64,000 bases of DNA from Maritalea mediterranea. Its GTDB lineage: Bacteria; Pseudomonadota; Alphaproteobacteria; Rhizobiales; Devosiaceae. Position 1 is the stretch's first letter. Each line of letters opens with the position of its first letter. Of this stretch, positions 1 to 64,000 are shown in pieces. The notes below the pieces were generated by a model. That model saw only the letters and a program-made list of their open reading frames with translations, made no database searches and was not told the DNA's origin. Made by a program: the position numbers and the translations under genes. Location of the stretch: assembly GCF_021568695.1 (NCBI RefSeq), contig NZ_JAKGTI010000001.1, positions 1,798,001-1,862,000 on the forward strand, in the 5' to 3' direction.

Positions 1-246
1 TTGGCGCACAATGGCGTCGACCGTCTGCTTCAGTCGCCACAATAAGAGCGGCAACCGCAAATAAACATCGCGCCAGCCCATCACTGCCAAATCAGACATG
101 GGAAACAAGGTTTTTACGCCTGCTGCCTGTAACGCCGGTCCTCCAACGCCAAACAACTCGACATCTTTTTGCTCGGCGAGCCTGTCCACAAGACCTGCGG
201 CCAATTTATCGCCGGAGCTTTCTCCTGCAACCACGAACAGCCGCAT
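1..246 (-). CDS. lpxB: lipid-A-disaccharide synthase, N-terminal part (cut by window edge)
   Basis: The first 82 codons are visible, starting at the ATG complementary to 244-246; the rest lies left of the window. The translated start reads MRLFVVAGESSGDKLAAGL and later FPMSDLAVMGWRDVY. Both match the N-terminal Rossmann half of LpxB, the peripheral inner-membrane glycosyltransferase that joins UDP-2,3-diacylglucosamine and lipid X into the lipid A disaccharide. The start ATG overlaps the lpxI stop (TGATG), so the two are translationally coupled. The preceding lpxD-fabZ-lpxA-lpxI order supports the call. No catalytic residue of the C-terminal half can be checked here. Confidence 0.93.
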   Translation of the reverse strand, partial: MRLFVVAGESSGDKLAAGLVDRLAEQKDVELFGVGGPALQAAGVKTLFPMSDLAVMGWRDVYLRLPLLLWRLKQTVDAIVRQ

Positions 247-1043
247 CAGCCTGCCCCCAAAATGGTGACGCCATGCCGCTGGCACACATTCTCCATTTGA
301 TCCTGGTCGAGAACCAACGTGGCCCCCGCTTCAACGATGATGAGTTTGATATCAGCCGCTGCTGCCATCTCCACCGTGTGCTGCCCAATAGTGGGCAAAT
401 CCCCAACCCCGCTTTGTTGCGGCTTTTTAACCTTCACCAAAGCCAACGGTGCCGCAAAGCAGCTCTCGTTGCCGATGGCGCGCATGCGCAACAACAAAGC
501 GTCTGTGCCACCAATATCCTCGCCCGCGACAGGCTGCAGCCCGGCGAACACCAGCGACTGCCCCAAATCGGTTTGGCCAAACAAATGGGTGACAGTCAAC
601 AAGCGCTCAATATGGGCTTCTGTTTGGGGATGTGGCGGTCCGAACAGGTGACCTGACTTAGCGAGCAAATCCTGTGCAAATTCCTGTACACCTATCGGTG
701 TTGCCCCGATTTGGGCAGCGACATCGCCAAATGCCCGCTCCAACCCAAGATCAGATGTCCCGTCCTCCGCGTCCACATTGGGCGAGATGGTGCGTACCAT
801 GCGCTCCCGACGGGACTGAGGTAGATCAACCCGACCCGCCACACAAATATGTGTTGGCGCGTGCGCTTTGGCGGCTTGGATTGATGCCGACAGGTTATCG
901 AGATCAAACAGCGGCAGGTCTGGCCAAGCCGCAGGCACCAAAGCCATGGGGACAATGCGGGCCGCCCCGTATCTCCTCTGCGCCGCCTGCAAGGCGACAT
1001 TGGCCAACGCCCCTTCGCCCAAAAGCAGCGCCAGTTTGGTCAT
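246..1043 (-). CDS. lpxI: UDP-2,3-diacylglucosamine pyrophosphatase LpxI (DUF1009)
   Basis: A 265-residue protein of LpxI type. It has an N-terminal glycine-rich stretch (LALLLGEGALANVALQAA), a central region, and a C-terminal domain with VKVKKPQQ and DLPTIGQHTVEMAAAADIK followed by IIVEAGATL, which is the usual LpxI C-terminal pattern. LpxI hydrolyses UDP-2,3-diacylglucosamine to lipid X and UMP at the cytoplasmic face of the inner membrane. It replaces the unrelated LpxH of gammaproteobacteria; this replacement is known for alphaproteobacteria. It overlaps lpxA upstream by 4 nt (ATGA) and lpxB downstream by 1 nt, so it sits in a tightly coupled lipid A operon. Confidence 0.93.
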   Translation of the reverse strand: MTKLALLLGEGALANVALQAAQRRYGAARIVPMALVPAAWPDLPLFDLDNLSASIQAAKAHAPTHICVAGRVDLPQSRRERMVRTISPNVDAEDGTSDLGLERAFGDVAAQIGATPIGVQEFAQDLLAKSGHLFGPPHPQTEAHIERLLTVTHLFGQTDLGQSLVFAGLQPVAGEDIGGTDALLLRMRAIGNESCFAAPLALVKVKKPQQSGVGDLPTIGQHTVEMAAAADIKLIIVEAGATLVLDQDQMENVCQRHGVTILGAG

Positions 1044-1846
1044 GACCCTACATCAACCCCATTTTTCGGCATACAAATAGCCCGCTCAGAAGGTTTGCGC
1101 ACAAAAGCAACCACATCTTCCACCAACTTGTGGCCTTCAAACAGCTCAGCCGCGTCTTCCACGCGCTCGCGTAACGTGCCTTCGTTGGAAAAAATCATGC
1201 GGTAAGCTGCGCGCAGGGTGTGGATCTCTTCGCGATCAAAATTGCGGCGCTTTAGTCCCACAAGATTAAGACCGCCGAGATAGGCGCGATTCCCCAATAC
1301 TGAGCCATAGGGAATAACATCATTTTCCACCATGCTCATAGCACCGACAAAGGCATGGGCGCCGATACGCACAAATTGATGCACCCCACTCAAGCCACCC
1401 ACAATGGCATGACTGTCCACCAGGCAATGGCCGGCCAGAGTGGATTGGTTCACCATGATCACATGGTCGCCCAAGTGGCAATCATGCGCCACATGCGCCC
1501 CAGCCATCAACAAAACGTGGTCGCCAATGCGGGTTTCTAACCCACCACCTGATGTGCCCGGATTGATGGTCACATGCTCGCGAATGGTGCAGTAATCGCC
1601 AATGCTGAGGCAACTCTCTTCGCCGGAATATTTCAAATCCTGGGGCCGGTGCCCCACAGAGGCGAAGGGGAAGATTTCAGCATTGGTGCCAATTGTGGTG
1701 CGCCCCTTAAGAACGACGTGCGAATGCAATATAGAATCGTCACCAACGCGCACCGGCCCTTCCAGCACACAAAATGGGCCGACCTGAACATTGCGCCCAA
1801 GTTCAACTTCAGGTGAAACAACAGCTGTTGGATGAATAGTGGTCAT
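1040..1846 (-). CDS. lpxA: UDP-N-acetylglucosamine O-acyltransferase
   Basis: A 268-residue left-handed beta-helix protein. Hexapeptide repeats run from residue 4 (IHPTAVVSPEVELG) to about 190, then a helical C-terminal domain (KRRNFDREEIHTLRAAYR) typical of LpxA. The AHVAHDC segment carries the catalytic-type histidine at residue 121, equivalent to His125 of the E. coli enzyme. It transfers an (R)-3-hydroxyacyl chain from ACP to the 3-OH of UDP-GlcNAc, the first step of lipid A synthesis in the cytoplasm. It lies 2 nt after fabZ, which makes or competes for the hydroxyacyl-ACP substrate, and overlaps lpxI by 4 nt. Length is normal for the family. Confidence 0.97.
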   Translation of the reverse strand: MTTIHPTAVVSPEVELGRNVQVGPFCVLEGPVRVGDDSILHSHVVLKGRTTIGTNAEIFPFASVGHRPQDLKYSGEESCLSIGDYCTIREHVTINPGTSGGGLETRIGDHVLLMAGAHVAHDCHLGDHVIMVNQSTLAGHCLVDSHAIVGGLSGVHQFVRIGAHAFVGAMSMVENDVIPYGSVLGNRAYLGGLNLVGLKRRNFDREEIHTLRAAYRMIFSNEGTLRERVEDAAELFEGHKLVEDVVAFVRKPSERAICMPKNGVDVGS

Positions 1847-1848
1847 CT

Positions 1849-2307
1849 TTATTCGTCGCGCACAATCATTGCACCGACTTCGGCCTCTGCGACCACAACA
1901 CCATTCACCATTGCCCGCGCTTCATAGCGCCCAACAGTGCGACGACGATGTGCCTTTTTAATATGATACTCCAACACATCGCCAGGCCCAGCCGGTTTGC
2001 GGAATTTGGCTTTATCAATCGTTAGCAGGAACACAGAGTGTTTCTGGCCAGACTTTTGTTCTTCGGCAATAACAATTGCGCCGGCCGTTTGGGCCATGCC
2101 TTCGATAATCAATACACCAGGAAAAACCGGCGCACCAGGAAAGTGCCCTTGAAACATCGGCTCATTAAACGTGATGTTTTTGATCCCGATTGCCGAATTG
2201 TCCCCATCAATTTCAACAATTTTATCAACCATCAAAAACGGGTAGCGGTGCGGCAAACACTCCAATACCCGATTAATATCCAATGATGACAATTCTTTAT
2301 CAGACAT
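1849..2307 (-). CDS. fabZ: 3-hydroxyacyl-[acyl-carrier-protein] dehydratase FabZ
   Basis: About 152 residues of hot-dog fold. The active-site helix reads GHFPGAPVFPGVLIIEGMAQ, holding the His and Glu that dehydrate 3-hydroxyacyl-ACP to trans-2-enoyl-ACP in fatty-acid elongation. The open frame extends upstream to 2319 with a TTG codon. I prefer the ATG at 2307 because GAGG stands about 7 nt before it and the protein then starts MSDKELSSLDINRV. It sits between lpxD and lpxA in the lipid A operon, the usual place where membrane and lipid A synthesis draw on the same acyl-ACP pool. Confidence 0.96.
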   Translation of the reverse strand: MSDKELSSLDINRVLECLPHRYPFLMVDKIVEIDGDNSAIGIKNITFNEPMFQGHFPGAPVFPGVLIIEGMAQTAGAIVIAEEQKSGQKHSVFLLTIDKAKFRKPAGPGDVLEYHIKKAHRRRTVGRYEARAMVNGVVVAEAEVGAMIVRDE

Positions 2308-2329
2308 GCCCAACCTCAAACTCCACGCG

Positions 2330-3352
2330 TCACTCGCGCCCCATCATTTTCAACTTTGCCTGCATGCGGCGCCATTTTTTGAGCTCCACAGCAGGATTGC
2401 CCGCCAAAACACTATCCGCTTTTTGCGACTTGGTTACAATCGAACAGGCCATAACGACGCATCTATCCCCCAGTTTTGCTTTATTGACAATAGAGGCGCG
2501 TCCCCCAAACAGCACATTGTCACCAATTTCTGACGATCCTGCAAACCCTGATTTTGCGGCAATCTGACAATTACGCCCAATTTTCGTGTTGTGACCGATT
2601 TGAACTAAATTATCGATTTTTGTGTTTTCGCCAACAATTGTATCGTCAAGGGTACCGCGATCGACGCAACTATTTGCCCCAATTTCCACCCCATTTTGCA
2701 AGATCACCCGGCCCAATTGCGGGATCTTTTCGGGTCCTGAAGGTCGCGGCAGAAAGCCAAACCCCTCCACCCCAATACGGGCCCCCGAATGAATAACCAC
2801 GCCATCGCCAATATGGGCACAGTGAATGGATACATTGTCGCCAATGGTGGCATTGTGACCAATGGTAACGCCCCGCCCGATCGAACAATTGGGACCGATC
2901 ACCACATGATCCCCAATCTCAACATCGGCGCCAAAATAAACATTAGGGCTGAAATGCACACCAGTTCCCAATCGCGCAGGCGATGTATCGGCGCAATAAC
3001 CAAGCAAGCGTAGTCCGTCGCGATAGAGATAGTTCGCCAAATGTGTGAACAAGAAATATGGGTCCGCACAGCGCACCAATACGCACCGCGGAGAGGCAGT
3101 CGTCGGCAAATCTGCACCCTCAGGCACCAAAATGATGCCATCTGTACAATCGGCAATCTGTGTTAAATAGCGCTTCTCTGCGACAAAACCCAACTCATTC
3201 GCATGCAGAAAGGGCACAGTACCTGCGCCGGCAAGCGGACGTTCCAGATCATTAGACGAAAGCGTTGCTGCCACATCTTCCTGGTCAAGGGCGCTAAGCG
3301 CGCTACCCAGCGTCACCTCTGGCTTTATGGTATAAAAACGCGGATCGACCAT
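2330..3352 (-). CDS. lpxD: UDP-3-O-(3-hydroxyacyl)glucosamine N-acyltransferase
   Basis: A 340-residue protein with an N-terminal uridine-binding domain (first about 100 residues) and a long left-handed beta-helix of hexapeptide repeats (VYFGADVEIGDHVVIGPN onward). The LVQIGHNTKIG segment contains the expected catalytic histidine. A short C-terminal helix (VELKKWRRMQAKLKMM) ends the protein, as is usual. It adds the second 3-hydroxyacyl chain, at the 2-amino group of UDP-3-acyl-glucosamine, in the third step of lipid A synthesis. It is the first gene after the bamA terminator, so readthrough or a promoter in the short gap must feed the lpx operon. Confidence 0.97.
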   Translation of the reverse strand: MVDPRFYTIKPEVTLGSALSALDQEDVAATLSSNDLERPLAGAGTVPFLHANELGFVAEKRYLTQIADCTDGIILVPEGADLPTTASPRCVLVRCADPYFLFTHLANYLYRDGLRLLGYCADTSPARLGTGVHFSPNVYFGADVEIGDHVVIGPNCSIGRGVTIGHNATIGDNVSIHCAHIGDGVVIHSGARIGVEGFGFLPRPSGPEKIPQLGRVILQNGVEIGANSCVDRGTLDDTIVGENTKIDNLVQIGHNTKIGRNCQIAAKSGFAGSSEIGDNVLFGGRASIVNKAKLGDRCVVMACSIVTKSQKADSVLAGNPAVELKKWRRMQAKLKMMGRE

Positions 3353-3366
3353 CGCCTGCCCCCTAA

Positions 3367-3400
3367 AGAAAAAGGACCGCGGATTTCGCCGCGATCCTTT
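3367..3400 (-). terminator. rho-independent terminator after bamA
   Basis: On the minus strand a GC-rich hairpin (GGATCGCGG / CCGCGGTCC, loop of about 6 nt) is followed by TTTTTC. It lies between the bamA stop and the lpxD start and would partly separate the bamA transcript from the lpx operon. Confidence 0.75.
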
Positions 3401-3423
3401 TAAACTCGCTCATCCGTGTTCGA

Positions 3424-5739
3424 TTAGAACAGGGTTGAGATGGTCAATGCAAACACTTGTGTCTCGTCTGCTGTGTCTTTGTCGATCACATGTGCAAAGT
3501 CACCACGCAGTGGCCCGAACGGGCTATCCCAGAGAATGCTGGCACCAATGGAAGTGCGGGTCTGCACACCGATGCCACTGTCGATCAGCGCCGGGTCAAT
3601 GCTGTCATGACCAATATAGGCGGCATCTGCCCAAACAGCCCCTTTGAGGCCATAATTCTCGGGAAGCACTGGAAGTGGGAACTCCACCTCTGCTGTTAGC
3701 GCCAGATATTCTGTCATACCCAACGCGTTCCCGCTGCTATGCTGGGCACCGAACCCGCGACCTTTGAACCCGCGAATAATTTGCGATGAAGCCACGAAAG
3801 TCTGGGTTGGGTTTACATAGCCACCATCAAGTGCGTTGATGATACCACCTCGGCCCTTCAGAATACCAACAACACCGGCATCGGGCATAATTGGCTGATA
3901 ATAGCTTGCCTTGGCCTCGGTCTTCAGCAAGTTGAAATCGCCGCCGACATATTGCTGGTTGAAGTTGAATGCGTAACCTTCACTCGGAGAGCGTACATCA
4001 TCTACATCAGTATAAGTCAGGCCATAGCCGGTAGAAATCTCTGTGGTTTCTGACCCAAGTGCGGTGATATAGGATGGTGCGCTGCTGTCTTCGTCAATAA
4101 ATACGGTCTGCTCGACACCAACAAAGGCAGAAGCTCTGAGATTATCGGTGATCGGGGCACCGGTGCGCAACCGGAAACCTGTCTTCGTCGTGCCATAGTC
4201 ATAGAATTTGTCTTCTTGCGTTTCACGCCGATAGGCATCAACGCCGGCAGATATTCTCAAACCCATGAACCGCGGCTCAGTGAACGAAAAGTCATAGGTC
4301 CGCGCACCATCAGTTGCACCGACTGAAATCCGTAGATCCTGACCGCGCCCCAAGAAGTTGCGTTCGGTCAAAGACAACTCACCACCAATACCTGCGTCAG
4401 GCGAATAGTTCGCCCCGATTGCATAATTGCCGGTTGATTTCTCTTCCACAACCACATTGACAATCACTTTATCAGACGCACTGCCCTGATCCACTGAAAC
4501 ATTCACTGTGGAGAAGAAGCCAAGCCCCATCAAGGCCTCGCGGCCAGCCGCCAGGAAGGTGCGGTTAAACGGATCGCCTTCGGCGAACTCAAATTCGCGA
4601 CGAATGACAAAATCACGTGTACGTGTGTTGCCGAAAATGTTGATCCGCTCAACATAAAGACGTGCACCTTCGTCCACCAGATAGGTTACATTGAAGGTGT
4701 TATTTTCAAGATTACGGTCAATCCGTGGGCGTACTTCAGCGAAGCTATAGCCCATATTGGCCGCGTCCTTAGACATTTCAGCCGCACTCTTTTGCAGATT
4801 GCTCAAGGAATAACGACGCCCCTCATGGGTGCGCACTGCGCCAGTAAGGCTATCAGGATTCAACCCCGAAATACTGGTCTCAATATTGATGTTGCCGAAC
4901 TCGTAATACTCACCTTCATCAATGGTGAAATTGATGAAGTAGGCATTGCGCTCTGCGTCGAACTCAGCGACAGCCGACAGGACTTGCGCATCTGGATAGC
5001 CGCGGTTGGCGTAGTAAAGACGAATAAGCTCACGATCAACATTCAACTTGTCTTCGTCATAAACGTCATCACGGAACAAGAAACTGAGCAAATGAGACTC
5101 GCGCGTCTTGATCGCGGCACGAAGCTGCCCGTCACTGATCGCATTGTTGCCAGTGAAGCGGATAGCGGCGATTCCAGCACGGTCACCCTCGTTGATTTCG
5201 AACGTCACTTTAACGCGCGCATTATCCTGCACTTCAGAACGCGCTGTCACAGTTGCATTATCGAAGCCGGCTTGATCGTACGCCAACTCAATACTGCGAA
5301 TATCTTGCTGCAGCGCCGCCTCGGTATATACGCCGCGCGACGACAAATTCACCATATCAGAAAGCTGAGCGTCCGAGAATTTTTGATTACCCTCAAACAG
5401 CACGCTTGAAATGATCGGGTTCTCTGTAACCTGCACATTCAGCGTGTTGCCGGACATAAACACTTTTACAGAAGAAAACAGGCCGCTTTGATAAAGTGAA
5501 TCGATGGACTCATCAATCAATTGAGGCGTTGCGCGCTGCCCCTGTCGTACAGCAAGAAAGGAGATAACTGTGCTGTCATCGACCCGCTGATTACCGGTTA
5601 CTGAGATTCGGGAAACTGTCTGGGCCTGTGCGGCTTCAACGCCCACCACTTCATTCAGTGCACCTGGCATCAATGGTGCGCCAAATATCAAGAAAAGTCC
5701 CAGAATGAAACTCGGCAAAAGCTTTGCGCGTACAATCAT
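3424..5739 (-). CDS. bamA: outer membrane protein assembly factor BamA
   Basis: About 771 residues from the chosen ATG. The frame is open to 5811, but the extra N-terminus would precede a clear signal peptide. The start at 5739 gives MIVRAKLLPSFILGLFLIF and cleavage after the AQA of VEAAQAQTVSRI. Five POTRA repeats follow (for example ISVTGNQRVDDSTV, RINIFGNTRTRDFVI), then a 16-stranded barrel with a conserved RGF segment (IIRGFKGRGFG) and a C-terminal phenylalanine (STLF). BamA inserts beta-barrel proteins into the outer membrane. It lies between rseP and the lpx genes, a common alphaproteobacterial envelope cluster. Confidence 0.97.
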   Translation of the reverse strand: MIVRAKLLPSFILGLFLIFGAPLMPGALNEVVGVEAAQAQTVSRISVTGNQRVDDSTVISFLAVRQGQRATPQLIDESIDSLYQSGLFSSVKVFMSGNTLNVQVTENPIISSVLFEGNQKFSDAQLSDMVNLSSRGVYTEAALQQDIRSIELAYDQAGFDNATVTARSEVQDNARVKVTFEINEGDRAGIAAIRFTGNNAISDGQLRAAIKTRESHLLSFLFRDDVYDEDKLNVDRELIRLYYANRGYPDAQVLSAVAEFDAERNAYFINFTIDEGEYYEFGNINIETSISGLNPDSLTGAVRTHEGRRYSLSNLQKSAAEMSKDAANMGYSFAEVRPRIDRNLENNTFNVTYLVDEGARLYVERINIFGNTRTRDFVIRREFEFAEGDPFNRTFLAAGREALMGLGFFSTVNVSVDQGSASDKVIVNVVVEEKSTGNYAIGANYSPDAGIGGELSLTERNFLGRGQDLRISVGATDGARTYDFSFTEPRFMGLRISAGVDAYRRETQEDKFYDYGTTKTGFRLRTGAPITDNLRASAFVGVEQTVFIDEDSSAPSYITALGSETTEISTGYGLTYTDVDDVRSPSEGYAFNFNQQYVGGDFNLLKTEAKASYYQPIMPDAGVVGILKGRGGIINALDGGYVNPTQTFVASSQIIRGFKGRGFGAQHSSGNALGMTEYLALTAEVEFPLPVLPENYGLKGAVWADAAYIGHDSIDPALIDSGIGVQTRTSIGASILWDSPFGPLRGDFAHVIDKDTADETQVFALTISTLF

Positions 5740-5958
5740 GTTTCTTGCAGCCTTTCTGCATTTGCGCAACAGACACGGCAAACCACCCGCCCCTCGCGAC
5801 ACTAACTCCACTATCCGTTTTACTGTTTATTAGCTCAAACGCAAGCCCAAATCCGACTCTCAGTTACCAAAAGATTGTTTAAAGTGTCCATTTGCAACAC
5901 TTTGTAATCAATTGATTTCAAATATGCTTTGTCGAATAACCAGCGTTTGAATCGCTTT

Positions 5959-7059
5959 TTAAAAGATATCGTTGACCAGTGTAAACACCATCAACGACAT
6001 GACCAGGAAAAGTCCGAAACGAAACCCCATTTCCTGAATCTCACGACTCAAGGGCCGCCCGCGAACCGCTTCGATCGCGTAATAAAGCAAGTGCCCGCCA
6101 TCCAACAAGGGGATCGGAAACAGGTTGAAAATACCAATATTCAAAGACAATAGCGCGGTCAGGCTAATCAGGGAGAAAATACCCAAAGAGGCAGCCTCGC
6201 CGGAGATTTGAGCGATCTTAACCGGCCCCCCAAGCTGCTCCACATCGCCGCGCCCCATGAGCAATTCACCCAAAAATTTGAAGGAGCGGTCAACAATAAA
6301 AACAATTTCTTCAATTGTTATGCCAATCGCCTCGATGGGACCGGGCCGTACAAATCGCACATCTTGCTGCGTCGCATCTCGAGAAACGCCCAAAAAGCCA
6401 ATCTCAGCATCATTCCCAAGCCTATCCTCCTGCATCCGCGCGCCGGTTTGCACCAATATCTCGAGCTCACGACCATTACGCTCGATCAAAAATGGAAGTG
6501 TCTGGTTTGGGCTGGTCGCGACAATCTTTTGAAAATCAGCAAAACTGCGCACTTGATAGCCATCGACAGCGAGAATCACATCGTCGACCATCAACTCAGA
6601 CTGGGCTGCTGGCGTGTCTGGCGAAATGCCGTCAATCCGCGCCTCGATCATATAACGTCCCAACCCCAGCAACATGCCGTAAAGGATCACAAAGGTGAAA
6701 ATAAAGTTTGCCAGCGGGCCCGCAGCCACAATGGCGATACGCTGCCAGACACTCTTGTAATAAAACAGGCGATTGCGCTCCTCAGGCGGAATCTGATCTA
6801 GCGCGTCATTGTCCGGCGAACTGGCGGGGTTCATATCCCCGACAAATTTGACATATCCTCCAAGCGGGATCGCCGATATCTTCCATCGCGTACCATTCTT
6901 GTCATGCCAACCGGCAATTTCCGGCCCAAATCCGATCGAAAAGCTTTCGACCGCGACATTATTCCACCGGGCCACAAGATAATGGCCCATCTCGTGAACG
7001 AAAACGATCACAACTAAAACGATGAGAAACGGAAGGAGAATACCAAACAAGCCGGTCAT
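5959..7059 (-). CDS. rseP: site-2 zinc metalloprotease RseP/MmpA
   Basis: A 366-residue membrane protease. The zinc motif HEMGH lies at residues 22-26 within the first membrane helix. A single PDZ domain covers about residues 120-220 (ILAVDGYQVRSFADFQKIV). The second metal/active-site motif near the C-terminus is FPIPLLDGGHLLYY. It cleaves membrane-anchored substrates within the bilayer (anti-sigma factors in E. coli, PodJ in Caulobacter). It lies about 220 nt before the chosen bamA start and 21 nt after cdsA. Length fits the short alphaproteobacterial form with one PDZ domain. Confidence 0.95.
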   Translation of the reverse strand: MTGLFGILLPFLIVLVVIVFVHEMGHYLVARWNNVAVESFSIGFGPEIAGWHDKNGTRWKISAIPLGGYVKFVGDMNPASSPDNDALDQIPPEERNRLFYYKSVWQRIAIVAAGPLANFIFTFVILYGMLLGLGRYMIEARIDGISPDTPAAQSELMVDDVILAVDGYQVRSFADFQKIVATSPNQTLPFLIERNGRELEILVQTGARMQEDRLGNDAEIGFLGVSRDATQQDVRFVRPGPIEAIGITIEEIVFIVDRSFKFLGELLMGRGDVEQLGGPVKIAQISGEAASLGIFSLISLTALLSLNIGIFNLFPIPLLDGGHLLYYAIEAVRGRPLSREIQEMGFRFGLFLVMSLMVFTLVNDIF

Positions 7060-7080
7060 GATTGCCTTTATGAAATTGCG

Positions 7081-7932
7081 TTACCAGATAAGTACGCCCT
7101 GAGCCACCTGATCGGATGCCGCATGAATGACGCCAATCAAGAAAAGAAGAATGCCGCCGAAGGTAAAACTGTCAATACGATCTAGAATGCCGCCGTGTCC
7201 GGGAATAATATCACCGCTGTCCTTAATCAAGAAACGGCGTTTCAGCGCACTTTCCACAAGATCTCCCAGTTGCGCCACAATGCTCAACACTGATGCAATC
7301 AAGATCCCGATCCAAAACGGACTGTCGGTCGCCATGAGCCAGACGATTAGACCACCCATTGTGCCAAAAGCCAATCCACCAAGCGCACCAGACCAGGTCT
7401 TTGACGGCGAGATTTCAGGTGAAAGCTTTACACCGCCCAGCAAACGCCCGACGAAAAAGGCGCCACTATCGGTCAACCAGATCACCGCGGCAAGAAACAC
7501 TGTGGCCCAGATGCCAGCAACACTATCGCCACGCAATGCTAAAATACAAATGGCGGCCACGCCGAAAAAAATCGCTCCCGCTGCATAATAAGGCAAGCGC
7601 CACTGTCGCCAGTCAACGGAGAGAGCCGCCACAAGGGCGCCAAGCACGAAAAACACTAGGCTCGCCGTGAACCCGGCAATCGGATAAACAACAGCTCCAA
7701 CCGCCAGCAGTCCCATAATCAGATAGGTGAAGCGGTTCATTTTGCCCTGCCCCACCATGCGCGACCATTCCTGATAGGCAAGCGCGACGGCCACAGCCAC
7801 CAGCGCAGCCACTGCTATATCGCCATATATAATGGCAGCCGCCACAATCGGTATAAGCAAAAAAGCAGACAGAAGGCGCGGACGTAGATCACTCCAATTC
7901 GGTCCTTTGCGACCCGCAGGGCTTTGGCTCAT
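7081..7932 (-). CDS. cdsA: phosphatidate cytidylyltransferase
   Basis: A 283-residue protein with about eight hydrophobic segments. The C-terminal part carries the CTP transferase signature in pieces: SPSKTWSGALGG, GDLVESALKRRF, IKDSGDIIPGHGGILDRIDS. The enzyme makes CDP-diacylglycerol from phosphatidate and CTP in the inner membrane, the branch point for all phospholipids. Its start overlaps the uppS stop by 4 nt, and rseP follows after 21 nt. Confidence 0.96.
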   Translation of the reverse strand: MSQSPAGRKGPNWSDLRPRLLSAFLLIPIVAAAIIYGDIAVAALVAVAVALAYQEWSRMVGQGKMNRFTYLIMGLLAVGAVVYPIAGFTASLVFFVLGALVAALSVDWRQWRLPYYAAGAIFFGVAAICILALRGDSVAGIWATVFLAAVIWLTDSGAFFVGRLLGGVKLSPEISPSKTWSGALGGLAFGTMGGLIVWLMATDSPFWIGILIASVLSIVAQLGDLVESALKRRFLIKDSGDIIPGHGGILDRIDSFTFGGILLFLIGVIHAASDQVAQGVLIW

Positions 7933-8678
7933 GTCTCTACGCCCCCAAATCTACGCTTGCGTCCAGCAAATTCGTCTAGAGTGCGCATAAAAATGTCGCG
8001 GTTGAATTCGGGCCAATATTCGTCGAAAAACACAAATTCAGCATAGGCGGCTTGCCACAACAAGAAGTTGGATAAACGCTCTTCACCACTTGATCTGAAG
8101 ATCAGATCCGGGTCAGGCATGTTTGCCGTATATAGTTTTTGCGCGATCGCGGTTTCATCCACCTCATCCGGCTGCAATTTGCCGGCAGCCACATCCTGTG
8201 CAAGTGCGCGCACCGCATCGGTGATCTCTTGGCGGCCGCCATAATTGAAGGCAACATTGAGTTGCAGCCCCGTGCAGTGTGCAGTGCGGCTCTCCGCCTG
8301 TTCGATCATTTGCAAGATCGCTTTGGACAGGCCTTCGCGACGCCCTAATATGCGAACCCGAACATTATGGGCCACAAATTTACTGATATCCGACGCCACA
8401 AATCGCTTCATCAGCCCCAAAATGGCGTTAATCTCATCCTGAGGGCGTGTCCAGTTCTCCGAAGAAAAACTGAATATCGTCAAATATTCAATGTCGAACT
8501 CAACGGCACACGCAACCAATCGACGCAAGGCCTCAACACCGGCGCGGTGGCCCTCATTGCGCGGTTTACCTTGCACACTTGCCCACCGGCCATTGCCATC
8601 CATAATCACGCCGATATGCCGCGGCAAAACCGCGTATGCTGGCGCGTCAGATGACTCTATGGCCGGTTCATAAGACAT
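7929..8678 (-). CDS. uppS: undecaprenyl diphosphate synthase (isoprenyl transferase)
   Basis: A 249-residue cis-prenyltransferase. The catalytic aspartate is D27 in IGVIMDGNGRWA. The conserved FSSENW (as FSFSSENWTRP), NYGGR and the C-terminal RSSGEERLSNFLLWQ and PEFNRDIF segments are all present. It condenses isopentenyl diphosphate onto farnesyl diphosphate to give the C55 carrier lipid used for peptidoglycan and O-antigen. It lies 11 nt after frr and overlaps cdsA by 4 nt. Confidence 0.97.
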   Translation of the reverse strand: MSYEPAIESSDAPAYAVLPRHIGVIMDGNGRWASVQGKPRNEGHRAGVEALRRLVACAVEFDIEYLTIFSFSSENWTRPQDEINAILGLMKRFVASDISKFVAHNVRVRILGRREGLSKAILQMIEQAESRTAHCTGLQLNVAFNYGGRQEITDAVRALAQDVAAGKLQPDEVDETAIAQKLYTANMPDPDLIFRSSGEERLSNFLLWQAAYAEFVFFDEYWPEFNRDIFMRTLDEFAGRKRRFGGVET

Positions 8679-8689
8679 TTTATCGCAAT

Positions 8690-9247
8690 CTAAACTTGCA
8701 TAATGTCGGCTTCTTTGGAGGCCAACAATTTGTCGACTTCCGCAACCGCATTGTCGGTAAGTTTTTGCACCTCGTCGGATTTCTGGTGCATATCATCCTT
8801 GCTGATATCGCCGTCTTTTTCTTGTTTTTTCAGCGCATCCATACCATCGCGACGGATGTGGCGAATCGCTACCTTAGCTTGCTCGGCATATTGGTGTGCA
8901 ACCTTGGTAAGCTCCTTGCGGCGCTCTTCGTTCAACTCAGGCAGGGCCACGCGGATCACGGTACCTTCAGCCATCGGGTTCAAACCCAGGGAAGATTCAC
9001 GGATGGCCTTTTCAACCGATTGGGTCATACCCTTGTCCCACACCTGCACAGAGAGCAACCGCGGCTCAGGCACAGAGACGGTAGCCACTTGATTCAAGGG
9101 CATTTTTGAGCCGTAGGCATCCACCATGATGGGGTCCAAAAGGCCGGTTGTTGCCCGTCCGGTGCGCAAGCCACCAAATTCTTCTTTCAGTGCCGCCAGC
9201 GACTTTTTCATGCGCTGGTCGAGATTTTGCAAAGAAAATTCGCTCAT
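8690..9247 (-). CDS. frr: ribosome recycling factor
   Basis: A 185-residue protein of normal RRF length, with [20 protein letters not shown] near residue 30 and the C-terminal helix [30 protein letters not shown]. With EF-G it splits post-termination ribosomes. It follows pyrH by 24 nt in the standard rpsB-tsf-pyrH-frr translation cluster. Confidence 0.97.
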
Positions 9248-9271
9248 ATTCTAATCCTTTGATTATAGCGA

Positions 9272-9985
9272 TCATCCAACCCGAGTGGACAATGCCTTCC
9301 CCTCAATAATGGCCTGAACACCGCCCTCGACGTCCAGAGCATACACAAAAATTGGCAATTTGTTGTCACGCGCCAATGCAAATGCAGCCATATCCATAAC
9401 TTTTAGGTCCCGCGCGATGACTTCATCGTACGAAATCTCATCAAATCGCTTGGCATCCGGGTTGGTTGACGGATCGTCATCATAGACCCCGTCCACCTTC
9501 GTGCCCTTAAATAGGGCATCACAATCTAGCTCTACGGCCTTTAATGCCGCCGCAGTATCTGTTGTGAAAAAGGGATTGCCGGTGCCCCCGGCGCAAATCG
9601 CGATGCCACCATCTTCCAGCGTTTTGCGAGCGTCTCTTGCGGTAAAATGATCCGCCACATCAGGCATGACCAGATTGGAGAAGACCCGCGAATTCCCGCC
9701 AGCGCGGCGAATCGCATCGCCCAACGCAAGGCAATTGATCACGGTGGCCAACATGCCCATATGATCACCAACCACGCGATCTGCGCCGCCTGCAGCCACA
9801 GCCATGCCGCGGAAAATATTCCCGCCGCCAACCACAATGGCTACTTCATATCCATTTTGAGTGAGATGGACGAGTTGGTTTGCAACTTCATCCAGGAATT
9901 GAGATTCGATCCCAAAAGATTCGTCTCCGGCGAGCGCTTCGCCGGAGACTTTGATCAATATACGTTTAAGCGATGGAGAGGCCAT
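9272..9985 (-). CDS. pyrH: uridylate kinase
   Basis: A 237-residue amino-acid-kinase-family protein. It starts with the phosphate-binding region RILIKVSGEALAG and has GGGNIFRG and a C-terminal TIEGK-like segment (QAIIEGKALSTRVG). It phosphorylates UMP to UDP in the cytoplasm. It is placed between tsf and frr as in most bacteria. Confidence 0.97.
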   Translation of the reverse strand: MASPSLKRILIKVSGEALAGDESFGIESQFLDEVANQLVHLTQNGYEVAIVVGGGNIFRGMAVAAGGADRVVGDHMGMLATVINCLALGDAIRRAGGNSRVFSNLVMPDVADHFTARDARKTLEDGGIAICAGGTGNPFFTTDTAAALKAVELDCDALFKGTKVDGVYDDDPSTNPDAKRFDEISYDEVIARDLKVMDMAAFALARDNKLPIFVYALDVEGGVQAIIEGKALSTRVG

Positions 9986-10051
9986 TGCCGCCCTAACCTA
10001 GTCTAGAGTTGGGAACTTTAGAAAAAAAGATTCTCGTTCCAGATCAGGTTA

Positions 10052-10975
10052 TTAGTTACCAGCCGCGGCTGCAACCTCGGCGGCGAAATCGCTCTCTTCT
10101 TTTTCAATGCCTTCGCCAATGGCAAAGCGCTTAAAGTCAACCAGCTCAACAGGTGCGCCAGCTTCTTTTTCTGCGTTCTTTACAACGTCGCCAACTTTGG
10201 TTTCGCCATCAATAACGAATGTTTGAGACAGCAAGCACACTTCTTCGTAATATTTGCGCATGCGGCCTTCGACCATTTTCTCAACGATTTCAGCAGGTTT
10301 GCCTGAACCGGCGGCCTGCTCGGCAAAAACAGCGCGTTCGCGGTCCACAACGTCCTGGTCCAAACCTTCAGGCGAAATGGCCAATGGATTTGTAGCAGCG
10401 ATATGCATAGCCAACTGACGGCCAATGCCTTCCAGCTTCGATGCGTCACCAGAAGTTTTCAATCCAACAAGAATGCCGATGCCGCCAAGACCGTCGACAA
10501 CCGCGTTGTGCACATAGCTGCAAACAACGCCTTCATCCACAGAAACAGTGGCCGAACGACGCAAGGTCATGTTCTCGCCGATTTTTGCAACAGCATTTGT
10601 CACTTCGTCAGCAACGGAGTGGGACTTGCCAGGATAAGTTGCCGCAGCAAGCTGCTCGACATCATCGCCCTTTTCCAGTGCAAGGGTCGCAATATCGTTT
10701 ACCAGACCTTGGAATTCGGCATTACGCGCCACAAAGTCGGTTTCAGAGTTCACTTCAACAACAGCACCTTTGGTGCCTGAAGTAACAACACCGACCAAAC
10801 CTTCTGCCGCCACGCGACCGGCCTTTTTAGCGGCTTTGGCCAAACCTTTGGTGCGCAGCCAGTCAACAGCAGCTTCCAAGTCGCCATTGGTTTCGTTCAA
10901 TGCTTTTTTGCAGTCCATCATGCCAACGCCGGTCTGCTCGCGCAATTCTTTCACAAGTGCAGCTGTGATCGCCAT
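10052..10975 (-). CDS. tsf: translation elongation factor Ts
   Basis: A 307-residue protein with an N-terminal UBA-like domain ([20 protein letters not shown]) and the dimerisation/core region with [10 protein letters not shown]. It exchanges GDP for GTP on EF-Tu. It lies 92 nt downstream of rpsB and 66 nt upstream of pyrH. Length fits alphaproteobacterial EF-Ts. Confidence 0.97.
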
Positions 10976-11067
10976 TTTAAATCTCCTATGTTGCCAGCCC
11001 TATGTCGGGCTGGCCCAATCGAAAGTATCGTATTTACCGTGTAAACACGCAGATTTTATGAAGCTAA

Positions 11068-12108
11068 TTAAGCGCTCAACTCTTTGGCTTGGTCGATCCA
11101 GCCATCGCGCTCAATGCGGCCTTTGAAGTTCAAACGCTCGTCAACATTGGCAATGTCTTCTGCGCTGAAGTTTGCGATCTGAGCAAAGGTGTAAATACCC
11201 AAGTCATTCAGCTTTTGCTCCAGCACCGGACCAACACCAGAGATTTTCTTCAAATCATCTGCATCGCCGGCAGGCTTATCAAACAAAGGTGCATCGTCAG
11301 AGGCCACTGTCTCTGCAGGCGCTTCTTCGGCTGGCGCTGCTTCAGCAACCGGTGCAGCTTCTTCCAAAACAGGCTCGTTCACTTCAACGGCAGCACCCAA
11401 ATCTTCGCCAATGGCAACAGATGAGCGCGAAATACCGTCAAGGGCAGCTTTGGAAACCAAAGAGCAATAGAGTTCGATGGCACGAGCAGCATCGTCATTG
11501 CCCGGAATTGGCAGGTCAACAGCTTCAGGATCGCAGTTTGTATCAGCAATCGCAATCACTGGGATGCCAAGACGACGTGCTTCATTAAGGGCCAGAGATT
11601 CTTTGTTGGTATCGATCACGAACAACAGGTTTGGCACGTTGCCCATGTCTTTAATGCCGCCCAGATCGCGCTCAAGACGCTCGCGCTCGCGAGACCGCTG
11701 CAAACGCTCTTTCTTGGTCAAGCCTTGCATGCCTTCAGATTCCTGGTCTTCCAGCTCACGCAAACGCGCAATTGACTTCGAAATGGTCTGCCAGTTGGTC
11801 AGCATGCCGCCCAACCAACGAGAGTTCACATAATATTGTGCGGACTGGCGCGCAGCTTCAGCCACCACAGGCGCAGCTTGACGCTTGGTGCCCACAAATA
11901 GAACGCGGCCACCTTCGGCCACAGTATCAGACACCATTTGCAATGCTTTATACAAAGCAGGTACTGTTTGCGCCAAATCGATAATGTGAATATCGTTACG
12001 CACACCAAAAATGAATTGTTCCATTTTTGGGTTCCAGCGATGTTTTTGGTGTCCGAAGTGTACGCCTGCTTCAAGCAGTTCGCGCATAGAAAAATCAGGA
12101 AGTGCCAT
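11068..12108 (-). CDS. rpsB: 30S ribosomal protein S2 with C-terminal helix-hairpin-helix-like extension
   Basis: Residues 1 to about 225 are standard S2 ([44 protein letters not shown]). The protein then runs to 346 residues where S2 is usually about 240-260. An Ala/Glu/Pro-rich linker leads to a compact domain at residues 284-346 ([20 protein letters not shown] and so on, coding 11071-11259). The ISGVGPVLE core resembles helix-hairpin-helix/H3TH-type domains. A near-identical domain ends NuoE in this window. Such extensions are known on some Rhizobiales proteins, but their role is unclear. S2 binds the 30S body near S1. Confidence 0.96.
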
Positions 12109-12221
12109 CGGCCTTCTCTCCTTTTAACCGGTTATAACCTCCGCAAAGAGCTGCAACATATTTTGTCACCGGATGGCGGCCTCAACGGGCAGCCGTCTTT
12201 GCGTGCGAATTGATGAGCGCG

Positions 12222-12250
12222 GAAATACAGCAAACCCGCGCCCTTGGCAA
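12222..12250 (-). promoter_or_regulatory. rpsB: candidate sigma-70-type promoter for rpsB-tsf-pyrH-frr
   Basis: On the minus strand TTGCCA (complement of 12245-12250) and TATTTC (complement of 12222-12227) are separated by exactly 17 nt. They sit about 115 nt upstream of the rpsB ATG in the dnaE-rpsB gap. The -10 is imperfect; this is a prediction by eye. Confidence 0.45.
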
Positions 12251-12282
12251 TAGCTAAATGGAGAATAATAAGCGCAAAGGGT

Positions 12283-12305
12283 AAAAAGCCGGAAATCGGC
12301 GGTTT
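12283..12305 (-). terminator. weak terminator candidate after dnaE
   Basis: Just downstream of the dnaE stop the minus strand has a short GC hairpin (CCGCCG / CCGGC, small loop) followed by TTTTT. The stem is short and imperfect, so termination may be partial. Confidence 0.4.
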
Positions 12306-12313
12306 TGCGCCAC

Positions 12314-15300
12314 CTATCCGGCAGAAACCCCGGCACTCACCCGAGCGTCAGCTACACCGGGCATCACCTTGAGCGAACTGGCCAGCTCAGGCGTCAACCG
12401 GTATCCCCCAGGCAATTCAATTTCAAACTCATAATTATGGTTTTCATCCATCACCACAATGGCCACCTGGCCCTCACCGCCACGCTGCAATTGCTTGGCC
12501 AGATGCGGGATGCAGTCCTTACTGGTCAGATGCAGCACCAGCTTATTGGCCATCTTGGCCACGGCGCGCTCAATTGGGTGCAGATTGATCAGCCGCAACC
12601 GCACCCCATCAGGCTGCGCATCGGCTTCCACCTCCACCACAATGGAATTGCCCACGGTCAACACCTCATCAAACCGATCAAGCTGCTCAGAAAACACCAA
12701 GCATTCATAGGTGCCAGTAGGATCAGAGAGCGTAATGATCGACATGTTCGAGCCCTTACGGGTCTTACGATCATTGCGCGAGGCCAGCGTGCCCGCCAGC
12801 CGACCAGCGCTGGCGCCATTGCGGGCCGCTTTCTCAAATGCTTGCCAGGTCTGGGCATAACCTTCGGTGTAAATGGACTGGTATTCATCCAGCGGGTGGG
12901 CCGACAAATAAAAGCCAATCGCTGAGAATTCGCGCTGCAATCGCTCCGAATGGCTCCAGCTCGGCACATTTTTCGCTGGCTTGATCGGTTCAGGCGCCGC
13001 AGCGGTAAACATATCCATAATACCTTCATTGCGGTTACTCGTTGCCCGCTGGGCGGAACTCAACACCGTTTCCGTAAGCGAAGCCACTTCTTCGCGCCGC
13101 AAACCAAGATCATCAAACGCACCGGCATGTGTTAGCGTTTCGAAGGCACGCCGATTGACGATCTTTGGGTCAATTCGCTCAGCAAAATCCGCCAGGTCGG
13201 CAAAGGGTCGGTCACCCCGCACCGCCACAATATGCTCCGCGACATTGCGGCCAACGCCCTTCACTGCGCAAAGGCTATAATGGATATTGTTGCCCTCGAC
13301 GGTGAAAATAACCTCAGATTTATTCACGCATGGCGGTTTAACTTCAATCTTAAGTCTTTGCGCCTCACGCTTGAAATCATTCAATTTATCGGTGTTTCCC
13401 ATATCGAGTGTCATGGACGCGGCCAGAAACTCTTTTGGATAATGGGCTTTCAGATAGCCTGTTTGATAAGACACCAACGCATAGGCGGCAGCGTGAGATT
13501 TATTAAAGCCATAATTGGCAAATTTCGCCACAAGCTCAAAGATATTGTCGGCCTGGGCTTTCACCAGCCCATTCTTGACGGCGCCCTCCACAAAGCGGAC
13601 CTTTTGCTTGTCCATCTCCGCCTTGATCTTCTTACCCATCGCGCGGCGCAACAAATCCGCTTCACCCAGCGAGTAACCGGACAGAACCTGGGCAATCTGC
13701 ATCACCTGTTCCTGATAAACGATGATCCCATAAGTCTCTTTCAGAATATCGGTCAAACTATCATGCAGATAATCAGGTGTTTCGCGCCCATGTTTCCGGG
13801 CACAGAAGGTCGGGATATTGTCCATTGGACCCGGGCGGTAAAGCGCCACAATCGCGATAATGTCTTCGAACCGGTCGGGCTTGAGATCCAGAAGCGCCCG
13901 CCGCATCCCCGGACTTTCCACCTGAAACACGCCAACCGTTTCGCCCTTGGCATAAAGCTCATAGGTCTTTTCATCTTCAATCGAGATGTTTTCAATGGAG
14001 AAATCGCCGCCATCCCGGTTGATCAGCCGCTCGGCATATTCAATCACGGTCAGTGTTTTGAGGCCCAGAAAGTCAAATTTGACCAGCCCGGCCTCTTCCA
14101 CCACCTTCATATTATATTGCGACACCGGCATATCGGAACGCGGATCGCGATAAAGCGGCACCAATTGCTGCAACGGCCGGTCACCAATCACGATACCCGC
14201 CGCATGAGTGGAGGCGTGACGATAAAGCCCTTCGAGCTTTTTGCCCATCTCCAGCAACTGCGCCACGGTTTCATCTTCGTCGCGCATGGCTTGCAAACGC
14301 GGCTCACCATCAATCGCTTCGGTCAACGTCACCGGATTGGCGGGGTTAGACGGCACCAGTTTGGAAATGCGATCCACCTGCGGATAAGGCATTTGCAACA
14401 CCCGCCCCACATCGCGCAACACCGCTCGGGCCTGCAGCGTCCCGAAGGTAATGATCTGCGCCACCTGCTCGGCACCATATTTTTGCTGCACATATTGAAT
14501 CACCTCTTCCCGCCGCTCCTGGCAGAAATCGATGTCAAAGTCGGGCATCGAGACCCGTTCCGGGTTCAAAAACCTTTCGAACAGCAACGCATAGCGCAAC
14601 GGATCGAGGTTGGTAATAGTCAATGCATAGGCCACCAGCGACCCGGCACCAGAGCCCCGCCCCGGCCCCACCGAAATGCCATGCTCTTTCGCCCATTTGA
14701 TAAAGTCGGCAACGATCAGGAAGTAGCCGGGAAACTTCATATTTTTGATAACGTTCAGCTCAAATTCAAGCCGTTCGCGATATTGATCAGCCGTCATCCC
14801 AGGCGCAGGACCATCCCGCTCCAATATCCGCTCCAGCCCCTCATGGGCTTGGCGCGAGAGCTCTTCGGCCTCCGCCTCAACCGCTTCGTCGGAGCTCATG
14901 CCCTCCGGCGCCGCAAAATTGGGCAAAATTGGCGCGCGCTTCAACGGCCGAAATGTTACCCGTTGCGCAATCTCAATTGTGTTTTCAATCGCCTCGGGCA
15001 AGTCCGCAAACAGCGCGCACATTTCCTTGCGGGTTTTGAAATAATGCTGATCGGATAATTTGCGCCGCTCGGTCTGCGCCACAACGCTGCCCTCGGCAAT
15101 CGCCATCAACGCATCGTGCGACTCAAAATCATCGCTTTTGGGAAAGAAGGGCTCATTGGTCGCCACAATCGGCACATCATGAGCATAAGCATAGTCCAGC
15201 AATTGCGGTTCGCTGATGGCTTGGGCATCCTTACCATGCCGTTGCAATTCAATATAGAGCCGATCGCCAAAAATGCGGCGCAGATTATCCAGCCGCGTCA

Positions 15301-15784
15301 CTGCTTGCTGGTCATAATCCTGCGCAAAAAGCGGATCAATCCCGCCTTCCAGCCCGCCGGTCAGGCAGATCAAATCTTCGTGCAAACCCTCATCAAACCA
15401 AGCAATCGGCGCTTTCAGAGCGCTGGCGTCCCCCAGCAGATAGGCCCGCGAGACCAATTCCGAGAGATTTTGAAAGCCCTGTTCGGTCTGGGCGATCAGC
15501 ACCACAGATTCCTTGGCAAACTTTTTGCGCTCGCGCCCGGGCATATCCGAAGGCGGCTCAAATTCAATCGGCAACTCGCAACCCACAATTGGTTGCAGCC
15601 CCTTCTGGTTCGCAATATCCGAAAATTGGAGCGCCCCGAACAAATTGCCGGTGTCCGCAACCCCCAGCGCGACCTGCCCGTCATTAACAGCTAAGTCGAT
15701 CAGCTTTTTCAGCTGTATCGCCCCTTCCAGCAAAGAATAGGACGAGTGGGCATGCAAATGGATGAAATCAGGTGTCGCGCTCAT
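12314..15784 (-). CDS. dnaE: DNA polymerase III alpha subunit
   Basis: About 1156 residues from the preferred ATG at 15784 (MSATPDFIHLHAHSSYSLLE). The frame is open to 15820, but the extra 12 residues are not conserved-looking. The domain order is standard. An N-terminal PHP domain begins at HLHAHSSYS. The palm carries the catalytic aspartates in PDFDIDFCQERREEVI. Next come fingers, HhH (KGVGRNVAEHIVAVRGDRPF) and an OB-fold near ICLVFSEQLDRF-like sequence. It is the replicative polymerase catalytic subunit. It is transcribed on its own between the 34-residue peptide gene and rpsB. Confidence 0.97.
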   Translation of the reverse strand: MSATPDFIHLHAHSSYSLLEGAIQLKKLIDLAVNDGQVALGVADTGNLFGALQFSDIANQKGLQPIVGCELPIEFEPPSDMPGRERKKFAKESVVLIAQTEQGFQNLSELVSRAYLLGDASALKAPIAWFDEGLHEDLICLTGGLEGGIDPLFAQDYDQQAVTRLDNLRRIFGDRLYIELQRHGKDAQAISEPQLLDYAYAHDVPIVATNEPFFPKSDDFESHDALMAIAEGSVVAQTERRKLSDQHYFKTRKEMCALFADLPEAIENTIEIAQRVTFRPLKRAPILPNFAAPEGMSSDEAVEAEAEELSRQAHEGLERILERDGPAPGMTADQYRERLEFELNVIKNMKFPGYFLIVADFIKWAKEHGISVGPGRGSGAGSLVAYALTITNLDPLRYALLFERFLNPERVSMPDFDIDFCQERREEVIQYVQQKYGAEQVAQIITFGTLQARAVLRDVGRVLQMPYPQVDRISKLVPSNPANPVTLTEAIDGEPRLQAMRDEDETVAQLLEMGKKLEGLYRHASTHAAGIVIGDRPLQQLVPLYRDPRSDMPVSQYNMKVVEEAGLVKFDFLGLKTLTVIEYAERLINRDGGDFSIENISIEDEKTYELYAKGETVGVFQVESPGMRRALLDLKPDRFEDIIAIVALYRPGPMDNIPTFCARKHGRETPDYLHDSLTDILKETYGIIVYQEQVMQIAQVLSGYSLGEADLLRRAMGKKIKAEMDKQKVRFVEGAVKNGLVKAQADNIFELVAKFANYGFNKSHAAAYALVSYQTGYLKAHYPKEFLAASMTLDMGNTDKLNDFKREAQRLKIEVKPPCVNKSEVIFTVEGNNIHYSLCAVKGVGRNVAEHIVAVRGDRPFADLADFAERIDPKIVNRRAFETLTHAGAFDDLGLRREEVASLTETVLSSAQRATSNRNEGIMDMFTAAAPEPIKPAKNVPSWSHSERLQREFSAIGFYLSAHPLDEYQSIYTEGYAQTWQAFEKAARNGASAGRLAGTLASRNDRKTRKGSNMSIITLSDPTGTYECLVFSEQLDRFDEVLTVGNSIVVEVEADAQPDGVRLRLINLHPIERAVAKMANKLVLHLTSKDCIPHLAKQLQRGGEGQVAIVVMDENHNYEFEIELPGGYRLTPELASSLKVMPGVADARVSAGVSAG

Positions 15785-15860
15785 GGCTCTATCTATGCAC
15801 AAAGCGCCCATGCTCGCCAAGCAAGCTTATGCGATGTTCACAGGCGCGTTGTTGCAAATC

Positions 15861-15965
15861 CTAAACGCCGCCCAGCTTGGTCAGCACATCCATCCACATC
15901 AGCGCCGCAGCACTAAACCCGGCCAGAGAGAACAGTGCCATCACATCTTTAATCAGAACAAACAT
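15861..15965 (-). CDS. 34-residue single-pass membrane peptide, possible SOS-induced division inhibitor
   Basis: The ATG at 15965 has a strong GGAGG 7 nt upstream and encodes MFVLIKDVMALFSLAGFSAA followed by ALMWMDVLTKLGGV. It has one predicted membrane helix (about residues 8-27). A longer frame to 16073 lacks a ribosome site. The gene stands alone between lolD and dnaE. A LexA-like direct repeat (GTTC-N6-ATTC-N7-GTTC on the plus strand) covers the expected promoter. Short inner-membrane peptides under LexA control, such as SidA of Caulobacter, block division. I recognise no sequence identity to SidA, so the function is inferred from size, topology and operator only. Confidence 0.6.
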   Translation of the reverse strand: MFVLIKDVMALFSLAGFSAAALMWMDVLTKLGGV

Positions 15966-15989
15966 AGCAACCTCCGTTGTTTCCTGTTT

Positions 15990-16014
15990 GTTCTTATATA
16001 TTCTTCGTTTGTTC
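15990..16014. promoter_or_regulatory. LexA-like operator of alphaproteobacterial type
   Basis: The plus strand has GTTC at 15990-15993, ATTC at 16000-16003 and GTTC at 16011-16014. The second pair forms ATTC-N7-GTTC, one base off the alphaproteobacterial SOS box GTTC-N7-GTTC. On the minus strand the site spans a possible promoter: TAGAC-like -35 and TATATA -10 about 25-30 nt before the peptide ATG. Confidence 0.5.
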
Positions 16015-16109
16015 TCGTCTAGTGTGCATAGGACTGTGGGAAAGCTGTTGATGCTTTTATGGTTAATGGGCACAAGCAGTGCGCAACCTGTTCAAAGCCT
16101 GTGCACATC

Positions 16110-16128
16110 TGTGGACATAGGTGGATAA
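16110..16128. promoter_or_regulatory. two DnaA-box-like 9-mers
   Basis: Plus-strand TGTGGACAT (16110-16118) and GGTGGATAA (16120-16128) each resemble the complement of TTATCCACA (the second at 8 of 9 positions). They are 1 nt apart, between lolD and the small peptide gene. A chance cluster cannot be excluded. Confidence 0.25.
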
Positions 16129-16152
16129 GTTTATTGGCACTATGGCAGCAGA

Positions 16153-16842
16153 TTAAGCCAATTTGGTTGGCACGACGGCGCCACCATTTAACGTCACCAC
16201 GCGATCCGCCCGCCGGGCAATATCGTGGTTGTGTGTTGCGATCAGCCCTGCCGCCTGATGGTCCTTGATAGAATTGGCCAGCAGATCAAACACATGTCCG
16301 CTTGTTTCAGGATCCAAATTGCCCGTCGGTTCGTCCGCCAAAATCAATCCCGGGTTGTTGGCCATGGCGCGGCCAATAGCCACCCGTTGCTGCTCCCCGC
16401 CGGACAGCTGGGCTGGACGATGGTCACCGCGCTCCTTGATCACCATATGGTTCAAAAGCGCATCTGCCCGTTCCTGCGCCGCGCCCCGTTCGACACCGGC
16501 AATCAATAGCGGCATCATAATATTCTCTCTGGCCGAAAATTCGGGCAGCAGATGGTGGAATTGATAAATATAGCCCACATTTTGCCGGCGCAGCAGCGTG
16601 CGCGCTCGGTCATTCAGCTCATGCGCTGACGTACCGCAAATCGTAATTTCCCCTTGCTGGGGCCGTTCCAAAAGGCCGCATACATGCAACAAGGTCGATT
16701 TGCCCGCGCCCGAAGGCGCCACCAGCGCCACAATCTCGCCCGCGGCGATATCAAGCGCGACATTCACTAAAATGTCGAGCCGTGCGTCTCGTTCCAGATA
16801 ATGGCGATGCACACCACGTAAAGACAATTTCAAATCAGCCAT
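16153..16842 (-). CDS. lolD: lipoprotein-releasing ABC transporter ATP-binding protein
   Basis: About 229 residues from the ATG at 16842, which overlaps the lolC stop by 8 nt; the frame is open to 16905 without a better start. Walker A reads APSGAGKST, the ABC signature LSGGEQQRVAIG, and Walker B ILADEP followed by TGNLD. The ATPase drives extraction of outer-membrane lipoproteins from the inner membrane by the LolC/E permease. The alanine at the first Walker A position replaces the usual glycine; I believe this is common in alphaproteobacterial LolD. Confidence 0.93.
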   Translation of the reverse strand: MADLKLSLRGVHRHYLERDARLDILVNVALDIAAGEIVALVAPSGAGKSTLLHVCGLLERPQQGEITICGTSAHELNDRARTLLRRQNVGYIYQFHHLLPEFSARENIMMPLLIAGVERGAAQERADALLNHMVIKERGDHRPAQLSGGEQQRVAIGRAMANNPGLILADEPTGNLDPETSGHVFDLLANSIKDHQAAGLIATHNHDIARRADRVVTLNGGAVVPTKLA

Positions 16843-18193
16843 AACGCAGGGCCTCAACTGGATCATATTGCGCCGCGCGCCACGCCGGATAAAGCGATGC
16901 GGCAAAACTCAAAATCAACGCCAGACTCACCACAAAGATCACCTCAAATGGATCAGTTTTCGACGGCAACGAGGAAAGGAAAAACACTTCAGGCGGAAAC
17001 AGCGTGATGCCGATGGTCTCAGAAATCCAAGCTCGGATCGGTTCTGCATTCGAGGCCAAAACGAGTCCGGCAATCAGGCCGATCAATGTGCCCGCCACGC
17101 CAATCGCCGTGCCGGTCATGCAAAAGATGCGCATAATCGACGCCCGCGTCGCACCCATGGTGCGCAAAATGGCAATGTCGCTGTTTTTCTCTTTCACCAG
17201 CATAACCAGCGAAGAAATAATATTGAACACGGCCACCAGCACAATCATGGAGAGGATGACAAACATCACCACCCGCTCCACCTGCAGCGCCGAGAAGAAG
17301 GTTTCATTGCGGCGCTGCCAGTCTGACAAGATCATGGGCCGCCCCGCCGCTTCCTGGATCGGCTCGCGCATATCGTGGATGGAATCAGGATCATCCAGAA
17401 AAATTTCCAACCCGGTCACGGAATAAATCCGCTCATAGGCTTCGTCAATCTGCTCGTCGGTGGCGTCCAGTGGCAGCGGCTCAACACCATCTTTCAGCAC
17501 ATCGCGGAATAGTTTGAAATAATTCTGCGCCAGTTGCAGCGGCATATAGACGAAATAACTGTCAAACTCGACCATGCCCAATTCAAACACCACATCCACC
17601 GGATAGGTCCGGATTTGCGGCGCCGTACCAAAGGGCGTTACCGTGCCTTCCGGCGTAATAATCGTCACTGTATCGCCAACCGATACGCCCAAATTTTGTG
17701 CCAGGCGCATGCCGATGGCCACGCCCTTGCCTTCATTCCAGCCATCGAAGCCGCCCAACACCGCAGATTCGGCAAAAAGTGGCATCTTGTTCAGATCGCG
17801 CTCATTGATTCCGCGCACCGCCACGCCGGTGGAGCGGCCAATGCCCGAGGCCAGTGCCTGCCCTTCAGCAAACGCCACCACGGCTTCCACGCCGTCAACG
17901 CCCTCGATTTTGGGAATGATCTGATCATAGTCTTCGAACTGCTCTTCCAGCGGAAAGGCCGTAAAATGGCCATTCAGGCCCAAAATCTTGTCCAGCAGTT
18001 CAGCGCGAAACCCGTTCATCACCGACATCACTACGATCAAGGTGGCCACGCCAATGGCAATGCCGGTCAGGGTGAGCGCCGCAATCACCGAAATAAAGGC
18101 TTCTTCCCGGCGCGCACGCAGATAACGCCAAGCCACCATAAATTCAAACCGCGAAAAGGGACGGTTTTGCGGGGTCTGCGCGGCGTCACTCAT
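16835..18193 (-). CDS. lolC: lipoprotein-releasing ABC transporter permease LolC/LolE
   Basis: A 452-residue FtsX-fold permease with one N-terminal membrane helix (about residues 35-60, preceded by FMVAWRYLRARREEAFISVI). A large periplasmic domain follows, then three C-terminal helices ending PAWRAAQYDPVEALRYG, the typical LolC/E/FtsX tail. It forms the membrane part of the Lol exporter with LolD, whose gene overlaps it. Only one permease gene is present, as in alphaproteobacteria that use a single LolC/E-type (LolF-like) protein. It lies 3 nt after the proS stop. Confidence 0.93.
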   Translation of the reverse strand: MSDAAQTPQNRPFSRFEFMVAWRYLRARREEAFISVIAALTLTGIAIGVATLIVVMSVMNGFRAELLDKILGLNGHFTAFPLEEQFEDYDQIIPKIEGVDGVEAVVAFAEGQALASGIGRSTGVAVRGINERDLNKMPLFAESAVLGGFDGWNEGKGVAIGMRLAQNLGVSVGDTVTIITPEGTVTPFGTAPQIRTYPVDVVFELGMVEFDSYFVYMPLQLAQNYFKLFRDVLKDGVEPLPLDATDEQIDEAYERIYSVTGLEIFLDDPDSIHDMREPIQEAAGRPMILSDWQRRNETFFSALQVERVVMFVILSMIVLVAVFNIISSLVMLVKEKNSDIAILRTMGATRASIMRIFCMTGTAIGVAGTLIGLIAGLVLASNAEPIRAWISETIGITLFPPEVFFLSSLPSKTDPFEVIFVVSLALILSFAASLYPAWRAAQYDPVEALRYG

Positions 18194-18196
18194 ATT

Positions 18197-19546
18197 TTAA
18201 ATATCCTGTCTGCGTTCCGGCACAATGCGCTCAAGGAGGAAGTCAACGGCCTGTTCCAACGACACATTGGTGCGGTCGCCAGTTTTACGATTCTTGATCT
18301 CAACTTCGTTATTTTTAAGGCCGCGTGGTCCCACAATCATCTGATAAGGCAAGCCGATCAGATCAGCCGTGGCAAATTTGCCGCCAGCCCCCATATCACG
18401 ATCATCATACAGAACTTCAATGCCCGCATTTTCAAGTTGCTGATAAAGCGCGTCACACTGTTCAACACAGCTCTCGTCGCCAGTCTTGAGATTGATCAGC
18501 GCCAGCTCGAAAGGCGCCACAGAAACCGGCCAGATAATGCCGTCATCATCATGGCTGGCCTCAATAATCGCCGGCACCAACCGCGTCAGGCCAATCCCGT
18601 AAGACCCCATATGCACCGGCACGTCTTTGCCATTGGCATCGGCTACAGTTGCGCCCATGGGCTCAGAATATTTCGTGCCGAAATAGAACACCTGCCCCAC
18701 TTCAATGCCGCGCGCCTCAACCCGGCGCTCCTCGGGCACTTCCGCCTGGAACTTGTCCATATCGATCATATCTTCCGTGGCGGCATAGAGCTTGGTCCAG
18801 TCATTGACGTAAGAGGTCAAATCGCCATCATAATCCACATCTTTAGGTGGAATGGGCTGGTCCAGCAGTGCCTTGTCGCAGAACACGCCGCTTTCGCCGG
18901 TATCGGCGAGCACGATGAATTCATGGCTCAAATCGCCACCAATCGGCCCGGTCTCTGCCTGCATGGGAATAGCTGTCAGCCCCATACGGTAGTAAGTGCG
19001 CAAATAAGACACGAACATGCGGTGATAGGATTTGACTGACGCTTCCTTGTCCAAATCGAACGAATAGGCATCTTTCATCAAAAACTCGCGGCTCCGCATG
19101 GTGCCGAAACGTGGACGAATCTCGTCGCGGAATTTCCACTGGATGTGATAAAGATTGAGCGGCAGATCCTTATAAGACTTAACGTTCGAACGGAAAATCG
19201 AGGTGATCATTTCCTCATTGGTCGGCCCATAAAGCATGTCGCGCTCGTGCCGGTCAGTCACCCGCAGCATTTCCTTGCCATAGGCATCATAGCGACCACT
19301 CTCGCGCCACAGATCAGCAGGCTGCAAGGTCGGCATCAGCAACTCGATGGCCCCGGCCCGGTCCTGCTCCTGCTCAATAATGTTCTGCACCTTGCGCAAC
19401 ACCCGGTACCCCAACGGCAGCCAGGCATAAAGGCCGCTGGCCTCCTGCTTCAGCATCGCGGCGCGCAGCATCAGACGGTGCGAAACGATTTCCGCTTCCT
19501 TGGGTGTTTCTTTTAAAACAGGCAGAAAATATTTTGACAGGCGCAT
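18197..19546 (-). CDS. proS: prolyl-tRNA synthetase, short form
   Basis: A 449-residue class II synthetase. Motif 1 region is [16 protein letters not shown], motif 2 [20 protein letters not shown] and motif 3 [15 protein letters not shown], with an anticodon-binding domain at the C-terminus. It lacks the roughly 180-residue editing insertion found between motifs 2 and 3 in E. coli ProRS, a normal trait of alphaproteobacteria. It charges tRNA-Pro in the cytoplasm and is the first gene of a proS-lolC-lolD unit. Confidence 0.96.
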
Positions 19547-19804
19547 GATCTATTCTTGCTTTCTCTCGACTCGTCAAACAGGGTTAACAGCTGGCACAAA
19601 ACGCCATAAGTCGCTTAGATGCAAGGTTTTTCGGGGCATTTTTTCTTCATCCAGCACCCACGTAAACCAATTTTCCAATTTTTATCAATTTGGCGCCAAA
19701 AACCGGGTGACAGGACCATTTTAAGTTGTTAGTGTCCAACCCCAATAAGAGGGCTGTTGATCAAATCCAGTCCCGTGTACGCTGACAAGGTCTAGGGAGG
19801 AACG

Positions 19805-19858
19805 TTGGCCTCGCTCTTTAAGAGCTTGAGTAAGTCCAACGAATTGTCGCGAAACTAA
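19805..19858 (+). CDS. possible 17-codon peptide on the plus strand
   Basis: TTG at 19805 is preceded by AGGGAGG 5 nt upstream and encodes MASLFKSLSKSNELSRN, then TAA. The stop is directly followed by the terminator hairpin. The ribosome site is the main support; the frame is short and the start codon non-ATG. The same transcript may instead act as an RNA regulator. Confidence 0.3.
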   Translation: MASLFKSLSKSNELSRN

Positions 19859-19860
19859 TT

Positions 19861-19885
19861 AACAGGGCTTCGGCCCTGTTTTTTG
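19861..19885 (+). terminator. strong rho-independent terminator on the plus strand
   Basis: AACAGGGC-TTCG-GCCCTGTT forms an 8-bp stem with a cUUCGg tetraloop, followed by TTTT. The T run exists only on the plus strand, so the element reads against its neighbours proS and rnj. Confidence 0.8.
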
Positions 19886-19909
19886 TTGACTATCAATATG
19901 TTACAGAAG

Positions 19910-20158
19910 TTACTTCCAGTAATACTGCAAGCTTGGCAGCGCCAAAACCCATTGGGTAAGCCATAGCAATAGAAACGCACCAACCGTCGCCACCAACATT
20001 TTCTTGATCAAATGCGGCTTAGTGGGCGCGGCCGCTTCGGAACCCTTGTCCACCTCTATATTTTGCTCGGCGTGCGAGTGTGCGCCAATCGGAAGCGCCA
20101 CAAAAAAGCACAACCACCACAACACAAAATAGAGCGCAATCGAAGAAACCAGTCCCAT
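19910..20158 (-). CDS. DUF1467 family two-helix membrane protein
   Basis: An 82-residue protein with a membrane helix at about residues 5-27 (SIALYFVLWWLCFFVALPIG), a short polar loop and a second helix at about 52-75. I recognise the DUF1467 pattern (SIALYFVLWW ... FVALPIG). The function is unknown. In many Hyphomicrobiales it lies next to rnj, as here (4 nt after the rnj stop), suggesting co-expression. Confidence 0.8.
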   Translation of the reverse strand: MGLVSSIALYFVLWWLCFFVALPIGAHSHAEQNIEVDKGSEAAAPTKPHLIKKMLVATVGAFLLLWLTQWVLALPSLQYYWK

Positions 20159-20162
20159 CTGC

Positions 20163-21827
20163 TTACACCTTATGGACGAACACTTTTACAATGGGCTTTT
20201 TACCCCAAAATTGATTCACTTCCGAGCGGACAGCTCGTCGCATGGCTTCCGCCAGCACTTCAGTTGCGCCACGCTTCTTGGCCGGCATTGAGCGGATGGT
20301 CCCATCAATAGCTTTGTTCACCACCTGCTCGAAATCTTCTTCCTCATCCTCAAGTTGCGGCAAGCCATACAGCTCAACTTGTGGCGCATCGCGCAATTGC
20401 CCTTTGCCATCAATCACCAGCGAAATGGCTATATGGCCGCCAAAGCTGAGCTTGCGTCGCTCACGCACCCCGCTTTCGTCCGGCGTACACAATATATCGC
20501 CATCAAGATAGAGGCGCCCGGAGGGAACCTCGTCCTTTAAAAACTCAGGTTTCGGATAAAGCATGGCCATATCGCCATTGCGGATCGACATGACGGTTTC
20601 AATGCCCGCTTCGCGTCCCAACTCCGCCTGCGCTTCCAAATGCGCCGCTTCCCCATGCACCGGCACCAACACATTCGGCTTCAACCAATTATAAAGCTGG
20701 CGCAGCTCGTCGCGACGCGGGTGGCCAGACACATGCACTAACGCATCCCGATCCGTGATCACTTTTACCCCCTGATTGATCAGCATGTTCTGAATATCCA
20801 GCACATCCTTCTCATTCCCCGGAATGGCCTTGGAGGAAAAGATTACCTGATCGCCCCGATTAAGCGTCAGCACCGGATGGTCATCCCGCGCAATTCGCGC
20901 CATCGCCGCCCTGGATTCCCCTTGTGACCCGGTGCAGATCAAACACACCTTCTCGCGGGGCAAATAACCAAATGCATCCTGATCCAGAAAGGGTTCAATA
21001 CCTTCAAACAGGCCAAGATCACGCGCTATTTCAGATGTGCGGTGAATGGCACGACCGGAAGCCACCACATGCCGTCCCGCCTTTTGTGCAGCGCGGGCGA
21101 TGGAAATCATCCGCCCCACATTGGAGGCAAAAATGGTTACGGCGACCCGATTGGGCGCCTCAAGCATCAGCTTTTCCAAGCTTTCAGCCACTTCACCCTC
21201 ACCCGGGCTCACCCCGTCGCGCACGGCATTGGTGCTGTCGCAAATCAAGGCCAGTGGCGCATCCATTGCCCCGATCTCGCGCAAGCGCTTTTCGTCTGTC
21301 GGTGGGTTGCCTACAGGGGATGGGTCGATCTTCCAATCGCCCGTATGCAATGCCCGCCCGGCAGGTGTTTCGATATAAAGGGCAGAGCTTTCCGGAATTG
21401 AGTGGGCCACATTGATCAGTTCAACCTTGAACGGCCCCAGCTCGATCGTATCGCCCTGCTGCACCACTTTCACCGGCACTTCATAATCAAAATTGTTGGA
21501 CCGACCCTTGGCTTTCAGCATTTCAGCGGCAAAGGGCGAAGCATAGACATCGCACTCCAGAAGCGGCCATAAATCCATCACCCCGCCATAATGGTCCTCA
21601 TGGGCATGGGTGAGCACCATGCCCACAATATTATCGACCTCATCTTCCAAAAACCGCAAGTCTGGCATCACCAGCTCAATGCCGGGCAGGTCAGGACCGC
21701 CAAAAGTCAGCCCGCAATCCACGATCAGCCATTTCCGATCATCTGGTGCGCCAACACCATAAAGACCGAAATTCATACCGATCTCGCCAACGCCGCCTAA
21801 AGGGACAAAAACCAACTGGTCCTGCAT
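20163..21827 (-). CDS. rnj: ribonuclease J
   Basis: A 554-residue metallo-beta-lactamase/beta-CASP protein. The metal motif HAHEDH lies at residues 74-79. The beta-CASP region has ICTGSQGESRAAM, and VHVSGHPRRDEL and VPVHGEAAHLEA follow. RNase J is a 5'-3' exo/endoribonuclease in RNA maturation and decay; alphaproteobacteria keep it beside RNase E. It sits between birA and the DUF1467 gene. Confidence 0.95.
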   Translation of the reverse strand: MQDQLVFVPLGGVGEIGMNFGLYGVGAPDDRKWLIVDCGLTFGGPDLPGIELVMPDLRFLEDEVDNIVGMVLTHAHEDHYGGVMDLWPLLECDVYASPFAAEMLKAKGRSNNFDYEVPVKVVQQGDTIELGPFKVELINVAHSIPESSALYIETPAGRALHTGDWKIDPSPVGNPPTDEKRLREIGAMDAPLALICDSTNAVRDGVSPGEGEVAESLEKLMLEAPNRVAVTIFASNVGRMISIARAAQKAGRHVVASGRAIHRTSEIARDLGLFEGIEPFLDQDAFGYLPREKVCLICTGSQGESRAAMARIARDDHPVLTLNRGDQVIFSSKAIPGNEKDVLDIQNMLINQGVKVITDRDALVHVSGHPRRDELRQLYNWLKPNVLVPVHGEAAHLEAQAELGREAGIETVMSIRNGDMAMLYPKPEFLKDEVPSGRLYLDGDILCTPDESGVRERRKLSFGGHIAISLVIDGKGQLRDAPQVELYGLPQLEDEEEDFEQVVNKAIDGTIRSMPAKKRGATEVLAEAMRRAVRSEVNQFWGKKPIVKVFVHKV

Positions 21828-21841
21828 AAAAAATACTTCCG

Positions 21842-22606
21842 TTATAAATTGAATATTTCGCCTGCGGTCACGATGCGCTGCCGACCCATATGATCAACAA
21901 TCAATCCACCTGTCGGGTCCACCCCTTCAAGCCGCGCTTCATAGCTTTCCGCATTGGCATTAATCCGCATCACCTCGCCCATTCGATACGCATGGGCAAG
22001 CCAATCGGCTCTAATTTGATCAAACTGACTGCCACGCGCCCATTGGTCTATTCGCCGCGCCACCGCATCAGACAAAAACGCGAAGAAATGCGCGGGCGAT
22101 GTGTTTAGTCCAAATGCAGCAAAGTTACTCGCCGGGTGGTTGGACTTGTCGGGGTGAAATGCCAAATTCACCCCCATACCGATCACCACAAAGCGGCTTT
22201 GCCCTTTCATACCACCTTCCAGCAATAGACCGGCACACTTTTTCCCATTGATCATCAGATCATTAGGCCATTTCAACTCCACGTCCAGGCCAGCAACACC
22301 TTGCGCCTCTGCGATCTGGCACACGGCATCCCGCAGAGCCAACGCCAGCACAAAAGACAACTGCGCCACCTTCTCGCTAGGCGCAGGATCACTCAACAAC
22401 ATGGAAGCGTAGAGATTGCCCGGCGGTGAGTGCCAGAACCGGCCGCGCCGCCCCTTGCCATCCACCTGCTCGTCAGCCACAAGCCAAACGGGGCCAGTGG
22501 CCCCGTCTAAAGCATCTTGCATCAATGTGGCGCTGGTGGAACCTATGCTCGGCACATGCCGTAAACCATAGCCCGCCGCCAGCGCGCGTTCACCAAGGCT
22601 AACCAC
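21842..22606 (-). CDS. birA: biotin--[acetyl-CoA-carboxylase] ligase
   Basis: A 254-residue ligase without the N-terminal DNA-binding domain of E. coli BirA. It carries DEQVDGKGRRGRFWHSPPGN and the WPNDLMINGKKCAGLLLEG motif with the catalytic lysine. It activates biotin as biotinyl-5'-AMP and attaches it to BCCP of acetyl-CoA carboxylase. It overlaps the nuoN stop, so it is the tail of the nuo operon transcript. Without the wHTH it cannot act as the biotin operon repressor. Confidence 0.95.
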   Translation of the reverse strand: MVSLGERALAAGYGLRHVPSIGSTSATLMQDALDGATGPVWLVADEQVDGKGRRGRFWHSPPGNLYASMLLSDPAPSEKVAQLSFVLALALRDAVCQIAEAQGVAGLDVELKWPNDLMINGKKCAGLLLEGGMKGQSRFVVIGMGVNLAFHPDKSNHPASNFAAFGLNTSPAHFFAFLSDAVARRIDQWARGSQFDQIRADWLAHAYRMGEVMRINANAESYEARLEGVDPTGGLIVDHMGRQRIVTAGEIFNL

Positions 22607-24054
22607 TAAAAGAGGCTACCTGCTGCTGTTTGTGCCCATTGCGTCAACGGCACACCGAGCGTGAAATAATAGGTCACGATCAAAAAGCCCGAAATGGCGA
22701 TAATGAAGCGCAGCGCGAACACAGACTCGTCGAATTGGTGAACCACCTCGTCGAAATACATCACTTTGATGATCCGAAGATAATAGAACGCGCTCACCGC
22801 ACTGGCCAAAACGCCGATCACCGCCAACACAAACAATTGCGCTTCAATCGCCGCCAGAAACACCTGCCACTTGGCAAAGAAACCGGCCAAAGGTGGCAAG
22901 CCAATCAACGAGAACATGATGATGGCAATCCCGGCCGCCACAAACGGACGGGACTGGGCCAAACCGGCCAGATCATCAATCTGCTCCACATAGCCCTCAT
23001 CGTTTTTGAGCGCCAGGATACAGGCGAACAGGCCAAGGGTCATGGTGAGGTAAATCGCCATATAAACGGCAACACCCTCAACCCCGATCTGAGATCCTGC
23101 AGAAAGCCCGACCAGGGCAAAGCCCACATGGCCGATGGACGAATAAGCAATCAGACGCTTGATATTTTTTTGCCCAATCGCTGCAAAGGCCGCCAGGATC
23201 ATGGACGCGATTGAGATAAAGATCACAATCTGCTGCCAGTCTTTTGCAATTGGCTCAAATGTGTCGAAGACCACCCGAACAAACAACGCCATTGCCGCCA
23301 CTTTCGGGGCAGAAGCAAAGAATGCGGTGACCGGTGTCGGCACACCCTGATAAACATCTGGTGTCCACATATGGAACGGTACGGCAGACACTTTAAACGC
23401 CAGACCCGCCAGCACAAACACAAGGCCAACGATGAGGCCAAGTGAAGGTTCGCCCAGCGAAATCGCTTCGGCGATCAGGTTTAGCTGTGTGTGGCCAGTA
23501 AAGCCATACACCATCGACGAACCATAAAGCAGCATGCCGGAAGACAAAGCGCCCAACACGAAATATTTCAAGCCAGCTTCGGTCGCCTTACCGGAGTCGC
23601 GCTTGAACGCCGCGATCACATAGAGCGACAGGGATTGCAGCTCGAGGCCAACATACAATGAGATCAGATCATTGGCTGAAATCATCATCAGCATGCCGAG
23701 CGTCGCCAGCACCACCAGCACCGGATACTCAAACTTGTTGAGCTTATGCTCGTCCGCACTGGAAACGGAGATCGCCAGCGCAAAGGCCGAACCAATCAGC
23801 ACCAGCACTTTCATAAAGCGGGCAAAATCATCCTGGACGAACGCGCCGTTGAACAACACGCCATTGACCGGATGGATCACCTCAAGCACAGCCGTCAGGG
23901 CCAACAGGCCCATGGCAATGCCCAACACCACCTGGTTTGAGCTTTTAGCGGAGGTGAACACCCCCACCATCAGCAATACGATCGCCCCGATCGCCAGCAT
24001 CAATTCAGGAAAGGCTGGCGCCAGATCTGCAAAAGAAGTCAAATCAGAATTCAT
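22606..24054 (-). CDS. nuoN: NADH-quinone oxidoreductase subunit N
   Basis: A 482-residue antiporter-like membrane subunit with about 14 hydrophobic segments. Markers include the lysine-containing helix [20 protein letters not shown] and [15 protein letters not shown]. It is one of three proton-pumping modules in the complex I membrane arm. It is the last of the 14 nuo genes, 9 nt after nuoM, and shares one nucleotide with birA. Confidence 0.97.
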
Positions 24055-24063
24055 TATATCCCC

Positions 24064-25584
24064 CTAGCGCGCAACTTCGGCAAGGGCGCCGACTTGCCCC
24101 AGGCTCATTTGATATTGGTTGACCAACTGCTCAACAGACGCGGCGGTCGCATCCAGAATTGGCGCTGGATAGAAGCCGAAAAAGATCGTCAGGAAGATCA
24201 AGGGCACGATCACCGCCATTTCGCGCGGGCTCATATCCATGATTGCCTTCAAATTCTCTTTTTCCAGCACGCCGAAAATCACCCGACGATAGAGCCACAA
24301 GGCGTAACCGGCGGAGAAGATCACCCCGAAGGCCGCACCGAAGGCCACCCAGGTATTCACCTGGAAAATGCCCATCAGCGTCAGGAACTCGCCCACAAAG
24401 CCGCTGGTACCCGGCAGGCCGACATTGGCCATGGTAAACACCATAAAGGCAAAGGCATATTTCGGCATACGCTCCACCAGGCCGCCATAAGCATCAATCT
24501 GGCGCGTGTGCATCCGGTCGTAAATCACGCCCACACACAAGAACAATGCGCCAGATACAATACCGTGCGAAATCATTTGGAAGATCGCGCCCTGTACGCC
24601 CAGGATATTGCCGGCGAAAATACCCATGGTCACATAACCCATATGCGCCACAGACGAATAAGCGATCAGTTTTTTGATATCTTCCTGCACCAACGCCACC
24701 AGCGAGGTGATGATGATCGCCGCAACGGACAACACGAACACAAAGTTCGAGAAATAAGCCGAAGCTTCCGGGAACATGGGCAAGGAGAACCGCAAGAAGC
24801 CGTAACCGCCCATTTTCAACAGAATCGCCGCCAGGATCACCGAACCAGCCGTTGGCGCTTCAACGTGCGCTTCTGGCAACCAGCGGTGGAACGGCCACAT
24901 CGGCATCTTCACCGCAAGCGAAGCGAAGAACGCCAGCCAGAGCCAATATTGCGACTCCGAAGAGAACTCGAACTGCAACAGCTTCGAGATATCCAAGGTG
25001 CCAGCCTGCCAATACATGGCCATCACCGCCAACAGCATCAGCACCGAACCGATAAAGGTATAGAAGAAGAACTTATAGCTCGCCTGAATCCGCTTCTTGC
25101 CGCCCCATATCCCGATGATCAGGAACATGGGGATCAAACCGCCTTCAAAGAAGACATAGAACATCGCAAGATCAAGCGTGGCGAACACGCCGATCATCAA
25201 GAATTCAAGGATCAGGAACGCAACCATATATTCGCGCACCCGGTTTTGAACTGACTCCCAGCTCGCCAACACACACATGGGCATCAACAGACCGGTCAGA
25301 ACGATAAACAGGATCGAAATCCCATCCACGCCCATCCGATAGCCGATCACATCATCGCCGATCCAGCTGTGGTTTTGCACAAACTGGAAACCGGGATTTG
25401 ATGAATCAAACATGGCCCACATCACCAGAGAGAACACAAAGGTCACCAAGGTGGTCGCCAACGCAATCCGGCGCATATTGTTTTTGGCCAGTTCATCATT
25501 GCCCGGCACGATCAATAGGAAAAAGACACCCACCAATGGCAGGAAGGTCAGAATCGATAGGATGTTGTTATTTATAATATTCAT
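24064..25584 (-). CDS. nuoM: NADH-quinone oxidoreductase subunit M
   Basis: A 506-residue polytopic protein. The conserved glutamate helix ([20 protein letters not shown]) and [18 protein letters not shown] mark NuoM. It pumps protons in the membrane arm between NuoN and NuoL. It overlaps the nuoL stop by 4 nt. Confidence 0.97.
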
Positions 25585-27617
25585 CCGAGTAGGCCCCCTG
25601 CAGCAATCGCCCAGGTAATCAGTGCAGCCACGCCGATCAGCATGGCCAGTGCGTAGTGGTAGAGATAGCCAGATTGCAGTTTCACAACCTGATTGGTCAC
25701 GTCTTTTACGCGCCGTGCCAGGCCGCCCACAATAATACCATCAACAAACCAGTCGTCGAACCCGCGCCACAACACGCGGCCAAGCCATTTGGCCGGGCGC
25801 ACAAAGATGAAGTCGTAGAGTTCATCAAAGTACCATTTGTTGAGCAGGAAGGCGTAAAGTCCGGAATGTTCTTTCGCCAATGCTTTGGGCAGGCTCGGCT
25901 TGGCGATATAGAACCACCAGGCGGTGATAAAGCCAATAATCATGGCAAATGTGGCAGAAAGTTTCACCCAAACCGGCACATGGTGCGCCGCATCGATGAT
26001 TTCTGCATCCACAACCACAGACCCGCGGAAGAACTCTTCCACATAGTGGGCATGACCAAAGAAGTCATTATAGAACACGATACCGGAAAGCACCGCGCCA
26101 ACCGCCAGCACATAAAGTGGGATCAGCATCACATTCGGGCTCTCATGGGCATGGTCAAACACTTCTTTTGAAGCACGTGTCTTGCCATGGAAGGTCAAGT
26201 GCACGAGACGCCATGAATAGAAGCTTGTGAACAAGGCCGCCACAACCAGCAGATAGAACGCGAAGTTCCCCGCTTCCGTATGTGCACCATATGCCGCCTC
26301 AATAATGGCATCTTTGGAGAAGAAGCCGGCAAAGCCAAGATTTGGCAGAGCATCAGACACGAGATGGAATGGAATGCCCACCCCGGTCAGCGCCAAGGTG
26401 CCAATCATCATCATCCAATATGTCACAGGCACCTTGTTCTTAATGCCGCCCATTTTGCGCATGTCTTGCTCGTGGTGCATGGCGTGGATCACCGAACCAG
26501 CGCCAAGGAACAACAGTGCTTTAAAGAAAGCGTGGGTGAACAGGTGGAAGATACCAGCTGAGTATGCCCCTACCCCAAGCGCCACAAACATGTAGCCCAG
26601 TTGCGAACAGGTTGAATAGGCAATCACGCGTTTAATATCGTTCTGCACCAAACCGACCGTTGCTGCGAAGAACGCAGTGATCGCGCCGATCACCGTCACC
26701 ACGGTCAAGGCCGTTGGTGAAGCTTCAAACATAGGCGATAAACGCGCCACCATGAACACACCTGCGGTCACCATGGTCGCGGCGTGGATCAATGCCGAAA
26801 CGGGTGTCGGGCCTTCCATCGCGTCCGGCAACCAGGTGTGCAGCAGGAACTGGGCTGACTTACCCATCGCGCCAAGGAACAACAGCAAGCAGATGACGGT
26901 CATCGCATCCCATTGTCCCCAGAGGAAGTTGAAGGTCACGCCTTCCATATCCGCCACATGGGAAAAGGCTGTGTCAAAATCCATTGATCCCAGCATGATC
27001 ACCGCGGCAAAGATGCCCAGGATAAAGCCAAAGTCACCCACACGGTTGACAATAAAGGCTTTCATCGCTGCCGCGTTGGCGCTTGGTTTTTTGTACCAGA
27101 AACCAATCAACAGATAAGACGCCAAGCCAACGCCTTCCCAGCCAAAGAACATTTGCAGGAAGTTGTCTGCCGTCACCAGCATCAACATGGCAAAGGTAAA
27201 CAGAGACAAATAGGCAAAGAAGCGTGCACGGTGCGGATCTTCATGCATATAGCCGATGGAGTAGAGGTGCACCAAAGACGATACGGTGGTCACCACAACC
27301 AGCATCACCGCTGTCAGCGTATCGACCCGGATCATCCAGTAAAGATCAAGCCCGCCTGTGTCGATCCAGCGGAACAAGGTCACTTTCACCGATTCAGCGG
27401 CCATGAATGTATGGTCAGCGCCGTGTTCGGCGTCCGCAGCATGTTCGCCGCCACCACCGGTCATAATGCCGATGAAGACCAACCATGACAGCAATGCTGA
27501 AGCCATCAGCAAGCCGGTTGTGAGATATTCAGCCGCCTTGTGCCCGATTGACCGGCCGAAAAGCCCAGCAACCAAGGCCCCAATCAACGGGAGAAAGAGA
27601 ATCGCAGAATAAATCAT
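25581..27617 (-). CDS. nuoL: NADH-quinone oxidoreductase subunit L
   Basis: A 678-residue distal antiporter-like subunit. Typical motifs are [40 protein letters not shown] and [20 protein letters not shown]. The C-terminal part provides the long lateral helix that braces the membrane arm. It follows nuoK by 4 nt. Confidence 0.97.
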
Positions 27618-27621
27618 CTGT

Positions 27622-27936
27622 TTAGCCCTTCATCACGTTGACATCGTCCACAGCAATGGAGCCGCGGTTACGATAAAACACCACAAGGATCGCCAAACCG
27701 ATCGCCGCTTCAGCCGCCGCAACGGTCAAAATCATCAAGGCGAACACCTGGCCAGCCAGATCTTGCAGATGGGCGCTGAACGCCACAAAGTTGATGTTCA
27801 CTGCCAAAAGGATCAATTCCACTGACATGAGAATGATGATCACATTCTTCCGATTCAGAAATATGCCAAATACGCCAAGCGTAAATAAAATGGCCGCCAC
27901 GGTCAGAAAATGACCAAGTCCGATATCCGGTATCAT
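27622..27936 (-). CDS. nuoK: NADH-quinone oxidoreductase subunit K
   Basis: A 104-residue protein with three membrane helices. The conserved glutamates lie in [16 protein letters not shown] and [19 protein letters not shown], both part of the membrane-arm proton path. Length is normal. It follows nuoJ by 12 nt. Confidence 0.97.
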
Positions 27937-27948
27937 TTAGGCCCCCAA

Positions 27949-28557
27949 TTAAATCCCTTTGCCGCTCTCGACGCTGACCACTTCGACAGCATCTTCGCGT
28001 TTGCGCGCAACCTGCGCATTAATATCCTGCCGCTTCACATTCGGCTTATGCTTCAATGTCAAAACGATCGCCCCGATCATCGCCACCAACAAAATCAGCC
28101 CGGCAGCTTCGAACAGATAGACATAGCGGGTGTAAAGCATGTTGCCCAAAGCCTCGGTGTTGGACATGCCTTCCACAAATGGCACTGCGCTTGATGTGGC
28201 CACTTCCGGTGTGATCACAAATGACCCAGCCACCAAAATCAGCTCAATCAGCAAAATGCCGCCAATCAAGGCGCCAATGGGCGCATATTGCAATATCCCC
28301 TGTCGCAATTCCGCGAAGTCGATGTCCAGCATCATCACCACAAACAGGAACAGCACCATCACCGCGCCCACATAAACAACGATGAGCAGCAGCGCCAAAA
28401 ACTCAGCCCCGGCCAGCATGAAGATGCCCGCGCCATTCACAAAGGCGAGGATCAAAAACAGCACAGAATGCACCGGGTTACGCGCCGAAATCACCATCAC
28501 TGCCGAGATGATCGCCACCGTTGAAAACAAATAGAAAAATGCGAGTTGAAGGGTCAT
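27949..28557 (-). CDS. nuoJ: NADH-quinone oxidoreductase subunit J
   Basis: A 202-residue membrane subunit with five predicted helices; VYVGAVMVLFLFVVMMLDI is the conserved helix 3 region with the pi-bulge. The hydrophilic C-terminal tail (KRQDINAQVARKREDAVEVV) is normal for alphaproteobacteria. It lies 12 nt after nuoI. Confidence 0.96.
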   Translation of the reverse strand: MTLQLAFFYLFSTVAIISAVMVISARNPVHSVLFLILAFVNGAGIFMLAGAEFLALLLIVVYVGAVMVLFLFVVMMLDIDFAELRQGILQYAPIGALIGGILLIELILVAGSFVITPEVATSSAVPFVEGMSNTEALGNMLYTRYVYLFEAAGLILLVAMIGAIVLTLKHKPNVKRQDINAQVARKREDAVEVVSVESGKGI

Positions 28558-28569
28558 ATCATCAAGCTC

Positions 28570-29058
28570 CTAGCGATATGGTGCGTCGGCAGCAAGATTG
28601 GCAGCAATCTCACGTTCCCAACGGTCACCATTTTCCAAAAGCTTCTCCTTGTCGAAATAAAGCTCTTCGCGGGTTTCGGTCGCAAATTCAAAATTTGGCC
28701 CTTCCACAATCGCGTCCACGGGGCACGCTTCCTGGCAAAAGCCGCAATAGATGCATTTCACCATATCGATGTCGTACCGAACGGTGCGGCGGGTACCATC
28801 ATTCTGGCGGGGCCCCGCTTCAATAGTGATCGCCTGTGCTGGGCAAATCGCTTCACACAATTTGCAGGCAATGCAACGCTCTTCCCCGTTCGGATAGCGG
28901 CGCAAGGCATGCTCTCCACGAAAACGCGGGCTCACTGGTCCCTTTTCAAACGGATAGTTGATGGTTGGCTTCGGTTTAAAGAAATAGCGCATCGCCAGAA
29001 AGAATGTCGAAACAAACTCTTTCAGCAATAACGAGTTGAGAAACTGAATTGCTCGCAT
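28570..29058 (-). CDS. nuoI: NADH-quinone oxidoreductase subunit I
   Basis: A 162-residue ferredoxin-like subunit from ATG 29058 ([15 protein letters not shown]), chosen for the AAGGGG ribosome site. The frame is open to 29130, but that part overlaps nuoH. Two 4Fe-4S motifs, [12 protein letters not shown] and [12 protein letters not shown], bind clusters N6a and N6b that pass electrons to NuoB. Confidence 0.97.
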
Positions 29059-29071
29059 TGGTCGTTTCCCC

Positions 29072-30169
29072 TTAAGCCACACCGCCGTGCCAGCCCCAGC
29101 CCGTAAGCTGCAGCACCAAAGCAACGGCAAAAATCATTACGATGGAAATCGGCAAGAACACTTTCCAGCCCAAACGCATCAATTGGTCATAGCGATAGCG
29201 CGGCACAAAGGCTTTCACCATCGCAAACATGAAGAACACAAGGCAGGTTTTCAGCACAAACCAGACCGCACCGGGAATCCAGTTCAGCGGCGCCACATCA
29301 ATTGGCGGCAACCAGCCGCCCATAAACAGGATCGTGGTCAGTGCGCACATCAACACAATGGCCACATACTCGCCCAACATAAACATCATGTAAGGGGTTG
29401 AGCCATATTCCACCATAAAGCCCGCCACCAGCTCAGATTCAGCTTCCGGCAAATCGAATGGAGGACGGTTTGTTTCGGCCAAGGCCGAGATGAAAAAGAT
29501 GATGAACATTGGGAACAAAGGCAGCCAGAACCAGTTGAGAAAGGACAACCAAGGCACGCCCAACATATGCGCCAGGCCCATTTCTCTTTGCGCAATCACA
29601 ATGTCGGTCAGGTTCAAAGACCCGACGCACAGCAACACGGTGATGATCACAAAACCGATGGAAACTTCATAAGAAACCATTTGCGCGGCAGAACGCAAAG
29701 CGCCCAAAAACGGGTATTTCGAGTTGGAGGCCCACCCCCCCATGATCACGCCATAAACGCCGAGCGAAGAAATCGCCAGAATATACAAAATGCCGACATT
29801 GATGTCAGCCATGGCCCAGCCTTCATCAATTGGCACAACGGCCCAGGCCGCCAAAGACACCAGAACGGTGATAAACGGCGCCAGCAAAAACACGACTTTG
29901 TCAGACCCAGCTGGAATCAGTGGCTCCTTGAAGACGAACTTCAACAAGTCGGCAAAGCTTTGCAGCAAACCGAAGGCACCAACCACGTTCGGGCCACGAC
30001 GAATCTGTACCGCTGCCCAGACTTTCCGGTCCGCCAGCAGCACATAGGCCACAAACACCAGCAACGTCACCAGCAGCAAGAGCGCTTTCCAAATAAACCC
30101 GATTTGTTCACCCAATCCCAAAAAGGGTACGCCGAGCAAATAATCAAGTGATGGGAGTAACCAATCCAT
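29072..30169 (-). CDS. nuoH: NADH-quinone oxidoreductase subunit H
   Basis: A 365-residue membrane subunit with about eight helices. [18 protein letters not shown] and the quinone-cavity loop [20 protein letters not shown] are clear markers. It joins the membrane arm to the peripheral arm and lines the quinone site. It lies 10 nt downstream of nuoG. Confidence 0.97.
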
Positions 30170-30179
30170 AATTCAGCCC

Positions 30180-32276
30180 CTACTCCGCAGCTTCTTTAAC
30201 TTGCCCAAGCGCCAATTGCGAACATTCAGCCATCACTTTGGATGCCCGCGCAATTGGATTGGTCAAATAGAAATCGTCAATTGGTGACACCAAAGCACCA
30301 GGTTTAATTTTTGCCGGCACCTTGGCCAATTTGGCCACATCAGCGGCTTTTGTTTCAACCGGGCCTTCCACAACAGCCAGATGCGGCACATCCGCAAACA
30401 TCGCAGCGCGCAACTGGTTGAGATTGTCGAACGGCAATGTCGCGTCCAAATGAGCGCTCAACGCCCGCAAAATGGCCCAATCTTCTTTGGCCTCACCTGG
30501 TCCAAATACAGCGCGACTTGTGCGTTGCACAATACCTGCCGTATTCACATAGGTGACGCTCTTCTCAGTGTAGGCCGAACCCGGCAAGATCACATCCGCC
30601 GCATGGGCACCGCGATCACCATGGGAGCCGATATAAACCACAAAGCTATTTTCAAAGGCGCTCAGATCGTAATTGTCTGCCCCCAGCAAGAACACAACGT
30701 CCAGCTCGCCTTTTTTGGCCGCTGCCTGCATCTTGGCGGCATCCATGCCACCACGCTCAGGCACAAAGCCAACATCCAAACCGCCGACGCGACCTGCCGC
30801 GTTATGCAACACGGCAAAGCCGTTCCAATCATCGCTCAGCGCGCCATTGTCGGATGCGATTTGTGTGCTCAACGCCAACACATCCTTAGCCGTTGTGCCG
30901 GTCAAAGCGCCTTCACCCACAATAATCATGGGTTTCTTCGCCTTTTTCAGCACATTTGCAAACTTGTCGTCGCCTGCCGCCAAAGCCGCCAAAGCTTCCG
31001 TGCCGGTGCCCAGATAGGCATAATCATACTTCAGATCGGCATTTTCACCGATCACGGCGATCGGTGTGCCGTTCTGCCGCCAAGCTTTGCGGATCCGAGC
31101 ATTGACCAAAGATGCCTCTTTGCGTGGGTCACTGCCCACAATCAAAATCGCATCTGCTTCTTCAATGCCGGTAATGCCAGCATTCATGATGTAGCTTGCG
31201 CGCCCCTTAGAAGGATCGATTGCCGAACCAACTGGCCGACAATCAAAGCTTTTTGCACCAACAGCGCTCAACAGCGCTTTCAGCGCATACATTTCTTCCG
31301 CACCAGCCAAATCGCCAGCCAACGCGCCGATTTTTGCTGGATCAGCTTTTTTCACCGCGCGAGCGATGGTCGCAAACGCGTCATTCCAGTCAGACGCCTG
31401 CAACTTGCGGTTCTTTTTCACATAAACCTTATCAAGGCGCTGTGACTTCAAGCCGTCCCAAATGAAGCGCGTCTTGTCTGAAATCCACTCTTCATTGATC
31501 GCCTCGTTCACCCGCGGCATCACGCGCATCACTTCGCGACCGCGGCTATCCACCCGAATGTTGGAGCCGACCGCGTCCATGACGTCGATGCTTTCAGTCT
31601 TGTTTAATTCCCAAGGCCGCGCCTGAAAGGCATAAGGCTTGGAGGTCAAGGCACCAACAGGACAAAGGTCAATCACATTGCCTTGCAACTCTGATGTCAT
31701 TGCCTGCTCAAGATAAGTGGTGATTTCCGCATCTTCACCACGACCAATCAAACCAAGCTCGGAAATGCCCGCCACTTCGGTGGTGAACCGCACACAGCGT
31801 GTGCAGTGAATACAGCGGGTCATAATGGTTTTCACCAATGGCCCGATATATTTGTCTTCCACCGCGCGTTTATTTTCCTGATAGCGCGAATTGTCCATGC
31901 CATAAGCCATGGCCTGGTCTTGCAGGTCACACTCGCCGCCCTGGTCGCAAATCGGGCAATCCAGCGGGTGGTTGATCAGCAAAAATTCCATCACGCCTTC
32001 GCGCGCTTTTTTCACCATAGGTGTGTTGGTGAACACTTCAGGCGGTTGCCCTTCCGGCCCGGGGCGCAAATCGCGCACGCTCATGGCACAAGAAGCCGCA
32101 GGTTTTGGCGGGCCGCCCTTTACTTCCACAAGGCACATGCGGCAGTTGCCCGCCACAGAAAGCCGTTCGTGATAACAAAAACGTGGAATTTCAGCACCAG
32201 CTTCCTCACACGCCTGCATCAGCGTGTAGTGATCTGGAACCTCAATTTCATTACCGTCTACTTTAATATTGGCCAT
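30180..32276 (-). CDS. nuoG: NADH-quinone oxidoreductase subunit G
   Basis: A 698-residue subunit. The N-terminal 2Fe-2S domain has cysteines in CYHERLSVAGNCRMC. CPICDQGGECDLQDQ and CIHCTRCVRFTTEVAG carry the 4Fe-4S ligands. A molybdopterin-oxidoreductase-like domain without cofactor follows. The extra N7 ligand set of E. coli is not obvious. It is the large peripheral-arm electron carrier between NuoF and NuoI. Confidence 0.97.
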   Translation of the reverse strand: MANIKVDGNEIEVPDHYTLMQACEEAGAEIPRFCYHERLSVAGNCRMCLVEVKGGPPKPAASCAMSVRDLRPGPEGQPPEVFTNTPMVKKAREGVMEFLLINHPLDCPICDQGGECDLQDQAMAYGMDNSRYQENKRAVEDKYIGPLVKTIMTRCIHCTRCVRFTTEVAGISELGLIGRGEDAEITTYLEQAMTSELQGNVIDLCPVGALTSKPYAFQARPWELNKTESIDVMDAVGSNIRVDSRGREVMRVMPRVNEAINEEWISDKTRFIWDGLKSQRLDKVYVKKNRKLQASDWNDAFATIARAVKKADPAKIGALAGDLAGAEEMYALKALLSAVGAKSFDCRPVGSAIDPSKGRASYIMNAGITGIEEADAILIVGSDPRKEASLVNARIRKAWRQNGTPIAVIGENADLKYDYAYLGTGTEALAALAAGDDKFANVLKKAKKPMIIVGEGALTGTTAKDVLALSTQIASDNGALSDDWNGFAVLHNAAGRVGGLDVGFVPERGGMDAAKMQAAAKKGELDVVFLLGADNYDLSAFENSFVVYIGSHGDRGAHAADVILPGSAYTEKSVTYVNTAGIVQRTSRAVFGPGEAKEDWAILRALSAHLDATLPFDNLNQLRAAMFADVPHLAVVEGPVETKAADVAKLAKVPAKIKPGALVSPIDDFYLTNPIARASKVMAECSQLALGQVKEAAE

Positions 32277-32288
32277 GCTCTTGCCGCC

Positions 32289-33596
32289 TTATTCCGCTGC
32301 AACAGAAGGCACAGCACCCTCTGCTTTCGCATTGTGCGTGTATTGATCAATCCGGGCTTCAATTTCCGGCCGGAAATTGCGGATCAAACCTTGAATGGGC
32401 CATGCCGCCGCATCGCCCAACGCACAAATTGTGTGTCCTTCAACCTGCTTGGTCACTTCAAACAGCATATCAATTTCACGCTTTTGCGCTTCGCCGCGCA
32501 CCATGCGTTCCATCACACGATACATCCAGCCTGTGCCCTCACGACACGGGGTGCACTGACCGCAGCTTTCGTGCTTGTAGAAATAGGCCAGCCGCGCAAT
32601 TGCCGCGATGATATCTGTCGATTTGTCCATCACAATAACAGCTGCCGTACCCAATGAAGAGCCAACTTCTTTCAGCCCGTCAAAATCCATAATGGCATCG
32701 CGCATCTTGTGGCCCGGCACACAGGGCACAGACGAACCGCCAGGAATAACCGCCAGCAAATTGTCCCAACCGCCGCGAATACCACCGCAATGTTTGTCGA
32801 TCAATTCGCCGAAGGTGATGCCCATTTCTTCTTCAAATGTCGCTGGCTGGTTCACGTGGCCAGAAACGCAGAAAAGTTTCGAACCCGTGTTGTTTTCCCG
32901 GCCAAGACCGGCAAACCATGAGCCCCCGCGCCGCAAAATCTCCGGCACAACCGCAATCGATTCCACATTGTTCACGGTGGAGGGACAGCCATAAAGGCCC
33001 ATACCCGCCGGGAAAGGTGGCTTCAACCGAGGCTGACCTTTTTTGCCTTCAAGGCTTTCCAGCAATGCGGTTTCTTCACCACAAATATACGCACCGGCAC
33101 CATGGTGCACGACAATATCAAAGTCCCAGCCATGCACGTTGTTTTTGCCGATCAGATTGGCCTCATAGGCCTGATCCACAGCCGCCTGCAACCGTTCACG
33201 CTCGCGCACAAACTCGCCGCGCACATAAATATAAGCAGTGTGTGCATCCATCGCGCGGCCCGCCAACAAGCACCCTTCAACAAGGTGATGCGGGTCATGG
33301 CGCATAATTTCACGGTCTTTACAGGTGCCCGGCTCGGATTCATCAGCATTCACCACCAGATAGTGGGGGCGACCATCGCTTTGCTTGGGCATAAAGCTCC
33401 ATTTAAGGCCAGTCGGGAAGCCAGCGCCACCACGACCACGCAGACCGGAACCCTTCACCTCTTCGGTGATCCAGTCGCGCCCCTTATCAATAAAGCTTTT
33501 TGTTTGCGACCATGAACCACGTTTTTTCGCGCCCTCAAGGCCCCAATCTTCAAAACCATATAGGTTGGTGAAAATGCGGTCTTTATCTGTAAGCAT
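32289..33596 (-). CDS. nuoF: NADH-quinone oxidoreductase subunit F
   Basis: A 435-residue flavoprotein. [13 protein letters not shown] binds NADH/FMN, and [13 protein letters not shown] plus a distal cysteine in [13 protein letters not shown] ligate 4Fe-4S cluster N3. It is the NADH entry point of complex I. Its ATG overlaps the stop of the small ORF upstream by one base. Confidence 0.97.
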
Positions 33597-33793
33597 TATC
33601 GACGCCCCCGCATGAATGCATAAAACAATACCAGCCCGATGGCCGCGCTAACGACAACACCGAAAAGGCCATTTGTGAGAAAAGCGGCAAAGAACGCGAT
33701 CAGACGAATGGCAATATAGGTGCCCACCATAAAGGCAATCGCCAACATGATGTTGTTCGCATTCAGCTCTATGCCCAAGAAACGTTCACTCAT
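33596..33793 (-). CDS. 65-residue membrane protein between nuoE and nuoF
   Basis: The frame encodes [20 protein letters not shown] with two hydrophobic helices (about residues 14-34 and 42-60) and a basic end (MRGRR). Both borders are one-base stop/start overlaps (with nuoE and nuoF), so it is translated as part of the operon. It is not one of the 14 core subunits. A role in complex I assembly or membrane anchoring is only inferred from position. Confidence 0.75.
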
Positions 33794-34833
33794 CAGCGTG
33801 GATCCTTACCAAAGACTCTGCGATATTCTTCAGCGCCACCTTTTGCCAATGCTTTGGCTTGCGCTTTCCAATCATCACGTTCAATGCGCCCTTTAAAGCT
33901 CAACCGATCGTCCACTTCAGCAATCTGCTTTTTGGTCAGTTTTGCCACTTGCGCATAGGTTGTGATGCCCAGATCGTTCAGTTTGCCTTCAAGCACGGGT
34001 CCAACGCCTGAAATTAGCTTCAAGTCGTCTTTTTGACCTTCCGGCGCTTCAAACAATGGCTCTTTCATCTGCTCATTGTCGGCCTTTGCCGCGGCTTTTT
34101 TTGCCGTCTTGCTCGGCTTCTTGACATCGGCACCCGGTTCTTCTGCCTTTTCTTTGGCAGTCGGTTTTGGTGCAGATGTTTTGGCATCAGCCTTTTTGGC
34201 AGGCTGACGCGCAGACTGTGCACGTGCGGGCACGTCAGTGAGCGTTACATGCCCACCTTCGGGTGCAGCAAATTGCCGATCAATCTGTGGCCCGGTCCTA
34301 ACGTCTTTGCCTGCTTCAAATTCATCAATGATTTCTTCAAAGCGTTCCGGGGTCAAATCTTCATAAGTGTCTTTAAACACCATCACCATTGGCGCATTCA
34401 CACATGCACCCAGGCATTCAACCTCTTCCCAGGAAAGCGTGCGCTCTTCATTGGTTTCAAAGGGCTGTTCATTGATCTTGCTTTTGCAAACTTTGATCAA
34501 ATCGCCAGAGCCGCGCAGCATGCAAGGTGTGGTGCCACACACTTGGATATGCGCTTTGGTGCCAACCGGCTTAAGCTGAAACTGTGTATAGAAGGTCGCA
34601 ACTTCCAAAACGCGGATATAAGGCATTTCAAGCATGTCGGCGACATGCTCAATCGCGGCCTTGGTCACCCAACCATCCTGCTCCTGCGCCCGCATCAACA
34701 ACGGGATCACAGCAGATTGCTGACGGCCTTTTGGATATTTCGCAATGGTTTGCTTGGCCCACTTTTTATTGTCGGCATTAAACGCAAATTCTTGCGGTTG
34801 AATGTGATCTTCTGCGAGACGACGAACTGACAT
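33793..34833 (-). CDS. nuoE: NADH-quinone oxidoreductase subunit E with C-terminal helix-hairpin-helix-like extension
   Basis: The first about 170 residues are a standard thioredoxin-like NuoE with 2Fe-2S ligands in CGTTPCMLRGS and ECLGACVNAP. A Lys/Ala/Pro-rich linker follows, and residues 269-346 form a compact domain starting [20 protein letters not shown]. Total 346 residues against the usual 160-200. The last domain is about 70 percent identical by eye to the end of RpsB in this window. NuoE works with NuoF at the NADH-oxidising tip; the extension's role is unknown. Confidence 0.95.
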   Translation of the reverse strand: MSVRRLAEDHIQPQEFAFNADNKKWAKQTIAKYPKGRQQSAVIPLLMRAQEQDGWVTKAAIEHVADMLEMPYIRVLEVATFYTQFQLKPVGTKAHIQVCGTTPCMLRGSGDLIKVCKSKINEQPFETNEERTLSWEEVECLGACVNAPMVMVFKDTYEDLTPERFEEIIDEFEAGKDVRTGPQIDRQFAAPEGGHVTLTDVPARAQSARQPAKKADAKTSAPKPTAKEKAEEPGADVKKPSKTAKKAAAKADNEQMKEPLFEAPEGQKDDLKLISGVGPVLEGKLNDLGITTYAQVAKLTKKQIAEVDDRLSFKGRIERDDWKAQAKALAKGGAEEYRRVFGKDPR

Positions 34834-36023
34834 TAGCGATCCACCTCGCCAAAAACGATATCAAGAGTACCAATAATGGCTGACACGTCAGCCAACATAT
34901 GGCCACGGCTCAAAAAGTCCATGGCCGACATATGTGCAAAGCCGGGTGCCCGGATTTTACAGCGATAAGGCTTGTTGCTGCCATCAGACACCAGATAAAC
35001 GCCAAACTCGCCTTTCGGCGCTTCCACCGCCGCGTAAACCTCACCTTCAGGCACTTTGTAGCCTTCGGTATAAAGCTTAAAGTGGTGGATCAACCCTTCC
35101 ATGGATTGCTTCATTTCGCTACGTTTTGGTGGCACAATCTTGCCATCCACCGACGATACAGGCCCCTGCCCATCGGGTGAGCGCAACAAATCAATGCACT
35201 GCTTCATAATTTTCACAGATTCACGCATCTCTTCCATGCGCACCAGATAGCGGTCGTAACAATCGCCATTTTTGCCCACGGCGATGTTGAAATCCAACTC
35301 ATCATAGCATTCATAAGGCTGGCTTTTGCGCAAATCCCATTTCGCGCCAGAGCCACGCACCATCACGCCGGAAAAGCCCCATGCCCATGCATCTTCCAGT
35401 TTTACGGTGGCAATATCAACGTTCCGCTGCTTGAAAATACGGTTTTCGGTCAAAAGCCCTTCAATATCGTCCAGCACGCCTAAAAACGGATCACACCAAG
35501 CTTCGATATCGTCAATCAATTCAGGCGGCAGATCTTGGTGTACACCACCGGGGCGCACATAAGCTGCGTGCATGCGCGCGCCACAGGCCCGCTCATAAAA
35601 GATCATCAGCTTTTCGCGCTCTTCAAAGCCCCACAATGGCGGCGTCAGCGCACCAACGTCCATCGCTTGGGTGGTCACGTTCAGCAAATGGTTCAAAATC
35701 CGGCCGATTTCAGAATAAAGCACGCGGATCAACTGGCCGCGCTTTGGCACTGTAATGCCCAACAAGCGCTCAACTGCCAGTGCAAACGCATGCTCTTGGT
35801 TCATTGGCGCCACATAGTCGAGGCGATCGAAATAAGGCACAGCCTGCAAATAGGTCTTGTGCTCAATCAGCTTTTCCGTGCCGCGGTGCAACAGGCCTAC
35901 GTGTGGATCGACCCGCTCTACCACTTCGCCATCCAGCTCCAGCACCAAACGCAACACGCCATGTGCGGCCGGGTGTTGGGGGCCAAAGTTGATGTTAAAA
36001 TTTCTAAGTTGCGCTTCGCTCAT
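34833..36023 (-). CDS. nuoD: NADH-quinone oxidoreductase subunit D (49 kDa)
   Basis: 396 residues from ATG 36023 ([20 protein letters not shown]), which has GAGG upstream; the open frame to 36101 would overlap nuoC and is rejected. [15 protein letters not shown] carries the histidine that faces the quinone site. The C-terminus [16 protein letters not shown] is the canonical end. It forms the quinone-reduction chamber with NuoB. Confidence 0.97.
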
Positions 36024-36033
36024 ACTTCGATCC

Positions 36034-36636
36034 TCAACCTTGCGCCTTTTCATCACCAGGAAGCACATAATCGGTGCCTTCCCAAGGTGACAAATAGTCA
36101 AATGAGCGGAATTCTTGCGTCAGCTTCACAGGCTCATAAACCACGCGCTGCAACTCCTCATTGTACCGCACTTCAACAAAGCCGGTCAGGGGGAAGTCTT
36201 TACGCAATGGGAACCCTTCAAACCCGTAATCAGTCAGAAGACGGCGTAGATCAGGGTGGTTGACGAACAAAATGCCATACATGTCATACGCTTCGCGCTC
36301 GAACCAATCAGCGCCCGGATACACGTCGCAAATTGATTGTACTGGCGTATCTTCGTCAGTTTTCAGCTTTACGCGGATGCGCAAATTCTGCGTCGGGCTC
36401 AAAAAGTGATAAACCACATCAAAACGATCAACCCGCTGCGGAAAATCCACGCCGCAAATATCAATGATGCAGCTAAACTGACATTGGCTGTCGTCACGCA
36501 GAAAACGCGCAACGTCCACAATCGTGTCTGTTGCCACGTTCAACGTCAGTTCACCAAAACCGCTCTCAACCGATTGCACAGCTTCCGGCAGTTTCGCGCT
36601 GATATATTCGCCAAGTTCTGTAAGGGTAGAATCCAT
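36034..36636 (-). CDS. nuoC: NADH-quinone oxidoreductase subunit C (30 kDa)
   Basis: A 200-residue peripheral-arm subunit. The family signature is split over [20 protein letters not shown] and [20 protein letters not shown]. It is separate from NuoD, unlike the fused NuoCD of E. coli. It lies 14 nt after nuoB. Confidence 0.97.
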
Positions 36637-36650
36637 TTGCCCCCTGCCCC

Positions 36651-37229
36651 TTATCGCTCAATTGTGCCGGTACGGCGCAACTTTTTCTGCAGCAACAACA
36701 CACCATAAAGCAAGGCTTCGGCTGTCGGCGGACACCCGGGCACATAAATGTCCACAGGCACCACGCGGTCACACCCGCGCACAACAGAATATGAATAGTG
36801 ATAATAACCGCCGCCATTTGCACATGACCCCATGGAGATCACATAGCGTGGCTCTGGCATCTGGTCATAAACTTTGCGCAAGGCCGGTGCCATTTTGTTG
36901 GTCAGGGTGCCTGCCACAATCATCACGTCTGATTGACGTGGGGACGCGCGTGGCGCAAAACCAAAGCGCTCAGCATCATAACGCGGCATGGACATGTGCA
37001 TCATCTCAACCGCGCAACAGGCCAGACCAAAGGTCATCCACATCAACGAACCAGTCCGCGCCCAATTGATCAGATCATCGGTCGCGGTCACCAAAAAACC
37101 TTTATCGGCCAACTGGTCATTTACGTCGAGAAAGAATGGATCATCAGCACCAACCGGCTTCCCGGTCTTGGGGTCGATAATACCTTTTGGCTGCGGTGCA
37201 ACCAATGTTGAATTATTGTCTAATCCCAT
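36651..37229 (-). CDS. nuoB: NADH-quinone oxidoreductase subunit B
   Basis: 192 residues from ATG 37229 ([10 protein letters not shown]), chosen because AAGGGG lies just upstream; it overlaps the nuoA end by 10 nt. Cluster N2 ligands are visible: the tandem cysteines in [29 protein letters not shown] and [15 protein letters not shown]2 donates electrons to quinone. Confidence 0.97.
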
Positions 37230-37585
37230 TCCAGAGCCCCTTTGCGCCATTCATAGATAAAGCCGATGGTCAACACACCCAAAAAGATCATCATCGCCCA
37301 AAAGCCGAACCAGCCCACATCCTTAAACGCCACTGCCCAAGGGAAGAGGAACGCCACCTCAAGGTCGAAAATGATGAACAGGATGGCCACCAGATAGAAA
37401 CGGATATCAAATTTCATCCGTGCATCATCAAATGCCTCAAAACCACACTCATACGCCGACACCTTTTCCGGGTCCGGGCGTTTAATTGCGATGATGAAAG
37501 GGGCAACCAAAAGTGCCAAACCGATCACGGCGGATAATCCGATAAATATGATCACGGGCAGATACTGAGAGAGCAATTCGGTCAT
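37220..37585 (-). CDS. nuoA: NADH-quinone oxidoreductase subunit A
   Basis: A 121-residue membrane protein with three helices. The conserved [20 protein letters not shown] loop (with the redox-sensitive cysteine) and [15 protein letters not shown] identify it. It is the first gene of the nuo operon and is preceded by about 215 nt of non-coding DNA in which I see no clear promoter. Confidence 0.97.
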
Positions 37586-37799
37586 AATTGCCTTGCCTTT
37601 TTTGACAGCTGAAACTCAGCCAAGATTATGTCCCAAGTCAGACTCACGCGAATGAGCCGAAACTTCGATTTGGTACGGCTTACGCCAACACCATACTCGT
37701 TTCAAGGGCTTTGGCTTTAAATTTTTAATTTATCTCCCCTTTGAAAACAATTTAGGCCCATAGCGTAAATGCTTTAAAAAACTTGATTTTTTTAGTCAT

Positions 37800-37829
37800 A
37801 AAAAAAGAGCGCTCCGCTTGGAACGCTCT
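37800..37829 (-). terminator. terminator after the first outer-membrane barrel gene
   Basis: On the minus strand GAGCGTTCC-AAGC-GGAGCGCTC (8-9 bp stem with one mismatch) is followed by TTTTTTT, 30 nt after the barrel-gene stop and upstream of nuoA. Confidence 0.85.
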
Positions 37830-37859
37830 CTCTCGAACACTTTGTTGTGTCAAAAAAGC

Positions 37860-38390
37860 CTAGTTGAAGTACCAACGGGCTTTTGCATCAATGGCGTGGC
37901 TTGAAGTGCCGCCCTCATAGAAGGACCAATTATACTCAGAGCCAAGGGTCAGATCGTCCGATACAGCAAATTCGATACCAGCACCAACGATGCCTACCGC
38001 GTCGTCAAAGTGATAGCCGATACCACCAACACCGTAGAGCAACACATCATCTGAAACCAGATAACCTGCGCGACCTGTCAAATCATATTGGGCGCCATAA
38101 TAGGTGCCGCCATCATAGTTGGCTTGAGCGCCAACCTCGAAACCAAACACCATTTGGTCGAACTGTGTGTTCATACCCGCAATGGCACCAATGCCCCAAA
38201 CGTCTGATGCCGCATTAACATAAGCACCATTCACACCAGCATAAAACCGATTCCAGTCAAAGCCAGGATCAGAATATGCAGGCTGAGTTGGAGCCGGTGT
38301 ATAATCAATCACAGGGTCCGCAGCGGACGCGCCTGCCGTCATTGCTGCTGATGCCAGCACCGCAATGGAAATTTTCTTCAAAATGCTCAT
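37860..38390 (-). CDS. small outer-membrane beta-barrel (porin-family) protein
   Basis: 176 residues from ATG 38390, which has GGAGG 5 nt upstream; the longer frame to 38465 is rejected. The signal peptide MSILKKISIAVLASAAMTAG ends at ASA/ADP. The mature part alternates aromatic and polar residues, contains WNRFYAGVNGAY near its start and ends in ARWYFN, typical of 8-stranded barrels of the Omp25/Omp31-like group. A paralogue lies just upstream. Function beyond envelope structure is unknown. Confidence 0.82.
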   Translation of the reverse strand: MSILKKISIAVLASAAMTAGASAADPVIDYTPAPTQPAYSDPGFDWNRFYAGVNGAYVNAASDVWGIGAIAGMNTQFDQMVFGFEVGAQANYDGGTYYGAQYDLTGRAGYLVSDDVLLYGVGGIGYHFDDAVGIVGAGIEFAVSDDLTLGSEYNWSFYEGGTSSHAIDAKARWYFN

Positions 38391-38607
38391 AGTTGCCTCC
38401 ATGGCTCTCTTAAGCGTTACTCTCGGCATATGGGTTTCGATTTTCAAAACGCAATGGCGAACCATCTGGTTCCACCAAAATTTTTTAAATCAACGCGCTG
38501 GGAAGAAAGCGCAAAGAATCCCTAACACCTGAACCCCTAAGTTAAAGGCAAAAGATGACCGGAATTGGTCTGAATTGTGGCGAATTTATTTCATGCCTAA
38601 TGAAGTG

Positions 38608-38641
38608 TAAAAATGTCACACCACGCAACGCGGCGTGACAT
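38608..38641 (-). terminator. terminator after the second barrel gene
   Basis: On the minus strand ATGTCACGCCGCG pairs with CGTGGTGTGACAT over 13 positions (two G-T pairs) with a 3-nt loop, followed by TTTTT. Confidence 0.75.
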
Positions 38642-38667
38642 CATTATGTATCGGCAGAAATTGCGAG

Positions 38668-39186
38668 CTAGTTAAAATACCATCTCAATTTGGCGTCATA
38701 CACATGCCCCGTAATGCCTCCGCCGTCTGTGATGTAGGTGTATTCACCGCCAAATGTGACATTGTCATGCACAGCGAATTCCAAACCGCCGCCGATGCCT
38801 GCAAATGCATCGCCAGTATTGTTGAACACAACACCGCCTGAAAGATATACGAGGGCCTCAGGTGCAACGAGATAGCCAGCGCGACCGAACAAATCATAAA
38901 GCGCGCCGGAATAGGTTCCCCCATTATAATATGCGGTACCCTGCACTTCGAGACCAAACACCCAATCTCCTGATTGCATGTTCAAGCCAGCCAGACCACC
39001 GAATCCTAGATATTGCGTGCCATCATTCATGCCACCACCGCTGAGACCAATATAGAAGCGGTCCCAATCAAATGTTGACGATGTAATCACCGGCGCCGGT
39101 TGGGGATATACGATCGGATCGGCGGCGATAGCACCCACCGTTCCAGCGGCAACCATGGTTGTTGCCATCAGTATGGATTTATACAT
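38668..39186 (-). CDS. small outer-membrane beta-barrel protein, paralogue of its neighbour
   Basis: A 172-residue protein with signal peptide MYKSILMATTMVAAGTVGAI ending at AIA/ADP. It shares the pattern DPxxxYxPxP, FDWDRFYIGLSGG, YNGGTYSGALYDLFGRAGYL and a terminal LRWYFN with the downstream gene, so the pair arose by duplication. Both are probably surface barrels. Each has its own terminator, hence separate transcripts. Confidence 0.8.
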   Translation of the reverse strand: MYKSILMATTMVAAGTVGAIAADPIVYPQPAPVITSSTFDWDRFYIGLSGGGMNDGTQYLGFGGLAGLNMQSGDWVFGLEVQGTAYYNGGTYSGALYDLFGRAGYLVAPEALVYLSGGVVFNNTGDAFAGIGGGLEFAVHDNVTFGGEYTYITDGGGITGHVYDAKLRWYFN

Positions 39187-39318
39187 TTTTGCCTCACCCT
39201 TTTATTAACTAAACGTAAAATTACGCCTAGGATTAAAAAGAGTCAAACACCAACATGCCACCACGCTCGTTCAGATGAGCGATCTGCACAAACAGCAAGG
39301 CAAATTTTGGGAAGAAAA

Positions 39319-39395
39319 TGGCGGGAGTGACGGGACTCGAACCCGCGACCTCTGGCGTGACAGGCCAGCGCTCTAACCAACTGAGCTACACCCCC
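39319..39395 (-). tRNA. tRNA-Asp(GUC)
   Basis: 77 nt with encoded CCA. Acceptor GGGGGTG pairs with CACTCCC (one G-T pair), discriminator G. The anticodon loop CTGTCAC gives GTC. The T-loop GGTTCGAGTCC is standard. Confidence 0.95.
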
Positions 39396-39543
39396 TTGAA
39401 GAAGAAACTCTCATCAAGAGTGAGCGTGGTTTAAAACTGATTGGCACATTAGTCAAGCGCCATTTTCAATCTTTATGACATTGTTTTCAAAGAGAAAAAG
39501 ATTTCTTTTTGTCAACGCTGCCGAACCACGACAAGGACCAAAA

Positions 39544-39619
<76 letters not shown>

Positions 39620-39665
39620 CCGTTTGGTGATGCATCGTTTAGTGTGTTCTTTCGCGCTCGTCAAC

Positions 39666-39699
39666 AAAAAAGGTCTCGATTTTCACCGAGACCTTCAAA
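39666..39699 (-). terminator. terminator after hupB
   Basis: On the minus strand AAGGTCTCG pairs with CGAGACCTT around an 8-nt loop, followed by TTTTGTT. Confidence 0.85.
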
Positions 39700-39723
39700 A
39701 AAATGCAAAAAATTTTGCGCAGA

Positions 39724-39996
39724 CTAGTTCACAGCGTCTTTGAGCTGCTTGCCTGGCTTGAATTTTGGTACATTTGTCGCAGGAATATCGATTTCTGCGC
39801 CAGTTGCTGGGTTGCGGCCTTTGGTGGCTTTACGGTGAGATACCGCAAAAGTGCCAAAACCAACCAAACGTACTTCGTTGCCGTCTTTCAATGTGCCGGT
39901 GATTGATTCAAATACGGCATCCACTGCACTGGCGGCATCTGCTTTTGTCAAACCAGCTTTTTCCGCAGTCGCAGCGACCAAATCATTTTTGTTCAT
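39724..39996 (-). CDS. hupB: HU family DNA-binding protein
   Basis: A 90-residue HU protein. VRLVGFGTFAVSHRKATKGR and the beta-arm region RNPATGAEIDIPA (with the DNA-kinking proline) are standard. HU bends and compacts DNA. It lies downstream of lon, separated by the lon terminator, the usual lon-hupB arrangement. Confidence 0.97.
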   Translation of the reverse strand: MNKNDLVAATAEKAGLTKADAASAVDAVFESITGTLKDGNEVRLVGFGTFAVSHRKATKGRNPATGAEIDIPATNVPKFKPGKQLKDAVN

Positions 39997-40111
39997 TAGT
40001 CCATCCTCATTTTTTGGCCCGACTTACTCATTGTCGGGCAATACGCCATGAACCTTTTGACGATTCTTCCTCAAACGCAAGGAAATCCGGCCATTTCAGC
40101 CCGGTTTTAGG

Positions 40112-40144
40112 CAAAAAAAGAGCGGAAAAGTCGCCTTTCCCGCT
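40112..40144 (-). terminator. terminator after lon
   Basis: On the minus strand GAGCGGGAAAG-GCGA-CTTTTCCGCTC forms an 11-bp stem with a GNRA tetraloop, followed by TTTTTTT, about 26 nt after the lon stop. Confidence 0.9.
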
Positions 40145-40170
40145 CCAATGCTGTCAAATTGTGGAAAACC

Positions 40171-42603
40171 CTAGTGCGCAATGACTGAAGAGCCCTCACC
40201 TTTTTCCGCTTTTTTGCTGGCGGCATAGGCCTCAAAGTCCCACTCAATGGCCTTCGGCGCTTCCACCAAGGCGTGCCCCAAGACCTCTTCCATCTGCTTC
40301 ACAGGGACAATTTCCAGCCCCTCTTTCACAATGTCGGGCACCTCGGTGAGGTCACGCACATTTTCTTCGGGAATCAGTACCTTTTTGATTCCCCCGCGCA
40401 ACGCGGCCAGTAGTTTTTCCTTCAAACCACCAATCGGCAGCACCCGACCACGCAAGGTGATCTCACCAGTCATGGCCACATCGTGGCGCACAGGAATGCC
40501 GGTCATCACTGAAATGATCGCGGTGGCCATCCCAATACCGGCCGAAGGCCCGTCTTTTGGCGTGGCCCCTTCCGGCACGTGCACGTGAATGTCATGCGAA
40601 TCAAACTTTGGCGGTTCGATGCCAAAATCTACAGCGCGCGAACGCACATAGGTCGCCGCCGCCGTGATTGATTCTTTCATAACGTCCTTCAAATTGCCGG
40701 TCACGGTCATTTTGCCCTTGCCGTGTGTCATGACCCCTTCAATGGTCAGCATTTCGCCGCCCACTTGGGTCCATGCCAGACCTGTCACAAGACCAACTTG
40801 CGGATCCAACTCGATTTCGCCGTAGCGGTGCTTTGGTGGCCCCAAATATTCCTCGACTTTTTCCATATCGAGCATGATGGACTTTTTCTTGTCATCCATC
40901 ATCAATTCGGTCACCGCTTTCCGCATCAGATTCGCGATCTCACGTTTCAAGTTCCGCACCCCGGCTTCGCGGGTATAACGACGAATCAAAAACTCGAGAC
41001 CTTTATCTGGCAACGCAATCTCTGATGTTTCCAAACCATGCTCTTTGATGGCGTCAGGAATCAGATGCTGACGGGCAATTTCCATCTTTTCGATTTCCGT
41101 ATAGCCAGATAGACGAATGATCTCCATCCGGTCGAGCAACGGCCCTGGAATATTCAGCGTGTTGGCGGTGGTGATGAACATCACGTCCGACAAATCGAAA
41201 TCCACTTCCAGATAGTGGTCTGAGAAGGTGTTGTTCTGTTCCGGATCCAACACCTCCAACAAAGCAGAGCTTGGGTCGCCGCGGAAATCCATGCCCATCT
41301 TGTCGATCTCATCGAGCAAGAACATCGGGTTGGACTTGCCCACCTTCTTCATGGACTGAATCACTTTACCCGGCATAGAGCCAATATAGGTCCGGCGGTG
41401 GCCGCGAATCTCGGCCTCATCACGCACGCCACCGAGTGACATGCGTGCAAATTCACGCCCAGTCGCCTTGGCAATGGATTTACCCAGAGAGGTCTTACCC
41501 ACACCTGGAGGGCCAACAAGACACAGAATCGGACCTTTCAGCTTGCCGGTACGGCTTTGCACGGCAAGATATTCAATGATCCGTTCTTTGACCTTCTCAA
41601 GGCCATAATGATCCTCGTCCAACACATCTTGCGAGAATTTCAGGTCACGTTTGATCTTCGATTTTTTGCCCCAAGGCAGACCGAGCAGCCAATCAAGATA
41701 GTTGCGCACCACGGTCGCTTCGGCCGACATTGGGCTCATCGCCTTCAGCTTTTTGAGCTCGGCTTTGGCCTTTTCTTTCGCCTCTTTCGACAATTTGGTT
41801 TTCTTGATGCGCTCTTCCAGCTCTGTCAGCTCATCGCCGCCATCTTCAGAATCACCCAGCTCTTTCTGAATAGCCTTCATTTGCTCATTCAAATAATATT
41901 CGCGCTGGGTTTTCTCCATCTGCCGCTTCACGCGGGTGCGGATGCGCTTTTCAACCTGCAGCACACCGATTTCGCCTTCCATCAGCTCCAGCACGCGCTC
42001 CAAGCGCCCCGGCACAGAGGTGATCGACAAAATGTCCTGCTTGTCTTGAATCTTGACCGCAAGGTGCGACGCAATCGTGTCTGCCAGTTTTGAGTGATCC
42101 TCAATCTGAGATACGGCACCCACCACTTCCGGTGACACTTTTTTGTTCAGCTTGACGTAATTCTCAAACTCATTCACCGCAGAGCGCGCAAGTGCCTCGG
42201 CTTCCACTTCATCGTGGTCGTCGGTCGCCATGGCTGTGGCTTTGGCTTCGTAATACTCGTCGGTGCGCACAAATTCTTCAATGCTGGCGCGCGACAAACC
42301 TTCGATCAGCACTTTAACGGTGCCATCAGGCAATTTCAGCAATTGCAGCACCGATGCGATGGTGCCGACATCAAACACATCCTCAGGCGACGGGTCGTCT
42401 TCCTGCGCATTCTTCTGCGTCACAACAAGAATGTTCTTGTCGTCGCGCATCACTTCTTCAAGCGCTTTGACAGATTTTTCCCGCCCCACAAATAGCGGCA
42501 CGATCATGCCCGGAAACGCAACAATGTCGCGCAGGGGTAAAACGGGATAAACCCGGCTTTCGCCTGGAGCCAAATCAAGTTCCGTTGTCTTGGATTCGGA
42601 CAT
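40171..42603 (-). CDS. lon: ATP-dependent protease La (Lon)
   Basis: About 810 residues from ATG 42603 ([14 protein letters not shown]), which has AAAGGA upstream; the frame is open to 42723, but that region holds the promoter. N-terminal substrate-binding domain ([18 protein letters not shown]), AAA+ domain with Walker [14 protein letters not shown], sensor and arginine elements, and a C-terminal protease domain with catalytic serine in [12 protein letters not shown]. Lon degrades misfolded and regulatory proteins. An RpoH-like promoter lies in the clpX-lon gap. Confidence 0.97.
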
Positions 42604-42734
42604 ACAAATTCCTTTCATCAACCAGAATTGATTTCCCAAAAAAGCGGCAAAATCAATTCCGTTCTGGACCGACAATGGGTCACGCAAACGGTCACGCCCC
42701 GAACTGGACGCACCAAGACTCATTGATACTATTA

Positions 42735-42761
42735 GATAGGAAGTTTTGTTGGCCCTACAAG
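42735..42761 (-). promoter_or_regulatory. lon: candidate heat-shock (RpoH) promoter for lon
   Basis: On the minus strand CTTG (complement of 42758-42761) and CCTATC (complement of 42735-42740) are 17 nt apart, close to the alphaproteobacterial RpoH pattern CTTG-N17-CCTATNT. The site is about 130 nt before the lon ATG. The CTTG lies in the loop of a large hairpin. Confidence 0.5.
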
Positions 42762-42790
42762 TGCATGCAGGGCCAAAATCACAAAACTTT
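42740..42790 (-). repeat. large two-part inverted repeat between clpX and lon
   Basis: Outer arms AAGTTTTGT / ACAAAACTT (9 bp) and inner arms TGGCCCT / AGGGCCA (7 bp) enclose a 12-nt loop. The outer arm overlaps the end of clpX. It has no clean T tract, so it may be an imperfect clpX terminator or an RNA-stability hairpin. Confidence 0.55.
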
Positions 42791-44066
42791 ACGCGCCGGC
42801 TTCCAGCTCTTCTTCCTTGCGATCGGAATAGATGTAGAGGGGACGTGCGTCCTTATCCTCAACCACATCTTCGCTGATCACAACTTCTTCCACGCCTTCT
42901 AGCGATGGAAGGTCATACATCGTGTCAAGCAAAATGCCTTCCATGATGGAACGCAGACCCCGTGCACCGGTTTTCCGGTCAATTGCCTGGCGCGCAATGG
43001 CCCGCAATGCATCTTCGTGGAATGTCAATTCAACTTCTTCCATCTGGAACAAGCGCTGATATTGCCGCACAAGCGCATTTTTCGGCTCGGTCAGAATTTG
43101 CACAAGCGCGCCTTCATCCAAGTCTTCCAATGTCGCAATCACCGGCAAGCGACCGATAAATTCGGGGATCAGGCCAAATTTCACCAGATCTTCTGGCTCG
43201 ACCTCAGCAAACACCTCACCCAAACGACGATCTTTAGGATCGCTCACTTCGGCGTCGAAACCAATCGAGCTGTGCTCACCGCGCTCGGCAATAACCTTTT
43301 CAAGTCCAGCAAAGGCGCCACCAACGATAAACAGAATGTTGGTTGTATCCACTTGCAGGAATTCCTGCTGCGGATGCTTGCGTCCGCCCTGTGGTGGCAC
43401 GCTGGCGACAGTGCCTTCCATAATCTTAAGCAAGGCCTGCTGCACGCCTTCACCTGAAACGTCACGCGTAATCGATGGGTTATCAGATTTACGGGAAATC
43501 TTGTCCACCTCGTCGATATAAACGATGCCGCGCTGCGCCTTCTCCACGTTATAGTCAGACGCCTGCAACAATTTCAGGATGATGTTCTCAACGTCTTCAC
43601 CCACATAGCCGGCTTCGGTCAATGTGGTGGCGTCAGCCATGGTGAAGGGCACATCAATGATGCGCGCCAAAGTTTGCGCCAGATAGGTCTTACCGCAACC
43701 GGTTGGGCCAATCAGCAAGATGTTGGACTTGGCCAACTCAATGTCCTGATTTTTCGTTGCGTGGTTCAAGCGCTTATAATGGTTGTGCACCGCCACGGAC
43801 AAAACACGTTTCGCCCGGGCTTGCCCAATCACATAATCGTCGAGCACTTCGCAGATTTCCGCCGGTGCCATCACCCCGTCTGAAGACTTCACCGTGGAAG
43901 ATTTGTTCTCTTCCCGGATAATGTCCATACAAAGCTCGACGCACTCATCGCAGATAAAAACGGTAGGTCCGGCAATTAGCTTGCGCACTTCATGCTGGGA
44001 TTTACCGCAGAATGAGCAGTAAAGCGTATTTTTTGAGCTGTCGCCGTTACCGTTATCTTTTGTCAT
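42789..44066 (-). CDS. clpX: ATP-dependent Clp protease ATP-binding subunit ClpX
   Basis: 425 residues from ATG 44066 ([11 protein letters not shown]), which has AGGAG upstream; the frame extends to 44180 without a better start. The N-terminal zinc domain has YCSFCGKSQ and CDECVELC. Walker A is [12 protein letters not shown], followed by [10 protein letters not shown] and sensor motifs. ClpX unfolds substrates for ClpP, encoded about 175 nt upstream. Caulobacter and its relatives depend on ClpXP for cell-cycle control. Confidence 0.97.
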
Positions 44067-44242
44067 CAAAGCACTCCTAAATGTGCACTTAGTCCAGCAT
44101 ATTCTAAAAACGCTATCACTTGCATATAAACAAAGTGTAAGCGTTTTTGTTAGCTTAGCTTTTCTCTTCTTGTCGCGCAAATGACGAATTAGGCATCAAT
44201 TGTGTCATTTTTCCGTTATTTGCGCTGAAAAATGCTAGCGCC

Positions 44243-44866
44243 CTATTCGCCGGGCACCGCACGTTTGTCATATACCTTATCGACCAGACCAAACTCTTTG
44301 GCTTCCTCCGCAGACATGAAATTGTCGCGCTCGAGCGCCTGCTCAATCGTGTCGTAATCCTGCCCCGTATGGCGCACATAGATTTCGTTCAAGCGCCGCT
44401 TGAGGTTTTCCGTGTGCTTGGCATGGATCAAAATATCGGTCGCTGTGCCCTGATAGCCGCCAGAAGGCTGGTGCACCATCACAGATGCATTCGGCAACAC
44501 GCCCCGCATGTCCTTTTCGCCTGCGGCCAGCAAAAGCGAGCCCATAGACGCCGCCTGCCCCACACAAAGGGTGGAGATTTTCGGGCGGATAAACTGCATG
44601 GTGTCATAAATCGACAGGCCTGCAGTGACAACCCCACCCGGCGAATTGATGTACATCGCGATTTCTTTCTTGGGGTTCTCACTCTCCAAGAACAAAAGCT
44701 GCGCCACAATCAAAGAGGCCATATTGTCCTCAACCGGCCCGGTCACAAAGATAATGCGCTCACGCAGCAAGCGTGAGTAGATATCAAAGGAACGCTCGCC
44801 CCGGTTGCTCTGTTCCACGACCATTGGCACCAGCGTATTGGTCAACATATCCATCGGATCTTTCAT
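44243..44866 (-). CDS. clpP: ATP-dependent Clp protease proteolytic subunit
   Basis: 207 residues from ATG 44866, chosen over an upstream GTG (44875) because AAGGTGG lies 6-10 nt before it. Catalytic serine in [14 protein letters not shown], histidine in VMVHQPSGG and aspartate in the C-terminal third ([19 protein letters not shown]). It forms the 14-mer peptidase served by ClpX, next gene downstream. Confidence 0.97.
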
Positions 44867-44982
44867 ATAGTCCACCTTCTTTGCAATCGAATCGGTTGTT
44901 TCGATCAGATATGATCCTGTCTTAACTTAGCGTAAAGCCGCGAGATAGGCCCAACAACCAAGTCATTTAAGTCAGGGTTAAT

Positions 44983-46455
44983 TTATTCGCTCATCGCCAT
45001 CAACATGTCGGGCAGCTCTGCCATAATATCTGAAGCGATTAATCCTTCTTTTCCAAATTGTTGCGCCGCCGCCCCATGGATAAAGGCCCCGGCACACGCC
45101 GCATCAAATCCACTCATGCCGCGTGCCAGCATGCCGCCGATTATCCCCGCCAAAACATCTCCTGAACCCGCCGTGGCCAGAATGGCCGGCGCATTGGCAT
45201 TGATCACCACACGTCCATCAGGGGCACCAATCACTGTATCTGCCCCTTTTAAAAGAACCTGCGCCCCACTCATGTGAGCAGCCTGACGCACTTTTTCAAC
45301 CTTGCCCGCCGCTAAATCCAATCCGGCAAACAATCGCGCAAACTCGCCATCATGAGGTGTCAGCACAATTTTGTCCCCACCATACCTCTTTATATGGTCG
45401 AACAAGGCCTTTGGATCACCGGCAAACGCCGTCAAAGCATCGGCATCTAGCACACATGCCCGCTTTGCCGCAATGGCTGCCAACACCCGATCACGCAATT
45501 TTGCGTTGGCACCTGCGCCCGGCCCTAACACGAGGCAATTATTGCGCTCATCTTTCAGCAACTCATCCAACGGCTCGGGCTTGAGCATAATCTCGGTCAC
45601 GTGAGGAGCTTGTGCCACCAAAGCACCACGCTCTCCAAATAGCGACACCAACCCTGCCCCCGATCGAAGTGCCGCCATCGCGCATAACCGCGCTGCACCA
45701 CCACTCAATTCATCCCCGCTCAACACCAAGCAGTGTCCGCGGCTATATTTATGTCCGCCAGCCTCATAAGGCGGCATGGTCCACAAGTCCGGTCCATTAT
45801 ACCAAAGCTGCGCATCGATGCGCGGCAACACACTTTCCAAAATGCCAATCTGGCCCAAATGCACATTGCCGCAATAGCTTTTGCCCGGCAGCAGAAAGTG
45901 CCCCGGTTTCAACCGAAAGAAACTCACACTGGCCAACGCACGCACGGCCCTGCCGCGCACCTCGCCCGTGGCACCGTCAATGCCGCTGGGCATATCAATC
46001 GCCACAATCGGCTTGTGCGTGCGGTTCATGCGTTTGATCAGTTCGGCAAACGTACCAGTAACATCCCGATCCAGCCCCGCACCAAACAGCGCTTCCACCA
46101 GCAACTCACTATCAGCCAACACATCGTTGACCGGGCTGTCATCTGTGCCCCACAAATCCAAGTGCTTCCGCGCTGCATCACCCAGCTTTTCGCGCGCGCC
46201 CTGAAATGTTAGTTTGACAGACCAACCCGCATCGCGCAGCAAACGGGCAACCACAAAGCCATCACCACCATTATTTCCGGGTCCGCAAAGCACACCCACG
46301 GCGCAGGGCGCAAAATAGGTCAGAATATAATCTGCCACCACCTGCCCGGCATTTTGCATCAATTCAAATTCTGGCACTCCTTTTTGAATGGTCAGCCGAT
46401 CGGCGGTGCCCATTTGGTCCGGTGTCAGTAAAAGGTGCTCTGATTCTTTTTTCAT
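44983..46455 (-). CDS. nnr: bifunctional NAD(P)HX epimerase / ADP-dependent NAD(P)HX dehydratase
   Basis: About 490 residues. Residues 1 to about 215 form the YjeF_N epimerase (CGPGNNGGDGFVVARLL, AIDMPSGIDG). The rest is a ribokinase-like dehydratase with VLGPGAGAN, LTPHDGEFARLF and the ATAGSGDVLAGIIGG motif. The fused protein repairs hydrated NADH/NADPH. Start at 46455 (MKKESEHLLL) is tentative: no strong ribosome site is visible and the frame opens at 46497. Confidence 0.92.
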   Translation of the reverse strand: MKKESEHLLLTPDQMGTADRLTIQKGVPEFELMQNAGQVVADYILTYFAPCAVGVLCGPGNNGGDGFVVARLLRDAGWSVKLTFQGAREKLGDAARKHLDLWGTDDSPVNDVLADSELLVEALFGAGLDRDVTGTFAELIKRMNRTHKPIVAIDMPSGIDGATGEVRGRAVRALASVSFFRLKPGHFLLPGKSYCGNVHLGQIGILESVLPRIDAQLWYNGPDLWTMPPYEAGGHKYSRGHCLVLSGDELSGGAARLCAMAALRSGAGLVSLFGERGALVAQAPHVTEIMLKPEPLDELLKDERNNCLVLGPGAGANAKLRDRVLAAIAAKRACVLDADALTAFAGDPKALFDHIKRYGGDKIVLTPHDGEFARLFAGLDLAAGKVEKVRQAAHMSGAQVLLKGADTVIGAPDGRVVINANAPAILATAGSGDVLAGIIGGMLARGMSGFDAACAGAFIHGAAAQQFGKEGLIASDIMAELPDMLMAMSE

Positions 46456-46528
46456 CGCCCATATGCTGGCATATTCGCCGCCTTTATTTCCATCCAAAAA
46501 ACGAGGTCAACATAAAGACGTCTTCATC

Positions 46529-46561
46529 CAAATAAAAAGGCCGCCCGAAGGCGGCCTTAAA
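46529..46561 (-). terminator. terminator after tig
   Basis: On the minus strand AAGGCCGCC-TTCG-GGCGGCCTT forms a 9-bp stem with a UUCG loop, followed by TTTATTT, about 30 nt after the tig stop. Confidence 0.9.
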
Positions 46562-46589
46562 TCAGTCAACTCACTCTTTTAGCAAGAGA

Positions 46590-47966
46590 TTAGTCGTGGT
46601 TGTGCGGCTCGAGGTCTTCCTCTTCGCTCTCTTCAACCAATTTGATCAGCTCGTCTTTGCTGACTTTCTTGTCAGTCACATCCGCCAGCTCGAGCACGTA
46701 ATCAACAACCTTGTCTTCAAAGATCGGAGCGCGAAGGCCAGCCAAAGCTTGCTGATTGTTGCGGAAATAGTCATATACCTGCTGCTCTTGACCAGGATAT
46801 TTCTGCACTTCCGCGATCAGCGCTTTTTGGTGCTCTTCTTCGGTCACTTCGATCTCGTTTTTATTGCCGATTTCAGCAATTACGAGGCCAAGGCGCACAC
46901 GACGATCGGCAATGGCGCGATATTCCTCGCGTGCCTTCTCTTCGGTGGTACCCTCATCTTCAAAGCTGCGACCATGATGTTCAATATCATGGGTCACACG
47001 ATCCCAGATGCCTTTAAATTCAAGGTCAACCAGCTGCTCAGGCACATCAAACTTGTGCGCTTCGTCCAGAGCGTCCAGCACTTCGCGCTTCACGCGACGA
47101 CGGGTCAAACCGTCCAACTGGCCTTTCAACTGGTCAGTAATCATCTCACGTAATTGCGCGATTGATTCCAAACCAAGTGTTTTGGCGAACTCGTCATCAA
47201 TCTCAACATTCGACGGAGTTTCAACTTCCAAAACTTCCACATCAAATGTGGCATCTTTGCCAGCCAGGTTCTCGGCGCGATATTCCTCAGGGAATTTCAC
47301 TTCAACAACCTTCTTGTCGCCTTTTTTCAGGCCAACAAGCTGCTCTTCAAAGCCCGGGATGAACTGGCCGGAACCAATCACCAATGGCGTTGAATCAGAC
47401 TGACCGCCTTCAAATGGCTCGCCATCAACCTTGCCCAGGAAGGACATGGTCACGCGATCACCATTTTCCACCTTGCCGTCTTTGGCTTCAAATGGACGAT
47501 TCTGGTCGATCACCGCGTTGAATTGTTCGTCGACTTCTTTCTCGTCAACTTCAACAACTGGGCGCTCAATTTTAATTTTTGAGAAGTCCATCAACTCGAC
47601 GGCTGGCAAAATCTCATAAGCAACTGAGAAATCCAGATCGGACTTGCCTTCAAATACCTGGTTAAGAACTGTCTCGTCTTCGCCAAAATCAATTTCTGGC
47701 TGCGCGGCGGCTTTCTCGTCGCGCTCATTCAAAGTAGACTGAACAGAGCTGTTCACCGCTTCCTGAATCACATCGCCCATGACAGAACGGCCATAAACTT
47801 TTTTCAGATGCGCAAAAGGAACCTTACCCGGACGGAAACCCTTTAGATTTACTTGGCCCTTGAGTTCGTTCAATTTGGCATCGAGCTTTTCATTTAACTC
47901 AGAAGCCGGAATGCTCATTTCAAGCTTACGCTTCAGCCCCTCGTTAAGGGTTTCAGAAACCTGCAT
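46590..47966 (-). CDS. tig: trigger factor
   Basis: A 458-residue chaperone. The N-terminal ribosome-binding signature lies in KGFRPGKVPFAHLKK. A central FKBP-type domain begins at VENGDRVTMSFLGKVDGEPF, and a helical C-terminal domain ends in an acidic tail. It binds nascent chains at the ribosome exit. Only about 50 nt separate its ATG from the 3' end of the broken tRNA-Leu gene at the prophage border, so its original promoter may have been displaced. Confidence 0.97.
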   Translation of the reverse strand: MQVSETLNEGLKRKLEMSIPASELNEKLDAKLNELKGQVNLKGFRPGKVPFAHLKKVYGRSVMGDVIQEAVNSSVQSTLNERDEKAAAQPEIDFGEDETVLNQVFEGKSDLDFSVAYEILPAVELMDFSKIKIERPVVEVDEKEVDEQFNAVIDQNRPFEAKDGKVENGDRVTMSFLGKVDGEPFEGGQSDSTPLVIGSGQFIPGFEEQLVGLKKGDKKVVEVKFPEEYRAENLAGKDATFDVEVLEVETPSNVEIDDEFAKTLGLESIAQLREMITDQLKGQLDGLTRRRVKREVLDALDEAHKFDVPEQLVDLEFKGIWDRVTHDIEHHGRSFEDEGTTEEKAREEYRAIADRRVRLGLVIAEIGNKNEIEVTEEEHQKALIAEVQKYPGQEQQVYDYFRNNQQALAGLRAPIFEDKVVDYVLELADVTDKKVSKDELIKLVEESEEEDLEPHNHD

Positions 47967-48016
47967 GCGGAATATCCCGTTCTTTAATTCGATCGATCAT
48001 TGTTCGCTGGGGAGAA

Positions 48017-48069
48017 TGGTGCGGGTGGAGGGACTTGAACCCCCACGCCTGAGGCACCAGAACCTAAAA
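48017..48069 (-). pseudogene. 3' half of a tRNA-Leu gene, candidate attL
   Basis: From the anticodon loop (TTTTAGGT, anticodon UAG) through TCTGG, a GCC-TCA-GGC variable arm, T-arm and acceptor to CCA. The 5' half is missing and replaced by unrelated DNA. The last 31 nt (48017-48047) are identical to the end of the intact tRNA-Leu 120 nt away, but the variable arm differs. It is best read as the host tRNA end left after phage integration near the anticodon loop. Confidence 0.75.
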
Positions 48070-48132
48070 CTTGTGGGATATCCCAAAAGTCCCAGAAATC
48101 CTACACCTTCCCCAGTGTGGTTGTGACTCGAC

Positions 48133-48159
48133 TGTCACGTTATGTCACAGCCGTGTCAC
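48133..48159. promoter_or_regulatory. three TGTCAC direct repeats, possible integrase arm sites
   Basis: Plus-strand TGTCAC at 48133, 48143 and 48154, spaced 10 and 11 nt, i.e. on one face of the helix. They lie between the two tRNA-Leu sequences, next to the presumed att core. A related TGTGAC lies at 48122. Confidence 0.4.
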
Positions 48160-48167
48160 AGTGTTTT

Positions 48168-48252
48168 TGGTGCGGGTGGAGGGACTTGAACCCCCACGGA
48201 CAAAGCCGCTGGTACCTAAAACCAGTGCGTCTACCAATTTCGCCACACCCGC
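48168..48252 (-). tRNA. tRNA-Leu(UAG), intact
   Basis: 85 nt with encoded CCA. Acceptor GCGGGTG pairs with CACCCGC. Anticodon stem CTGGT/ACCAG with loop TTTAGGT gives TAG. A long class II variable arm is present. A TTGACA (48287-48292) with a weak -10 17 nt on (48264-48269) stands directly upstream. It could be phage-borne, compensating for the split host gene, or the original host gene. Confidence 0.93.
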
Positions 48253-48263
48253 GTTGCGGCTGC

Positions 48264-48292
48264 TAATGGCACGTATCTATTTATGATGTCAA
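48264..48292 (-). promoter_or_regulatory. candidate promoter of tRNA-Leu(UAG)
   Basis: Minus-strand TTGACA and CCATTA separated by 17 nt, the latter ending 12 nt before the tRNA 5' end. The -35 is perfect, the -10 poor. It may also supply transcription to tig downstream. Confidence 0.4.
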
Positions 48293-48324
48293 TCGTCTTT
48301 ATCCAAAAAGACACCAGCCATTCG

Positions 48325-49290
48325 CTAAAAGTCCAACAACGCCTCTCCAGCGGTGTCGAGATCATTCGCCACAAGATTGGTGTATCTCATGGTAGTTTGA
48401 ATGCTCTTATGACCCATCCACTTCATTACCTTGGGTAGGTTCACGTTCTTGCGAACCATCCGAGTGCAACAAGTGTGCCGCAGCATATGAGGGACGAAGT
48501 CAGGATCATCCCCTGCTCCCATGTGGTGGCGCATACGGTTCCAATGATCCCTAAACGTGTCACGAGGGATTACCTTAAAAGGATATTCGAACTCAGTATG
48601 CTTCGCTACAATGTCCCAGCCCTCTTTTGCTGGCCCGATTAAGGGTACCAAGCGATTCGATCCATTCTTGGTATCCATGAACTTGACATACCCGCCACTC
48701 ACATTGTTTCGGTGAACCTTATAGGCCTCACCCAAACGACAGCCCGTATACAAGAGGAAGTTAAATAGGGCTGCGGAGTTTTGTTGACCGATGTGGAATA
48801 GATATTCAACACACCGTTCTTCTTCGTGCCGCTCCAGTACCCGTTCGCGTCCCTTCCCTTCTTTTTGAAAGGGTATTTTGGGGCGCTTTGGGATAAGTTC
48901 ACAATCCACAGCGTGAACCAGAAGCTTCGATAATGTGGATAATTTCCGATTGATCGTAGAGTTAGACAGCCTGTCCGCTTTCATCTTCTGGACGAGGTCT
49001 GCGATAACTTGGTTGGTGATCTTTGGAATTGGTTCTTCTGCCTTTATGTACTTTAGCAGAGTACGGCAGTTAATCTCTGTCGCTTGAGGTGCCTTGGTGT
49101 CACCCCATAAATAATCGAAATGTTCGTCAATGAATGCTTTGAAGGTCACTGACGAGTTGGTAGGGAGACCTTTGAGAATTGCCTTCTCATAAGTCTCCGC
49201 TTCCACCTGAGACGAGAAACCGCCCTTGCGGATACGTTCTCCGTTTATGACAACGTCAACTTGCCATCTATTCCCGCGCTTCCTTATCAT
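48325..49290 (-). CDS. int: phage tyrosine recombinase (integrase)
   Basis: A 321-residue integrase. The N-terminal arm-binding domain is MIRKRGNRWQVDVVINGERI and following, then a SAM-like core-binding domain (about 45-140) and the catalytic domain. The catalytic set is complete: R185 (YTGCRLGEA), H268 and R271 (HMLRHT), H294 (WMGHKS) and Y303 (MRYTN). It recombines attP with attB in tRNA-Leu. Its start overlaps the end of the winged-helix gene by 23 nt, so both are expressed together. It lies 73 nt from the 5' end of the tRNA. Confidence 0.95.
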   Translation of the reverse strand: MIRKRGNRWQVDVVINGERIRKGGFSSQVEAETYEKAILKGLPTNSSVTFKAFIDEHFDYLWGDTKAPQATEINCRTLLKYIKAEEPIPKITNQVIADLVQKMKADRLSNSTINRKLSTLSKLLVHAVDCELIPKRPKIPFQKEGKGRERVLERHEEERCVEYLFHIGQQNSAALFNFLLYTGCRLGEAYKVHRNNVSGGYVKFMDTKNGSNRLVPLIGPAKEGWDIVAKHTEFEYPFKVIPRDTFRDHWNRMRHHMGAGDDPDFVPHMLRHTCCTRMVRKNVNLPKVMKWMGHKSIQTTMRYTNLVANDLDTAGEALLDF

Positions 49291-49630
49291 TGACTAAACG
49301 CTCCTCGATATCTTTGATCAACGCTCGGCCCTTAGGCGTGAGCTTGAGTGTTTTCTTCCGACGATCCTCCCGGTTGGTGGTCACAGCAATCAAATGATGA
49401 CCGCCACTGGCCATCTCTTTGTGACCATCCTCCCAGTAGTAAACGTTGCGAGATGCTGGTCCAGACAACATTCCCACGCGCTTCTCAATCTCTTGAACGC
49501 TAATGTCGCGCCCCTGTTGTTCAGCGTCAGCAATCTCTAAAAGTGTTAGAATTGTGCCAATCTGCATCTTATGGTCGATGCTGTTAAAAACCCGATTGGC
49601 GGCGATGTATCGTTTCAGTATTGATGCCAT
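49268..49630 (-). CDS. winged-helix (MarR-like) regulator
   Basis: A 120-residue protein. The pattern IGTILTLLEIADAEQQGRDI-SVQEIEKRVGMLSGPASRNVYYWE-EDRRKKTLKLTPKGRALIKDIE matches a MarR/PadR-type winged helix with a beta-wing and closing helix. The ATG follows AGAGGAGAGA. One ACGTTAACGT palindrome lies 64 nt upstream, in the promoter region, so autoregulation is plausible. It is the best visible candidate for the lysogeny regulator; it could instead be an excision or integrase-level regulator. Confidence 0.75.
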   Translation of the reverse strand: MASILKRYIAANRVFNSIDHKMQIGTILTLLEIADAEQQGRDISVQEIEKRVGMLSGPASRNVYYWEDGHKEMASGGHHLIAVTTNREDRRKKTLKLTPKGRALIKDIEERLVNDKEARE

Positions 49631-49693
49631 CTATTTCTCTCCTCTGATGTAATCATCTCGATTTCTGCGATTACTCCAATCATTAACATCTCT

Positions 49694-49703
49694 ACGTTAA
49701 CGT
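49694..49703. promoter_or_regulatory. palindromic operator candidate ACGTTAACGT, copy 1
   Basis: Perfect 10-bp palindrome preceded by T. On the minus strand it overlaps a TTGCAC-N17-AATGAT promoter candidate in front of the winged-helix/integrase pair. Confidence 0.6.
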
Positions 49704-49732
49704 GCAAGAGGAACAGAAATAGAACATTCACA

Positions 49733-49897
49733 CTATTCTTCTTCTTCCTCCTCTGTTACGTGGAACTCGTCAGCATTGACAATTTCCCTCGCAAGTAGGG
49801 TGTTACCAATGTTGCAAGCCTCCCAGTGATCAACACGTAGAGGCAACACGCAGATGGTCTCCCCGTCTTCCGCGAGGAAACAAAGATTCGTCTTCAT
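49733..49897 (-). CDS. 54-residue acidic phage protein
   Basis: ATG at 49897 with AAAGGAG 8 nt upstream; the product begins MKTNLCFLAEDGETICVLPL and ends in six glutamates before TAG. It sits between operator copies 1 and 2, upstream of the winged-helix gene. No family recognised. Small acidic early proteins of T7-like phages often bind host enzymes, but nothing here shows that. Confidence 0.6.
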   Translation of the reverse strand: MKTNLCFLAEDGETICVLPLRVDHWEACNIGNTLLAREIVNADEFHVTEEEEEE

Positions 49898-50166
49898 ATC
49901 TGTACTCCTTTGGAAGCATTAACTTGCACCGCGATCACATTTAATCACGGTTAACGCAGTTAATACGTTAACGTCGAGAACAAGCCTGTTCTAGACCTGA
50001 TTTAGGTGTTCATTCAAGGGCAAAAGCCTCCCCCCTTAACCTTCTGTAAATATCATCGTTTTAGGAGTAGTCGGGACTCCACGCGGAAACCCGCAGGAAT
50101 CCTAAGTATCTGTTTTTGCTGGATTACTTAGCTTGGTGTGGATATCCTGTGAATATTAACCTCCTT
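49898..50166. other. 269-nt non-coding segment with palindromes
   Basis: No convincing gene. It contains ACGTTAACGT copy 2, a second GTTAAC, GAACAAGCCTGTTC at 49978-49991 and, on the minus strand, a hairpin TTAGGA...TCCTAA enclosing GCGG-GTTT-CCGC. AAAGGAGG at about 50162-50169 has no start codon at the right distance. Confidence 0.5.
49965..49974. promoter_or_regulatory. palindromic operator candidate ACGTTAACGT, copy 2
   Basis: Same 11-mer TACGTTAACGT as copies 1 and 3. A second partial site GGTTAACGC lies 10 nt left and the imperfect palindrome GAACAAGCCTGTTC 4 nt right. It is upstream of the 54-residue gene. Confidence 0.6.
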
Positions 50167-50253
50167 TCACTTTGGGTTGGACGAATCGTCACACCTGTAA
50201 ACCATAAAAGCAGGGATTTCGGGCGGCTTTTCTAGACGCGCAAGCTTATGCAT
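50167..50253 (-). CDS. 28-residue phage ORF coupled to its neighbour
   Basis: ATG overlaps the previous stop (ATGCATAA); GAGGAGGGG stands upstream. The product begins MHKLARLEKPPEIPAFMVYR. Translational coupling is the main support. Confidence 0.4.
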   Translation of the reverse strand: MHKLARLEKPPEIPAFMVYRCDDSSNPK

Positions 50254-50362
50254 TGAACCCCTCCTCTCCGAACTCCTCGGTGACCTCCAAAAAGCCAATC
50301 ACGTCGACACCCTCAGGCGTTTGAATGACCATGATGAAACCTTCCACGTCGATTGAACCCAT
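50246..50362 (-). CDS. 38-residue phage ORF
   Basis: ATG at 50362 with AAAGGAG 7 nt upstream; the product begins MGSIDVEGFIMVIQTPEGVD and is acidic. No family recognised. It is coupled to the 28-residue ORF downstream. Confidence 0.55.
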   Translation of the reverse strand: MGSIDVEGFIMVIQTPEGVDVIGFLEVTEEFGEEGFNA

Positions 50363-50472
50363 TACTTTCTCCTTTGCGGTTCGTGTGTGTGTGTGTTGGT
50401 GCGGTATAGGAACAAGCTAAGAGGCCTCCGCAGTCCACCTACGGAAGCCCCCTGCTTGCGCTCTAGGGAGTT

Positions 50473-50781
50473 TTATGAGTTTGCCGCCTTACCCTTAGGT
50501 GGAATTACCATCTGTTCAGATGCCTTGGCCCGATAATAATGGTGCCGGACACTCTCCAACGCCTCCGCGAGGGTTTGCCTTCGGCCATTCGTGGGAACGT
50601 CAGGACTGATCCACTGACAGTGCCAATGCCAAGTCCCTGCAGTCGCGCCATAGTGTTCTGAACGTACAACTCCGACGACCCACCCGTTTCGTTTAACGTG
50701 GTGGATCGTGACAGTCTCATTGCGATGATAAAGGGTATAGGTCCATCTGTCGTTCATGGCGACACAAGATGCCATAGCCAT
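50473..50781 (-). CDS. hypothetical phage protein, about 102 residues
   Basis: Contains WTYTLYHRNETVTIHHVKRN and GTWHWHCQWISPDVP, then a helix TLAEALESVRHHYYRAKASE. No family recognised. No good ribosome site precedes 50781 or the alternative ATG at 50757. It follows the 44-residue membrane ORF by 20 nt. Confidence 0.6.
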   Translation of the reverse strand: MAMASCVAMNDRWTYTLYHRNETVTIHHVKRNGWVVGVVRSEHYGATAGTWHWHCQWISPDVPTNGRRQTLAEALESVRHHYYRAKASEQMVIPPKGKAANS

Positions 50782-50801
50782 GAGAACAGATCAAGAACAA
50801 A

Positions 50802-50936
50802 CTAAACTGGTAGAGGTGCATTTTTCGCCCAGATCACCAGCGACAATACCGGGACGACAAGCACAAAGATTGCCATGAGGGCGACCTCAAACGGGTCCGG
50901 CCCTCGCTCCTGTTTAAGCCTTTCTAGGATATTCAT
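50802..50936 (-). CDS. 44-residue single-pass membrane protein
   Basis: ATG at 50936 with GAGGAGG 6 nt upstream. The product begins MNILERLKQERGPDPFEVAL and continues into one hydrophobic helix (about residues 19-38) ending WAKNAPLPV. It lies 10 nt after the cysteine-peptidase-like gene. Function unknown. Confidence 0.6.
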   Translation of the reverse strand: MNILERLKQERGPDPFEVALMAIFVLVVPVLSLVIWAKNAPLPV

Positions 50937-50946
50937 TGAGGCCTCC

Positions 50947-51366
50947 TCAGTCTAACAGCCAGACGCCGCATGTCAGTTTGCGAGAAGCCCGACATAATCC
51001 AACTGGACGGACGCCATCCTGATCAACCATCCACCCATCTTTCACCACCTGAACGTGACCAGTGGTCCACACAAGATGACGGTGATGGCGCTTGAGGTAT
51101 GGGATCAAATTCTTGAGTGACTTGCGCCGCACCGGAAGCGCCTTAGGCTTAACGCCAAAGTGTTTGAGCGCATTCATAATTAACTCCATCGAAAGATAAC
51201 CCTTCCAGTTACTCCGACGATCCCTTGCGAAATGATCCCAGACAGTTTGGAAGTCCAGCCCAGCGGCCACCGCTACTGCCGTAATCCCACACACTGGACC
51301 TCGAGGCGTCCCATTTGGGACAGCCAGACCAATGTCACGAGGCACTTCAAACTCACGCTTAATCAT
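50947..51366 (-). CDS. phage protein with cysteine-peptidase-like residues
   Basis: 139 residues from ATG 51366 (MIKREFEVPRDIG), with GGAG about 10 nt upstream and an 8-nt overlap with the previous gene. GPVCGITAVAVAAG followed about 75 residues later by TTGHVQVVKDGWMVDQDG gives a Cys...His...Asp layout like C39/papain-type peptidases. This is a pattern match by eye; the protein could also be an inactive relative. Early location suggests action on host proteins. Confidence 0.6.
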   Translation of the reverse strand: MIKREFEVPRDIGLAVPNGTPRGPVCGITAVAVAAGLDFQTVWDHFARDRRSNWKGYLSMELIMNALKHFGVKPKALPVRRKSLKNLIPYLKRHHRHLVWTTGHVQVVKDGWMVDQDGVRPVGLCRASRKLTCGVWLLD

Positions 51367-51589
51367 CGTATGAATACTCCTCTGCAATGCTATCCAAGAT
51401 CATTTTCTTCCGGTCTTCCGGTGTCTGTTCATTTTCAAAAAGATTTCCCAGAGACTGATGCAAGTCGTCGCAGTCGCTACCCGTTTCGAGTAACGACACC
51501 GCTTCGTCAGCCTTGCGATTGAACCTTCCAACACCCATGACCCCATCGTAGAGCCACTGATATTGATGCCCCTCATAATATATCAACAT
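51359..51589 (-). CDS. 76-residue acidic phage protein
   Basis: ATG at 51589, directly behind promoter-like repeat P1. Product begins MLIYYEGHQYQWLYDGVMGV and ends SIAEEYSYDD. No family recognised. Overlaps the next gene by 8 nt. Confidence 0.65.
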   Translation of the reverse strand: MLIYYEGHQYQWLYDGVMGVGRFNRKADEAVSLLETGSDCDDLHQSLGNLFENEQTPEDRKKMILDSIAEEYSYDD

Positions 51590-51597
51590 TACCGTTA

Positions 51598-51620
51598 TTT
51601 CCCCGTTATCGTAGGTATTA
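51598..51620 (-). promoter_or_regulatory. T7-promoter-like repeat P1
   Basis: Minus strand TAATACCTACGATAACGGGG plus AAA. It has the same length and layout as the T7 promoter (TAATAC at the start, G run at the end). It lies 8 nt upstream of the 76-residue gene. Confidence 0.65.
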
Positions 51621-52409
51621 GCCTATAACAAAGCCGGACTTGTCCTTACGAGCGTCACCCTTTGCGTAGAGCGCAACGATCACACCTTTGGGATCAAGAT
51701 GTCGTAAGTCAGTCTCGTCTCCATTCACGATTGGAACCTCCTTTGTTGGCTCACCGAACAATGCAGTACCTTCAAACTTTTCGATTGTTTTCTTGTCGCG
51801 GAAAACCACGGCAACGTTACACCCAGTGTCGCTATGCGCCTTCTCAACAGCCATCGCATATTTACTATCGGCTTCACTATATGAAAGCACCAGCGTGTAA
51901 TTATCAGGCAGATCACGATAAACCCGCTTGTAAATCTTGGTGTAATCGTAGAACTGAATGTTTGGGAATGCCTCAAAGATGTGGGCGTAATTCACCACGT
52001 AGTGCATCGGATCATCATGTTGGGTTTTATGAGTCCGAACACATGGATGCCCTACTTCCCATTGAATATCTGATGTCCCATTGAGACGCACCACGGGCTT
52101 CACACCTTTCTTGGCGCAGTAACGCTCAAACCGCTCGAGGTTGTCCACCAATTCACTCATGAACGCAGCACGATCTTTGTGATAACGCTGGGTCTTCGCA
52201 ACACGAGCCTTTTGCACGTTGCTCATGCGACCACGTCCGGCAGTGTTGAGACACGCCTTGAGACACCCAGCCTTCTCAGCCATAGGGCAAACTGTTGGAC
52301 CACCTGCCAATGTAGCTGGTGCAAGGTACATGATTGCAGTCTCAAATGCACCGTCACCCTTAACAGTCTTTGCGTTGTTTCCTGAGCGGATCAGTGTTCC
52401 GGCGAACAT
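51618..52409 (-). CDS. cysteine-rich phage protein, GP88/DUF7227-like
   Basis: 263 residues from ATG 52409, chosen because GGAGGG stands 8 nt upstream within repeat P2; a longer frame to 52481 crosses P2. C41, C48 and C52 lie in TVCPMAEKAGCLKACLNTAG, a possible metal or Fe-S site, and RLNGTSDIQWEVG follows. I associate this with a phage family called GP88/DUF7227 of unknown function, with limited certainty. It is the largest gene of the early region and has a repeat-borne promoter of its own. Confidence 0.75.
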   Translation of the reverse strand: MFAGTLIRSGNNAKTVKGDGAFETAIMYLAPATLAGGPTVCPMAEKAGCLKACLNTAGRGRMSNVQKARVAKTQRYHKDRAAFMSELVDNLERFERYCAKKGVKPVVRLNGTSDIQWEVGHPCVRTHKTQHDDPMHYVVNYAHIFEAFPNIQFYDYTKIYKRVYRDLPDNYTLVLSYSEADSKYAMAVEKAHSDTGCNVAVVFRDKKTIEKFEGTALFGEPTKEVPIVNGDETDLRHLDPKGVIVALYAKGDARKDKSGFVIG

Positions 52410-52414
52410 GGTAT

Positions 52415-52438
52415 TCCCTCCGTTATCGTAGGTATTTA
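52415..52438 (-). promoter_or_regulatory. T7-promoter-like repeat P2
   Basis: Minus strand TAAATACCTACGATAACGGA followed by GGGA. The 3' end of the repeat doubles as the ribosome site of the cysteine-rich gene (ATG at 52409), so transcription would start almost at the Shine-Dalgarno. Confidence 0.65.
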
Positions 52439-52511
52439 GACAAAAAAATAGCGTGGGTTTTCTCTGATTTTCCCACGCCATTAAGCGAAAACTTGCGATG
52501 TTCGGAGGCGA

Positions 52512-52859
52512 CTAAACAGTCACATAAAGAGTCCAAAAATATAGCCCAACGGATATCCCAAAGAACCCAAAGAACGCCTTGTAAAACTGACGAGACCGCA
52601 GCGCATAAACTGCGGTGATCACCAGCAAAATCAGCGTGTAAGTGAGGTTTATTCGCATGAACATGGTGGAATAAAGGAAAGCAAAGACAATACCCAGTGA
52701 GAAGATGACCCACCAGTCCTTCCAGCTTTTCTTCTTGAGACCCACCACGGTTGAAACCACGAGAACCCCCAGCGATATTAAGACAAATATCAGGCCACGG
52801 ATTTCGGAGTAACTTTCAAAACCCCACGACTGCAAAAGCAGGATCAATTCTAACGTCAT
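52512..52859 (-). CDS. phage membrane protein with about four helices
   Basis: 115 residues from ATG 52859 (MTLELILLLQSWGF), with GAGGGGG 3-4 nt upstream; the frame opens at 52928 from a TTG. Hydrophobic segments at about 22-42, 50-65, 72-88 and 95-112. No family recognised. An early membrane protein in a T7-like prophage could affect superinfection or the cell envelope; this is inference. Confidence 0.65.
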   Translation of the reverse strand: MTLELILLLQSWGFESYSEIRGLIFVLISLGVLVVSTVVGLKKKSWKDWWVIFSLGIVFAFLYSTMFMRINLTYTLILLVITAVYALRSRQFYKAFFGFFGISVGLYFWTLYVTV

Positions 52860-52887
52860 ATCCCCCTCAAATTGTTTCTTTAGTAGC

Positions 52888-52974
52888 TCAATCTGAGAAC
52901 TGATAAGACCACCTTCCCCGCTTTTCAAGCCGCCTCTTGATTAACTTAATAAAGTGGTGACTAGAATTACTCAT
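52888..52974 (-). CDS. 28-residue basic phage ORF
   Basis: ATG at 52974 with AAGGTGG upstream; product begins MSNSSHHFIKLIKRRLEKRG. Basic and short; supported only by its ribosome site and position before the membrane protein gene. Confidence 0.4.
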   Translation of the reverse strand: MSNSSHHFIKLIKRRLEKRGRWSYQFSD

Positions 52975-53073
52975 ACGCCACCACCTTAGAACGTTAATCC
53001 CTATCTTTTGGTGGTTGATTGCTTTTGCCAGCCCGGTGCAATTGATGCCTACCAACCTGCTGCACGTCCAGAT

Positions 53074-53136
53074 TTAGGGGATACTCTTAGGCGTATCTGT
53101 CCTGCATCTTTCAGTGGTCCTTGCGAGACTGGTCAT
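53074..53136 (-). CDS. possible 20-codon leader ORF
   Basis: ATG at 53136 with CAGGAG 3 nt upstream, product MTSLARTTERCRTDTPKSIP. Very short; may be chance. Confidence 0.2.
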   Translation of the reverse strand: MTSLARTTERCRTDTPKSIP

Positions 53137-53201
53137 GTCTCCTGCTGCCTACTGAAGCAATCTTTTGTGTCGAAACATTGTGCCTTTGGATAGGTCACAC
53201 A

Positions 53202-53231
53202 ATATCAGACAATTCATATTCACGATGTCAA
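53202..53231 (-). promoter_or_regulatory. TTGACA-N18-TGATAT promoter candidate, overlapping a boxA-like motif
   Basis: Minus strand TTGACA at 53226-53231 and TGATAT at 53202-53207. The surrounding AGTTCTTTGACATCGTGAA is repeated at about 53457-53476 and resembles the alphaproteobacterial rrn boxA, so it may be an antitermination site rather than a promoter. Confidence 0.35.
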
Positions 53232-53325
53232 AGAACTTAGGGGTTCGCACCCTATCCGCTCGAGCCGCCTAAGCGTCTGTCGCTGATTTCTGTTCAACGC
53301 TAACAATCTTCGTTAGTGCCGCCAA

Positions 53326-53346
53326 CTACGTTATCGGAGATATTTA
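53326..53346 (-). promoter_or_regulatory. T7-promoter-like repeat P3
   Basis: Minus strand TAAATATCTCCGATAACGTA plus G. Shares CTCCGATAACG with P5. Followed about 90 nt downstream by a boxA-like motif. Confidence 0.5.
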
Positions 53347-53456
53347 TGAGAACTTTTCCGAACCGCGCAGATCACCTAGCTGTTGGCCTTTTGCCTGTTG
53401 CTGTTGTGGTGTCCGCTAGGCCGTTTGATTGCCTCAAATCGTCCGCAAACGTAATC

Positions 53457-53476
53457 TTCACAATGTCAAAGAACTG
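53457..53476 (-). promoter_or_regulatory. boxA-like motif 2
   Basis: Minus strand AGTTCTTTGACATTGTGAAG, flanked by a CTTCA/TGAAG inverted repeat. It lies about 70 nt downstream of repeat P4. The other copy is at 53219-53237. Confidence 0.35.
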
Positions 53477-53543
53477 AAGCGTTGAGTGCTTCCCGCTGAA
53501 GTCTTTCGGTGTCCCGCTTCGTTCAGCGTGGTTACACCCTAGC

Positions 53544-53569
53544 TTACCTCCGTTATCGTAGTCAATATC
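53544..53569 (-). promoter_or_regulatory. T7-promoter-like repeat P4
   Basis: Minus strand GATATTGACTACGATAACGG followed by AGGTAA. Core CTACGATAACGGAGG is identical to P2. Confidence 0.55.
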
Positions 53570-53648
53570 TTTTTTGTAGATTTTTGAAAATTTTTTGAGA
53601 GACTTTTTCGCCCTATAATAAGTCACCCTTGGCGCGGTATAGGATCGC

Positions 53649-53703
53649 TGCGGTATCTTTGCGGTGTCTCTGCGTTATCTTTGCGGTGTCTTTGCGTGAT
53701 ATT
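53649..53703. repeat. five tandem 11-bp repeats
   Basis: Plus-strand units TGCGGTATCTT, TGCGGTGTCTC, TGCGTTATCTT, TGCGGTGTCTT and TGCGTGATATT follow without gaps. A partial unit GCGGTATAG lies just left. Position between early genes and terminase recalls the short-repeat arrays next to T7 terminal repeats. Confidence 0.75.
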
Positions 53704-54060
53704 TCAAAAAATGTGGGATCAGACAAAAAGACAAAAGAGACCAAAGGAAAGCGCGGGGCTTCTCTTGGGCATCTCATTGGTCACCCTACCTTTGCAGATG
53801 TGTTATCTAGTATGATATCTAATGTTTTCAGACACTTATCAAAAAGATGTGTCGCCAGTTGTGACAATTCTCGCGCCATATAGGGCATTTGCGACCCCCT
53901 ACCCACCCCCACGGGGGAAACGAAGTCTTCACTCTCTACGAAATACCACTTCAGATTTTTTCAGAAAACCTCCGCGATATCTCAGAGGGACCCTCACAGC
54001 ACACTCTAAACACCTCCGTGCTGCCCCACAGTTGCGATCTCAGAGGCTTCGCGAAGGTCT

Positions 54061-54083
54061 CCGCTAGGGATATACCAGAGAGA
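54061..54083 (-). repeat. class 2 conserved element, copy A
   Basis: Plus strand CCGCTAGGGATATACC plus AGAGAGA. It matches copy B (56163-56185) at 20 of 23 positions; similarity continues to the right for about 20 nt (to CACAG). The minus-strand end TAGCGGAGA resembles the start region of a phage promoter. Confidence 0.55.
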
Positions 54084-54094
54084 ACATAAACGAC

Positions 54095-54172
54095 TCTCAC
54101 AGGTCATTTATTTAGGTCCGTTATCGGAGCTAACTTGCTACAGACAACCGGAGCTAAGACTGACCTGTGAGA
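54095..54172. repeat. 12-bp perfect inverted repeat enclosing P5
   Basis: TCTCACAGGTCA (54095-54106) and TGACCTGTGAGA (54161-54172). The 54-nt loop contains P5 and a direct repeat CGGAGCTAA (twice). Confidence 0.7.
54112..54136 (-). promoter_or_regulatory. T7-promoter-like repeat P5
   Basis: Minus strand AAGTTAGCTCCGATAACGGA followed by CCTAA. Lies within the inverted repeat 54095-54172. Confidence 0.5.
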
Positions 54173-54173
54173 A

Positions 54174-54347
54174 ATCTATGAGTGAACGTGGAGATATCTT
54201 GCGAGATAACAATGAGAGAACTCTGGAGATATATCTTAGATATTATCTTTGCTGTTATATCTCATAATAATCTCATAAAGACCTTATGAGGTATCTCTAA
54301 GATATCTATGAGTTATATATGAGATAGGGTACTCGATTTTATCTCAT
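54174..54347. repeat. cluster of ATGAGATA/TATCTCAT-type short repeats
   Basis: About ten full or near copies of GAGATA, TATCTC or ATGAG in both orientations within 175 AT-rich nt, e.g. TATATCTCATAATAATCTCA and GAGATATATCTTAG. One pair, ATGAGATA (54319-54326) and TATCTCAT (54340-54347), forms an inverted repeat across the -10 of the promoter at 54326-54354. Confidence 0.65.
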
Positions 54348-54354
54348 TTGTCAA
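54326..54354 (-). promoter_or_regulatory. strong host-type (sigma-70) early promoter candidate
   Basis: Minus strand TTGACA (54349-54354), 17-nt spacer, TACCCT (54326-54331). It starts 40-60 nt after the terminase stop and reads into the early region. Palindrome copy 3 stands 7 nt upstream of the -35, and the ATGAGATA inverted repeat spans the -10. Confidence 0.65.
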
Positions 54355-54361
54355 TACCCCT

Positions 54362-54371
54362 ACGTTAACGT
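54362..54371. promoter_or_regulatory. palindromic operator candidate ACGTTAACGT, copy 3
   Basis: Third copy of the 11-mer TACGTTAACGT, immediately upstream of the near-consensus host promoter. Confidence 0.6.
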
Positions 54372-54410
54372 GGGTAATTATTTTTGAGAGAAAACAGCAA
54401 CAATGGTGTC

Positions 54411-56108
54411 TTAGAATGAAGTCCAAGCCATCTTAGACCCACCTGAGAACTCCTTGTTTAATGGAGACTCATGGAGACGTCTGATTTGCTCCTCTAACCA
54501 CTCTTGATGCTGTCTATCAGCAACCGTTGCTGCGTCTTGGTTCATCAGCTCAACAAAATGACCAACCAACATTGCCAAGGTATCAATTCTGTCATCATGT
54601 CTCAGAGCGTCTTTTTGACGACAGATATGTGTCATCTGATAGAACAAACTCTTGTGGCTTCTGATGCTTGTCTCATACTTCTGAATAGACTTGTGGTCTT
54701 CTTCAATGACCGATGGGTCTACGATCAGGCGATGCTGAGAAATCACAGGTTCCAACACGTCGAGAATGCGCATTTCCTTCATGGTATTTGAACGAACTTC
54801 AACAATCTCGGCGTTGACGTCATTGCGTCTCAACACAGGCTCTAGAAGCTTCCCAAACATACCATCGCCGAAGTTACTTTCGATAACGATGGATTGAACC
54901 TTATGCATCTTAGCGATTGTCACAAGGGTCTGCAGAGTTTCTTCATCGTAACCACCAGAGAGACCCCCAGCGGCTGGCACCCAGATGTTCGAAGCAAGCA
55001 TATAACCAACGGCATAACCTGTTTCGTCTTGACCTCGACCAGAGGGGTCAATTGCCATGACGCGATGTTGGTAGTGATCGAACTCATTCCCATGTCCTGC
55101 TGCTGCATACATGCGGTCACCGGACATACCATAGTTGGGAAGGTCTTTGAGTTCCCTGTCGGGATTCGGGAGCCAGAAGGTTTCGATTGGTGCCTTTTCA
55201 GGCGGCACCGGAAAGACCACAAGGTCCTTCAACTTCAAGGGGAAACGCTCCTCGTCCGACAGAGAGGTGTTGAGCATAAACTGCAACTGGTAACCTGCAA
55301 GCCCATACTCAGCCTTGCGGTCCATGAGTTCATCTAGATCGAAGCGATCAGGATCAACAGCTTGACCGAAACGACCCTCGTCGTACATCTTGCGGACCAT
55401 CGGTGCCAGATCATCACCGTAGTTGACGATTTCTTCCTTGGTTGGCACCTGACTGGGCCAAATACGCTTGGTAAAGGTTTCAGGCAGCTTGTTGTAAATG
55501 CTGTCTTCCGTCTGGGGTGTACCCAGATAAATCACGCGAGAAGTCTCAAGGGGTTTCAGGATAGCCGAGAACTCTTTCGTTTTCTCGATCAACTTGTCGC
55601 GCATGGTGACAGTCGCAGAGTTGTTCACCACTTCGACGTCATCGACAATGATGATATCAGCACGACCACCAGTAAGCTGGCTGTCAATGCCCTTAGCGAA
55701 GACAGAGGGTGTCTGATCGGGTTCTGCGGGACCCACATCGAACTCAACGCGGCTTGAACGCTGCGATGGTCGAGGTTTGAGGTGTTGGAGTTGAGGGACA
55801 GTCTGGATCAACTGCATCGTGAAGGTCACGAAGTTGTCCGATCGGTTCTTCGACGCAGACACCACCATGATCTTCAACTGAGGGTTCTTGTAGAGTTCCC
55901 AAAGTACGTATGCAGAAGTGATGAATGACTTCCCGATCCCCCGGAAAGCTTCAATGCACATCTTGTTTGGTCCATGCTGAATGAACCGCGCGATGTCGTA
56001 CTGAGCCGGGGTCGGATTAGGAAGATTGATGTGCTTCCAGATCATCCAAAGGAATTTTCGGAAGTCCTCCTTGAGAGGATCAACTTCCTCTTTGGGTTTA
56101 ATGACCAA
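54411..56108 (-). CDS. phage terminase large subunit, T7 gp19-like
   Basis: A 565-residue packaging motor. Walker A is EAFRGIGKS (K60, S61) and Walker B DIIIVDD (151-157), as in T7 gp19, followed by motif region SASKNRSDNF. The nuclease domain has VMAIDPSGRGQDETG and DDRIDTLAMLVGHF. It cuts and translocates phage DNA into the prohead. The start is uncertain: the frame opens with TTG at 56108 without a clear ribosome site. The gene is last of the late cluster, as in T7. Confidence 0.93.
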   Translation of the reverse strand: MVIKPKEEVDPLKEDFRKFLWMIWKHINLPNPTPAQYDIARFIQHGPNKMCIEAFRGIGKSFITSAYVLWELYKNPQLKIMVVSASKNRSDNFVTFTMQLIQTVPQLQHLKPRPSQRSSRVEFDVGPAEPDQTPSVFAKGIDSQLTGGRADIIIVDDVEVVNNSATVTMRDKLIEKTKEFSAILKPLETSRVIYLGTPQTEDSIYNKLPETFTKRIWPSQVPTKEEIVNYGDDLAPMVRKMYDEGRFGQAVDPDRFDLDELMDRKAEYGLAGYQLQFMLNTSLSDEERFPLKLKDLVVFPVPPEKAPIETFWLPNPDRELKDLPNYGMSGDRMYAAAGHGNEFDHYQHRVMAIDPSGRGQDETGYAVGYMLASNIWVPAAGGLSGGYDEETLQTLVTIAKMHKVQSIVIESNFGDGMFGKLLEPVLRRNDVNAEIVEVRSNTMKEMRILDVLEPVISQHRLIVDPSVIEEDHKSIQKYETSIRSHKSLFYQMTHICRQKDALRHDDRIDTLAMLVGHFVELMNQDAATVADRQHQEWLEEQIRRLHESPLNKEFSGGSKMAWTSF

Positions 56109-56162
56109 AAATAGACTCGTGGATTGAAATCTAGGGGGTCTGTGGAGTCGTTTTAAAGGCCC

Positions 56163-56185
56163 CCGCTATGGACATACCGGAGAGA
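56163..56185 (-). repeat. class 2 conserved element, copy B
   Basis: Plus strand CCGCTATGGACATACC plus GGAGAGA, in the gap between terminase small and large genes. It lies between TCTGTGG and CCACAGA arms (7-bp inverted repeat), so it may sit in the loop of a hairpin. Confidence 0.5.
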
Positions 56186-56213
56186 CTAAATCGGCCCCAC
56201 AGAGCCGTTTAAA

Positions 56214-56450
56214 TCAATGGACGTTGTCGTACTCGTCATCATCATCGAACTCAGGCATGGCGCTCATTTGTTCAGCGAGTGACGACACGTTTGAATTGAG
56301 ATCCCCGATGGCCTCAATTCCATTGTCTTTGAGGAATTTAATGGCGTTTGCAAAATCAGACGCCGTGGCTTCGCCGGACGCGATGCGGTCTTTGAGTTCC
56401 TTCGCGACCAACTCATGCAGCGCAGCCATTTGAGATTTTGTAGCACTCAT
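56214..56450 (-). CDS. probable phage terminase small subunit
   Basis: 78 residues from ATG 56450 (MSATKSQMAALHELVAKELK), overlapping the previous stop as ATGA. Helical N-terminal half, AIKFLKDNGIEAIGDL, acidic tail (EFDDDDEYDNVH). Size, acidic tail and position directly before the large subunit match T7 gp18-type small terminases. Confidence 0.7.
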   Translation of the reverse strand: MSATKSQMAALHELVAKELKDRIASGEATASDFANAIKFLKDNGIEAIGDLNSNVSSLAEQMSAMPEFDDDDEYDNVH

Positions 56451-56725
56451 GAGAACAACAGCCCTTTCAAATTCGAGAGCCACCCGAGAACACCGATAGC
56501 GCCCATACCAATGCCAGTGAACAGGTTCAGACGAAATTTGGTGCTTTCGATGGCTTCACCATGCTCCTTTTTCGTCGCATCCAGCTCCTGCCAAAGATGC
56601 TTCTGATCGTCCAAAACCTGTAGAAGTCGCTCATTGATCTGGTCTTGCTTCCCCTCGATGCGCCCGAGAGAGTGGAGAAGGAAGGCCTCGCGACCCTCCT
56701 TTGTGGAAGGGAGGTTATCCGTCAT
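56447..56725 (-). CDS. coiled-coil protein with C-terminal membrane helix (XhlA/holin-like)
   Basis: 92 residues from ATG 56725 (MTDNLPSTKEGRE), overlapping the upstream gene. A long coiled coil (about 15-65, GRIEGKQDQINERLLQVLDD) precedes one membrane helix near the C-terminus (LFTGIGMGAIGVLGWL). This is the layout of XhlA-type haemolysin/holin helpers. It lies in the lysis cassette next to endolysin and the 3TM holin candidate. Confidence 0.6.
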   Translation of the reverse strand: MTDNLPSTKEGREAFLLHSLGRIEGKQDQINERLLQVLDDQKHLWQELDATKKEHGEAIESTKFRLNLFTGIGMGAIGVLGWLSNLKGLLFS

Positions 56726-57128
56726 TTGACTTTTTGCCCCCAATCTCAATTTTGGACCCGGACTTTTCGAAAGAACGGCCCAAACCGTAAACGGTAGTCC
56801 ACATCGTGGTCAGGATGACCATGTCGTTTGAATCGATCTCAGGAAGGACACCAAACAACCCGTAATGGTTGAGGATGGGGCGCAAAATGAAGTTGTAAGG
56901 CCACAATAGCACAACCATCCACGCAAGCGTTGGACGCCAATTGCGCTGGAAAGCGGTGCCACTCACTTCAATCTTAGCGATATCGCCCATGACCTTATTG
57001 AGTTCTGTTTGCTGACTGATAAGTGCCGTTGTGATCTCGTTCTTCATGCGATCAGCTTCAGCTCGGTTCGGCACCACCTTGTCGATGATGGCCCCTACCC
57101 GTTCGATAATTACGGTTAGAACATTCAT
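56715..57128 (-). CDS. three-helix holin candidate (GTA_holin_3TM-like)
   Basis: 137 residues from ATG 57128 (MNVLTVIIERVGAIIDKVVP). An amphipathic N-terminus with EADRMKNEITTALISQQTEL leads to RNWRPTLAWMVVLLWPYNFI and further hydrophobic segments, the pattern of PF11351-type holins. It overlaps the endolysin end by a few bases. It would form the membrane lesion that releases the endolysin. Confidence 0.75.
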   Translation of the reverse strand: MNVLTVIIERVGAIIDKVVPNRAEADRMKNEITTALISQQTELNKVMGDIAKIEVSGTAFQRNWRPTLAWMVVLLWPYNFILRPILNHYGLFGVLPEIDSNDMVILTTMWTTVYGLGRSFEKSGSKIEIGGKKSNDG

Positions 57129-57130
57129 GA

Positions 57131-57805
57131 TTATTTTTTCCGTAGCCACTCTACGAGAACCTTCGCGCCAACTTCGACAAGTGTCGCAAAGATTGAATTA
57201 GAAGCCTCCTGAGAGGCGTTTTTCGTTTCCGGTATATGGGTAGCTGTGACATCGCTCACGGACTCCTGAGAGGCGCCTGAGTCGATCTCTACGCCATATC
57301 CAGCCGCAAGGAGGGCTTTGTCATATTTCTTAGCCAGATCAGCTATCTTCCGAGCTTTATCTAGACCATTTACAGTGCGCCGAGCAGCGTAGAAATTACT
57401 CTTGCGAAGGTTGACAAATTCCTCGAGACGTTTTCCCGTCCACCATCCTTCCAAAGTACCTTTCACCAGAATTACTGCAGCGTATTCTGGCACCAACGCC
57501 AATTCAGGCTTCTTATCAAAGGGGATACCTGTTTCTCGTGCGGCTCGTTTATAGTTTTCTTCCCAAGTCATTTGGACGAAGCCGCGACCATGCCAAGGGT
57601 AATAACGCAGATTACGTTTGCGCCAATTCTCAGATAGCCAATAGGCTTCGACGACTGGTTCAAAGGTATGGTTTGTCTCCCATTGAGCTGTGGCCAAAAG
57701 ATAGGCGGCTTGGTTTCGGAGAGCGCCTTGCTTTTCGCACTCTTGGAGAATGAGACGCATGTGTCCCTTCTCAGGAACCTTTAGAAAAAATTCCTTATAA
57801 TTCAT
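57131..57805 (-). CDS. GH19-type endolysin
   Basis: 224 residues from ATG 57805 (MNYKEFFLKVPEKGH). The GH19/lysozyme-fold core has the catalytic-type E43 in ATAQWETNHTFEPVVEAY and the substrate motif GRGFVQMTWEENY (residues 73 to about 85). After residue 170 a Ser/Thr-rich linker ends in a hydrophobic, basic tail SIFATLVEVGAKVLVEWLRK that might touch the membrane. It degrades peptidoglycan at lysis. No signal peptide, so it depends on the holin. Confidence 0.88.
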   Translation of the reverse strand: MNYKEFFLKVPEKGHMRLILQECEKQGALRNQAAYLLATAQWETNHTFEPVVEAYWLSENWRKRNLRYYPWHGRGFVQMTWEENYKRAARETGIPFDKKPELALVPEYAAVILVKGTLEGWWTGKRLEEFVNLRKSNFYAARRTVNGLDKARKIADLAKKYDKALLAAGYGVEIDSGASQESVSDVTATHIPETKNASQEASNSIFATLVEVGAKVLVEWLRKK

Positions 57806-57835
57806 GATTTTACAATGGGTTTCTAAAGTATGAAA

Positions 57836-57872
57836 CAAAGAAACCCCCAAGAGTTTTTTAGGCTCTCAGGGG
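57836..57872 (-). terminator. late-region terminator resembling T7 T-phi
   Basis: Minus strand ACCCCTGAGAG pairs with CTCTTGGGGGT (11 positions, two G-T) around a CCTAAAAAA loop, followed by TTCTTTG. It lies between the DUF4376-like gene and the endolysin. Confidence 0.7.
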
Positions 57873-57898
57873 TCTTTTCATGTGTGGGATCGGCTAGT

Positions 57899-58411
57899 TT
57901 ACCAGCCGGAATTTATGTCGATTGCATCAAGTTCCGCTTCAGTTTGTGCGGCATCAATTTGATTGAACAATTGCTCTTTGCGAAGGAAGGTACTGTTGAC
58001 GTGATCAAAAACTTCATCCGACAAAGCTTCCAATGCAGGAAGGTCAAATGGAACGAACATTCCCGGCGAGGCTTCCCATTTCACAATGGTACCCTCGGGT
58101 TTATTCTTGAGACCATTGATGGTATTCGCAAGCATGTTCTGCGCACTGCGCGTGGTTTTTACCGGAACGCCATTGTAGATAAAGCCGGAGTTCTCGACTT
58201 CTTCGCGCTTAACAGTCACGTCATTCTTCATGATCTCCTTGCGTTCCTCAAAGGACGGTTCAGGAGCCACGTAGGTTTCTAGACGATAACCTCCAAGTCC
58301 TTCCCAACCGTCAACGGCTGGCATGACCATGGCATCGCCAATTTTTACAGACCGACCTTCTACAACGTCCGTTCGCAGGACATTTCCAGAAGGATCAATT
58401 AGTTGGAGCAT
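57899..58411 (-). CDS. DUF4376-like phage tail accessory protein
   Basis: A 170-residue protein. The second half has FIYNGVPVKTTRSAQNMLAN, VKWEASPGMFVPFDLPALEA and a C-terminal helix ending ELDAIDINSGW, the pattern of DUF4376, often found in tail-fibre assembly or tail-tip genes. It follows the tail-fibre cluster. Confidence 0.7.
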   Translation of the reverse strand: MLQLIDPSGNVLRTDVVEGRSVKIGDAMVMPAVDGWEGLGGYRLETYVAPEPSFEERKEIMKNDVTVKREEVENSGFIYNGVPVKTTRSAQNMLANTINGLKNKPEGTIVKWEASPGMFVPFDLPALEALSDEVFDHVNSTFLRKEQLFNQIDAAQTEAELDAIDINSGW

Positions 58412-58421
58412 TTATCTCTAT

Positions 58422-58907
58422 TTAGATCGTGAGATTGAAAGTGTTGGTCCAAGTTTTTCGCGCTGAGATGTTCACAGCGTTCGTTTCGCGACCAATTTCA
58501 ATAAAGTTGGTACCGTCATAGCTGCCATAGAGGACCCAGCCAGTTGGATCACGGCCTTGGTCGTCATTCGCAGTACGGTATCGGTATTGGTTGAAGACCC
58601 AGCCACCAGCATTGCTCGTGAAATCCACTCGCACTCGGGTTCGTTTAGGCCCTGTCTGAAATGCGAGCCATTTTGTATTGGCGTTTAAATCAACAAGGTT
58701 TGGAGGTTGTTCAGCCGAAGGGTTGCTTTTGTCATCGGCGACAGTCGTGGAACCCCATGCGACAGCGTTACCGTTGTAAAGGAGCTGGAAGTCAGCGGCT
58801 TGGGCTTCGTCAGCCCACCAACTATCACCATATAGGCTAGTCAGTTGCCAACGAAGCGCCACAAAAGGTTTCGCGAGGTTAACACGCAAACTCGGAAAGA
58901 ATGACAT
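58422..58907 (-). CDS. discoidin (F5/8 type C)-like phage protein
   Basis: A 161-residue beta-rich protein. WRWQLTSLYG-like opening, NPSAEQPPNLVDLNANTKWL, YRYRTANDD and WVLYGSYDGTNFIEIGRETN match the discoidin/F5-8C sugar-binding pattern. It is placed 1 nt after the tail fibre gene, so it may bind surface glycans during adsorption. Confidence 0.72.
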   Translation of the reverse strand: MSFFPSLRVNLAKPFVALRWQLTSLYGDSWWADEAQAADFQLLYNGNAVAWGSTTVADDKSNPSAEQPPNLVDLNANTKWLAFQTGPKRTRVRVDFTSNAGGWVFNQYRYRTANDDQGRDPTGWVLYGSYDGTNFIEIGRETNAVNISARKTWTNTFNLTI

Positions 58908-58908
58908 T

Positions 58909-61029
58909 TTAACCTTGGATATGTTCGACAGAAAGCGAGGTCACGCCGTTCACGCAGTGAATATAGATCATCATCTTAGCGTTTGCCGCTGTTGTGAAAT
59001 CGTCATTATTCACTTTGTCAAAACCGACAATCGTCACGGCACCGCCACCCCCTGCTGCGTTTTCCACGAGAAGCACGAAGGTGTAACTGTTACCAAGTGT
59101 CGAAGGGTCTTTAGTGAGCGTGAAGTTTCCGTTGTTGGTGATACGGCCAAAGTTCCGACCATATTGGGAAGGAGATGGATAGAAGTTACCACCTGAGCTA
59201 CTACCCAGATCGGCAGCGTTGGTCTCATAACCAGCGTCTAGACGTGAATTAGTGTCTTTATCTACTTTGGTACCCAACTCCGTCGACAATCCTGAGATGT
59301 CACCAATTGAGTGTCCGTGTCCTGTAGCAGACTTTCCATCCAAAGCAGATTGTAGACCAGATACATCGCTGATAGAATGACCATGACCATTGGAAGATTT
59401 ATCATCCAATGCTGTTTGCAAACCCGACACATCGGAAATGCTGTGACCATGTCCGGTGTTGGACTTACCGTCGAGCGCGGTCTGGAGACCGGATATATCG
59501 GAGATGGAATGACCGTGTCCGGTCTCCGATTTACCACTCAAAGCACTATCAACTTCAGTCTTCGTATATGTTGAGCTTTTATCTGCCTTACCATCTAAAG
59601 CAGCCTGTTGTGCAACACTGACGGGCTTATCAGCATCAGATGTATTCTCAACGTTGCCAAGACCAAGGTTTGTCCTTGCCAAGGAAGCATCTGTCAAATC
59701 AGACAAATTGTTGCTGTTGATCAGTGCGCCGCCCAAGGTCACATAAGCGGCTACCCATTGGGTCCCATTATGCGCCCTCATTTCCTTCTCAGTGGTATTC
59801 CAGTAGATTTGCCCCTCAACACCCGCAGGATCGGATGCCATCTTTCCTAGATACCAAGCTTCGAACTCGCTGAGATGGTTAAACGCCAATGCCTCGGAGT
59901 TCGCTGCATTCGTTTCTGAGGTGGACGCAGCGGAAGCACTTGCAGAAGCTTCGGCAGCCTTCGTAGTGGCTGTTGTTGCGGCATCTTGTGCAGCAATCCG
60001 GTCTGCATCAGCCTGATCTCGATAGGTCTCAGTGGTGTTTCGGGCTGTTTCAGCGGCAGTCTTCGCAGTTTCGGCAGCGAGACGGTGTGCGTTTGTTTCG
60101 TCTCGATACCCCAGAGTGACGTCACGAGCCGTTTCAGATGCGCTCTGTGCGGCCAACGCTGTGGAAGCACTTGTTGAAGCTTCTGATGCCTTTGTTGAGG
60201 CCACATTCTCGGAGTTCGCCGAGTTTGTCTCGGAGGTTGCCGCGTTGCTCTCCGAAAGAGAAGCAGCCGCTGCGCTCACTGAAGCCTCAGACGCCTTTGT
60301 TGTTGCGGTAGAAGCTGCAGCTTGAGCTGCGATCCGGTCTGCATCCGCTTCATCGCGGTAACTTTGGGTCACATCTCGGGCTGTCTCGGCTGCGGTCTTT
60401 GCATTCTCAGCAGCAATTCGGTCCAGATCAGCCTCGTCACGATAACCTTGGGTTACATCACGAGCAGTTTCTGCGGCAGTTTGGGCAGCTTCGGTTGCTT
60501 GGCGATCCGCATCAGCTTCATCCCGATAAGTCTGTGCGGTGTCTCGAGCAGCCTCGGCAGCAGCCTGTGCGGCTTGCGTGGCAGCGAGGTTCGCTGCGTT
60601 CTCGCCAAAACGATCTTCCACATACTTTTTGGTTGCCGCATCCTGATCGTTTTTTGGCTGGGCTAAGTTTTTCAGAACCTGATTTGCAGCATCCCATTGT
60701 CCGTCGATGTCCTGTTGGAGAGACGCATCGGCCACCTCCTCTGAAATAAACAAGGACTGGAAAAAGGAGCGGTTTAGGTCATCATCGATTAGGACAGAAC
60801 CATCAACGAACTCATTGATTGGTTCATCGGTTGGAGTTTGACGATAGATTTTGAGGTCGCCTACAGGAGGCGTATCCATGCGTACCATGTAAGTTGAAAG
60901 GAACGTGAATGACGCCGGAACGCCATCCACAGTTGCCTTCACATGACTAGCATCAAGGTACTCGAAGTTGATTGCGAAGTCGGTCAACGAACCGTTCGCG
61001 TCAGGATAGAGGTCGTAACTCTTTGCCAT
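58909..61029 (-). CDS. tail fibre protein, T7 gp17-type N-terminus
   Basis: A 706-residue fibre. Residues 1 to about 120 match the T7 tail-fibre anchor domain (SYDLYPDANGSLTDFAINFE, FSFLSTYMVR-like, VLIDDDLNRSFFQSLFI). Residues about 145-385 are Ala/Thr-rich heptads (AAETARDVTQGYRDEADADR repeated) forming a trimeric coiled coil. Residues about 500-590 hold four 22-residue repeats GHGHSISDISGLQTALDGKS. A C-terminal knob follows. It adsorbs to the host surface. Confidence 0.9.
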   Translation of the reverse strand: MAKSYDLYPDANGSLTDFAINFEYLDASHVKATVDGVPASFTFLSTYMVRMDTPPVGDLKIYRQTPTDEPINEFVDGSVLIDDDLNRSFFQSLFISEEVADASLQQDIDGQWDAANQVLKNLAQPKNDQDAATKKYVEDRFGENAANLAATQAAQAAAEAARDTAQTYRDEADADRQATEAAQTAAETARDVTQGYRDEADLDRIAAENAKTAAETARDVTQSYRDEADADRIAAQAAASTATTKASEASVSAAAASLSESNAATSETNSANSENVASTKASEASTSASTALAAQSASETARDVTLGYRDETNAHRLAAETAKTAAETARNTTETYRDQADADRIAAQDAATTATTKAAEASASASAASTSETNAANSEALAFNHLSEFEAWYLGKMASDPAGVEGQIYWNTTEKEMRAHNGTQWVAAYVTLGGALINSNNLSDLTDASLARTNLGLGNVENTSDADKPVSVAQQAALDGKADKSSTYTKTEVDSALSGKSETGHGHSISDISGLQTALDGKSNTGHGHSISDVSGLQTALDDKSSNGHGHSISDVSGLQSALDGKSATGHGHSIGDISGLSTELGTKVDKDTNSRLDAGYETNAADLGSSSGGNFYPSPSQYGRNFGRITNNGNFTLTKDPSTLGNSYTFVLLVENAAGGGGAVTIVGFDKVNNDDFTTAANAKMMIYIHCVNGVTSLSVEHIQG
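59262..59525 (-). repeat. four 66-bp coding repeats with GHGH motifs in the tail fibre
   Basis: Each unit encodes GHGHSI(S/G)D(I/V)SGL plus about ten residues. DNA copies are diverged at third positions, so the repeat is kept at protein level. Confidence 0.8.
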
Positions 61030-61041
61030 TATCTCTGTGAT

Positions 61042-64000
61042 TTATTTGATAGCAGCGAAAGCCTCGTCCAACGGTGAGCCTCGAGTTGTATTCACATGCT
61101 CGATGACAGGTTTAACTGCCTTCTCTGCATCACCGTAAGTTGGATCGCTGGTAAAGGAGGTCCCATAACGGCCTCCTTCGAAGAGGTCCTTAGGCACCAC
61201 AAGGTGAGTTTTAAGGTAATCTTTGGCTGCTTTCTTGAAGACACCAAATAGGGTCTTCCAGACTTTCACTCGAGCCTCAGGAGTCAGATCAGCATAGTCT
61301 TCGGCTTCAATGGTGCGACGAAGCGCGGCCTCAAAGTTTTCACCCTTCAAGATCGCAACGTGCAGATCATAACCTGTCACTTTGCGTTTGACGTCTTGAT
61401 GGGCTTTACCTTCATAGACGCGATTGACGTAGGCCTCATAGGCATTACTGCCATTTTGGACCTTCATATCGGTCAATGAGGGTATACCTGAGTTGAAACC
61501 AAGGAGAGCTTCGCTGAAGTCTTGTAGACCGTTGTTCTGCAGCCCTAATTTACCCCAATCCTGTTTATTCAGGACGCTTGTTGGTTTATCGAGAACCATC
61601 GCCAAGCTTTCTGCAAGGTTTAACCTAGCGAACTCAGCATAGACAGGGTCTTCCAGAACCTTGTTTGGCTTGGTGTTTGTAGGGTCGATACCGCGAAGGC
61701 GGTCACCTGTGATGGGTTTACCGAGGAAGTCGCGCCGGACATAACCAACCTTAAAGCCGGAATATGCCAACATTTCTTCGATTAGCCCCTCACCCGCATA
61801 CTGAGACCAGTTGTCTGTCCAGAAGCCTTCGTTCTTACCTGTGACTTTCACGATTGCTGGAACCATTTGCTTTGCAGAGTTCTTAGTGAACTTCGCAAGA
61901 CCCTTTGTGTTCCCATCATTCATCGCTGTCATGACAGCATCCATGAAATCTGAAATACCACGAAGGGCAGCAGCGTCCGACAACATAGCCATGTAGGTAA
62001 AACCCACTGCGGGAAGATAAGAACCTACCAGCATAGCCTCATAGTCGTCGTTGGTGTATTCGCCACCTTCCATCTTTAGAGATTTTTGGCGGGTTTGGTC
62101 TTCAATCGCTCCGATCATGAGCAGCGGTGCCGAGAATGGGAGGAACCGTGTCAAATCGATTGCAGTATCTCCGATGATCAAAGAGGATGGAGGCAAGACC
62201 TGCTGACGTTGCATTTTGGCATCCCAGCGGCCCCACAGAGACGGTCCAGTTATATGGACGTCTTCTCGTGCTTGGACCATCGCATAGGCAGCACCAGCAG
62301 CCATCATGCCCATTCGTTGACGAGCCGTTGCAGCAGCTTGCGCTCGAGCGCCGTTTGCCCCAGTGAAATCGTCAAGAAACTTAGCAGATTTAACCAAACT
62401 CTCACCCCACTTCGTGTGCTTTGCAGCAGCCCGGATAGCCGAAGGCATCCCCGGTGGAATGATCGTTTGTGTTGCATGGCCCCCAATGTTCACGAGTGTA
62501 CGCCACACAGGGATCGTGAAACGCGCCAAGGTTGAAGTAACGGCATTGGGCGACTGGCGATAACTATCCAGTGCTTCTGCCGCACGACCAGTGACATAAC
62601 GGGTATCAAAGGCGTTTTGCCAAAGACCATTTTGGGCCTCAAACTTCAACGCGGTGTCTTTCAACAGACCGTTTTCGTCGAATTTTGCTTGCGCATATTG
62701 GCTGGCCATCTTTTTAGCATGTTGACCGCGCATACCGGACTTCATAGCCATCTCGAGACCGTCCGCATACGCAATACCGTAGGCACGAAGGGCAACCGAG
62801 GCATCCGCAGAAGCCACTGAGACGTCTGCAGCGCCTTTCCATAGACGCAAGGCCATGTAGCTTGCCCACTTACCGTTCTTGGCCAGACGATCATAATCGG
62901 CCTTAGAAGCGTGAGAACCATCCATGATATCGAAGTCGGTCGTGATACCGCGACCTTTCTTCAAAGCTATTCCGAACGTCTTTTTGAAACGCTCAAAACC
63001 CGCCAGATAACCAGCAAGTTCAGCTTTCGCTCGGCCAATACCACGAGCGCCCTTACCACCGAGGGTTTCTCGAGTGAGAGGCATGATGATATTGGACAGT
63101 GTGTTTGACATGACCTCCAACAAGGATGTCGAAGGTTGGCCAAGCAGAGCCGAAACATGGAGGTCTTGGAACAACTTCAAGTTACTCTCTTGGAGAGCAT
63201 GGCGTTCAGCCTTGGTCATTTTGCCAAGACGCGAGTTTGCGATATTGTGAAGCACACCTTCTCTTAGTTTATCAAACTCCTCAAAGGCTTCTTCAAATAC
63301 CTTGGTCATTTGCAGAACATCGAAACCATATTGCTCGGCCTCGAGGACTTTACCAACAATGAACTCTGATCGGGTGGCCCGTAGGTCCAGACCGTTGGCT
63401 TTGAGTTCATCCAAGATTTCAAGACGGTTCGCGTCTAGTTGGTCCAGATCAACATCACCAAACTTCCGTCCTTGACGGAGATGACCTGTGTAACCCCAAA
63501 TCGAACCTTCCTCTCGCCAGAGTTCACCGAGCTTGACCATGGTCTTCTGGATACGCTGGTTGTAGTTCACCCATGCATCTTTGGTGAGCATATTTGGTGA
63601 CTTACGGATTTCCTTGAGGACCAGTTGGTAATCTGCATCAAGTTCTGACATCACCCGACGAAGGAGCGATTGGCGGTAGAGGCCGTGGAATGTCTTCGCA
63701 GTGTTGGATTGAGTGTTAGCACCGCGCTTCAATAGACGTACAACTTCATCCATCTCACGCTTGTGGAGAGCTTGAAACACTTCGTCCGTATGGCGACCAA
63801 AGTCTGCAACTGATCCTTCCAAGAACTCTTGGTTGGCTTTGCGGTGACCCACATTTACCTCTGAGGACCGTTTAAGGCCTTTGACAACTGGTGCCATCAC
63901 TTCATCGCGGAACACCTTAGCTTTCTGCACAGGAACTTTAGGGAGACCCTGCAAGGCGTCTTCACGACCAGCGCGATGGAGGTTGTGAATAAGTTCCTTG
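61042..64000 (-). CDS. internal virion protein, T7 gp16-like (N-terminus beyond window)
   Basis: At least 986 residues; the frame runs off the right edge (KELIHNLHRAGREDALQG at the border). It has long amphipathic helices, segments such as FARFTIPVWRTLVNIGGHA, GMMAAGAAYAMVQA and LTRFLPFSAPLLMIGAIED with membrane-like character, and a C-terminus ending SPLDEAFAAIK. Size and place directly before the tail fibre gene match T7 gp16, the ejected protein that forms the trans-envelope DNA channel. The transglycosylase domain would lie outside the window. Confidence 0.8.
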   Translation of the reverse strand, partial: KELIHNLHRAGREDALQGLPKVPVQKAKVFRDEVMAPVVKGLKRSSEVNVGHRKANQEFLEGSVADFGRHTDEVFQALHKREMDEVVRLLKRGANTQSNTAKTFHGLYRQSLLRRVMSELDADYQLVLKEIRKSPNMLTKDAWVNYNQRIQKTMVKLGELWREEGSIWGYTGHLRQGRKFGDVDLDQLDANRLEILDELKANGLDLRATRSEFIVGKVLEAEQYGFDVLQMTKVFEEAFEEFDKLREGVLHNIANSRLGKMTKAERHALQESNLKLFQDLHVSALLGQPSTSLLEVMSNTLSNIIMPLTRETLGGKGARGIGRAKAELAGYLAGFERFKKTFGIALKKGRGITTDFDIMDGSHASKADYDRLAKNGKWASYMALRLWKGAADVSVASADASVALRAYGIAYADGLEMAMKSGMRGQHAKKMASQYAQAKFDENGLLKDTALKFEAQNGLWQNAFDTRYVTGRAAEALDSYRQSPNAVTSTLARFTIPVWRTLVNIGGHATQTIIPPGMPSAIRAAAKHTKWGESLVKSAKFLDDFTGANGARAQAAATARQRMGMMAAGAAYAMVQAREDVHITGPSLWGRWDAKMQRQQVLPPSSLIIGDTAIDLTRFLPFSAPLLMIGAIEDQTRQKSLKMEGGEYTNDDYEAMLVGSYLPAVGFTYMAMLSDAAALRGISDFMDAVMTAMNDGNTKGLAKFTKNSAKQMVPAIVKVTGKNEGFWTDNWSQYAGEGLIEEMLAYSGFKVGYVRRDFLGKPITGDRLRGIDPTNTKPNKVLEDPVYAEFARLNLAESLAMVLDKPTSVLNKQDWGKLGLQNNGLQDFSEALLGFNSGIPSLTDMKVQNGSNAYEAYVNRVYEGKAHQDVKRKVTGYDLHVAILKGENFEAALRRTIEAEDYADLTPEARVKVWKTLFGVFKKAAKDYLKTHLVVPKDLFEGGRYGTSFTSDPTYGDAEKAVKPVIEHVNTTRGSPLDEAFAAIK

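Follow-up and report, generated by a model that had tools for sequence, protein, structure and literature searches.

A prophage of Maritalea mediterranea contains a short repeat in about ten copies. On the evidence of the sequence these are very probably promoters for the single-subunit, T7-like RNA polymerase that the prophage itself encodes; their binding by the enzyme, their start site and their timing are inferred. This reading is founded on the cognate polymerase encoded in the same prophage, on the number, strand and places of the copies, on their conservation together with the polymerase and on their alignment with T7 promoters. It would add a new polymerase-promoter pair in temperate T7-like phages, with natural promoter and specificity-loop variants that can be compared. 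For mapped promoters in temperate T7-like phages we found one case, LUZ100 (available text of PMC10134795).

The prophage and its repeats

The prophage is inserted in a tRNA-Leu gene and is spread over two contigs, C8 and C13. The contigs belong together, since C8 and C13 each carry one half of a tRNA-Leu next to the prophage, the halves yielding one tRNA-Leu when joined, and since the genes bordering the gap match adjacent positions in the relatives G399 and G404. T7 gene order with an RNA polymerase, an integrase and an attachment site identify it as a temperate member of the Autographiviridae. Features are listed in Table 1, where positions without a contig name refer to the window, i.e. 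the whole stretch of 64,000 nucleotides analysed. An Rfam search of the window from 48 to 56 kb reached the gathering score for tRNA alone. A Pfam search of the regulator gene matched no family. Compared by position alone, this gene takes the place of the gene annotated as 'MarR family' before the integrase in the Roseobacter Autographiviridae phages CRP-403, CRP-804 and CRP-118.

Table 1. Prophage genes and sequence elements discussed in the text
Feature	Position	Strand	Remarks
Left attachment core TTTAGGTTCTG and host tRNA-Leu 3' half	48058..48068	-	5' half on C13
tRNA-Leu (tag)	48168..48252	-	prophage left end; replaces split host gene
Tyrosine integrase	48325..49290	-	PF00589 E 8.7e-21
Regulator gene adjoining integrase	49268..49630	-	phrog_9665 transcriptional regulator; candidate lysogeny repressor
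Palindrome ACGTTAACGT	49694..49703	.	~60 bases upstream of regulator gene start
Palindrome ACGTTAACGT, candidate operator	49965..49974	.	upstream of regulator gene
Promoter-like copy TAATACCTACGATAACGGGGAAA	51598..51620	-	inferred +1 at 51604; overlaps gp88-like gene stop, precedes ORF 51359-51589
gp88-like gene	51618..52409	-	PF17338 E 3.5e-47; promoter-like copy on each side
Promoter-like copy AAATACCTACGATAACGGAGGGAA	52414..52437	-	inferred +1 at 52421; gp88-like gene ATG 12 bases further
boxA-like GTTCTTTGACATCGTGAA, second copy	53219..53236	-
Promoter-like copy, core CTCCGATAACGTAG	53322..53346	-	non-coding genome-end region; boxA-like element ~100 bases downstream
boxA-like GTTCTTTGACATTGTGAA	53457..53474	-	identical to sequence just before masked stretch upstream of host 23S rRNA (C12:144873)
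Promoter-like copy CTACGATAACGGAGG	53537..53570	-	in spacer of sigma70-like pair
Promoter-like copy, core CTCCGATAACGGAC	54112..54136	-	~285 bases after terminase (T7 phiOR place)
Palindrome ACGTTAACGT, candidate repressor operator	54362..54371	.	adjoins TTGACA
Terminase large subunit	54411..56108	-	phrog_38 E 8e-112; last gene before non-coding genome end
T7-type tail fibre gene	58909..61029	-	PF03906; late region, no motif copy found
T7-like RNA polymerase, 832 aa	C13:20190-22688	-	PF00940 E 2.3e-97; phrog_414 E 7.7e-228

A preliminary description of the window had reported five minus-strand repeats in one orientation, and all five are present where it placed them. CTMCGATAACG occurs exactly five times in the window, always on the minus strand, with CTACGATAACG as the core at 51604-51614, 52421-52431 and 53551-53561 and CTCCGATAACG at 53329-53339 and 54119-54129. 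With at most one mismatch there are seven matches against 0.85 expected, a number reached in 0 of 100 shuffles; both additional matches read CTACGTTAACG, on the plus strand and within a palindrome. Across the whole 3.3-Mb genome the exact motif is found 0 times forward and six times reverse, all six in one prophage (the sixth at C13:19851-19861), and its reversed control once on either strand. The most over-represented 10-mer of the prophage is TACGATAACG (13 occurrences with at most one mismatch where 0.9 are expected, and no exact occurrence on the opposite strand). The total of about ten promoter-like copies are all oriented in gene direction and lie between genes or at gene ends. A second repeat, CCTATACCG, is also present, and five of its seven listed prophage places are coding sequence.

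The contexts described for the five repeats proved correct as well: at 51611 the copy and the gp88-like stop overlap and an ATG follows, the copy at 52428 stands ahead of the gp88-like start codon (ATG at 52409), and the remaining three (53336, 53558 and 54126) lie after the terminase in a stretch without recognised gene. The motif search that had been suggested for the full prophage and related phages yielded variants in the latter and five more own copies right of the window, at C13:20183 (directly after the polymerase gene), 19858, 19142 (before SSB), 18127 (after an endonuclease) and 13052 (within the final 50 bases of the exonuclease gene, ahead of MazG). Seven own copies precede an ATG, six at a distance of 9-16 bases and one at 22. 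A search of the prophage's late region (capsid, tail and internal virion genes) found no motif copy.

The wider consensus around the core is (A)ATACC...GGAG. AATAC is present in just three of the ten prophage copies, and CGGAG is missing from five, in three of which the core is followed by T where the first G would stand. The flanks are asymmetric; the core itself comes close to dyad symmetry. The TAATAC and GGGG noted earlier at 51598-51620 are both there, and T7 spacing puts +1 on the second G of the G run.

The repeats had been proposed to be promoters for a single-subunit RNA polymerase encoded right of the window, with absence of such a gene from the rest of the prophage named as counter-evidence. 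The gene is present on C13 in the same prophage; a distant gene had been correctly predicted from raw sequence. Three features had not been foreseen: the likeness of the core to a palindromic candidate operator, the copy overlapping a sigma70-like promoter and the late region in which no copy was found.

Conservation with the polymerase in relatives

Among relatives the motif goes with this polymerase, in agreement with the proposed pairing. A motif variant lies at most 45 bases after the polymerase stop in 10 of 11 records whose polymerase match is at least 37%, and in 1 of 29 below that value; the chance of such a variant is about 2.7% and 2.4% per record, respectively. The 11 records include the own prophage, and L099, L186 and G404 were fetched via the motif itself; among relatives fetched by polymerase similarity alone (at least 37%), the variant is found in six of seven. 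The pattern was composed after the sequences had been seen. The 40 records comprise 23 of 47 loci, G379 and five genomes, six phages picked from 2589 records, four motif-scan records and the own prophage. Just ahead of the gene orthologous to one of 78 aa, a copy is conserved in 6/6 records (own, G399, G400, L014, G404 and L099), G404 and L099 being motif-fetched.

Within one phage the motif copies vary in step: CAATAACAGGGATAC is found at both L014 sites, and the CRP-403/118 sites have TAAYACTTAC in common. A specificity-loop stretch of 42 residues, aligned for 18 of the 37 polymerases read, is 50-64% alike within the motif-bearing clade but 36% in G379, despite 49% overall polymerase identity there. 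A search of G379 found no convincing motif copy, and a de novo promoter search there gave a single candidate after the polymerase gene (TCTTCTCTAGGAGACT) and no convincing second copy. A change of motif along with the specificity loop fits the single G379/G400 contrast and the CRP variant. L014 and G399 have a near-identical loop, yet their motifs differ at -6 and +1. The specificity region had been expected to be unlike that of T7, and both the loop and the -11 to -8 part of the motif do differ from T7.

Scans with the motif itself covered viral contigs and selected relatives. One 14-mer returned 97 stretches; eight hold at least two copies of CGATAACG[GAT]AG, and all four with at least three copies (two near-duplicates) encode relatives of this prophage. 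The scan for a second 14-mer (CAACGATAACGGAG) gave at least 120 stretches with, among the matches listed, one close relative, L291, a contig of G400. Seven own sites were used to build a matrix, which at a threshold of 12 bits found 30 forward vs. 7 independent reverse matches in G400, G399, L099, G404 and G405, four of the seven being in G400; in G400 and G399 alone, neither motif-fetched, there were 11 forward vs. 5 reverse.

Comparison with T7 and other phages

Like T7 (NC_001604), the prophage combines a cognate single-subunit polymerase with one promoter orientation, and its copies occupy places like those of T7 early/middle and genome-end promoters: after the polymerase gene, before SSB, around the primase, after the exonuclease and at the genome end. 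By interpretation, they can be paired with phi1.1A, phi2.5, phi3.8, phi6.5, phiOR and phiOL. C at -7, TAA at -4 to -2 (compare phi1.5, 1.6, 3.8, 4c and 4.3) and GG at +1 and +2 are shared. T7 phi1.5, 1.6, 4.3 and 4.7 read TAAA-GGAG or TATA-GGAG with the ATG 11-13 bases on, and the own GGAG, shortly ahead of an ATG, may likewise double as a ribosome site. Unlike T7 promoters are positions -11 to -8, -6 and -5, the lack of copies found at the phi9, phi10, phi13 and phi17 places, the likeness of the core to a palindromic candidate operator and the temperate nature of the phage. Late-gene promoter copies are a T7 trait and are not known to be universal in such promoter sets. The 17-bp layout of T7-like promoters consists of an AT-rich part at -17 to -13, a specificity part at -11 to -7 and an unwinding part at -4 to -1 (available text of PMC10138996). 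The core agrees with it in C at -7, TAA at -4 to -2 and G at +1; the AATAC occurs in 3/10, and the inferred spacing is one base shorter (16 vs. 17).

Upon induction or infection, host RNA polymerase would transcribe the early region and the phage polymerase gene. The phage polymerase would then bind the element with its specificity loop at about -11 to -7 and an AT-rich contact at about -16 to -12, melt TAAC at -4 to -1 and start at the G of 'ACG', so that half of the copies would give messages beginning with GGAG. Where present, GGAG may double as a ribosome site, the ATG usually following 9-18 bases on. Middle genes would be driven by the copies of the replication block and those behind the polymerase gene. 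The genome-end copies after the terminase occupy the phiOR/phiOL positions of T7, and the late genes, without a copy of their own, would be transcribed by read-through from upstream.

According to the available text of PMC10134795, LUZ100 is a T7-like phage with temperate features, having an integrase and a MarR-like gene before a T7-like polymerase gene and eight phage promoters with a 17-bp, partly T7-like motif; its authors propose that the MarR-like protein represses a phage promoter. The LUZ100 polymerase is 34% identical to that of this prophage, and the comparison with LUZ100 concerns gene layout. CRP-403, CRP-804 and CRP-118 have a similar gene order and polymerases 38-39% identical. 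Directly after the polymerase gene they carry the variants TAATACTTACG(T/C)TA(G/A)CGTAAC (CRP-403/CRP-118) and GACTTACGATAGCGTAAT (CRP-804); the further copies in CRP-403/CRP-118 mostly read TAAYACTTAC(T/A)ATAAAGGAAC or TAACACTTACTCTAGCGAGAG, unlike the own ones. The word 'promoter' does not occur in the available text of the paper on the CRP phages (PMC11092137). The prophage of Aminobacter sp. J41 (G399/G397; polymerase 60%) has the motif at matching places, i.e. after the polymerase, before MazG, after gp88 (37439 in G399, the ortholog of the own copy at 51598..51620) and, together with TTGAC and a boxA-like element, at the genome end. Its core is more variable (CTTCG/CTCCG, CGCTAACG, CGATAATG).

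Other readings of the repeats and the operator-like palindrome

That the repeats arose by chance or as Shine-Dalgarno-linked patterns is hardly credible, even though the core is often followed by GGAG and 89 of the 97 exact-14-mer stretches lack any match (E <= 1e-10) to the 24 own prophage proteins compared. The confinement of all six exact genome copies to one prophage and one strand and the conservation at the polymerase stop refute it, and orthologous placement across divergent phages speaks against it too. RNA hairpins of the form CTNCG-ATAA-CGNAG in 5' leaders, hiding a ribosome site or being processed, are also highly improbable. The consensus does allow a stem of as many as five pairs with a loop of four bases, and the copies directly after the polymerase gene in CRP-403/804/118 are perfect (TTACG-NTAN-CGTAA). 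We rejected hairpins (RNA or N4-type DNA) for lack of covariation: at the sole position free to vary, 15 of 39 sites are paired vs. 14.4 in shuffles, and A opposite G is the commonest state. The 39 sites were hand-chosen, excluding coding-looking or palindromic matches, L186 (a near-duplicate of L099), two L014 sites, the CRP sites and G404 32826; the two L014 sites, outside this set, do not fit the stem by eye.

The copy at 53558 lies between the two hexamers of a sigma70-like promoter (TTGACT at 53565-53560, CTAGGG at 53542-53537), and copies directly after TTGAC also occur in G399, G404 and G405. Could the elements be host sigma70 promoters alone, with CGATAACG as part of the spacer? TTGACT, 17 bases and TAGRNT-like hexamers at about 53558, similar in G399/G404 and less clear in G405, would suit this. 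It is nevertheless very unlikely: among own copies TTGAC is found at 53558 only, a -10 after the polymerase gene or before middle genes would fall in or near the start codon, and G400 has no TTGAC copy, its copies being otherwise typical.

Four perfect ACGTTAACGT palindromes occur in the prophage, two before the regulator, one before the polymerase gene and one by TTGACA after the terminase, and these separate sites have the form of palindromic repressor operators. The lysogeny regulator might bind both ACGTTAACGT and the CGATAACGGAG elements as imperfect copies, blocking transcription. The places of the palindromes before regulator and polymerase would accord with this, as would CTACGATATCGTAG about 25 bases before the regulator gene of G400, the single base by which CTACGATAACG differs from CTACGTTAACG, six copies in four phages directly after TTGAC, a spot for blocking host RNA polymerase, and the MarR-like repression proposed for LUZ100 (available text of PMC10134795). 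We regard operators as an unlikely explanation of the repeats, however. All ten own copies share one orientation with asymmetric flanks, and ATAA forms the middle of 30 of 39 sites (five phages and own), which were chosen with forward matrices or patterns; the promoter-like copies are thus not orientation-free palindromes. Moreover, the ATG is too near the copies between replication genes for a host promoter to express that gene, ACGTTAACGT is also found twice on host contig C12, and its reversed control is commoner in the genome (14 places vs. 6).

The promoter reading may also be combined with regulator binding. In this rather unlikely extension, TACGWTAACG would be read by both the lysogeny regulator and the phage polymerase, and the genome-end core would form part of the spacer of an rRNA-style host promoter with boxA antitermination. 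If so, the regulator in a lysogen would occupy polymerase and host promoters, so that immunity would act at every phage promoter. This would make a testable link between lysogeny regulator and polymerase promoters, of the kind that the LUZ100 authors proposed (available text of PMC10134795). As a search of the Aminobacter genome found the boxA-like 18-mer in the prophage alone, its identity with a host rRNA leader is seen in the Maritalea mediterranea genome only. There, the copy of the host rRNA boxA some 80-100 bases downstream would let early transcription be antiterminated like that of rRNA.

Copies of the element and likeness to T7 promoters

The repeated elements (core CTMCGATAACG) are very probably promoters of the prophage's own T7-like RNA polymerase (RNAP). 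All five minus-strand copies claimed in a preliminary description are present, exact and in place, and allowing up to one mismatch the window holds seven matches as against 0.85 expected. Genome-wide there are six exact matches, all on a single strand, five of them in the window and one on contig C13; a reversed control pattern occurs exactly once on each strand. De novo 10-mer counting of the prophage ranks TACGATAACG first. Further copies came from a weight-matrix scan (see table), which found none in the late region of the prophage.

With a matrix built from seven own sites and a cut-off of 12 bits, the reverse-strand hits in the own prophage (five on contig C8, five on C13) are without exception known places read backwards, or palindromes. 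Forward hits in related phages numbered nine in G404, six in G400 and five each in G399 (the Aminobacter sp. J41 prophage), L099 and G405, set against none, four, and one each in independent reverse hits. Most phages outside this clade gave 0-3 forward and 0-2 reverse hits. Six of the seven own copies that precede genes have the first ATG 9-16 bases past the inferred +1 (the G of ACG), the remaining one 22 bases past it, and the full CGGAG is found in 5/10 own copies.

Aligned on +1, the own element reads CGATAAC, followed from +1 by GGAGATA. It agrees with T7 at -7 (C), -4 to -2 (TAA) and +1 to +4 (GGAG), but differs at -11 to -8 and at -6 and -5; T7 phi1.5, 1.6 and 4.3 end in CTAAA and phi4.7 in CTATA, and all four start with GGAG. 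Annotated T7 promoters stand after gene 1, before 2.5, before 3.8/4, before 6.5, after 19 and near the left end. In our reading six kinds of promoter place correspond between the two phages, whereas the late places do not. Since lineage-specific promoter sets occur in T7-like phages, as two papers describe (PMC10138996, PMC10134795), such a set is a known kind of thing.

The polymerase and its prophage

The window covers C8:1798001-1862000, and the contig runs on for just 3.5 kb to its right. A profile search of the genome with PF00940 gave a single match, within an 832-aa open frame on C13; the single-subunit RNAP expected to the right of the window was thereby located, about 24 kb away if the gap between contigs is small. 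From base 1, C13 encodes an internal virion protein, tail, capsid, head assembly, connector, ribonucleotide reductase, exonuclease, DNA polymerase, primase/helicase, endonuclease, SSB and RNAP. Genes on C8 include one of 700 aa, a 970+291-aa frame, which appears to be one gene spanning the window edge, a tail fibre, terminase, regulator and integrase. The 5' half of a tRNA-Leu lies on C13 beyond the RNAP and the 3' half on C8 beyond the integrase, both containing TTTAGGTTCTG, and the joined flanks form a single tRNA-Leu(tag). The two small genes bordering the gap match adjacent places in G399 and G404. The split tRNA and these matches place polymerase and motif in one temperate T7-like prophage.

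Features of the prophage and host (bare numbers, window positions; others by contig or stretch)
Feature	Position	Context
Element copy	C13:20183	immediately 3' of RNAP stop
Element copy	C13:19858	
Element copy, weaker	C13:19142	5' of SSB
Element copy	C13:18127	3' of endonuclease
Element copy	C13:13052	exonuclease gene end, 5' of MazG
Two degenerate copies	C13:22843, 22742	upstream of RNAP
PF00940 match	C13:20286-21398 (minus)	832-aa frame
Complete prophage tRNA-Leu(tag)	48168-48252	
Host tRNA-Leu(tag), split by integration at TTTAGGTTCTG	48058-48068; L011 2858-2900	anticodon-loop region
ACGTTAACGT	49694, 49965, 54362, C13:22769	around regulator, next to a TTGACA, upstream of RNAP
ACGTTAACGT pair, 120 bases apart	C12:240574, 240694 (L332)	adjoins 591-aa frame
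boxA-like 18-mer	53457-53474, 53219-53236	non-coding genome end
Short repeats, by eye (GATATCTC/GAGATA; CGCAAAGATACCG)	53900-54400, 53640-53760	non-coding end past terminase
CCTATACCG, coding strand	53643, 50410	intergenic
CCTATACCG, coding strand	C13:21701, 20822, 20255, 15224, 13659	coding

Conservation of element and specificity loop

Every match in the annotated phage collection (2589 records) falls below 60% identity to the own RNAP, the best being Roseobacter phage CRP-403 at 39%. Closer enzymes are those of L014 and the Aminobacter prophage (60%), L099 and L186 (59%), G404 (57%), G400 (52%) and G379 (49%). With a search pattern composed after inspecting sequences, a core variant was found at most 45 bases 3' of the RNAP stop in 10 of 11 records whose RNAP is at least 37% identical, the own one among them, and in 1 of the 29 less similar records, where chance would give about 2.7% and 2.4% per record, respectively. 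L099, L186 and G404 had been fetched by motif scan; among the seven relatives fetched by RNAP similarity six have the variant, G379 being the sole miss. An element is kept 5' of the ortholog of a 78-aa gene in the own prophage, G399, G404, L099, G400 and L014. Changes are common to the copies within one phage (CAATAACAGGGATAC in both L014 copies, TAAYACTTAC in those of CRP-403 and CRP-118), as a trans-acting reader would cause.

RNAPs of the motif-bearing clade have R...T(F/H)FDG....PR(I/L) in common and are 50-64% identical to the own enzyme over a 42-residue stretch of the specificity loop. In G379 this stretch is 36% identical, although the enzyme is overall nearly as similar as that of G400 (49.5 vs 52.8%), which is one contrast rather than a statistical result; the 70-kb contig of G379 holds no convincing motif copy. 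The loop is nearly the same in L014 and G399, yet positions -6 and +1 of the element differ between them. In the distant relatives L066 and L017 a short inverted repeat, seen by eye, stands directly 3' of the RNAP gene (e.g. CTCCATGTCTGGAG, TTCCACGCATGGAA), less clearly in L071, L064 and L033; it occupies the place of the promoter-like element in the own clade.

Genome end and candidate operator

Six genome-end copies in four phages lie directly 3' of TTGAC (own 53558, one in G399, two each in G404 and G405; none in G400), and for most of them a plausible -10 lies some seventeen bases downstream. GTTCTTTGACAT follows 83-92 bases past such a copy in the own prophage, G399 and G404, and a variant, GTTCTTTGAAAA, 80 bases past it in G405; no forward GTTCTTTGACAT was seen in G400. 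The full boxA-like 18-mer occurs at three places in the own genome, twice in the prophage and once upstream of 23S rRNA; one prophage copy is identical to the pre-rRNA host sequence and the other differs at one place. The host copy stands just before a masked stretch, which from its position we infer to be 16S, and hence the 18-mer would lie in the rRNA leader. G399 and G404 have a similar 12-mer and G405 a variant. boxA is an antitermination signal, as is generally known and also stated in the abstract of PMC10250234.

ACGTTAACGT is a perfect palindrome one base away from the promoter core. It occurs at six places in the genome, two of them on host contig C12, vs 14 for a reversed control pattern; upstream of its regulator G400 has CTACGATATCGTAG. 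The apparent overlap between the promoter core, a candidate operator and an rRNA-like early leader may come as a surprise to specialists. In the open-licence literature on temperate T7-like phages, LUZ100 and roseophages (CRP), searched by phage name and topic, these motifs were not found in print.

The 591-aa frame beside the C12 palindromes looks, by its sequence, like an acyl-CoA ligase. The short repeats after the terminase are possibly a terminal repeat or replication region. CCTATACCGC occurs in the prophage five times exactly, eleven times at up to one mismatch and never exactly when reversed, and the string CCTATACCG is also present in stretches of G399, G404, G405 and L014.
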